NCBI GenBank assembly: GCA_031266185.1
Contig: JAISBM010000027.1
Location: 1 to 37,928, forward strand
Reading direction: 5' to 3'
DNA length: 37,928 nt
DNA from: Endomicrobium sp.
GTDB taxonomy: Bacteria > Elusimicrobiota > Endomicrobiia > Endomicrobiales > Endomicrobiaceae
Position numbers and translations under genes: made by a program. Numbering within the stretch: position 1 is the stretch's first letter; each line of letters opens with the position of its first letter. Shown piece after piece: positions 1 to 37,928 of the stretch. Under the pieces are notes generated by a model. It had not been told where the DNA came from, made no database searches, and saw only the letters and a list, made by a program, of their open reading frames with translations.

Positions 1-118
1 TTGGTTGTTGGTTGTTGGTTGTTGGTTGTTGGTTGTTGGTTGTTGGTTGTTGGTTGTTGGTTGTTGGTTGTTGGTTGTTGGTTGTTGGTTGTTGGTTGTT
101 GGTTGTTGGTTGTTGGTT
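1..118. repeat. Heptanucleotide tandem repeat (TTGGTTG)n, about 17 copies
   Basis: Seven-base unit TTGGTTG (CAACCAA on the other strand) repeats without a mismatch from the first base to 118; the 17th unit breaks with a C at 119. The array starts at the window edge, so its true length is unknown. Because 7 is not a multiple of 3, it reads open in all three forward frames (V-V-G-C-W-L-L), which creates spurious ORFs; I do not regard it as coding. Such arrays change length by replication slippage. It lies beyond the broken 3' end of the fic pseudogene. Confidence 0.97.
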
Positions 119-382
119 CTTATCTGGCTTGGCGACTTCTTATCCTTGTACATTTTCTTCCCCCACTCTTCTCCCCCTTTTATTTTTCCTTTTTATACAT
201 CATTGTTATTTTATCTTCCTTGCTATATTACCAATTTTATCACACTTCCTTGAAACAACAATCTTTTATAAAAATTTATACACCTTTTGAACTTTTACTC
301 CCTCTTGCCACACTAACACTTAGTTTACTATACACTAAAACCTTATCTACCTTACTACACCTCTACATATATATAAACTCTA
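119..382. other. Pyrimidine-rich spacer, no gene seen
   Basis: The plus strand is strongly C+T rich between the tandem repeat and the last recognisable fic codons. No ORF, RNA gene or hairpin of note. Translating the minus strand in the fic frame gives repeated stops and no HPFxDGN(G/K)R motif, so the catalytic end of that gene is either gone or unrecognisable. Confidence 0.6.
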
Positions 383-794
383 TCTTATTTGAGATATGTT
401 GTCAATTTAGGTCTATAATTTGTTCCTGTAATTCCAACTCTACTTTTTCTTAACCCAAAATAAACATCAAGTCCGTTAACAATCAACCCATGAATTTCTT
501 CTATTTCGGAGATGGATAGTTTTTTGAAGTATTTAGGATCTGTATAAACAAAATCAAACGCTTTTTTATGATTTAAAATCATAATAGCTTCTTCTGTTTT
601 TTTCCTTTGGCTTGCACATTTTATTTAAGTAAACGTTCAAGGTCTAATAAAGAATAGGTGTTGCCTTCTATTTGAGATGGTTCCCATGAGAGCTCAATAG
701 TTAAGCGTTCCATTTCTTTTTTTAACAAAGCTGTGGTTAGCGCTTTTTTGTTTTTTATATAGTTTAAAATTAGGTTTTGACGTTTTTCGTTCAT
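383..794 (-). pseudogene. Fic-domain protein, decayed N-terminal half
   Basis: The ATG at 794 has an ideal AGGAGG (803-808) 8 nt upstream. The first 57 codons end in ELSWEPSQIEGNTYSLLD, the Fic-family N-terminal region with its (S/T)xxxE(G/N) inhibitory-helix motif. Codon 58 is TAA (621-623), where the family usually has Glu. Reading on gives NVQAKGK. A run of seven A (597-603) then needs one extra base to continue as KTEEAIMILNHKKAF and GLRKSRVGITGTNYRP. A further 2-base shift near 405-411 gives IDNISQIR, matching the family's PLDNxYQIRE. After that only stops follow, and the catalytic HPFxDGNGR motif is absent. Intact relatives transfer AMP or related groups to target proteins, often as toxins; this copy cannot. 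Family assignment is firm from motifs; the original product name is not. Confidence 0.88.
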
Positions 795-834
795 AAATAG
801 TGCCTCCTATCGCATCATTTTTACATAGCACTTG

Positions 835-848
835 TCTCATATATGAGA
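835..848. promoter_or_regulatory. 14-bp perfect palindrome TCTCATATATGAGA upstream of fic remnant
   Basis: The perfect dyad sits about 40 bp upstream of the fic start and 20 bp past the rodA stop. No T-run follows on the minus strand, so it does not look like a rodA terminator. On the plus strand TATTTTTTG follows. An operator or promoter element of the former fic gene is the simplest reading, but it is only inference. Confidence 0.3.
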
Positions 849-868
849 TATTTTTTGATTTTATTAGA

Positions 869-2215
869 TTAGTAATAAATATGTTTTCTTAAACTTATAG
901 AACATAAAATTCCTATTGCACATAAAGAAGAAAGTATTGAAGATCCTCCGTAAGAAAGTAAAGGTAATGGCATTCCAGTTACAGGCATCATACCCATAAC
1001 CATTCCTATGTTTATAACAACATAAAAAGTAAACATTGTGGCAATCCCAATGGCAACTAAAGATCCGTATCTGTCGCGAGCCTTTTTTGCTATAACTAAA
1101 GCGCGCCAAATGAAAAGAAAATAAAGCATGAGTGTGGCTTGAGACATTAACCAACCACCTTCCTCACCTATAACAGAAAACATAAAGTCTGTATGTTGTT
1201 CAGGCAGAAATCCTAGCTGAGTTTGCGTGCCTTTTTTAAAGCCTTTACCTAAAATTTCTCCTGATCCTATAGCTATTTTAGATTGTATTATATTGTACCC
1301 TGCTCCTTTAGGGTCTATATTAGGGTTTAAAAAAACTACTAACCTTTTTCTTTGATAATCTTTTAAAGATTTTTCTACAGGGACAGATGATACAGCACCT
1401 AACAATACAGATAAACACAAAATAACAGGATATATAACTGGAATCTCGATTTTTAATTTCCATAAAAAGCGCCAAATGCCCATAATAAAGACTAAACTTG
1501 AAAATATTATATATATGATATTTTTATCGTTTTTTAAAAATGTAGCCACTTTAAACAAAAACGTTTCATCTTGTACGAATTTAAGCTGTAAGTCTATAAA
1601 TGTTTCCAAAAGAGGAATCCCTACAGCTAGCCCGCCAAAAACGATCATGCAAAAAAGGTAAAAAGGCTTTACACCTGCTACAAAAAGCAAAACCAAAGTA
1701 ACAGGGAAATATGAGAGTGTGGAAGAAAAGTCCGGTTGCATCATTATAAGAATTAAATGACTCATAAGTATTGCAAACACACGAACTAAAAAAGAAACAG
1801 ATTTTGACATTTTTGCTTTAGCGTCTAAAAATGCAGCTATTATCAAAACAAACATTATTTTGGCAATCTCTACAGGTTGAAAAGAAACAAAACCAAAATC
1901 AAACCAACCTTTTGTGCCTCTTTTAAAAGAGCCGAACACGAGCACAGATATTAGAAGTATTAAAGATAAAACGTAAACAGTTTTATTAAAATGTTTATAG
2001 TATTGATAATTAAAACCTGCTAAAAATAAAAGGCATGCTAGACCAACACCGCTGGCGACAAGTTGTACAAAAATATATCTAAAAGATAAACCATAAGCAA
2101 AACTTGCAGAGTATATAGCGCAAAAACTTATCAAGAGAAATACAGAGACTGCAAAAATAAGCCAAGTGTCTATGCCAGAGACAAAACGTTGTAAAAAACT
2201 TTTTTTTTGAATCAT
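869..2215 (-). CDS. rodA: RodA, SEDS-family peptidoglycan glycosyltransferase
   Basis: Polytopic inner-membrane enzyme that polymerises lipid II into glycan strands for side-wall growth, paired with PBP2 (mrdA just upstream). Family motifs are clear: GTKGWFDFGFVSFQPVEIAK (about 100-119), QPDFSSTL (160-167), DYQRKRLVVFLNPNIDPKGA (286-305), FLPEQHTDFMFSVIGEEGG (336-354) and PLPLLSYGGSS (416-426). At 448 residues it exceeds the usual 370-420. The excess falls at about 205-265, before the DYQRKR motif, and holds one hydrophobic segment (232-252) flanked by charged residues. The ATG at 2215 is preceded by AGGAAAC at a rather long distance. It is separated from mrdA by 600 bp of repeat-containing DNA, unlike the tight packing of the other mre genes. 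Confidence 0.96.
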   Translation of the reverse strand: MIQKKSFLQRFVSGIDTWLIFAVSVFLLISFCAIYSASFAYGLSFRYIFVQLVASGVGLACLLFLAGFNYQYYKHFNKTVYVLSLILLISVLVFGSFKRGTKGWFDFGFVSFQPVEIAKIMFVLIIAAFLDAKAKMSKSVSFLVRVFAILMSHLILIMMQPDFSSTLSYFPVTLVLLFVAGVKPFYLFCMIVFGGLAVGIPLLETFIDLQLKFVQDETFLFKVATFLKNDKNIIYIIFSSLVFIMGIWRFLWKLKIEIPVIYPVILCLSVLLGAVSSVPVEKSLKDYQRKRLVVFLNPNIDPKGAGYNIIQSKIAIGSGEILGKGFKKGTQTQLGFLPEQHTDFMFSVIGEEGGWLMSQATLMLYFLFIWRALVIAKKARDRYGSLVAIGIATMFTFYVVINIGMVMGMMPVTGMPLPLLSYGGSSILSSLCAIGILCSISLRKHIYY

Positions 2216-2319
2216 TTTTAATTTTGTTTCCTGTTTGTTTTTGTTAATTTAATTCAATTAAATTTTATTATTAAAGATAGCTTAGCATTTTATCTATGTT
2301 CCTAAATCAATATCTGCGA

Positions 2320-2525
2320 AATAGTTTGTTTGGTCTAGTTTAGACTCTTACCTACGTTACTAGAGCAATCGCAATAAACATTTAATCAAATTAGCAAACT
2401 TGCAAAATGGTAAGACAACAAAGACTTAAATGTGTTTTGCTTCAAACAGTGCTAATTTGAAATATTAAATGTTTGTTGCTCATAAGCTGCTCTTTGAGGT
2501 AACTCCGATAAGATTCTAAACTAGA
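2320..2525. repeat. MITE-like palindromic repeat, copy 1
   Basis: About 206 bp. The last part of each arm is a 17-bp inverted repeat, TCTAGTTTAGACTCTTA (2334-2350) against TAAGATTCTAAACTAGA (2509-2525), with one mismatch. Inside, GAGCAA/TTGCTC, AAACATTTAAT/ATTAAATGTTT, AAATTAGCA/TGCTAATTT and GCAAAA/TTTTGC are nested, so the core could fold into one long hairpin. No coding capacity. No clear target-site duplication. Copy 2 follows 66 bp away in the same orientation. Confidence 0.85.
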
Positions 2526-2591
2526 TCAATCCAGCACCTGCACATACGCTGCACAAACACTCAAAATTCCCACCACCTCACTACTGACTAT

Positions 2592-2785
2592 AATAGTTTG
2601 GTTGGTGTAGTTTTGAACCTTATCTACGTTACTAGAGCAATCGCAAGTAAACATTTAATCAAATTAGCAAACTTGCAAAATGGTAAGACAACAAAGACTT
2701 AAATGTGTTTTGCTTCAAACAGTGCTAATTTGAAATATTAAATGTTTATTGCTCATAAGATGCTCTCCAATAAAACACTAAACTA
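2592..2785. repeat. MITE-like palindromic repeat, copy 2
   Basis: Direct copy of the element at 2320-2525. The core from CTACGTTACTAGAGC to GATGCTCT (2624-2766) differs from copy 1 (2352-2493) at only about four positions, including one indel. The left arm is about 85 percent identical. The right arm has lost roughly a dozen bases before CTAAACTA (2778-2785), so its terminal inverted repeat is degraded. The rest of the mrdA-rodA gap (2216-2319, 2526-2591, 2786-2816) shows only AT-rich sequence, with a small palindrome AATTTAATTcAATTAAATT at 2246-2264. Confidence 0.83.
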
Positions 2786-2816
2786 TCCTTACAGAGAATG
2801 TTCTTTTTACATTTTG

Positions 2817-4601
2817 TTAATCCAAAGCTGGAGGCGCGCTAACTCCAAAATAAGTTTCATATATTTTTTTTGCTATTGGCACAGCGCTTAAACCACCGCC
2901 ACCACCATTTTCAACAATGACTGCCATTGCAATTTCTGGAGCCTGTGAAGGAGCATACGAAATAAACCAAGAGTGATCTTTTTGGTGCGGGATTTGTGCG
3001 GTGCCTGTTTTGCCTGATATTTTTATGCCAGGTATTTTGCATCTTCTTGCTGTACCATTTTCAACAACTTCTAAAAGAGACTTGTGCAAAAATTCCCAAG
3101 TTTTGTTGGAAAGTTCTATTTTGTTTTTGTTTAGTGTTTCTTTATATTTATAAACTTCGTTGCCGTTTAAGTCTAAAATTTTATCAACTACATAAGGTTT
3201 GTGGGCAACACCTTTGTTTGCAATGACGGACATAATGTTGGCCATTTGTAGAGGGGTCACACAAACTGCACCTTGTCCTATTGCAAAAACTAATGTGTCT
3301 CCTTGTAGCCAAGGTATTTTAAATTTTGTTTTTTTCCATTCTGGTGTTGGAATAAAACCTTGCTTTTCGTTTGGCAAGTCTATTAGAGTTTTTTGTCCGA
3401 ACAGAAATTTTCTAGTATATACCTCTAAGTTCTTTATGCCCAATCTTAAACTTAAGTTATAAAAATAAACATTACATGAAATTGCCATAGCTGAAATTAA
3501 GTTTAATCTACCGTGAGCAGTTTTGTGATAACAGATGTATATTCTATCACCCAACTCAAATTTACCTTTGCATTCTATAGTTTCATACGGGTTAATATCA
3601 AGCAAGTCCATAACTGCAGCAAAAGTAACAACCTTGAATGTAGATCCTGGAGGGTATAAAGCTTGCAACGCTCTGTTAAAGAGTGGAAGTTTTTTATCTT
3701 TTAAATACTTGCTAATTTTTTTATTTAAGATTTTGTTTGAGTCAAACCCAGGACATGACACTAAAGCTTTTACTGCCCCGGTTTTTACGTCTAAAACAAC
3801 TGCCGCACCTCTACCTGTATCGCTATGTTTTAAAGCATTGTATGTACAGTGTTGAAGTTTTAAATCTATAGTAGAGTATACATTATTTCCAGACTCAGGC
3901 GGGATATAGTTTGACGTTCTTACTTTGTATCCTTTAGCGTTCACTTCTATTTGCCAACCACCTTCTTCACCTTGTAGATACTCATCGTAGAATTGTTCTA
4001 TACCTCCTCTCCCAATATAGTCTCCTAGCTTGTAGCCCATTTCAGATAAAGATTCCATCTCATTTGATTGTATCTGACCAACATAACCTACTACGTGGCT
4101 AGTTTGTTTAGAAAAATGGTATAAACGTTTAGGTTCATTTGTTATATAAACTCCTTTTAGTTTAAATTTTTTTTCTTGAATTTTAAATATGTCGTTAAGA
4201 GTTAGATTTTCTGCAAGAACTATAACTTTTCTACCATACTTAGAAAAAACGCTACTGGAGGGTTTAATTTCTTTTTTTAAAATTGCGCTTATCTCTGACA
4301 AAATTTGGTCTGAAGGTTTTTGGTGGTCTAGATAAGGATAGTACAATAAAACGTATGAGTTTTTGCTTTCTGCAAGCACCTGATTGTCTAAAGAATATAT
4401 AATGCCTCTTTTAGCACATTCTTTAGTATTGTGAATCCTTTGTTGTTCTGAAATATTTTTATACCTGCTCCCATTTATAACTTGCAAATAAAAAAGACGA
4501 AAAGATAAACATGCAAATAAAAATATAAAAAACACAAGGATTGCCTTGTGTTTAACAAGAAAAGTTTCGTAGGCAAATTTGTCTTTTTTTTGCCAAACCA
4601 T
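2817..4601 (-). CDS. mrdA: Penicillin-binding protein 2 (elongasome transpeptidase)
   Basis: Class B PBP that cross-links peptidoglycan during lateral growth with RodA and MreBCD. 594 residues: one N-terminal membrane segment (about 19-40), the pedestal/dimerisation region with RGIIYS (65-70) and GRGGIEQFYDEYLQG (197-211), then the transpeptidase domain. All three active-site motifs are present: STFK with nucleophile Ser320, SCN (375-377) and KTG (531-533). The start ATG abuts the mreD stop codon directly (TAG-ATG at 4604-4599), with GGAG inside the end of mreD, implying translational coupling. The C-terminal tail has a run of five glycines (566-570). Confidence 0.97.
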   Translation of the reverse strand: MVWQKKDKFAYETFLVKHKAILVFFIFLFACLSFRLFYLQVINGSRYKNISEQQRIHNTKECAKRGIIYSLDNQVLAESKNSYVLLYYPYLDHQKPSDQILSEISAILKKEIKPSSSVFSKYGRKVIVLAENLTLNDIFKIQEKKFKLKGVYITNEPKRLYHFSKQTSHVVGYVGQIQSNEMESLSEMGYKLGDYIGRGGIEQFYDEYLQGEEGGWQIEVNAKGYKVRTSNYIPPESGNNVYSTIDLKLQHCTYNALKHSDTGRGAAVVLDVKTGAVKALVSCPGFDSNKILNKKISKYLKDKKLPLFNRALQALYPPGSTFKVVTFAAVMDLLDINPYETIECKGKFELGDRIYICYHKTAHGRLNLISAMAISCNVYFYNLSLRLGIKNLEVYTRKFLFGQKTLIDLPNEKQGFIPTPEWKKTKFKIPWLQGDTLVFAIGQGAVCVTPLQMANIMSVIANKGVAHKPYVVDKILDLNGNEVYKYKETLNKNKIELSNKTWEFLHKSLLEVVENGTARRCKIPGIKISGKTGTAQIPHQKDHSWFISYAPSQAPEIAMAVIVENGGGGGLSAVPIAKKIYETYFGVSAPPALD

Positions 4602-5090
4602 CTACACTCCTTTTAAAACACGACGTAGAACATAAAAAACAAAAGGGGTTATAGCCACTGTAGCTAAAATTTTTGAGATGCCTTTAAGCACGCTAATATT
4701 TGAACTGCACAACACGTTGTTTTGCATTATAATACAGCTAACTAAATAAATTCCTAGGTTGTAAACTAAACTTGTAACAAGCACAATAGCACACTGAAAG
4801 AAAATATTGTCAGCGTCAAACTTTTTATCTAATTTCCCAGAAAAATAGCCTAACATTGTAAACAGCATTGCCCTTGTTGTAAAAATGTCTGTAGAAAAAA
4901 CGTCCCAAGTAAAGCCAAACAAAAAGCCTATAATTTGTGCGTCAAAAGAGCCTTTCATAAGGCCTATACAAACAATTAACACTAAAATAAAGTTTGGTGA
5001 AATTCCAAAAACATTTAGGTATTGATTAAGGGAAAATTGCAGCAAACAAAAAACTATATAAATAAAAAAATAAAGTGCTGGTTTTTTCAT
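4602..5090 (-). CDS. mreD: Rod shape-determining protein MreD
   Basis: Small integral membrane protein of the elongasome that bridges MreC and the RodA/PBP2 synthase. 162 residues, almost wholly hydrophobic, with about five predicted membrane segments. The central segment IGFLFGFTWDVFSTDIFTTR carries the conserved G-x-x-W/L-D pattern of the family. The start overlaps the mreC stop by 4 nt (ATGA, 5087-5090) and the stop touches the mrdA start. Assigned mainly by size, topology and its place between mreC and mrdA; sequence conservation in MreD is always low. Confidence 0.93.
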   Translation of the reverse strand: MKKPALYFFIYIVFCLLQFSLNQYLNVFGISPNFILVLIVCIGLMKGSFDAQIIGFLFGFTWDVFSTDIFTTRAMLFTMLGYFSGKLDKKFDADNIFFQCAIVLVTSLVYNLGIYLVSCIIMQNNVLCSSNISVLKGISKILATVAITPFVFYVLRRVLKGV

Positions 5091-5926
5091 TGTTTTTGTT
5101 CCATAGGTACTAAAATAATCGCTATATTTGAAGAGCCCATATCAAAATAAACTTCCGCAGTGGCAGTTTGAAAATCCACATATGGTTCTTGCACAATATT
5201 TTTAATAACACCTACAGGAATCCCTTCATTAAAGAAAGAACTTAAGCTGCTAACTACAAGCTCGTCACCGGGTTTAACATCCACGCTTAGTGGTATATAA
5301 GTCACTCTAACTAAATTCGAGTTAAAACCTTCGACCAAACAATTTACACCTTTGTTTTTAATTTCTGCTGGCAAAACAGATTCCGAGTTGGTTATTAGAG
5401 AAACTTTGGATGATTTTTTATAAGTTTCAACTATAGTGCCTATTGCACACAAACTATTTTTTGTTTTACTAAAAACAACAGCAGGCAGTCCATTATAAAG
5501 ACCGTCTTCTAAGCCCTTGTCTATTATAAAACTCTGATACCACAAACTAGATTCTCTAACTGTAATTTTAGTGTAGATAGATTCAGTGTTGTTAATTTTG
5601 CCTAACTTGAGAAGTTTTAACAAGTCCTCGTACTCACGGGTTATTGACTTGTAATTACGAAGTTGGTCTGTTAATTCTTGATTTTTTTGTTTATAAGATA
5701 TATTTTCTTGATGCAGATAGATTAAAGATTTAATATTATCAGCAAAGTTGCCAGAAAATTTAAAAATGTCGCTCGCTACACTTGGGCTGAGATAGGCCAT
5801 ATAATAAACAAAATGTTTTATACACTTCACAGTAGAAAAAAACTTGCCAAACATAAACAAAAAACATATCAGTAATAAAATTACAAAAACAATATTTTCA
5901 TATTTTGATTTTTGATATAAATTCAT
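5087..5926 (-). CDS. mreC: Rod shape-determining protein MreC
   Basis: Bitopic membrane protein that activates PBP2. 279 residues: a membrane segment at about 11-31, a predicted coiled coil at about 65-100 (QKNQELTDQLRNYKS), then the paired beta-barrel domain with KITVRESSLWYQSFIIDKG, typical of the family, and GVNCLVEG. It lies 44 nt downstream of mreB and overlaps mreD by 4 nt, so it belongs to the mreBCD operon. Length and architecture are normal. Confidence 0.95.
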   Translation of the reverse strand: MNLYQKSKYENIVFVILLLICFLFMFGKFFSTVKCIKHFVYYMAYLSPSVASDIFKFSGNFADNIKSLIYLHQENISYKQKNQELTDQLRNYKSITREYEDLLKLLKLGKINNTESIYTKITVRESSLWYQSFIIDKGLEDGLYNGLPAVVFSKTKNSLCAIGTIVETYKKSSKVSLITNSESVLPAEIKNKGVNCLVEGFNSNLVRVTYIPLSVDVKPGDELVVSSLSSFFNEGIPVGVIKNIVQEPYVDFQTATAEVYFDMGSSNIAIILVPMEQKQ

Positions 5927-5970
5927 TTCATCTTAAAAAACCCAAAAAATTGCTTTATATATTTTTCTTC

Positions 5971-6981
5971 TTAGATTTTTATGTTGTCAAGCTCTTCTAA
6001 ATATGCGCCTGTTCCTCTTACCACACAAGTAAGAGGATCGTCTGCACGATTTACAGGAAGTTGTGTCTCTTGAGATAATAGTTCAGGAAATCCTTTTACC
6101 AAAGAACCCCCACCACTTAATATTATACCTCTGTCTACAAGGTCTGCAGAAAGTTCCGCAGGTGTTTCCTCTAAAACATTTTTTACTATCTCTACTATTT
6201 TTCTTATAGGATCTTCTAACGCTATTCTAACTTCTTCTGAAGACATTATTACAGTTTTAGGAAGGCCTGTAAGCAAATCTCTACCTTTTACATCCATGGA
6301 CAACTCTTGCTCTAAAGGAAAAACTGAACCTATTTGCATTTTTACTGATTCAGCAGTATTTTCCCCAATTGTAAGGTTATATTTGCGTCTAAAATATTGA
6401 ATGATTGCTTCGTCCATCTTGTCACCAGCAACTTCTAAAGATTTTGCTACTACCATACCACCTAAAGAAACGACGGCAACTTCTGTTGTACCACCACCAA
6501 TATCTACTATCATACTACCTTCAGGGTCTTGGATAGGAATTCCAGCTCCAATTGCTGCAGCCATAGGTTCGTCTATAAGATACACTTCTCTTGCGCCGGC
6601 TTGCTCTGCAGATTCTCTTACTGCTCTTCGTTCAACTTCTGTTATCCCGGAAGGTACACCTATAACTACTCTTGGATGAAGTAACGCTCTTTTGTTGTGC
6701 ACTTTCTTTATAAAATATCTAATCATTTTTTCTGTAGCTTCAAAATCTGCTATAACGCCATTCCTAAGAGGCCTTACAGCAATAATATTTGCAGGAGTTT
6801 TGCCTAACATTTTTTTTGCATCAATGCCAATAGCTAAAACCCGTTTTGTTTCTTTGTCCATAGCAACTACTGAAGGCTCTCTTAAAACAATATTTTTGCC
6901 TTTAATGTATACTAAAACCGAAGCTGTACCAAGGTCAATACCCATATTGTATGAAAACAAACTAAAAATATAATTAAACAT
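5971..6981 (-). CDS. mreB: Actin-like cell-shape protein MreB
   Basis: Cytoplasmic ATPase that forms membrane-attached filaments and orients wall synthesis. 336 residues with the actin fold signatures: phosphate-1 loop [12 protein letters not shown] from residue 14, [11 protein letters not shown] (135-145), [16 protein letters not shown] phosphate-2 (160-175) and the adenosine motif [10 protein letters not shown] near 290. The first ten residues ([10 protein letters not shown]) are hydrophobic and suit a membrane-binding amphipathic helix. A CGGAG lies 11 nt before the ATG. First gene of the shape cluster, 174 bp after rplQ. A rod-shaped or elongated cell is implied. Confidence 0.98.
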
Positions 6982-7062
6982 TTACAATTTTTCTCCGTAT
7001 TTAAAATTAGTAAATAAAAAGTTAGAATGCACAATTAAACTAACACAACATAAAACTTTATA

Positions 7063-7091
7063 AGATTATTTTGCCTTAACTATCTTATCAA
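7063..7091 (-). promoter_or_regulatory. Possible promoter for mreBCD-mrdA-rodA
   Basis: In the rplQ-mreB gap the minus strand reads TTGATA, 17 nt, TAATCT. The -35 box matches 5 of 6 consensus bases and the -10 box is weak (3 of 6). Position, about 80 bp upstream of the mreB start, is suitable. In AT-rich DNA such matches arise by chance, so this is only a candidate. Confidence 0.28.
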
Positions 7092-7155
7092 CACTCTAAG
7101 CTCTTTAATATTTAAATAAATATAAATTTAACAGTTTGACTATAACAAAAACTTG

Positions 7156-7509
7156 TTAAACAACTAATTTCACTATAGCTATTTCTGCGCTATCACCACG
7201 CCTTGTTCCAACTTTTAAAATTTGTGTGTATCCGCCATGCCTTTCTTTGTACCTTGGAACCAAAACATCAAAAACTTTTTTTCCAACATCTTTGCTATGT
7301 ATTTCACTATTTATTGCTCTTATGGCACTTAAATCTGCTTTTTTTGCTTTTGTTACAAGTTTTTCAGCGTAACTTACAAGCTCTTTCGCTTTTGGAAGCG
7401 TAGTAGTTATTTTCTCATGAAGAAACAATTGAGCAGTTAAATTGCGAAGTAATGCTTTTTTATGCGAGCTTGTTACCCCAAGCTTACTGCCATTATAAGT
7501 TTTTATCAT
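7156..7509 (-). CDS. rplQ: 50S ribosomal protein L17
   Basis: Large-subunit protein near the exit of the nascent-peptide tunnel. 117 residues, a standard length, with the family core LGVTSSHKKALLRNLTAQLF (11-30), KEKITTTLPKAKELVSYAEK-like helix region and the C-terminal GGYTQILKVGTRRGDSAEIA. It starts within the rpoA stop (ATGA overlap at 7506-7509), so it is translationally coupled to rpoA as the last gene of the alpha block. Confidence 0.98.
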   Translation of the reverse strand: MIKTYNGSKLGVTSSHKKALLRNLTAQLFLHEKITTTLPKAKELVSYAEKLVTKAKKADLSAIRAINSEIHSKDVGKKVFDVLVPRYKERHGGYTQILKVGTRRGDSAEIAIVKLVV

Positions 7510-8483
7510 TTTTTTGCTCCGTTCTTAATTTCCATTCCAAGTGTTAAGTTTAAGTCTTCAAGCTTGCCTTTTATCTCTTCAAACGAACGTACTCCAAAGT
7601 TGTTAAGCTTTAATATATCTTCTTCTCTCATCTTTACAAGATCGCCAATAGTTTTTATTCTAGCATTTTTTAAACTGTTTGAAGATCTTGTCGAAAGACC
7701 CATACTGCTTACAGGTTGCCCAAAAACACCTTCTTCGTCTGCATTTTGTTCAGTAGAAGAATTGTCTACAACAATTTCTTCATCTTCTACTGGTTCACCA
7801 GTAAACGTTACCAAACTATTTCTAAATATTTTTGCAGACTTTATTAAAGCATCTTTAGGGGAAATAGACCCATCTGTCCAAATTTCTATAACAAGCCTAT
7901 CGTAATTTAAAGTTTGTTCTACACGAGTGTTTTCGACTTCATAATTGACTTTCGTTACAGGTGAAAACAAAGAATCCAAAAGAATTGTGCCTACAGAATC
8001 TTTAGAAGATTTTAACTCTTCAGCAAGTACGTACCCTTTCCCCATATTTACTTCCATTTCCATTTCAAGGACTGTGCCATTATCTATATGTGCAATTTCT
8101 TGTTCTGGGTTCATTATTTCAACATTAGGGTTCATTTCAATACCTTTTGCAGTTACTTTCCCTGGATTTTTTGCTTTAAGATAAAGTCTTTCAGGCCCAT
8201 CTGAATTAAGTTTAACTCTAACTTTTTTTAAATTTAAAACTATTTGAGCAACGTCTTCCTTAACACCTTTAATAATGGCAAACTCGTGCAAAGCACCTGT
8301 AACTTTTACAGAAGTTATAGCAGCACCATTTAAGCTAGAAAGAAGCACTCTTCTTAGCGAATTTCCAATTGTATGACCATAACCACGTTCAAAAGGACCT
8401 GCTGTAAAGCGGCCATAGAACGGGGTGGAAGTTTTTTCATCTAAAACAAGTCTACGTAATTTTTCTAAATCCGGGGCTTTCAT
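7506..8483 (-). CDS. rpoA: RNA polymerase alpha subunit
   Basis: Scaffold of the RNA polymerase core; its C-terminal domain binds UP elements and activators. 325 residues. The N-terminal dimerisation domain (about 1-230) contains GPFERGYGHTIGNSLRRVLL and GAAITSVKVTGALHEF. An acidic linker (about 232-255) follows, then the C-terminal domain with LKNARIKTIGDLVKMREEDI and NFGVRSFEEIKGKL. It overlaps rplQ by 4 nt and follows rpsD by 39 nt, the usual alpha-operon order. Confidence 0.98.
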   Translation of the reverse strand: MKAPDLEKLRRLVLDEKTSTPFYGRFTAGPFERGYGHTIGNSLRRVLLSSLNGAAITSVKVTGALHEFAIIKGVKEDVAQIVLNLKKVRVKLNSDGPERLYLKAKNPGKVTAKGIEMNPNVEIMNPEQEIAHIDNGTVLEMEMEVNMGKGYVLAEELKSSKDSVGTILLDSLFSPVTKVNYEVENTRVEQTLNYDRLVIEIWTDGSISPKDALIKSAKIFRNSLVTFTGEPVEDEEIVVDNSSTEQNADEEGVFGQPVSSMGLSTRSSNSLKNARIKTIGDLVKMREEDILKLNNFGVRSFEEIKGKLEDLNLTLGMEIKNGAKK

Positions 8484-8522
8484 TATTTTATAACCTCACT
8501 AAAACAACTTTTAGTTGTTAGT

Positions 8523-9149
8523 TTATTTTGAATAGTATTCAACAATAAGCTGACTGTTGATAGGGTGGGACGCTTCTCCTGCAAGCGGCTCACTTACAAC
8601 TGTTCCTGCTATTTTGTTTTTGTCAAAATTTAGCCAAGCAGGAATATTTGATGCTGTTTTTTCAAGCAAGTTCTTTATAACAGCATTGGTTTTATATTTT
8701 TCAGGTACTGTTATAACATCGCCAACTTTAACTTGATACCGAGGCACGTCTATCTTTTTGTCGTTTACTAAAACATTGCCATGGTTGACAACTTGTCTTG
8801 CCATTTTCTTAGAAGATGCAAACCCTAACCTAAAAGCTACATTGTCTAACCTCATTTCTAAAAGTTTAAGAAGATTGTCGCCTGTAGAACCTTTCATTTT
8901 TTCTGCAACTTCATAATAATGAACAAACTGTTCTTCTGTTAAATCGTAAACCCTTCTGGCTTTTTGTTTTTCGCGCAAATGTTTGGCGTAGTCAGACATT
9001 TTACCTTTGATAGCTCCGTGCTGACCAGGACCATTCTTTCCTCTTTTTCTGTCAAGAGTACAATTAGAAGAACATCTTTCCCCTTTTAGGAAAAGCTTTT
9101 CTCTTTCACGACGACACAATTTACACACTGACCCTAAATAACGTGACAT
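8523..9149 (-). CDS. rpsD: 30S ribosomal protein S4, zinc-binding form
   Basis: Primary 16S rRNA-binding assembly protein, often also a translational repressor of the alpha operon. 208 residues. Four cysteines at 9, 12, 26 and 30 near the N-terminus form a zinc knuckle, the C+ version of S4. GKNGPGQHG and the S4 RNA-binding domain (about 96-160, with LRLDNVAFRLGFASSKKMAR-type sequence) are present. The gene sits between rpsK and rpoA, the standard order. Confidence 0.98.
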   Translation of the reverse strand: MSRYLGSVCKLCRREREKLFLKGERCSSNCTLDRKRGKNGPGQHGAIKGKMSDYAKHLREKQKARRVYDLTEEQFVHYYEVAEKMKGSTGDNLLKLLEMRLDNVAFRLGFASSKKMARQVVNHGNVLVNDKKIDVPRYQVKVGDVITVPEKYKTNAVIKNLLEKTASNIPAWLNFDKNKIAGTVVSEPLAGEASHPINSQLIVEYYSK

Positions 9150-9234
9150 CTATTAAAACCCTCCAAGGTTTATTTACAAAATCTTTTTATATAAACATAT
9201 TTAACAGCAGCCGTTGTGCCAAATATTGTTTTAA

Positions 9235-9627
9235 TTACACTCTTCTTTGTTTAGGTGGACGACAACCGTCGTGAGGAACCGGAGTAACGTCCTTTATAGC
9301 TGTTATGCCAAGACCTGTACTTTGCAAGCCTCTTATGGCAGTTTCTCTCCCCGGTCCTGGACCGTTAATAAAAACTGCTACTTGTTTTACGCCCATATCT
9401 AAAGCTTTTTTACCCACAGAAGAAGCTGCAAGTTGTGCCGCAAAAGGAGTACCCTTTTTTGTCCCTTTAAAACCAGAAGCACCTGCCGAAGACCAAGCTA
9501 GAGTGTTTCCTCTTTCGTCTGTTATATTAACAATAGTGTTGTTAAATGTTGACACTATATATGCTCTTGCCGCTGAGCCGGTAAATTTCTTTTTCTTAGA
9601 GCTACCAGTCTTTTTTTCTTCTACCAT
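9235..9627 (-). CDS. rpsK: 30S ribosomal protein S11
   Basis: Platform protein of the small subunit that contacts the mRNA exit region. 130 residues. It has [51 protein letters not shown] and the C-terminal [18 protein letters not shown], all nearly invariant in the family. GGAGG lies just upstream of the ATG. Alpha block, between rpsM and rpsD. Confidence 0.98.
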
Positions 9628-9681
9628 GCTTCCTCCGTATTTTATTTACGTTTATAATCTTTATTTTGTTTTATTAAAAAA

Positions 9682-10068
9682 CTAACCTTTCTTTTGGGCT
9701 TGAGCTTTTCCTGCACCTACAGTTTTTCTCTTACCACGTCTTGTACGTGCGTTTGTTTTAGTTCTTTGCCCTCTTACAGGAAGGTTTCTTCTGTGCCTAG
9801 ACCCTCTATAACTAGCTATTTCTATGAGTCTTTTTATGTTTGCTTGAACTTCTCTTCTAAGATCGCCTTCTACTTTTAAGTTTTTAGTTATAAGATTATT
9901 AATTCTATTAACTTCTTCTTCTGTCAAGTCTTTAACTCTTTTAGCAGGATCTAAAGAAAGTTCTGCGATAACTTCGTTTGACATTGCAGGTCCGATACCA
10001 TAAATATATCTTAATGCTATATCAAGCCTTTTATTTTTTGGTAACTCTACTCCAGCTACACGAGCCAT
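9682..10068 (-). CDS. rpsM: 30S ribosomal protein S13
   Basis: Small-subunit head protein that contacts the P-site tRNA and forms bridges to the large subunit. 128 residues. The N-terminus [20 protein letters not shown], the helix-two-turn-helix, and the basic tail [20 protein letters not shown] are typical. Strong SD (CCGGAGG) ahead of the ATG. It follows rpmJ, as in most alpha operons. Confidence 0.98.
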
Positions 10069-10155
10069 TTATTATCCTCCGGATTTTGTGTCTCTATTTT
10101 TATATATTCAAAAAAAGAAGTTATGTTTTTCCAACAGATAAAATTAATAAAATAT

Positions 10156-10269
10156 TTATCCTTGTCTTTGCTTATGTCTAGGATCTTGGCATACTACTCG
10201 TACTACACCTTTACGTTTTACTACTTTGCATTTTTGACAAATAGGTTTCACTGATGCCCTAACTTTCAT
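10156..10269 (-). CDS. rpmJ: 50S ribosomal protein L36
   Basis: Very small large-subunit protein; 37 residues, starting [20 protein letters not shown] and ending RHKQRQG. The zinc ligands C11, C14, C27 and H32 are all present, so it is the zinc-binding (C+) form. It lies between infA and rpsM, with a CGGAG ahead of the ATG at 10269. A hairpin and a TATAAT box lie upstream. Confidence 0.97.
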
Positions 10270-10318
10270 TTTGATACTCCGTATATTTCTATATATTTTA
10301 ATTTAACAAAGCCTGTAT

Positions 10319-10324
10319 ATTATA
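10319..10324 (-). promoter_or_regulatory. Possible -10 box (TATAAT) upstream of rpmJ
   Basis: A perfect TATAAT on the minus strand, 50 bp before the rpmJ start in a 136-bp gap. The -35 region at usual spacing is only TTTAAA-like. It would mark a promoter for the rpmJ-rpsM-rpsK-rpsD-rpoA-rplQ segment, close to where the alpha operon promoter lies in many bacteria. Weak -35, so tentative. Confidence 0.35.
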
Positions 10325-10345
10325 CCACAAAAATAACAACTTTTA

Positions 10346-10377
10346 AATCTTGTTTTTGAACAAAACCAAACAAGATT
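10346..10377 (-). terminator. Inverted repeat between infA and rpmJ (possible attenuator)
   Basis: AATCTTGTTT (10346-10355) and AAACAAGATT (10368-10377) form a perfect 10-bp stem with a 12-nt loop. On the minus strand it is followed by TTTAAAAGTTG, only a weak U-tract. It lies between infA and the TATAAT box, so it may partly terminate or process the upstream transcript. Confidence 0.4.
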
Positions 10378-10405
10378 CTAAACTGAAAAAAAATAAAACA
10401 ATATA

Positions 10406-10627
10406 CTATTTTTCTCTATATACTATTCTCCCTCTTGACAAATCGTAAGGAGAAAGTTCCACTTTAATTTTGTCTCCGGGAAGGATTTTTATGTAATGCA
10501 TTCTCATTTTGCCACAAATATGCGCCAAAATAATGGACCCTCCCTCTAAAAGTTCCACTCTAAAAACTGCGTTCGGCAAGGCTTTCAGTATTTTACCTTC
10601 AACAACAATTTTTTCTTCTTTAGCCAT
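10406..10627 (-). CDS. infA: Translation initiation factor IF-1
   Basis: Binds the 30S A site during initiation together with IF-2 and IF-3. 73 residues, standard length, a single OB fold: [40 protein letters not shown] and [14 protein letters not shown]. The start codon follows the map stop by one base, with an A-rich, weak SD region inside the end of map, indicating coupling. Confidence 0.98.
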
Positions 10628-10628
10628 T

Positions 10629-11408
10629 TTATACCTTTGTTAAAATTTCATAACCATGTTCTCTTATAGCAACTGTGTGCTCAAAATGAGCGCTTAAACT
10701 GCCGTCTTTTGTAACAACAGTCCAACCGTCGTCTAACATAACAACTTCATGACTTCCTACATTTACCATGGGTTCTATTGCTAAAACCATTCCACATAGA
10801 AGCTTTATACCTGTATTTGCTTTTCCGTAATTTGGTATTTGTGGATCTTCGTGTAAAGATCTGCCAATACCATGCCCAACAAAATCTCTCACAACAGAGA
10901 AATCTTCATTTTCTACTGTTTCTTGCACAGCACAAGAAATGTCACCAAGGCGATTGTTTGGCAATGCTTGTGCAATGCCTTTTTCTAAAGACATTTCTGT
11001 AACTTTAAGAAGCTTAGATGCGGTGTCGGAAATATTACCGACTACGTAGGTTTTTGCTGCATCACTGTAATAACCTTCATAAAGAACACCTATATCCACA
11101 GAAACAATGTCACCATCTTTAAGCACACGAGAAACATTCGGAATCCCATGCACAACTTCGTTGTTTATAGACACACACGCTGAAGCTGGAAAAGGATAAC
11201 TTATACCTTTTTCTCCTAAAAAAGCTGGCACCATTTTTGATGATCTTATATACTTTTCTACAAATATGTCTATATCTTTAGTCGTTATGTTAGGTTTTAT
11301 TATTTCAGAAAGTTTATCTAAAATTTCACCTACAATTTTACCGGCAATTCTCATTTTTTCAATTTCTCTTGCCGTTTTCAACTCAATATTGAGGTTTTTA
11401 AAAAACAC
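10629..11408 (-). CDS. map: Methionine aminopeptidase, type I
   Basis: Removes the initiator Met from new proteins; dimetal enzyme of the pita-bread fold. Metal ligands are visible in [20 protein letters not shown] (two Asp), [12 protein letters not shown] (His), AIEPMV (Glu) and FEHTVAI (Glu). I chose GTG at 11408 because GGAG lies 6 nt upstream. An in-frame GTG at 11420 would add four residues (M-E-F-Q) but has no SD. That gives 259 residues, near the usual 250. It lies between adk and infA, the standard order. Confidence 0.95.
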
Positions 11409-11472
11409 TTGGAACTCCACAAAACAAGCTAAACTATACTCAAATTTTAATATAAAGTATCTTTAAGAACTT

Positions 11473-12099
11473 TTATTTAATGTTTTCTCTTATTTTATTA
11501 AAAACTTCAAACTCTGATTTTAAGCCGTCTATTTTAACAAGAGCACCCTTTTTTCTATAATATTCAATTAACGGTTTTGTTTGGGTTTCATAAATATTAA
11601 GCCTATTTTTTACAACTTCTTCTTTATCGTCATCTCTTTGAATAAGCTCTTTTTTGCAAAAGTCACACTTATTGTCCTCTTTTGGAGGAATGAAAAAGAC
11701 GTTGTAACTTCCTCCACAAGAACAAACTCTTCTGCCTGATGTTCTTTTAAGTACTTCCTTATACTCTAAATCTATAAAAAATACTGCGTCTATCTTAATG
11801 TTTTCTGCCTTAAGTATTACGTCTAAAGCTTGTGCTTGCACTAGTGTTCTTGGGAAACCATCTAAAAGAAACCCTTTTCTTGCGTCCTCTTGCAAAAGAC
11901 GATTCTTGACCATATTTACAACTATTTCATCTGAGATAAGCTGACCAGAAGCAACAAGTTTACTTATAGCTTCGTCTGACTTTGTGGCTTCTCTAAACAT
12001 ATGTCCTGTAGATAAATGAACTATGCCAAACTTATCTACAATTTTTTTTGCTTGTGTACCTTTACCTGCACCCGGAGGACCTAAAAGTATATAATTCAT
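11473..12099 (-). CDS. adk: Adenylate kinase, zinc-LID form
   Basis: Catalyses ATP + AMP to 2 ADP in the cytoplasm. 208 residues. P-loop [10 protein letters not shown] from residue 7, AMP-binding [10 protein letters not shown] and [12 protein letters not shown], then a LID domain bearing CSC and CDFC, a four-cysteine zinc site found in many bacteria. A usual bacterial LID has two residues between some of these cysteines; spacing of the first pair varies across the family. The SD is AAAGG. It sits between secY and map, as in most spc operons. Confidence 0.97.
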
Positions 12100-12160
12100 T
12101 TTAACCTTTATTTTTTAATTATCACGCCAACTGCAGAACTAAAGTTTTACAGGCGCAGTA

Positions 12161-12242
12161 TTTTGAGTTTAGACGACTGCTTTAACGAAGTGTACTCTTT
12201 AAAGGTACATGAGTTAAAGCATAAGGAAGTATAAACTCAAAA
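12161..12242. repeat. Long imperfect hairpin in the secY-adk gap
   Basis: TTTTGAGTTTA (12161-12171) and TAAACTCAAAA (12232-12242) are perfectly complementary. Nested inside are GCTTTAAC (12179-12186) and GTTAAAGC (12213-12220), so an 82-bp palindromic structure occupies most of the 154-bp gap. No strong T-run follows on the minus strand. It could be an RNA-processing or partial termination site, or a worn palindromic mobile repeat. Confidence 0.6.
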
Positions 12243-12253
12243 GACAAACCTGA

Positions 12254-13597
12254 TTATCTTATGTTGAACCAACGGCCCTTTATCCGTCCCTCTTTCATAA
12301 ACCCATCATAATGTCTCATGATTAGATGGGACTCTATCTGTCCAACAGTGTCAAGAGCAACACCTACGACAATAAGCAAAGATGTTCCTCCAAAGAAAAA
12401 TGGCGCACTCATTGCAGAACGCAAGTAGTCAGGAAGAACTGCAATGCCGGCAACAAACAATGCGCCGCCAAGAGTAATTCGTTCTAAAACTTTTTGTATA
12501 TAAGTGGCTGTTGGTTCTCCTGGTCTTACACCTGGCACAAATCCACCTGACTTTTTCATATTTTCTGCCAAATCTTTAGGGTTAAAAGATATAGAATTAT
12601 AAAAATAACAGAAAAATATAACCAAAAATGCATAAATTCCACTATACATTACCGAACCGCCATTAAACCATTCCATAATTTTTTTAGCTATAGGGTAGCC
12701 TAAAAATGTCCATTCTGGCGCAAATTGAGCTATAGTAAGTGGAGCAGACAATATAGACATTGAAAATATAACAGCTATAACGCCCGACTGATCAACTTTT
12801 ATAGGCAAAAAGGAAGTTTGTCCACCGTACGTTTTTCTTCCAACCATCTTTTTTGCATAATGAACAGGAATTCTTCTCTGAGCTGTCTCTACCCATACCA
12901 CAGCAATTAATACAGCAGCTATTATAGCTGTTAAAGTTAAAACAAAAAGTATTGAAAGCTCTTCCATTTGCACAAGTTTTATAATGTTCATAACCGCATG
13001 AGGCAGGCTTTCTACAATACCAGAAAATATTATAATAGAAATCCCGTTACCTATACCTCTTTCTGTAACTTGCTCACCAAGCCACATGATTAACACTGTA
13101 CCTGTAACAAGTGTGGTACTTGTTAAAGCAATCCAAGACCATGAAGGATCAACAACTATAGGAAGCCCCGAAGGGGTAGGCAATTTTGTTATCGCCATAG
13201 TTAAGCCAAAAGACTGTATGGACCCCAATATAAGTGTCCCGTATCTTGTAATCTGTGTAAGCTTTTTTCTTCCCTGTTCGCCTTCTTTGGCAAGTCTGTC
13301 TAAATAAGGTATTATATGAGCACCTTGTAGCAAGCTCATTATAATAGAAGCGTTAATGTATGGCATAATACCCATAGAAAAAACTGACATTCTATTTAAA
13401 GCGCCACCAGAAAACATGTCTAAAAATCCAAGTAACCCATTACTTTGTGCAGCAAATAAAGATTTTACTGCTTCACTATTTATGCCAGGAATAGGCACAG
13501 TTGCGCCAATTCTGTATGCAACAATTATAAGCAATGTAAAAATTACTCTTTTCCTAAGTTCTGGCACTCTAAAAATATCAGAAAAACTCTTCAACAT
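12254..13597 (-). CDS. secY: Protein translocase subunit SecY
   Basis: Channel of the general secretion translocon in the inner membrane. 447 residues with ten expected membrane segments. It has the plug region GLLGFLDMFSGGALNRMSVF (about 55-74), MPYINASIIMSLLQG, GEQVTERGIGNGISIIIF (about 173-190) and the cytoplasmic loop RRIPVHYAKKMVGRKTYGGQ. Normal length. Last gene of the spc block before adk; 156 bp after rplO. The leader has SD AGGGG, with a CCCC about 20 nt upstream that could pair with it. Confidence 0.98.
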   Translation of the reverse strand: MLKSFSDIFRVPELRKRVIFTLLIIVAYRIGATVPIPGINSEAVKSLFAAQSNGLLGFLDMFSGGALNRMSVFSMGIMPYINASIIMSLLQGAHIIPYLDRLAKEGEQGRKKLTQITRYGTLILGSIQSFGLTMAITKLPTPSGLPIVVDPSWSWIALTSTTLVTGTVLIMWLGEQVTERGIGNGISIIIFSGIVESLPHAVMNIIKLVQMEELSILFVLTLTAIIAAVLIAVVWVETAQRRIPVHYAKKMVGRKTYGGQTSFLPIKVDQSGVIAVIFSMSILSAPLTIAQFAPEWTFLGYPIAKKIMEWFNGGSVMYSGIYAFLVIFFCYFYNSISFNPKDLAENMKKSGGFVPGVRPGEPTATYIQKVLERITLGGALFVAGIAVLPDYLRSAMSAPFFFGGTSLLIVVGVALDTVGQIESHLIMRHYDGFMKEGRIKGRWFNIR

Positions 13598-13753
13598 ATT
13601 TTTCCCCTGTTGTTGGATTTTATCGGGGTTTTAAATTAAAATCAAACAAATAACAGGTGTTCGTTTATATTATTACTCTCGAACGCCTTTATAATCAACT
13701 AAAAACAACAACTAAAATTTAACGATCGCTAACTTTTTTAACAGCTAAAACGT

Positions 13754-14200
13754 TTAATTTATAATTTCTGCTTTGCCGCCTGCAGATTTAATTTTTTCTA
13801 TTGCAGATTTAGAAAAAGCTGTAACTTTAATTGTTAAAGGTTTTTTAAGTTCCCCTACACCTAAAATTTTTATCAACTTTGCTTTTTTTACCATGCCAGC
13901 TTGTTTTAAGGTCGTAGGGTTGACTTCTACGCCAGATTCAAACTTATTTAAACTTTCAACATTTACAATTTCGTATTCTTTACGGAACTGATTATTAAAA
14001 CCCCTTTTAGGAATTCTCCTAAATAAAGGCATCTGCCCACCTTCAAATCCTATCTTTTTTGACCCGTCGCCAGAACGAGCTTTCTGCCCTTTAGAACCAC
14101 GAGTAGATGTACGGCCATGGCCAGACCCTACTCCACGCCCTATTATTTTCTTTCTATGTTTTGAGCCTTTTTGAGGCTTTAAATTATGTAAGCCTATCAT
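13754..14200 (-). CDS. rplO: 50S ribosomal protein L15
   Basis: Large-subunit protein that wraps around 23S rRNA with a long basic N-terminal extension. 148 residues: [38 protein letters not shown] and [19 protein letters not shown] are hallmarks. Its start overlaps the rpsE stop by 4 nt (ATGA, 14197-14200), so there is no room for rpmD (L30), which lies here in many bacteria. Confidence 0.98.
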
Positions 14201-14700
14201 ACATATACCGTCCCTTTTTCTCTAATTTTAGCAACCTCTTCTTTTGAACGAAGTTCTTTAAGAGCCTCTATAGTTGCATAAACTACATTAAAAGGATTTG
14301 AAGAACGCATTGACTTTGTAAGGATATCTTTAATCCCTACAGCTTCAAGAACTGCTCTTACAGCACCTCCTGCAATAACACCTGTACCAGGAGCAGCTGG
14401 TTTTAACAAAACCTTCCCAGACCCTGAAACGCCTATTATTTCGTGAGGGATGGTACTGCCTTTAAGTTGTACAGAAACCATATGTTTTGCCGCCCGACTA
14501 CTGCCTTTCTGTATAGCAGCTTGAACCTCGTTTGCTTTGCCAAGACCACAACCAACCTTACCAGACTCGTCTCCTACAACTACCAAAGCGTTAAAAGAAA
14601 ACCTTTTGCCACCTTTAACAACTTTTGCAACTCTGTTGACGACTACAACTGTTTCTTTTAAACCACTATCATTTTGTTGTTTGCCTATTTTTTCAGCCAA
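14197..14700 (-). CDS. rpsE: 30S ribosomal protein S5
   Basis: Small-subunit protein at the mRNA entry site, involved in decoding accuracy. 167 residues. The double-stranded RNA-binding-like domain with [20 protein letters not shown] and [19 protein letters not shown], then [20 protein letters not shown] and [15 protein letters not shown]. It overlaps rplO by 4 nt and follows rplR by 53 nt. Confidence 0.98.
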
Positions 14701-14753
14701 CTTGTCCTCCTAAGACATACGCTACCGTCTTAATATACCATTTAAAAATTGTG

Positions 14754-15113
14754 TTAGAATTCTAAACCATTTTCCCTAGCAGCGTCTGCAAGAGCTTTTA
14801 CTTTACCTGTATACTCGTAACCTCTACGATCAAAAACAACTTTTTTTATACCTTTTTGGGTTGCTTTTTTTGCAATCAAATCACCAACAGACTTAGCAGC
14901 TAGAACGGTATCTGTAACTTTCAAGTTCCCTTTAAGTTCCGGAGATAATGTTGACGCAGATGCAAGAGTAACACCTTTACTATCATCTATAACCTGGGCA
15001 TAAATATGCTTATGTCCACGATAAACACTCAAACGAGGTTTTTCTTGAGTTCCCTCTATTTTACTTCTTACCCTTTTTACACGATAATCAAATCTTTTAC
15101 TTGAACATTTCAT
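14754..15113 (-). CDS. rplR: 50S ribosomal protein L18
   Basis: Binds 5S rRNA and helps dock it in the central protuberance with L5. 119 residues. [20 protein letters not shown], the alanine-rich centre and the C-terminal [20 protein letters not shown] / ARENGLEF are typical. It lies between rplF and rpsE, the standard spc order. Confidence 0.98.
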
Positions 15114-15202
15114 CTAATATCCTCTATTTTTTTGTCTGTTCTTACTATATTAACTATTAGACAAAACAAAACTTCTATTTTTAGAAAACTAGCCACAAAA
15201 AT

Positions 15203-15772
15203 TTATTTTTTACCACCTGCACTTGCTGCAGCTTTACCAGCCTTTCTAATAATTTTTTCACCTAAATATCTTATACCAAAACCTTTATATGGTTCTGGCG
15301 GTTTTACAGCTCTAATTTTAGCTGCAAAAGCGCCTACTTCATATTTGTCTATACCTGTTACAGTTATTAAAGTGTTTTTGTCAGGAGTAAGAACAGCTGT
15401 AACTTTAACTGTGGAAGGTATTTCAAGGTTTACTAAATGCGAAAAACCGACAGCTAAAACTAGCTTTTTCCCGCCTTCTATATTTACTTTAAACCCAAGA
15501 CCTATCGCTTCCAATTCTTTTTTGAATCCTTTTGTAACACCTTCAACCATATTTACAATAAGGCCTCTTGTAAGACCATGAAACATATTATGTTCTCTAG
15601 AGCTGCCAAGTGCTTCAACAAGTATATTATCTTTCTCAATTTTTACATTTATTTTATTGTCAATTACTTGTGAAAGTTTCCCACTGGGACCTGTTATTTC
15701 TAACACCCCATTTTTAAACTCTGCTTTCACCTTCTCCGGAATATGAACCGGCCTTTTGCCTAAGCGACTCAT
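15203..15772 (-). CDS. rplF: 50S ribosomal protein L6
   Basis: Large-subunit protein beside the sarcin-ricin loop and factor-binding site. 189 residues, slightly long because of a glycine/alanine/lysine tail (AGKAAASAGGKK). Two repeated L6 domains; MSRLGKRPVHIPEKVKAEF at the start and KPPEPYKGFGIRYLGEKI in the second domain are signatures. It is preceded by a 112-bp gap with two hairpins after rpsH. Confidence 0.98.
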   Translation of the reverse strand: MSRLGKRPVHIPEKVKAEFKNGVLEITGPSGKLSQVIDNKINVKIEKDNILVEALGSSREHNMFHGLTRGLIVNMVEGVTKGFKKELEAIGLGFKVNIEGGKKLVLAVGFSHLVNLEIPSTVKVTAVLTPDKNTLITVTGIDKYEVGAFAAKIRAVKPPEPYKGFGIRYLGEKIIRKAGKAAASAGGKK

Positions 15773-15802
15773 TGTTTGACCCTCAATATAAATTTTTACA
15801 AA

Positions 15803-15830
15803 AGTTAATAAATTTATAATTTTATTAACT
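15803..15830. other. Perfect 10-bp inverted repeat, rpsH-rplF gap
   Basis: AGTTAATAAA (15803-15812) and TTTATTAACT (15821-15830) with an 8-nt loop. All A/T apart from one G-C pair, so the fold is weak. It lies about 30 nt upstream of the rplF start codon and could influence its translation. Confidence 0.45.
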
Positions 15831-15860
15831 ACACTTCAAACCAAGTCCCCACTTTGAACC

Positions 15861-15884
15861 AGATTTTTGCAAAGACAAAAATCT
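15861..15884. other. Perfect 9-bp inverted repeat directly after rpsH
   Basis: AGATTTTTG (15861-15869) and CAAAAATCT (15876-15884), loop 6 nt. It begins on the first base after the rpsH stop codon on the minus strand. GGTTCAAAG follows, not a T-run, so it looks like an mRNA-stabilising or processing hairpin rather than a terminator. Confidence 0.5.
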
Positions 15885-16280
15885 TTACCAAACCAAGCCC
15901 AACACTTCCCCGCCAACTTTTTCTTCCCTTGCATTTGCGTCTGTCATTAAACCTTTAGAGGTAGAAACTATAGCAATGCCTAACCCACCAACAGATTTTG
16001 GCATATCCTCATACCCTCTGTATATCCTTAAACTGGATTTAGAAATTCTTTTTATTCCTTTAAGAACTTGTTTGCCAGTTAAAGTGTACTTAAGATAAAC
16101 TCTCAAAACGCCCTGCTTATTGTCTTCAATATTCTTATAATTTGCAATATAGCCTTCATCTTTTAAAATTTTAGCTATTTCCATTTTCATCTTTGAAGAT
16201 GGGATATCTACTTTTTCGTGCAATTTTGCATTCGCGTTACGAATACGTGCAAGCATATCTGAAATTGGATCTGTAATCAT
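15885..16280 (-). CDS. rpsH: 30S ribosomal protein S8
   Basis: Binds the central domain of 16S rRNA early in assembly and in some bacteria represses the spc operon. 131 residues. [20 protein letters not shown] at the start, [20 protein letters not shown], and the C-terminal [20 protein letters not shown] / [13 protein letters not shown] are diagnostic. It follows rpsN closely and precedes the hairpin-containing gap before rplF. Confidence 0.98.
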
Positions 16281-16303
16281 TAAACCGACCTCTTTTTAAA
16301 TTA

Positions 16304-16489
16304 TTACCAACTTGATTTTGTAAGACCTGGTATTTCACCATTGTGCGCTAATTTGCGCAAACATATCCTGCAAAGTCCAAAATCTCTGTAAAAACCACGC
16401 GGTCTCCCACACAGGCGACATCTGTTTCTGTGTCGTGTTGCAAATTTTTGAGGCTTACGCATTTTTGCTTCTGCTGAAGTTGTTGCCAT
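16304..16489 (-). CDS. rpsN: 30S ribosomal protein S14, zinc-binding type (type Z)
   Basis: Small-subunit head protein. 61 residues, the short type Z form (the zinc-free form has about 100). Zinc cysteines are C24, C27, C40 and C43, in [18 protein letters not shown] and [20 protein letters not shown]. Located between rplE and rpsH, the normal spc position. Confidence 0.98.
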
Positions 16490-16519
16490 AGAAAAATATC
16501 CTTTGCTTATTTTGCGTTT

Positions 16520-17077
16520 CTATTTATTATCTCTTTTTTTAAACGGCATACCAAGTGCCTCTAACAAGGCTTTTGCTTGCTCATCTTTTTTGGTTGTTGT
16601 TACTATTGTGATGTTCATACCTCTAGCTTTGTCTGACTTTTCAACGCCAATTTCTGGGAATATATATTGTTCTGAAAGGCCCAGATTTAAGTTCCCTTTA
16701 TTGTCAAAACCGTTAGGCTCTATGCCTCTAAAATCTCTTATACGAGGCATGGCTACATTTATTAGCCTGTCCAAAAATTCATACATCATTGCATTTCTTA
16801 ACGTTACTTTAATACCTATTGGCATTCCTTGGCGTAATTTAAAGTTAGATATAGATTGTTTTGCCCTGCACACTAACGGCTTTTGGCCTGTAATAGCTGC
16901 AAGTTCTGTAGATGCAATATCTAAAACTTTAATATTATCTTTTGCTTCACTTAAACCTATATTAACAACAATTTTGCTAAGTCTAGGAATTTGGTGGATA
17001 TTTTTTAAATTAAACTGTTTTTTTAATTTGTTTACAATATTTTCTTGATAAATTTTTTTCAAACGAGGTTGATTCAT
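16520..17077 (-). CDS. rplE: 50S ribosomal protein L5
   Basis: Central-protuberance protein that binds 5S rRNA and contacts P-site tRNA. 185 residues. The family signature is LSKIVVNIGLSEAKDN and GQKPLVCRAKQSISNFKLR, with LRNAMMYEFLDRLINVAMPR and IRDFRGIEPNGFDNKGNLNL. It ends in a basic tail (MPFKKRDNK). Between rplX and rpsN. Confidence 0.98.
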   Translation of the reverse strand: MNQPRLKKIYQENIVNKLKKQFNLKNIHQIPRLSKIVVNIGLSEAKDNIKVLDIASTELAAITGQKPLVCRAKQSISNFKLRQGMPIGIKVTLRNAMMYEFLDRLINVAMPRIRDFRGIEPNGFDNKGNLNLGLSEQYIFPEIGVEKSDKARGMNITIVTTTKKDEQAKALLEALGMPFKKRDNK

Positions 17078-17112
17078 TTTATTCTTTCCTTATTATTGCC
17101 TTTATTCTCCAA

Positions 17113-17424
17113 TTATGCTATCATTTCTCCACATTTACGGCATAACCTTACTTTTTTACCATCGGAAAGCTTATCAAATTTAGGCCTTAAAGCTTGCTCA
17201 CACTTTGGACATATAAGCATAACCTTACTTATAGCAATAGGAGCTTCTTTTTCACGAATTCCACCTGCATCTCTTTGAGTAGGTTTTGTATGCCTTTTTA
17301 CAAAATTTATTTTTGAAACAATAACTTTACCTTTATCCGGAAAAACGTCAAGAACTTCACCTTTTTTACCTTTGTCTTTCCCGGATAATACTACAACTTT
17401 GTCTTTCTTCTTAATGTTAAGCAT
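17113..17424 (-). CDS. rplX: 50S ribosomal protein L24
   Basis: Assembly initiator protein of the large subunit near the tunnel exit. 103 residues. KOW motif KKKDKVVVLSGKDKGKKGEV at the N-terminus, then KRHTKPTQRDAGGIREKEAP. The C-terminal part has a zinc-ribbon-like cysteine set, C72/C75 and C95/C98 (ICPKC, LCRKC), as seen in many bacterial L24 proteins. Between rplN and rplE. Confidence 0.98.
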   Translation of the reverse strand: MLNIKKKDKVVVLSGKDKGKKGEVLDVFPDKGKVIVSKINFVKRHTKPTQRDAGGIREKEAPIAISKVMLICPKCEQALRPKFDKLSDGKKVRLCRKCGEMIA

Positions 17425-17495
17425 TTTTATATCCTGTTTGTTTTTCGCTTAAAAACTATCTCTTTGACTGTTTTTCCTACCAATGTAGTTAGAGA

Positions 17496-17864
17496 TTAAA
17501 TTACTTCCGGAGCTAAAGATATTATCTTAAGATAATTGTTCTCTCTTAACTCTCTTGCTACCGGGCCAAAAATACGTGTACCTTTTGGCTCGCCTTCATC
17601 ATTAATTATTACAGCAGCATTGTCGTCAAACTTAATATACGTGCCGTCAGCACGACGTACTTCTTTTACTGTACGAATAACAACAGCTTTAACAACTTCT
17701 CCTTTTTTTATATTTCCGTGCGGCAAGGCGTCCTGTACTGAAGCGTGAATCACATCCCCAATACTTGCATAACGACGTTTTAAACCTTTTGTAACTCTAA
17801 AACAACGAATTTTTTTTGCGCCTGAATTATCTGCTACGGTTAATATAGTTCTTTCCTGAATCAT
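17496..17864 (-). CDS. rplN: 50S ribosomal protein L14
   Basis: Large-subunit interface protein forming bridges with the small subunit. 122 residues, standard length. [60 protein letters not shown] and the final [10 protein letters not shown] are nearly invariant. It begins the segment between rpsQ and rplX. Confidence 0.98.
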
Positions 17865-17891
17865 TCTGTTATCCTTCGATAAACTTGATTT

Positions 17892-18158
17892 TTAAATTTC
17901 TGCTGCTTTTTTTATAACTTCCATCAACACCCATCTTTTTGTTTTTGACATTGGTCTTGATTCCATTATTGTAACCGTGTCCCCAATATGAGAGAGGTTT
18001 TTCTCATCGTGCACAGCAAACTTAACTTTCCTGCGAAGCACACGGTCATATAAGGAGTGGCGATACGTTCTTTCTATAGAAACCAGTCTTGTCTTATCGC
18101 TTTTATCACTTACCACTATACCTGTACGACATTTGCGTTTATTGCGTTCCTGTGACAT
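17892..18158 (-). CDS. rpsQ: 30S ribosomal protein S17
   Basis: Primary 16S rRNA-binding protein with an OB fold. 88 residues. KCRTGIVVSDKSDKTRLVSI, ERTYRHSLYDRVLRRKVKFA and GDTVTIMESRPMSKTKRWVL are typical. The start ATG (18158) lies inside rpmC, overlapping it by 20 nt in another frame, with AGGAA-type SD shortly upstream inside rpmC. Confidence 0.98.
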   Translation of the reverse strand: MSQERNKRKCRTGIVVSDKSDKTRLVSIERTYRHSLYDRVLRRKVKFAVHDEKNLSHIGDTVTIMESRPMSKTKRWVLMEVIKKAAEI

Positions 18159-18387
18159 TATTCCTTCCTATTAGTCTATATTTAGGCTCTTTTCTTTTTT
18201 GATTAACCAAAGTTTTAATTCTTGCAATATCTCTTCTCATTCCTCTAATTTCTAGAGGGTTCTTTACAGGTGCTGTTTGATGACGAAATTTTAATCTAAA
18301 AAGTTTGTCCTGTAATTGGCTAAGCTTTACAGAAAGTTCAGCCTCTGTCATGTTTTTTATTTCGTTCCAATTTTTACTTTTCATCAT
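18139..18387 (-). CDS. rpmC: 50S ribosomal protein L29
   Basis: Small helical protein at the tunnel exit, beside L23, near the signal recognition particle dock. 82 residues, slightly longer than the usual 60-70 because of a C-terminal extension after IARIKTLVNQKRKE. The conserved LSQLQDKLFRLKFRHQTAPV and NPLEIRGMRRDIARIKTL are clear. It overlaps rpsQ by 20 nt and starts 4 nt after rplP. Confidence 0.97.
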   Translation of the reverse strand: MMKSKNWNEIKNMTEAELSVKLSQLQDKLFRLKFRHQTAPVKNPLEIRGMRRDIARIKTLVNQKRKEPKYRLIGRNNVTGTQ

Positions 18388-18391
18388 ACCC

Positions 18392-18805
18392 TCAAATATC
18401 AGCTCTAACTAAAATTTTTGTATGTATGGGAAGTTTGTTTGACGCAAGCTTTAAAGCTTTACGTGCTTCAGCTTCCGGCAGACCTTCCATTTCAAACATT
18501 ACCCTACCAGGTTTTACAACTGCAACCCAAAATTGCGGATCGCCTTTACCTTTACCCATTCTCGTTTCAGCGGGTTTCTTAGTGATTGGTTTATCAGGGA
18601 ATATTCTGATCCAAACTTTTCCACCCTTCTTTGTAAATCTTGTAAGTGTTACACGAGCAGCTTCTATCTGATTACTATTTATCCATACAGGTTCAAGAGC
18701 TTGGAGACCATATTTACCAAAAGCTAAACAAGTGCCTCCTTTAGCTTTGCCCTTCATTCTTCCTCTATGTGTTTTTCTATATTTAACTCTTTTCGGCATC
18801 AACAT
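18392..18805 (-). CDS. rplP: 50S ribosomal protein L16
   Basis: Large-subunit protein that helps position A-site tRNA. 137 residues. [60 protein letters not shown] and [20 protein letters not shown] are family hallmarks. Immediately followed (4 nt) by rpmC, the standard S10-operon order. Confidence 0.98.
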
Positions 18806-18878
18806 ATCAATATCCTTATAGTCTTTATATCTTAAAATTATTTAGGCGCTTTTTTGTTTTTAGCAACTTTCTTTACAT

Positions 18879-19553
18879 TTATGCTAAAGGCACTTCAACA
18901 AGCTTGACTTCTTCAATCAAGTCTTTGGTAGTCTTTTTAAAAAGCTCCTTCTTGAATATCCAAACTTTTACACCAATTTGTCCCATTGTCGTATAACTTT
19001 CAGCAAAACCATAGTCAATGTCAGCTCTAAAAGTCTGCAAAGGAATTCTGCCCTCTTTTAGCCACTCAGTTCTTGCAATTTCTGCACCGCCAAGTCTGCC
19101 AGAAACCATAACTTTTATGCCACAAGCACCTGCAACCATAGCTTTTTCTATAGTCTTTTTCATTGCTCTTCTAAAAGCAATTTGTTTTTCTAACTGAAAA
19201 GCAATACCTTCTGCAGCAAGTTGAGCGTCTAATTCAGGTTTTTTTATTTCCATAACGTTTACAAAACTTTTCTTTGACGTCATAGATTCAACATCTTTTC
19301 TTAAATTTTCTATGCCTTGGCCACCTTTGCCAATAACAATGCCGGGGCGAGATGTATAGATGTTAACTCGTATATACTTCCCAGGCCTTTCAATAACAAT
19401 TTTAGACACAGACTTGAGTTGTTTTTTTAAATAAACTCTTAAACGATGATCTTCTTCTATAAAATCAGGCATCTCTTTTAAACTAAACCACTTAGATTCC
19501 CAATCTCTAATATATCCTAATCTTACACTTTTGGGATGTACTTTATGACCCAT
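18879..19553 (-). CDS. rpsC: 30S ribosomal protein S3
   Basis: Small-subunit head protein at the mRNA entry tunnel with helicase function. 224 residues. [20 protein letters not shown], the KH domain loop [16 protein letters not shown], and the C-terminal domain [20 protein letters not shown] and [20 protein letters not shown] are present. It lies 73 nt upstream of rplP and just after rplV. Confidence 0.98.
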
Positions 19554-19583
19554 TTTTATACCTTCCCTATCCTAATTTTTATC

Positions 19584-19982
19584 TTACTTTGCTTGCGTTT
19601 CTTCTTTACTTACCTTTGCACTTTTGACAATCTTTTTCTTTCTTTTCTCTGTAGCATCAGCATCTGTAACTACTATAGTAAGATGAGATGTTCTCTTTTT
19701 TATAGGTAGGCCTCGCCCTTGAGGGCCTGGTCTCACTCTCTTTAAAATAGGACCGTTACCTACCCAAGCTTCTTTTACTTTAAGATTTGAATAATCTTTA
19801 AGTTTCCCCGAATTAGCTGTTGCGCTTTTTAAAACTTTAGAGACAAGCATTGCAGCAGTTTTAGAAAGAAAAGAAAGAACTTCAAATGCTTTCTCTACCT
19901 TTTTATTTCTTATAAGCGTTAGCACTTGATTAACTTTTCTTGGAGTATATCTAACGAATTTCGCTGTTGCCTTTGCTTGCAT
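19584..19982 (-). CDS. rplV: 50S ribosomal protein L22
   Basis: Lines the nascent-peptide tunnel with a long beta-hairpin. 132 residues with a lysine-rich C-terminal extension (KKKIVKSAKVSKEETQAK) beyond the usual ~110. Core: AKFVRYTPRKVNQVLTLIRN, AWVGNGPILKRVRPGPQGRG and KKRTSHLTIVVTD. The hairpin tip sequence looks ordinary, so no macrolide-resistance change is evident. Confidence 0.97.
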   Translation of the reverse strand: MQAKATAKFVRYTPRKVNQVLTLIRNKKVEKAFEVLSFLSKTAAMLVSKVLKSATANSGKLKDYSNLKVKEAWVGNGPILKRVRPGPQGRGLPIKKRTSHLTIVVTDADATEKRKKKIVKSAKVSKEETQAK

Positions 19983-20064
19983 CTTTGCATCCTTTTTTTT
20001 CTTGTTCAGAAATTACTTAACTTGTAAATGTTGGATATTTCTTGTTGTTAAACACAACAACACG

Positions 20065-20093
20065 CGTCGCAAATACTCTTTACGTGAGCGACG
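20065..20093. other. Hairpin spanning the rpsS stop codon
   Basis: CGTCGC (20065-20070) and GCGACG (20088-20093) form a perfect GC-rich 6-bp stem around the rpsS stop (20080-20082). A second small dyad, TTGTTG/CAACAA, follows on the minus strand at about 20042-20060. The 97-bp rpsS-rplV gap is otherwise empty. Possible RNA-processing site. Confidence 0.35.
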
Positions 20094-20364
20094 TTTCTTG
20101 TTTTGTCATACCACCATGACCTTTAAAAACCCTGGTTGGGGCAAACTCTCCTAACTTATGGCCCACCATTTGTTCAGAAATAAATATAGGAAGAAACTTC
20201 TTCCCATTATGTATTGCTATTGTGTGTCCTACAAATTCCGGAGTTATAGTGCAAGATCTTGCCCAAGTTTTTATAACTTTTTTACTTCCTTCTTCATTAA
20301 GCTTTTGCATTTTTTTTAAAAGTTTTTCATCTACATAAGGACCTTTTTTTGTTGAACGACTCAT
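20080..20364 (-). CDS. rpsS: 30S ribosomal protein S19
   Basis: Small-subunit head protein that contacts the A-site finger of the large subunit. 94 residues. [60 protein letters not shown] and [14 protein letters not shown] are typical. GGAGG lies a few bases before the ATG. Between rplB and rplV. Confidence 0.98.
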
Positions 20365-20380
20365 CTATTATTTCCTCCGA

Positions 20381-21214
20381 TTACTTCTTAGCTTTATTAC
20401 GATGGCTTACTATTACCCAGTCCCAAACCTTTCTAGGCCTTGTTTTAAAACCTTTAGCAGGCTGGTTCCAAGGGCTTCTGGGTTGGTTGTTACCTTTAGA
20501 TCTACCTCTGCCACCTCCATGAGGATGGTCAACAGAGTTCATTGCGGTTCCGCGCACATGAGGTTTTTTACCCACATGACGGTTTCTTCCCGCAGAGCCT
20601 ATCGTAATATTTTCGTGGTCCAAATTGCCTACCTGCCCAACAGTAGCATAACAGTTTACTCGGATAAGCCTTATCTCGCCAGAAGGCATTCTTATGTGAG
20701 CATATTCGCCTTCTTTTGCCAAAAGCTGTGCAGCTGCACCGGCTGAACGCGCAAGCTGTGCACCTTTACCTACTGCAAGTTCCAAGTTATGTATAAAAGC
20801 ACCTACAGGGATATTTGTAAGAGGAAGAGCGTTACCTGGTTTTATCTCGGCATCCGGTCCGGAAACCAAGGTGTCTCCAACTTTTACACCTACAGGCTGT
20901 ATTATATATCTTTTTTCTCCATCCTGATATTGCAGAAGAGCTATTCTGCTCGAACGGTTAGGATCGTATTCAATTGCAACGACTTTGGCCGGAACATTAA
21001 ACTTATCTCTTTTAAAATCTATAATTCTATAAAATCTTTTGTGCCCACCGCCTCTAAAGCGTACCATTACTTGACCAGTGTTGTTGCGACCACCTTTTTT
21101 CTTTATAATTCTTGTTAACGATTTTTCTGGTTTTGTTTTTGTAATATCTGAAAAATCTGATACCGACATTTGTCTTCTAGACTGCGTATACGGTTTAAAT
21201 GTTTTTATTGGCAT
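20381..21214 (-). CDS. rplB: 50S ribosomal protein L2
   Basis: One of the largest rRNA-binding proteins, needed for subunit joining and peptidyl-transferase function. 277 residues. Hallmarks: [36 protein letters not shown], the SH3-like domain, and the near-invariant [20 protein letters not shown] containing the functionally important His in VDHPHGGG. Located between rplW and rpsS. Confidence 0.99.
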
Positions 21215-21320
21215 TATGTTTTCCTGTTATCGGGCTAGCATAAAATAATTTTACTTGCCCATATTTACTTCTTTAGTAAAGCAAATTTATTTACTTTTAC
21301 TAAAACTAGGTTTGCCTAAA

Positions 21321-21614
21321 CTAGACTTCTTCGACCATTTGAATTTCTTGACCTTCACTAAGTTTTACTATTGCTTTTTTCCAATCGCTTTTATAGCCAG
21401 AGTGAGTGCCTATTCTTTTACTTTTACCTGCACAGTTTGCAGTATGCACACTTGCCACTCTAACGTTAAACAAGGATTCTACAGCCTGCTTTATTTGAAA
21501 CTTGTTTGCATCTTTGTCTACAACAAAAGTGTACTTATTATTTTTTTCTTTTAAAATTGAAGCTTTTTCAGTCACCATCGGCCTTTTAATAATGTTTCTA
21601 ATATCCATTTTCAT
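21321..21614 (-). CDS. rplW: 50S ribosomal protein L23
   Basis: Tunnel-exit protein that docks trigger factor and the signal recognition particle. 97 residues. KRPMVTEKASILKEKNNKYT, FVVDKDANKFQIKQAVESLF and NVRVASVHTANCAGKSKR are characteristic. It follows rplD closely (25 nt) and is 106 nt before rplB. Confidence 0.98.
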   Translation of the reverse strand: MKMDIRNIIKRPMVTEKASILKEKNNKYTFVVDKDANKFQIKQAVESLFNVRVASVHTANCAGKSKRIGTHSGYKSDWKKAIVKLSEGQEIQMVEEV

Positions 21615-21639
21615 TCCTAAATAACAAAAAAGGCATCCA

Positions 21640-22260
21640 CTATGCAGACTGCCTTTCTTTTATTAAATCAATAGCTTCAGGCGTAAGAACCACTTTATCT
21701 GCCCAAAGAATTTGATATGCGTTAACATTTTTAATGCTTTCAACTACAACATTTTTTATATTTTTTGCTGCAACTTTAAAATCTGCATCATTAGCAATTG
21801 CAAAAACTATTTTTTTGCCTTCAACTTTAAGATTTTTTAAAATCTCAGCTACTTTTTTTGTTTTAATTTCCTCTAATTTCACAGAATCTACAACCATTAC
21901 ATTGCCGTTTTGAAGCTGAACAGAAAACGCCATGCTTAAAGAAGCTTTCTTCTTTTGTTTTGACATTTTTGTATAATAATCCCTAGGTTGTGGCCCAAAA
22001 ATTATGCCTCCCTTTCTCCACAAAGGAGAATTTCTCTGTCCTGCACGGGCGTGTCCTGTACCTTTTTGCTTCCAAGGTTTTGCCCCAGAAAAAGACACTT
22101 CCCCTCTTGTTTTTGTTTTGTGCGTACCTGACCTTTGGTTATTCAAGTATGCTGTCGTAATCTCATGCAAAAGCACATTAGAAACCTCTGTTCCAAAAAA
22201 AGAAGGAAGCTCTATTTTCCCTTTCTCCTGTCCCCTTGCGTTATAAACTATTGTTTCCAT
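21640..22260 (-). CDS. rplD: 50S ribosomal protein L4
   Basis: Forms part of the peptide tunnel constriction; in enterobacteria it also represses the S10 operon. 206 residues. LLHEITTAYLNNQRSGTHKT, GAKPWKQKGTGHARAGQRNS and PLWRKGGIIFGPQPRDY are conserved; the macrolide-sensitive loop (KPWKQKGTGHAR) looks wild type. Between rplC and rplW, with a 110-bp gap to rplC. Confidence 0.98.
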   Translation of the reverse strand: METIVYNARGQEKGKIELPSFFGTEVSNVLLHEITTAYLNNQRSGTHKTKTRGEVSFSGAKPWKQKGTGHARAGQRNSPLWRKGGIIFGPQPRDYYTKMSKQKKKASLSMAFSVQLQNGNVMVVDSVKLEEIKTKKVAEILKNLKVEGKKIVFAIANDADFKVAAKNIKNVVVESIKNVNAYQILWADKVVLTPEAIDLIKERQSA

Positions 22261-22370
22261 TTTCTCTCTATCCTATTACCTATTAGAAAAACAAAAAATC
22301 TATATAGTATTTAATAAATTCTATAATACTTAAAACGACTGTTTTCTGTGAAAAGCAGATATCAACTAAA

Positions 22371-23042
22371 TCACTTCTTTTTAGCTTTAGTTTTTACTTC
22401 CACAACAACGGGAATTTTCTTAACTGTATTGCTTATAAACAACATCCCTGTTTTTACAGCAGGTACCGCCCCTTTAATAAGCAAAACATTTTTTTGCGGG
22501 TCAACATGCACAACACATAATTTTTGTATTGTAACATATTCGTTACCTAAATGTCCAGACATTCTCATCCCTTTTAAAACTTTTTGAGGGCCTTGTGCAC
22601 CACTAGAACCTCTGGCACGTGTTCTGTCTGATTGACCGTGAGTTGTAGGTTGCATACCAAAGTTGTGCCTTTTTATAACGCTAGCATAACCTTTACCTTT
22701 TGTTAAAGCACAAACATCTACATAGTCTCCAACTTTGAAAATATCTGCCTTTATTTCCTGCCCTACTGCAAAGTCTTTAACATCTTGAACTCTAAACTCT
22801 TTTATAACTTTTTTAGGTTCAACATTATTTTTTTTAAAAAAACCTTTCAAAGATCTGTTAAGGTTTTTTTCCTTAACATTTCCGAAGCCAAGCTGTACAG
22901 CATTATAACCGTCTTTTTCTGCTGTACGTACAGCTGTAACAACACAAGGACCAGCTTCTACTACCGTTACAGGTATAAGGTTTCCTTTATCGTCAAAAAC
23001 CTGAGCCATACTTACTTTTTTACCAATAATTGATTTCAACAT
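22371..23042 (-). CDS. rplC: 50S ribosomal protein L3
   Basis: Early assembly protein reaching toward the peptidyl-transferase centre. 223 residues with a short lysine-rich tail (VKTKAKKK). IIGKKVSMAQVFDDKGNLIP, the characteristic ALTKGKGYASVIKRHNF, GSSGAQGPQKVLKGMRMSGH and GAVPAVKTGMLFI are present. It follows rpsJ by 43 nt. Confidence 0.98.
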   Translation of the reverse strand: MLKSIIGKKVSMAQVFDDKGNLIPVTVVEAGPCVVTAVRTAEKDGYNAVQLGFGNVKEKNLNRSLKGFFKKNNVEPKKVIKEFRVQDVKDFAVGQEIKADIFKVGDYVDVCALTKGKGYASVIKRHNFGMQPTTHGQSDRTRARGSSGAQGPQKVLKGMRMSGHLGNEYVTIQKLCVVHVDPQKNVLLIKGAVPAVKTGMLFISNTVKKIPVVVEVKTKAKKK

Positions 23043-23085
23043 ATTTTCTCTCTACGGTTTAAATATTTTTAATTAATTTTAGAGC

Positions 23086-23427
23086 CTATCTACGAACTTC
23101 TTTGTACTTAATTTCAATATCCACGCCAGCAGGCGAGTCTAATTTTTGAAGTTCTTCTACTGTTCTGTTGGAAGGCTCGCAAATGTCTACTAACCTTCTA
23201 TGGATTCTCATTTCGAACTGTTCACGAGATTTTTTGTCCGTGTGAACAGACCTGTTAACTGTATACTTTTTTATGCTTGTAGGCAAAAGTACAGGCCCTG
23301 TTATAGCTACACCTGTACGCCTTGCAGTTTCTACTATTTTAGCAAGAAAATCGTCTAACATTTTATGATCGTAGGCCCGTAACTTGATTCTTAAATCTTG
23401 ATTTTGTACTGTCTTTTCATTTCCCAT
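23086..23427 (-). CDS. rpsJ: 30S ribosomal protein S10 (NusE)
   Basis: Small-subunit head protein that also joins NusB in transcription antitermination. 113 residues, with about 10 extra N-terminal residues ([10 protein letters not shown]) compared with the usual 102. Core: [40 protein letters not shown] and [20 protein letters not shown]. In many genomes it directly follows tuf; here it follows a tuf remnant. Confidence 0.98.
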
Positions 23428-23495
23428 AAATTTTAATCCTGTTTATTTGATTATACGTTCTTTATATAATTTACATAAATAAAAACATTTAAAAG

Positions 23496-23624
23496 TCAAG
23501 CAGATTGCTTATCACCCAACACCTTCGTGACCACCGCTGTAACGTCGTCTTGCCATGATCTACGTGCCCTATCGTCCCCTATGTTTACGTACGGCTTGCT
23601 CCTGTCAAATTTCATCTTTGCCAT
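23496..23624 (-). pseudogene. tuf: EF-Tu gene remnant (first ~40 codons)
   Basis: The ATG at 23624 opens with MAKMKFDRSKPYVNIG, the EF-Tu start. Then the frame slips: an extra G in GGGG (near 23578-23582) puts the P-loop in another frame, where GTIGHVDHGKTTL reads perfectly. A missing base after TTA restores the original frame for TAVVTKVLGDK. A stop (TGA, 23496-23498) follows at once, and switch I onward is gone. As an uninterrupted ORF it encodes only 42 residues with the P-loop scrambled. It sits exactly where tuf belongs, between fusA and rpsJ. EF-Tu is essential, so an intact copy must lie elsewhere. The SD-like GGGAG upstream is still visible. Codons here are more GC-rich than the neighbours. 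Confidence 0.92.
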
Positions 23625-23640
23625 TTTTAGTCTCCCTACC

Positions 23641-25716
23641 TTATATTTTTTTCTCTAATATCTTGTCTGCAATTTGTTTTGGTACTTCTTCATAGTGAGA
23701 AGGTTCCATACTATAGTTTCCTCTTCCCTGAGTTAAAGAACGAAGTGATGTTGAATAACCAAACATATCTGCAAGAGGAACATTCGCTTTTATATGCTGT
23801 ACTTTATTTTTTGAGTCCATGCTAGAAATTTTGCCACGCCTTGAGTTTAAATCACCAATAACGTCACCCATATATTCTTCAGGTACCACCACTTCTGTTC
23901 TCATAATAGGCTCTAAAATGACAGGATTTGCTTTTTTGCAAGCGTCTTTAAAAGCCATTGAACCTGCAATTTTAAACGCCATTTCTGAAGAGTCAACTTC
24001 GTGGAAAGAACCGTCTCTAACTGTAACCTTAATATCAACTACAGGATATCCTGCCAAAACGCCAGAAGTCATAGCTTCTTTTATACCTTTATCAATTGCT
24101 GGAATATATTCTCTAGGAATTACACCGCCAACAATTTTGTTTACAAACTCATAACCTTTACCCGGCTCTTGAGGTTCTACTGTAAGAACAACGTGCCCAT
24201 ATTGACCACGCCCGCCTGTCTGTCTAATATATTTAGATTCTGCTTCTTGAGCTTTTTTGATTGTTTCTCTGTAAGCAACTTGAGGTCTTCCTACATTAGC
24301 CTGGACATTAAATTCTCTTTTCATTCTGTCCACGAGAATTTCTAGATGAAGTTCGCCCATGCCCGCAATAATAGTTTGGTTTGTTTCTTCGTTTGTTTTA
24401 ACTCTAAAAGTCGGATCTTCTTCTGCAAGTCTGCTTAAAGCAATACCTAACTTTTCTTCGTCTGCTTTGGATTTAGGTTCAATTGCAACGTCTATGACAG
24501 GGTCTGGGAAATCCATAGACTCAAGGAGAATCGGGTTTGCTTCGTCACAAAGAGTATCGCCTGTGCTTGTGTTTTTTAAACCTACAGCAGCGGCAATATC
24601 TCCAGCATTTACAGACTTTATTTCTTCTCTATTGTTTGAGTGCATGCGCACTATACGAGAAATTCTTTCTTTTGCATTTTTGCCAGGATTATAAACATAA
24701 GAACCACTTTCTAACGTGCCAGAGTAAACTCTAAAATATGTAAGTTTCCCTATGTACGGATCTGCTTGTAGTTTAAACGCCAAAGCGCTAAAAGGAGCTT
24801 TATCGTCAACATCTCTAGAATCGACTTCTTCTGTGTCTGGATTTGTACCTTTAAACGCTTTTCTGTCAAGCGGTGACGGCAAATAATCACATACTGCATT
24901 CAACATCGGCTGTACACCCTTATTTTTAAACGCTGTTCCGCAAAGTGTTGGGATTAATTTTATTTGAAGTGTTGCAGTTCTGATTGCTTGTTTTATTTGT
25001 GCTACTGTTGACTCTTTGCCTTCCATAAAGTTAGTCATTATTGTGTCGCTATAATCTGCAAGAAGTTCTATCATTTCATTGCGCATGTGGTGCGCTTTTT
25101 CTTCTAACTCTTTTGGAATGTCTGTTATCTCAAAACTAGCTCCAAGCTCTTCGCCATTCCAAATGTAAGCTTTCATTGTAACCAAATCTACTATTCCTTG
25201 AAAACTAGACTCTGCTCCAATAGGAATTTGAATAGGAAGAGGAGTCGCTCCAAGCTTTTCTCTTATATCTTTTATAACCATAAAAAAATCTGCGCCAATT
25301 TTATCCATCTTGTTTGAAAAAACAATTCTTGGCACACCATATTTGTCTGCCTGTCTCCAAACAGTTTCAGATTGAGGTTCTACACCATTACCAGAATCAA
25401 AAACAACAACAGCGCCGTCTAAAACTCTTAAAGATCTTTCTACTTCTGCAGTAAAGTCCACGTGTCCTGGAGTGTCGATAATATTAAATTGCATCTCTTG
25501 CCATTTGCAATAAGTTGCAGCAGAGGTGATTGTGATACCTCTTTCCTTTTCTTGTTCCATCCAGTCCATAGTTGCAGCACCTTCGTGCACTTCGCCAATT
25601 TTGTGCGTTCTGCCAGTATAATATAAAATTCTTTCTGTTGTGGTAGTTTTGCCCGCGTCAATGTGAGCAGCAATACCAAAATTTCTAATATTGCTTAAAG
25701 GATATTCTCTAGCCAT
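23641..25716 (-). CDS. fusA: Elongation factor G
   Basis: GTPase that drives tRNA-mRNA translocation and ribosome recycling. 691 residues, standard length. G1 [20 protein letters not shown]2/switch [14 protein letters not shown]3 DTPGHVDF, G4 NKMD; then domain II, and domain IV with [11 protein letters not shown] and the C-terminal [13 protein letters not shown]. One intact bacterial-type copy. It follows orf50 by 34 nt and is trailed 16 nt later by the tuf remnant. Confidence 0.99.
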
Positions 25717-25750
25717 TTTCTTTTTAACCTTTTAATTAATATTTTCACTG

Positions 25751-25903
25751 TTATTTAAATACGCTTTTAATTATACTAATTGTACATGCAAGAAAAAATA
25801 CAGAAACAGAACAACTAAATATTAAAATCGCCAGCCCAAGCGGGGAACACCAATTATTCCATTTTGAAAAACTTTTCTTTTCTTTGATTTCTTTATCTTC
25901 CAT
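25751..25903 (-). CDS. orf50: small single-pass membrane protein, unknown
   Basis: A 50-codon ORF between rpsG and fusA with an ideal SD, AGGAGG, 6-7 nt before its ATG (25903). The first ~18 residues (MEDKEIKEKKSFSKWNNW) are charged and mostly basic-acidic mixed; residues 21-46 (PLGLAILIFSCSVSVFFLAC and on) form one hydrophobic membrane segment with three of the protein's four cysteines (30/31 region and 40); the tail is IIKSVFK. This pattern predicts a cytoplasmic N-terminus and one membrane helix. I considered SecE, also small, but the SecE motif (KVxWP) is absent. I do not recognise the family. Position and SD favour a real gene; function unknown. Confidence 0.65.
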   Translation of the reverse strand: MEDKEIKEKKSFSKWNNWCSPLGLAILIFSCSVSVFFLACTISIIKSVFK

Positions 25904-25997
25904 ACAATCCTCCTAAGTCAAAGTGCAGTTTTGATGTTTACAAATAAAAATAAGTGCGGATTAGCAAAACGACGTATAACAAAATATCGAAGCAAAA

Positions 25998-26477
25998 TCA
26001 CCAACGATAGTGAGCAAATGCCTTGTTAGCTTCTGCCATTTTGTGTGTGTCTTCCCTTTTCTTTATTGCAGCGCCTTCTTTTTTGCTGCCGTCAATAATT
26101 TCCTGTGCAAGTCGCTCGCACATTGGTTTGCCTGTTTTACTTCTTGCACTTTCTATTATCCAATTTATAGCAAGCGTTATAGAACGCGTTGACGATACTT
26201 CCATAGGAACCTGATATGTAGCTCCACCTACCCTGCGAGGTCTAACTTCTAAAAGAGGTCTAATATTTTCTATAGCTCTATTAAAAACTGATGCAGGATC
26301 TTCTCCAGTTTTTTCTTTTATAATATCGAAAGAATCATACGTAATCAATTCTGCTATACTCTTTTTACCTTCAAAATTAAGCTTACTTACAAACCTTGCT
26401 ATTACAACTGAACCAAATTTATAGTCCGGTTCAGGCAAACCTCTTTTTTCTTTTGGTTTTAGCGCTTTACGTGGCAT
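25998..26477 (-). CDS. rpsG: 30S ribosomal protein S7
   Basis: Nucleates assembly of the 30S head and lines the E site. 159 residues. MPRKALKPKEKRGLPEPDYK, KFVSKLNFEGKK-type core, EVRPRRVGGATYQVPMEV and the C-terminal KREDTHKMAEANKAFAHYRW are family features. It is 149 nt after rpsL and 94 nt before orf50, instead of being directly followed by fusA. Confidence 0.98.
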   Translation of the reverse strand: MPRKALKPKEKRGLPEPDYKFGSVVIARFVSKLNFEGKKSIAELITYDSFDIIKEKTGEDPASVFNRAIENIRPLLEVRPRRVGGATYQVPMEVSSTRSITLAINWIIESARSKTGKPMCERLAQEIIDGSKKEGAAIKKREDTHKMAEANKAFAHYRW

Positions 26478-26626
26478 TACAAATACCTCTTACTGTTAAA
26501 TTAATGCATATCTTTTTATGGTAACAAATATTCTGCTATCTTTTCAATCTACAAACAAATATGGTACTGAGTTTTAACCAACCACCACAAATCAAGTAGA
26601 TGTCTTTTTTGTTACAAGTAAATTTA

Positions 26627-27007
26627 CTATTTTGCAGCTTTGCCTTTCTTTGCACCGTATTTGCTTCTACTTTGTTTACGCCCATCAACACCAGCAGAGT
26701 CTAAAGTGCCTCTTACAATATGGTAGCGAACACCTGGTAAATCTTTTACACGTCCACCTCGAATAAGAACAAGCGAATGCTCTTGAAGGTTATGCCCTAC
26801 GCCCGGTATATAAGAAGAAACTTCATAGCCCGATGTAAGCCTTACTCTTGCAACTTTTCTTAAAGCAGAGTTAGGTTTTTTAGGTGTACTTGTATAAACT
26901 CTTGTACAAACGCCCCTTCTTTGTGGGCAATTTTTCAGTGCCGGTGATTTTGTTTTTCTAACAACGTTTTTTCTTCCGCTTCCAATTAACTGATTAATCG
27001 TTGGCAT
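26627..27007 (-). CDS. rpsL: 30S ribosomal protein S12
   Basis: Decoding-centre protein controlling accuracy. 126 residues. [20 protein letters not shown] (27-46) and [20 protein letters not shown] are invariant. Lys43, the classic streptomycin-resistance position, is wild type, as is the KDLPGVRYH loop. It starts only 25 nt after rpoC, joining the beta and str operons. Confidence 0.98.
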
Positions 27008-27032
27008 TGTATTGTTTTCCTTAAAATAAATT

Positions 27033-30000
27033 TTACTTGTTATTTTCTATTCTTGCTTCAACTAAACCAGTCCCAGCTGGTATCAAATGTCCAATAGAAA
27101 CATTTTCTTTCAATCCAACCAAGTTGTCAACTTGCCCTGACACAGCCGCTTCAGTTAATATTCTTGTTGTCTCTTGGAAAGAAGCAGCAGAAATAAATGA
27201 ATCTGAAGACAATGAAGCTTTAGTTATACCCAAAAGTATAGGATGAGCTACTGGCGCTTTTTTGTTATCTGTTTTTAAAGCTTTTCTGTCCATTTCATAC
27301 TTGTGCCTTGAAACTATTTCGCCATTTAAGTATTTACTTTTTCCAGAGTCTATAATTCTTACGTTAGAAAGCATTTGCCTTACTATAATTTCTATGTGTT
27401 TATCGTTTATAGTTACACCTTGAAGTCTATACACCTGCTGAATTTCATTTACAAGATATTCTTGTACTTCTTTTGGACCTTTAACCTTAAGAATATCATG
27501 CGGATTTACTGCCCCATCTGAAAGAGCTTCCCCTTCTTTGACATTATCTCCTTCATACACAACCAAATGACGGCCAGTAGGGATCAAATAACTTTTCTTT
27601 ATTTTTGTTTCAGGGTTTTCAACTTCAACTTTTATACTACCTTTTGCAGTTGCTCCACCTAAATGTACTATGCCGTCAATTTCAGAAACAACAGCAGAAT
27701 TTTTTGGTTTTCTGCCTTCAAAAAGTTCTGTAACTCTAGGCAGTCCTCCAGTAATATCTTTTGACTTAGACACTTCTTGAGGAATCTTGGCTAAAACATC
27801 GCCAGCTTTAACTTTGCCTCCATCATGACAGACAAGAGTTGTGTCCACTGGAAGAGGGTATTCTACATTTGTTTTGTCCTCTTTTTTTACGACAATTCTA
27901 GGACTTCTTCTATCTGAATGATGTTCAATAATAACTCTTTCTATTTGCCCTGTTATTTTTGATTTTTCTTTTTGTAAAGTTATGCCATCTTTTACATCAA
28001 TAAAATGTACTGTTCCCTCAAACTCTGAAATAATAGGCTTTGAATGAGGGTCCCATCTAGCCATTAACACATTTTTCTTTACGCCTGTTGCAGCATCAAT
28101 CTTAACTTCCACCTTTTGGCCATCTTGCACATCTATTATAGCGCCATAAGGAATCTGATAAACTTGACGGCGATGTACAGGAGATTCCGTAAAAGATAAT
28201 TCTGTATTTCTGCTTACAACAATAGTTTCGCCATCCCTGTTTACAATTGTTTTTAAATTGTAGTAATCTGCAGTACCGTTATTTTCAGCATAAATTTCAG
28301 AACGAGAAACAACACGACTTGCAGCTCCCCCTATATGGAATGTCCTAAGAGTGAGCTGTGTGCCAGGCTCTCCTATTGACTGTGCAGCAATAATACCGAC
28401 AGCTTCACCAATGTCAACTTGGTTGCCTGTAGCAGGGTTTACTCCATAACATTTTGCACAAACGCCATGTTCTGCCTCACAAGTTAATACGCTTCTAATA
28501 CCTATTTTATCTATGCCTGCTTCAACAAGCCTTTTAGCTTTTTTAGGGGTTATAAGCTCCCCTCTCTTTATTATAATTTCATCACGAACAATATCTACCA
28601 CGTTATCTAAAGCAATTCTTCCTGCCACACGTTCGTCTATGTTTTCAATCACTTCATCGCCACTGTGAAGAGTGCCGATAAACACACCATTTACAGTTTT
28701 GCAGTCTTCTTCTGTTACAACAACATCGTGAGCTACGTCCACAAGCCTTCTAGTTAAGTATCCAGCTTCTGCAGTTTTTAAAGCTGTGTCTGCTAAACCT
28801 TTACGACCCCCGTGAGTAGAAATAAAGTATTCTAAAACAGAAAGACCTTCTCTGAAATTTGAGATAATAGGAGTTTCTATAATTTCTCCTATACCTCCTG
28901 TCAGCTTCTTTTGTGGTTTAGCCATAAGACCACGCATACCAGCAAGCTGTCTTACCTGCTGACGAGAACCTCTAGCTCCTGAATCTGCCATCATAAACAC
29001 AGAATTAAAACGACTTTGCCCTTCTTTATAGTCTTCTGTCTCTTCTTTTCTCATCTCGTCAAACATAATGTCAGCAACTTCGTCTGTAACTCTTGTCCAA
29101 ATATCTATAATTTTGTTATAGCGTTCCAATTCCGTTATCAAACCAAGTTTTGCTTGTTTTTCAATTTCTTTAATTTTTGCTTTTGCTTCTTTTACAAGTT
29201 TTTCTTTTTTAGGAGGAACTTTCATCTCATCTATAGAGATGGACACACCAGAAAGAGTAGCGTACTTGTAACCCATCTTTTTTATCTCGTCTAAAAAAAC
29301 AGCGGTTCTATATTGGCCAAGTTCTTTATAACACCTGTCAACAAGGACACCTAAATCCTTTTTAGAAATGTTTTTATTTTGATAACCTAAAGCATAAGAA
29401 CCGTCTTCATTTTTTGGAAGTTGTTCATTAAATATAACTCTTCCAACAGTAGTATAATTTAAAACATCTTTACCCTCTTCAGATTTATAATTTTTCCATT
29501 TGCTTACGTCTTTCTGTTGATCACTTTTAAGTTTTTCGTCTCTTATGTTTGTTATACCCAAAACTTTAATTTTTGCTTGTAAATCAACTTTTTTAGCTTG
29601 ATAAGCACTAATTACTTCACTTACAGATGAGAAAATTTTGCCTTCTCCAGTAACACCTGGCTTCTCTTTTGTAAGATAAGAGATGCCTAAAACTATATCC
29701 TCAGAAGGAATAGCAATCGGTTTTCCCGAAGATGGAGACAAAATATTTCTTGTGGCCATCATTAAAACTTTTGCTTCAAGTTGAGCTTCAAGAGATATTG
29801 GCAAATGTACTGCCATTTGATCTCCATCAAAGTCAGCGTTAAAAGCAGCGCAAGTTAAAGGATGAAGTTGTATAGATTTGCCTTCAATTAGTACTGGCTC
29901 AAAAGCTTGAATACCAAGTCTATGCAATGTAGGAGCTCTGTTTAACAAAACAGGATGATTTTTAGTAACTTGTTCAAGTATGCTCCAAACTTTGGCATCG

Positions 30001-31772
30001 CTTCTTTCTAACATCCTTCTTGCAGATTTTAGCGTAGTGTTTTCCTGTTTGATTAACTCTTTTATAATAAAAGGTTTAAACAACTCTAAAGCCATTTCTT
30101 TTGGAAGTCCACATTGATTCAACTTTAAGTTTGGACCTACAACAATAACGCTTCTTCCGGAATAGTCTACTCTTTTACCAAGCAAATTCTGTCTAAAACG
30201 ACCTTGTTTGCCTTTTAATGTATCTGACAAAGATTTAAGAGGCCTGTTACTTGCACCTGTAACAGGTCTTGTTCTTGAATCGTTATCTATTAAAGCGTCA
30301 ACAGCTTCTTGTAAAAGTCTCTTTTCGTTATTTATCATAACAGTAGGAGCTTTTAATTGTTCTATATGACGAAGCCTGTTGTTTCTGTTAATAATCCTTC
30401 TATACAGGTCGTTTAAGTCAGACGCTGCAAACCTTCCGCCATCCAAAGCTACAAGAGGCCTTAAATCTGGAGGAATTACAGGAAGAATTGTCAAAATCAT
30501 CCACTCTGGCCTTGTATTAGAACTTAAGAACCCTTCTAACACTCTTAACTTTTTAACAAGTCTTGCTCTTTCTGCGTCAGACTTTGTTTTTTTAATTTCT
30601 ACATGAATATTTTTTACTTCTTCCAAGTTAATATTTTCTAATAACTTTCTTATAGCAGAAGCACCTATATCCACTTTTAAAGAATTTCCATAACCATTTT
30701 TTATATCTTTAAGATCGCTTTCCTCAAGAAGAGCAACATTGTCCGGCTTTAAAAAGTTCTTTACAAAAGGGATATCGTTTCTAGAAATTTCTATCCTCAA
30801 ATGCCCTTCATATTTTTTTAAAGATTCCGGGTCTTTTCTAAGACTGCTAAAAATTTTATCTTTTTCTATATCAAAAAACTCTATTCTAATTTTTTTGTCA
30901 GGTTCTGTTATAAAAACAGTTTCGCCTTTTGCGGTATGCTGAGAAAGAATTCTTTTTATTTCATTGCGACTTACAGGGTCTAAATCACTATAATAATATA
31001 CACAATGAGGTTTAAAATAAACTTTATAGTACGTGTCACCTTTTTGTATGTTTGAAAGTATCTTTTTAGCTGCCTCGTCTGTAGACATGTCAAACAAACT
31101 AGCCTGACTTTTAAGCATAAGTTTAAGTTGTTTTAAAGCTTTCTGAGAGTCAGTGTCTAAAGATATTTCTTCTGCAACTATACCGTCTACTATATGTTTA
31201 AACTCTTCTTTAACCACAGGACTGTCAATCCCATATTTAAACAAGTCAAACTCTTCACTTTTTAAAAGCATGCCTTTTTCTATTGTAGAAACAACTCCAG
31301 CTCTATCTTTTAAAGTTTCTGTTACAACATACTCTGTATAATAAACAACCTTCTCAAGATCAGAAATTTTCATATTAAGAAGAATTCCTATCCTTGAGGG
31401 AGGTTTTCTTAAAAACCATAAATGAGCAACAGGAACAGCAAGAGCTATATGACCAAACCTTTCCCTTCTTACCTTAGCCTCAGTTACCTCAACACCACAC
31501 CTGTCACAAATTGTTCCTTTATGTTTTACGTACTTATATTTCCCACAATGACATTCCCAATCTTTTGTAGGTCCAAAAATTCTGTCACAAAACAAACCAT
31601 CTCTTTCCGGTTTAAAGGTTCTATAATTTATAGTTTCTGGTTTTTTTACTTCACCATAAGACCACATTTTTATTTCGTCAGGACTTGCAACAGTAATTTT
31701 AACAGCATCAAAATCTGTAAAATTAAGATTGTCTGTTTTTTTCTTTTGATTTTGAAAGTTTGTTTTAGCCAT
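27033..31772 (-). CDS. rpoC: RNA polymerase beta-prime subunit
   Basis: Catalytic subunit of RNA polymerase. With ATG at 31772 the protein is 1579 residues. An in-frame GTG at 31787 would add five, but the only SD (AAAGG, 31787-31791) lies upstream of the ATG and overlaps that GTG. N-terminal zinc site C74, C76, C89, C92; catalytic NADFDGDQM with Mg-binding Asp 647, 649 and 651; second zinc site C1024, C1098, C1105, C1108. The length exceeds E. coli (1407), and much of the excess is in the N-terminal half (about 150-350). It starts 26 nt after rpoB. Confidence 0.98.
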
Positions 31773-31797
31773 TATTTTTATTAACACCTTTCGTTTT

Positions 31798-34700
31798 TTA
31801 TTGTTTATCTTGTTTGTCGTTCTTTAAAAGTTCAACATTAAGGCTTAAAGCTTTAAGTTCACTTACCAAAACTTTAAACGATTCAGGAACGCCAGGCTTA
31901 GATATCGACCCGCCTCTAACAATCGAGTCATACATTTTTATTCTGCCATCAACATCGTCAGATTTTACCGTTAAAAACTCTTGCAAAATATGAGCAGCAC
32001 CGTAACCTTCTATAGCCCAAACTTCCATTTCTCCAAACCTCTGCCCTCCAAACTGAGATTTGCCACCTAAAGGTTGGCGAGTAATAAGAGAGTAAGGACC
32101 GATAGATCTTGCATGCATTTTGTCTTCTACAAGATGGTTAAGTTTCATAACATACATAAGACCAACAGTTATCTTTTCCATAAACGGCTCGCCAGTTCTA
32201 CCATCATACAAAGTAACCCTACAATCGTCTGAGGGCAAACTTTCAGATGCCCATTTATTTAAAGCACTTTCAAGTTCTTTGCCCTTCAACCCTTGAGCAG
32301 ACAACACTTTCTTTTTATCTTTCAACAACTTTTCTTTTGCTTTTCTTACATAACTTTTTATTTGCTCTTCACTTGCACCATCAAACACAGGAGTTTCCAT
32401 CTGAGTGCCAAGTTCTTTGCCTGCCCAACCCAACATAATTTCAAGCAGCTGACCCACATTCATACGCGAAGGTATAGCAAGAGGAGAAAGTACACAATCT
32501 ACTGGCGTACCGTCTGGCAGTCTTGGCATATCTTCTACTGGCAATATTCTTGCCACAACACCTTTGTTCCCATGTCTTCCTGCAAGTTTATCTCCAACTT
32601 GAACTTTAAGTTTTGCTGCAATGTAAACTTTTACAGTTTTATTGACAGAAACTGGCAAATCGTCGCCTTTTTTAAACCTTTCTTTTTCAGATTCATAATT
32701 ATTTCTCAAAATACTTTCTTTCTCTTCATACAAAGCTTCTACTTTTGCAATATCAGACTTTTTAGTATTTGCAAGTTGTTCTTTTTTATCTTTGCGCAGT
32801 TTAGTTCTTGCTGCCTCATAAACTTCCCGCATTGATTCTATTTTTTTGCTTCTTTCTTTTTCTGTGAGTTTTTCAAGCCTTATAAAAGTTCTTACAGCTA
32901 TCACCTTGCCTGTCACTCCAGGCGGAACACGCAAAGAAGCATCTTGCACATCTTCGGCTTTTTTGCCAAACAATACTCTTAAAAGCCTTTCTTCAGGAGT
33001 TGACTGTTGTTCCCCTTTAGGAGTTGTTTTTCCTACTAAAATATCGCCTCTTTGAACAGTTGAACCTATTTTAATTACACCGTCTTCGTCAAGACTTAAA
33101 AGATCTTCCGCTCCCACATTTGGAATGTCTTTTGTTATTTCTTCTGGGCGACTTTTTGTCTCTCTGGCTTCTGTTTGGAACTCTTTTATATGCACCGAAG
33201 TGAACTTGTCGTCCTGTATCAACTTTTCTGAAAGTAGCATTGCATCTTCAAAATTATAACCGCCCCAAGGCATATACGCAACAAGAAGGTTCTGACCTAA
33301 AGAAAGCTGTCCTTGGTTAGTAGCTGGCCCGTCTGCTATTATCTGCCCTTTTTTTACAATGTCACCCAAAACCACTAAAGATTTTTGGTTAATGCAAGTA
33401 TCTTGATTTGAACGAGCATATTTTCTTAAATTGTATGTTTCTATCTTGCCATTTTTTGTGTAAATCATTACTTGATCAGAAGAAACAGAAACAACTTCTC
33501 CATCTGTATTAGCTGTCACCACAACTCTAGAATCTCGTGCGACTTTTTCTTCTATTCCTGTACTAACTATAGGAGGCTCTGTAACCAAAAGCGGTACACC
33601 TTGACGTTGCATGTTACAGCCCATTAAAGCGCGGTTTGCATCGTCATGTTCCAGAAATGGTATCAAAGCAGCAGAGACAGATATTACCTGTACAGGCGAA
33701 ATATCCATATAATCTACTTTTGAAGGAGGTTGAAATAAAAAGTCGTCCCATTTACGTCCTTGCACAGAATCTGTAACAATATTTCCTTTAGAGTCTAAAG
33801 GAGTGTTAGCTTGCGCAACGAAAAACTCGTCCTCTTGATCTGCAGTTAAATATTCAATTTTGTCTGTAGCTTTACCATTTTCTACTTTTTTGTACGGAGT
33901 TTCTATTAAACCATAAGGGTTTACTCTAGCAAAAGTTGCAAGAGATGTTATTAAACCAATGTTTGGCCCTTCGGGAGTCTCAATAGGACAAACTCTCCCG
34001 TAATGGGTATGATGAACATCTCTAACTTCAAAACCTGCTCTTTTTCTGTTTAGCCCTCCAGGCCCTAAAGCCGAAAGTCTTCTTTTATGAGTAAGCTCTG
34101 CTAAAGGATTTATTTGGTCCATAAACTGAGAAAGCTGTGAAGTTCCAAAAAATTTTCTTACCTGAGCAGCAAATTGTGTAATATTTATAATAGACCTCGG
34201 AGTCGCACTAGCTTTGTCTTGGTTGTTCATATGCTCTTTTACAATCCTTGCCATTTGAACAAGACCAATCCTAATTTGGTTTTCTAACAATTCTCCAACA
34301 GACCTTACACGCCTATTACCCAAATGGTCAATATCGTCTAATCCTATTTTAATAGTTTGTTTGTCTTCACTAAATTCAGTTTCCCCATTAGAGAGCATTA
34401 AAAAACATTTTAATGTAGCTACTATATCTTCCCTAATAAGTGTTCTGCTCGTTTCTTTAGGTATAGGCAGTTTAAATTTTTTCTCGTAATATTGGAATAT
34501 GGGTAACAATTTTTTTAATATTTTATATCTTCCGACACTTGTCAAGTCGTACTTTCTTACTGACTTAAAAAGCAACTCTTCCAAGAACCCTTGTGCTCTT
34601 TCTTGCATAATAAATTCTTGAGTTTTTAAAACTCTATATATATGATTAACAGCTTCTTTTTGAGTCTTAATTGTATCTTTTTTTAAAGTTAAAACTATCG

Positions 34701-35541
34701 AGATGTCTTTTAAAACTTTAACTTTGTCAATACCTAAAGCTTTAATCTTTTTTATAGACTCTTCTTTTAATTCTTTGCCAATATCTAAAATTACTTCACC
34801 TGTGGACGCGTCATAAACATCTTCTGCTAAATACTCAATATTCATAGACGCACTAAGAGAAGTCAGAGCAACTTCTTTCTTTTCTTTAAAAAGATTTATA
34901 ATTTCTTCATCTGACTCAAACCCTAGAGCACGTAAAAGAGTAGTTGCGTATATTTTTCTTTTACGGTCAATTCTCACATATAAAATACCATTTTGGTCAA
35001 ACTCAAACTCAACCCAAGCTCCTCTGTAAGGTATTATCCTTGCAAAATATAAAGGTTTTCCTGTTACAGTAACCTTCTTTTCTTCATCTTCTTCAAAAAC
35101 AACACCAGGAGAACGGTGTATTTGGCTTACAACAACACGTTCTGCACCGTTTATTATAAATGTTGCTGTGTCTGTCATTAAAGGGATATCACCAAAATAA
35201 ACTTCTTGCTCAGAAAGTTCTTTTTCTTTCCCATCTTCTTTCCTATGCATAAGCCTTAACTTTATTTTTAAAGGAGCCGAATAAGTAGCGTTTCTAGCAA
35301 TAGACTCTTCAACAGAGTATTTTGTGGTACCAAAAGAATAAGAAACATATTCTAAAACTAAACTCTCATCTGAGTTAGTTAAAGGAAATATATCTCTAAA
35401 AGCTCCCTCTAAACCCTGGAACTTTCTTTTTTCAGGAGCAACACCTTGCTGCAAAAACTCAGCAAAAGAATCCTTTTGCATTTTTAAAAGAAGCGGTGGG
35501 TCTACAGGGGCTGCAATTTTTCCAAAATTAACTTTATTCAT
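31798..35541 (-). CDS. rpoB: RNA polymerase beta subunit
   Basis: Forms the catalytic cleft with beta-prime and binds rifampicin. 1247 residues. The rifampicin region begins at G466: GTSQLSQFMDQINPL and ELTHKRRLSALGPGG. The main resistance positions look sensitive (Q472, D475, H485, S490 equivalent to E. coli 513, 516, 526, 531). Other motifs: RVCPIETPEGPNIGLI, MPWGGYNFEDAMLLSE, DKLAGRHGNKGVV and the C-terminal GGKSQFGGQRFGEMEVWAIE. 112 bp after rplL, with a hairpin between. Confidence 0.99.
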   Translation of the reverse strand: MNKVNFGKIAAPVDPPLLLKMQKDSFAEFLQQGVAPEKRKFQGLEGAFRDIFPLTNSDESLVLEYVSYSFGTTKYSVEESIARNATYSAPLKIKLRLMHRKEDGKEKELSEQEVYFGDIPLMTDTATFIINGAERVVVSQIHRSPGVVFEEDEEKKVTVTGKPLYFARIIPYRGAWVEFEFDQNGILYVRIDRKRKIYATTLLRALGFESDEEIINLFKEKKEVALTSLSASMNIEYLAEDVYDASTGEVILDIGKELKEESIKKIKALGIDKVKVLKDISIVLTLKKDTIKTQKEAVNHIYRVLKTQEFIMQERAQGFLEELLFKSVRKYDLTSVGRYKILKKLLPIFQYYEKKFKLPIPKETSRTLIREDIVATLKCFLMLSNGETEFSEDKQTIKIGLDDIDHLGNRRVRSVGELLENQIRIGLVQMARIVKEHMNNQDKASATPRSIINITQFAAQVRKFFGTSQLSQFMDQINPLAELTHKRRLSALGPGGLNRKRAGFEVRDVHHTHYGRVCPIETPEGPNIGLITSLATFARVNPYGLIETPYKKVENGKATDKIEYLTADQEDEFFVAQANTPLDSKGNIVTDSVQGRKWDDFLFQPPSKVDYMDISPVQVISVSAALIPFLEHDDANRALMGCNMQRQGVPLLVTEPPIVSTGIEEKVARDSRVVVTANTDGEVVSVSSDQVMIYTKNGKIETYNLRKYARSNQDTCINQKSLVVLGDIVKKGQIIADGPATNQGQLSLGQNLLVAYMPWGGYNFEDAMLLSEKLIQDDKFTSVHIKEFQTEARETKSRPEEITKDIPNVGAEDLLSLDEDGVIKIGSTVQRGDILVGKTTPKGEQQSTPEERLLRVLFGKKAEDVQDASLRVPPGVTGKVIAVRTFIRLEKLTEKERSKKIESMREVYEAARTKLRKDKKEQLANTKKSDIAKVEALYEEKESILRNNYESEKERFKKGDDLPVSVNKTVKVYIAAKLKVQVGDKLAGRHGNKGVVARILPVEDMPRLPDGTPVDCVLSPLAIPSRMNVGQLLEIMLGWAGKELGTQMETPVFDGASEEQIKSYVRKAKEKLLKDKKKVLSAQGLKGKELESALNKWASESLPSDDCRVTLYDGRTGEPFMEKITVGLMYVMKLNHLVEDKMHARSIGPYSLITRQPLGGKSQFGGQRFGEMEVWAIEGYGAAHILQEFLTVKSDDVDGRIKMYDSIVRGGSISKPGVPESFKVLVSELKALSLNVELLKNDKQDKQ

Positions 35542-35580
35542 TATTTTTCAACCTGTTTTTTTTATTTTATATATACAAAC

Positions 35581-35621
35581 GACAGATAATACTTAATTAT
35601 ACATAATAAATATTATCTGTC
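35581..35621. promoter_or_regulatory. Perfect 11-bp hairpin in the rplL-rpoB gap
   Basis: GACAGATAATA (35581-35591) and TATTATCTGTC (35611-35621), loop 19 nt. On the minus strand it is followed by GTTTGTATATATAAAAT, not a clean T-run. In E. coli the same gap holds an attenuator and an RNase III site that set rpoBC output relative to rplJL; position suggests an analogous role here, by inference. Confidence 0.55.
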
Positions 35622-35653
35622 AACTACTATTCTAAATGTAAAATTTCTTAGGC

Positions 35654-36049
35654 TTACTTAAGTTCAACTGTTGCGCCTGCCTCTGTAAGCTTTTTCTTAA
35701 CTTCTTCAGCTTCTGCCTTTGCAACATTCTCTTTTACGGTTTTTGGCGCACTGTCAACTAAATCTTTTGCCTCTTTAAGACCAAGACCTGTAACTTCTCT
35801 TACAACTTTTATAACATTAATTTTACTTGCACCTGTTGAAGCAAGCACAACATTAAGCTCTGATTTTTCTTCCCCGCCTGTTGCTGGAGCTGCAGCACCA
35901 CCTGCTACTGGAGTTGCCGCTACTGCTACTGGAGCTGCCCCCGCTGATACGCCAAACTTTTCCTCTAAAGCTTTTACAAGCTCTGAAAGCTCAACAACTG
36001 ACAAAGAAGAAATTGCTTTAATCAACTGATCTTTTGATAATTCTGCCAT
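35654..36049 (-). CDS. rplL: 50S ribosomal protein L7/L12
   Basis: Multi-copy stalk protein that recruits translation GTPases. 131 residues. N-terminal dimerisation domain ([20 protein letters not shown]), alanine/glycine/valine-rich hinge ([20 protein letters not shown]) and the C-terminal domain with [20 protein letters not shown] / [11 protein letters not shown]. It lies 203 nt after rplJ, an unusually long gap, with an SD GGAGGG just before the ATG. Confidence 0.98.
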
Positions 36050-36102
36050 TTTTACTACCCTCCAATTATTAACTTCTTTTTTTGTTTCTTATTTTTACAA
36101 CT

Positions 36103-36186
36103 CTTTGCTAAAAAACTTAGACAAAATTTCAACGCAAAACACTTTCAAACTAAGACGAAGTATTTTGAATGTTTTGCTAAGCAAAA
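36103..36186. other. Nested inverted repeats in the rplJ-rplL gap
   Basis: GCAAAACACTTTCAAA (36134-36149) pairs with TTTTGAATGTTTTGC (36163-36177) with a 2-nt bulge. CTTTGCTA/TAGCAAAAG and CTTAG/CTAAG arms flank it (36103-36186), so a large hairpin can form. The adjoining 36187-36252 shows nothing else. It may modulate the L10:L12 ratio or be a worn palindromic element. Confidence 0.5.
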
Positions 36187-36252
36187 GTGAGAGAAGTTTG
36201 CTTTCATGTCAAATGAACGCGGGATTTGCGATCAAAAATTCAAAAAACAAAT

Positions 36253-36768
36253 CTAAGCGGCTTGTTTCTTTGCGATTGCGTCTAATACTGTAACCAATCC
36301 TCTTATATTTGCTGCTAACACATTTATAAATCCCGATATAGGAGTCTGCATACTGCCCAACATCCTTACAATGAGAACTTCTCTAGAAGGTAGTTCCGAC
36401 AAACGGAACACAACAGCAGCATCAACAAATTTGCCTTCTAAATAACCTGCTCTAACTTTCAATTTTGCATGTGTCTTTGCAAAGTCCATAACAATTTTTG
36501 CAGGAGAAACAACATCTCTGTTCTCAATAACAAGAGCTGTAGGGCCAGAAAATTTATCGCCACCACTAATACCAGCTTCTTTAAGAGCTATTTGGCTAAG
36601 AGTGTTTTTAACAATTGCATACTCGCTATTTTGAGCACGAAGTTTTGAGCGAAGTTCTGAAACCTCTTCCACTGTAAGGCCATGATATTCTGTTAATATC
36701 ATACCTTTCATGGACTTAAACTTCTCTGTCAAAACTTTTACAACTTCTTGATTTTTTACATTTGGCAT
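36253..36768 (-). CDS. rplJ: 50S ribosomal protein L10
   Basis: Base of the L7/L12 stalk and usual autoregulator of its operon. 171 residues. MPNVKNQEVVKVLTEKFKSM, ILTEYHGLTVEEVSELRSKL, EYAIVKNTLSQIALKEAG and the C-terminal L12-binding helix are typical. SD TAGGAG. rplK and rplA, which normally precede it, are not here; the next gene upstream is 5S rRNA, with 480 bp between. The 60 nt before the start are G/U-rich with CACAC/GTGTG arms, possibly an L10 leader. Confidence 0.98.
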   Translation of the reverse strand: MPNVKNQEVVKVLTEKFKSMKGMILTEYHGLTVEEVSELRSKLRAQNSEYAIVKNTLSQIALKEAGISGGDKFSGPTALVIENRDVVSPAKIVMDFAKTHAKLKVRAGYLEGKFVDAAVVFRLSELPSREVLIVRMLGSMQTPISGFINVLAANIRGLVTVLDAIAKKQAA

Positions 36769-36930
36769 TCTTTACTCCTATAACCATCAACTAACAATAT
36801 CCTATCGTTTAGAAACACACCCCAGCTTTTAACCCATTTCAGTAGTGTGGTTTTAATACATTAATTTTTTCAAGTTTCTTGTTAATTGTAACACCTGACC
36901 TTAAACCATATCCTTTACACTGCATATTTC

Positions 36931-37066
36931 TTATTTTTTGATTGAGGAGAATTGCCAAGCCCTATAACTAACGATACTTACTAAATCCACAACTTCTGTA
37001 CCATCGCTAAAAGTTAAAGCAAAAGATGACACTCTCAAAATAAACAAAAAAGCACAAATTAGTTTT
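36931..37066 (-). other. Possible remnant ORF with signal-peptide-like start
   Basis: An open frame on the minus strand encodes a basic start (IKKL), a hydrophobic stretch (ICAFLFILRVSSFA) and then LTFSDGTEVVDLVSIVSYRA, ending at TAA near 36931. The full open frame reaches an ATG at 37116, but that would run through the hairpin at 37081-37100 and has no SD; the natural start region has no ATG/GTG near the basic residues. It looks like the broken 5' end of a secreted-protein gene, or chance. The rest of this 480-bp gap (36769-36930, 37101-37249) holds hairpins and a possible leader only. Confidence 0.2.
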
Positions 37067-37080
37067 TTAATTAAATAAAA

Positions 37081-37100
37081 AACTTCTCGCGAGAGAAGTT
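37081..37100 (-). terminator. Hairpin with T-run, minus strand
   Basis: AACTTCTC (37081-37088) and GAGAAGTT (37093-37100), 8-bp perfect stem and a 4-nt loop; TTTTATTTAATT follows on the minus strand. A good intrinsic terminator shape for transcription arriving from the rRNA genes. Confidence 0.6.
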
Positions 37101-37140
37101 TAAATAATAAAAACATTAATTTCTTCGTCTCGGTAAGAAA

Positions 37141-37154
37141 AAGACTTTCGTCTT
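37141..37154 (-). terminator. Short hairpin with T-run, minus strand
   Basis: On the minus strand AAGAC-GAAA-GTCTT, a 5-bp stem with a GNRA-type loop, followed by TTTCTTACC. A short stem, so weaker than the one at 37081. Confidence 0.4.
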
Positions 37155-37208
37155 ATTTTAATATCTTGCTGACATCTTACTGTCTCTGACAAAAAACACA
37201 AAATTCTT

Positions 37209-37231
37209 CCCAGCAGAATAAATCTGCGGGG
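37209..37231 (-). terminator. GC-rich hairpin just after 5S rRNA
   Basis: On the minus strand CCCCGCAGA and TCTGCTGGG pair with one mismatch around a 5-nt loop, starting 18 nt after the 5S end. AAGAATTTTGTGTTTTTTG follows. It probably ends the rRNA transcript. Confidence 0.6.
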
Positions 37232-37249
37232 CTATATTCAAGATTTAAT

Positions 37250-37364
37250 CCGGCAGCGACCTACTCTCCCAGGACCCTGCGGTCCAAGTACCATCGGCCC
37301 TGATGGGCTTAACTTCCGAGTTCGGAATGAGATCGGGTGTGACGCCATCGGAATAACCACCGGA
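37250..37364 (-). rRNA. rrf: 5S ribosomal RNA
   Basis: About 115 nt, with the terminal helix CCGGTGGTTA at the start and TCGCTGCCGG at the end on the minus strand. The conserved CCGAACTCGGAAGTTAAG and GGGAGAGTAGG of bacterial 5S are present. It follows 23S by about 80 nt. Ends are accurate to a few bases. Confidence 0.97.
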
Positions 37365-37446
37365 AATAGTTTTAAATTAAAGAACACAATTAAAAACTTA
37401 ATATAGGTAAACCAACTGACATATTATATCACAAAGATTAGAAAAT

Positions 37447-37928
<482 letters not shown>

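Follow-up and report, generated by a model that had tools for sequence, protein, structure and literature searches.

The window, a stretch of 37,928 nucleotides from an Endomicrobium sp. assembly (GCA_031266185.1, contig JAISBM010000027.1), carries on its minus strand an intact fusA (EF-G; 23641–25716) and, beyond it in the direction of transcription, an intact rpsJ (S10; 23086–23427). Between both genes lies an ORF of 42 codons (23496–23624, minus strand), whose 42-aa product reads MAKMKFDRSKPYVNIGDDRARRSWQDDVTAVVTKVLGDKQSA and which appears to be a pseudogene remnant of tufA. The ORF retains an ATG start and is preceded by a tufA-type 5′ leader (23625–23640, minus strand) with GGTAGGGAG, ribosome-binding-like by eye; this leader is shared with the fusA-linked tuf of the related genome G016 and differs from the tufB leader. 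The segment 23508–23624 (minus strand) is assigned to EF-Tu codons 1–39 by alignment against the genome's own intact tuf and against the related genomes G029, G016 and G059. The last three codons of the ORF (QSA) and its stop come not from tuf but from the original tuf–rpsJ spacer (23428–23507, minus strand), as delimited by alignment with the tuf–rpsJ spacers of G016 and G059. Relative to that tuf, the stub carries an additional G within a GGGG run (about 23576–23579) and lacks one A (about 23540); between these two indels, codons 17 to approximately 28 are read out of frame, after which the original frame resumes. The initial annotation had described a frameshifted EF-Tu stub of 40 codons at the canonical fusA–rpsJ site, with +1 and −1 shifts that cancel each other and leave a single 42-residue ORF; the alignment with the genome's own tuf bears this out, except that the extent is refined to 39 tuf codons plus three spacer codons.

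The stub matches the intact tuf of its own genome with 93% identity over 121 bases (E 1e-44), far beyond chance. A horizontal origin or contamination is rejected in view of this match. The stub keeps only 39 of the 399 tuf codons, with the P-loop out of frame and the G domain absent. Its product matched no Pfam family at E 1, and it was not among the four matches returned by a search of its own genome with the EF-Tu model TIGR00485. In the stub region, a promoter scan gave two promoter-like sites, both on the other strand, against 1.2 expected from shuffled sequence, and a terminator scan found none. Searching E. coli genomes with the same region yielded no hits and was hardly informative.

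The genome that holds the window (G000) comprises 827,877 bases in 28 contigs and is 52% complete. Among named organisms, its fusA is most similar to those of Endomicrobium sp. Hm464_bin172 (90%) and Ca. Endomicrobium labiotermitis (89%), which places the bacterium near Endomicrobium, a genus with symbionts in the termite gut. A search for an intact tuf elsewhere in this genome found one on contig C24 (14452–15645), a gene of 399 codons that scores 697.2 bits against the TIGR00485 cut-off of 522.4 and is the only tuf above that cut-off. It is preceded by tRNA-Tyr, tRNA-Gly and tRNA-Thr and followed by tRNA-Trp, and the protein next beyond it is, we presume, NusG. This is a tufB-type site, as in the tufB operon of Gammaproteobacteria, where tRNA genes for Tyr, Gly and Thr likewise precede tufB (PMC8046335). 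A second intact tuf could conceivably lie elsewhere in a genome that is 52% complete; it is disfavoured because G029, which is 99% complete, has a single tuf above the family cut-off. As a separate observation on gene order, the usual rplKAJL run appears to be split in G000: the proteins after tuf and nusG on C24 read as what we take to be RplK and RplA, and the window carries 23S and 5S rRNA genes on its minus strand (37248–37928), directly downstream of which stands a run that is presumably rplJ-rplL-rpoB-rpoC. At the contig end (window positions 1–118), the 7-base unit TTGGTTG is repeated perfectly about 17 times.

The same site in G029 also carries a stub, between fusA and rpsJ (C31:36266–36412), and the intact tuf of that genome is on another contig, C32. 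Both stubs share 83% identity over the 145-bp query; their junction is identical, the sequence differs by 17%, and neither has the indels of the other. The ORF of the G029 stub starts with GTG and has 45 codons, compared with ATG and 42 codons in G000, and its P-loop is altered, with the last third out of frame, as against a P-loop that is out of frame in G000. In a tree of 14 concatenated proteins from 17 genomes, from which rpmC was excluded and in which genomes without fusA-side sequence were entered with gaps, G000 and G029 are sisters (UFBoot 100), followed by G016 (98) and G059 (100). Synonymous divergence between both sisters is 0.06–0.12 across nine neighbouring genes. Thus, the proposal in the initial annotation that tuf was duplicated and that this copy was lost is sustained both by the intact gene at the tufB-type site and by the orthologous, decaying stub in G029.

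The way in which the gene was truncated can be read from its junction. In the tuf–rpsJ spacer of G016, GGGTGATAAG begins 8 nt past the tuf stop, and the identical 10 bp occupy nt 108–117 of the intact tuf in G000 and G029. The window contains a single copy of GGGTGATAAG at this locus (23508–23517, minus strand), where tuf-like sequence meets spacer-like sequence, which would be the sole remaining copy of a direct repeat and would mark the deletion junction. On these coordinates, a repeat-to-repeat deletion amounts to 1,101 bp. Immediately past the junction, the spacers of G000, G029, G016 and G059 closely resemble one another; the tuf of G016 itself reads GGGGGAGC at the left repeat position, so that no single genome shows both repeats. 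From these sequences, with the pre-deletion spacer taken from G016, we infer that the stub arose when about 1.1 kb was deleted between two 10-bp direct repeats. Bacterial deletions between short direct repeats leave one copy at the junction, with the interval missing; the stub is alike in both respects and has nothing notable to set it apart, other than that one of the repeats lies inside the tuf coding sequence.

It is thus highly probable that the stub is a tufA pseudogene that arose through deletion at this repeat, with tufB retained and the remnant decaying neutrally. The ancestor would have had two tuf copies, tufA after fusA and tufB after the tRNA cluster. In the lineage of G000 and G029, the 10-bp repeat at tuf nt 108–117 may have misaligned with the one 8 nt past the stop, and one repeat copy and everything in between, about 1,101 bp, would have been removed, joining 39 codons to the spacer that precedes rpsJ. 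Because the repeat is short, the route was probably replication slippage or another RecA-independent misalignment. This could have happened once in the common ancestor of G000 and G029 or, less likely, once in each of them. Thereafter, tufB would have supplied all EF-Tu, and the remnant would have been free to mutate, each species gathering its own substitutions and indels. The frame of the G000 stub would remain open because the remnant is short and the two indels happen to cancel.

A variant that is compatible with this explanation supposes that G000 and G029, once separated, each underwent a deletion of its own at this 10-bp repeat; it seems improbable, yet deserves to be taken seriously. 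At tuf nt 48, the G029 stub and the tufB of G029 share a T that is absent from the intact copies of G000, G016 and G059, and at nt 69 each stub matches its own tufB, so that each stub resembles the tufB of its own genome at both sites. Moreover, no substitution within the 37 codons compared is common to both stubs and absent from the four intact copies, and the repeat would give an identical junction twice. However, for two sister species a single event is the simpler assumption, the T common to the G029 stub and its tufB at nt 48 may stem from a parallel change in a fast-decaying stub or from tufB having later converted the stub, and the intact copies of G016 and G059 likewise differ from each other at nt 69. 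A single old deletion with no conversion afterwards does not predict the match at nt 48; the pattern at both sites is suggestive of conversion subsequent to the species split or of two separate deletions, and parallel change may also account for it. The fuller version, in which tufA was deleted independently in both sisters by the same repeat, each time during ongoing tufA/tufB conversion, is a little less likely still; if true, a chance repeat arising from the codons of tuf itself would represent a way out of concerted evolution that is taken repeatedly. Conversion tracts may also still pass between the remnant and tufB, with the remnant as donor or acceptor.

The neutral decay proposed for the tufA remnant was assessed by scoring stub changes over 37 codons against a majority reference of four intact copies (G000, G029, G016 and G059). 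The G000 stub has six changes (three nonsynonymous, three synonymous) and the G029 stub 15 (ten and five). Seven of the eight synonymous changes are shared with some intact copy, and the private changes, 3 in G000 and 11 in G029, comprise 13 nonsynonymous and 1 synonymous. Over the same 37 codons, the intact tufB genes of G000 and G029 show no nonsynonymous and six synonymous changes (Fisher test against 13:8 in the stubs, p 0.016), and over the whole gene, 7 and 38 (p 0.0003). About 78% of changes are expected to be nonsynonymous without constraint, compared with 62% of all stub changes (13/21) and 93% of the private ones. These comparisons of sequence fit an absence of constraint, the numbers being small; on the other side stand the 62% for all stub changes, lower than expected, and the smaller private count of the G000 stub.

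The same data bear on whether the 42-codon ORF could be a functional small gene, or a leader peptide that couples the translation of fusA and rpsJ, which is very unlikely. Both species have indeed retained the leader, an open frame and a start codon, which is ATG in G000 and GTG in G029. However, the strong excess of nonsynonymous private substitutions, the different products and the P-loops that are out of frame or altered argue against such a role, and, as regards protein families, the G000 product has none in Pfam, whereas the G029 product only gives an EF-Tu match below the curated cut-off. The open frame itself means little, because random substitutions mostly leave the stub open: it survived in 88% of trials with five changes and in 72% with 13, in a model confined to substitutions. 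A short ORF kept by purifying selection in a relative, which would have contradicted the pseudogene reading, was looked for and not found; in G029, the one relative that bears the stub, the amino-acid sequence is not conserved and the stub decays.

The fusA–rpsJ gap was also compared across the genus, in 41 genomes including G000. An rpsJ match was obtained in 35 of them and the rpsJ loci of 30 were examined, the other 11 genomes remaining outside the count. These 30 loci comprise 2 stubs (G000 and G029), 8 full tuf genes (G012, G064, G032, G018, G027, G017, G007 and G031), 16 contigs that end within the 3′ part of tuf, and 4 without a tuf match (G015, G023, G024 and G014), although in G014 the final codons of tuf can be made out by eye. 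Thus, all or the end of tuf stands upstream of rpsJ in 24/30 loci, and fusA, a full tuf and rpsJ occur together on one piece in 5/30. No further stub was seen among the 30 loci, some of which are cut by contig ends. On the other side of the break, 7 of 14 fusA- or tufB-side pieces run through fusA into 33–38 tuf codons and then reach the contig end (G016, G004, G009, G019, G018, G063 and G012). Contig ends inside tuf are expected where two near-identical copies collapse, and G064 has two tuf copies identical over 1,197 nt. Because of these contig ends and this identical pair, two homogenised tuf copies are likely to be the ancestral state.

Such breaks are also what could make the stub itself suspect, if an assembler confused by near-identical tuf copies had skipped one. 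The contigs of relatives that end within tuf at this place and the self-inverted, chimera-like tuf end of G020 lend some substance to this concern, but the probability of an artefact is minimal. In each of two separate genomes, the stub is internal to a contig; the junction is shared but the decay is not, with a 17% difference in sequence and different indels, and the stub is therefore not regarded as an assembly error; furthermore, a product made from tufB would copy tufB.

Three other loci in the genus are unusual. In G023 (C8; L201, 15611–16344), a damaged tuf follows fusA, lacks codons about 56–135, has a stop at the join and runs to the contig end, which possibly represents an independent decay of tufA or an assembly fault. 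In G031 (C4; L194, 3799–5118, and L132), tuf follows tRNA-Thr, as at the tufB site, and is itself followed by rpsJ, as at the tufA site, an arrangement that is either a recombinant of the two tuf loci or a misassembly. In G024 (C38; L125, 1–150), the start of what is by eye an L33-like gene, which in G000 sits after tufB, is found before rpsJ, which also hints that sequence may have passed from one tuf locus to the other.

In 2001, Lathe and Bork reportedly described the differential loss of duplicated tufA and tufB genes. The stub of the window is an ordinary pseudogene, although an unusually clear example. Loss of single tuf copies is a known phenomenon (PMC6053082), and the present case is alike in that an ancient tuf pair lost one copy in a lineage and that the pair is kept similar by conversion in others, here G064; it differs in having been caught early, with the remnant, the junction and the likely causative repeat still readable. 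Decaying genes are also common in Endomicrobium symbionts, with 10 to 37 annotated pseudogenes per genome in five draft genomes (PMC8809381), whereas the gene lost here is a redundant copy of an essential one; the term "elongation factor" is absent from the main text of that source. No report of this tuf stub was found in the literature searched, mostly papers free of subscription, which is weak evidence that it is unreported. Its interest would lie in offering a clean and recent example of how the state of two homogenised tuf genes can be left, through a chance short repeat, one deletion and neutral decay. Moreover, its persistence in both sisters could make the remnant useful for dating the loss and as a neutral standard for mutation in these symbionts. 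The reductive evolution invoked in the initial annotation is plausible as a setting, but not specific, given that a full tuf after fusA persists in two smaller genomes, G017 (0.5 Mb) and G027 (0.6 Mb).

The base composition of the stub leads to a different question. The stub has a GC content of 0.49, close to the 0.47 of the intact tuf, compared with 0.38 in both fusA and rpsJ and 0.35 in the window, so the stub is indeed richer in GC than its flanks, as the initial annotation had noted. However, its attribution to the codon use of a once highly expressed gene does not hold: fusA, rpsL, rplB and rpsJ, which belong to the same operons and should be highly expressed, have a GC3 of only 0.24–0.32, and codon use for high expression is rejected as the cause, fusA and the ribosomal genes measured being without it. 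The GC3 of tuf is 0.52, against 0.21–0.35 in 15 window genes measured, including fusA, rpsL and rplB. Purines occupy 80% of the fourfold sites of tuf (A 0.40, G 0.40, C 0.05), the next-highest value being 54% among 60 ORFs from the window and a 20-kb stretch around tuf. The GC-richness of the stub is the composition of tuf itself, whose third positions are rich in A and G. Conversion with a GC bias between the tuf copies is likewise unsupported, because it is G and A that are in excess at fourfold sites, C remaining at 0.05.

This purine-rich synonymous codon use of tuf (G000:C24:14452-15651) is an oddity that deserves more attention than the stub. Beyond the genus, fourfold purines in tuf exceed those in fusA by at least 0.16 in 9/11 genomes of the same order, class or phylum, the exceptions being G054 and G057. 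Among named loci, 31/80 hold both tuf and fusA, and the excess reaches 0.40 in L034 (Endomicrobium), 0.36 in L037 (Elusimicrobia) and 0.24 in L070; in the other 28 of the 31 it ranges from −0.14 to 0.11, including two Elusimicrobiaceae (L050, 0.10; L057, 0.11). In very small genomes, the tuf purine excess is absent in G017 and G021 and present in G027 (0.66 versus 0.46 in fusA).
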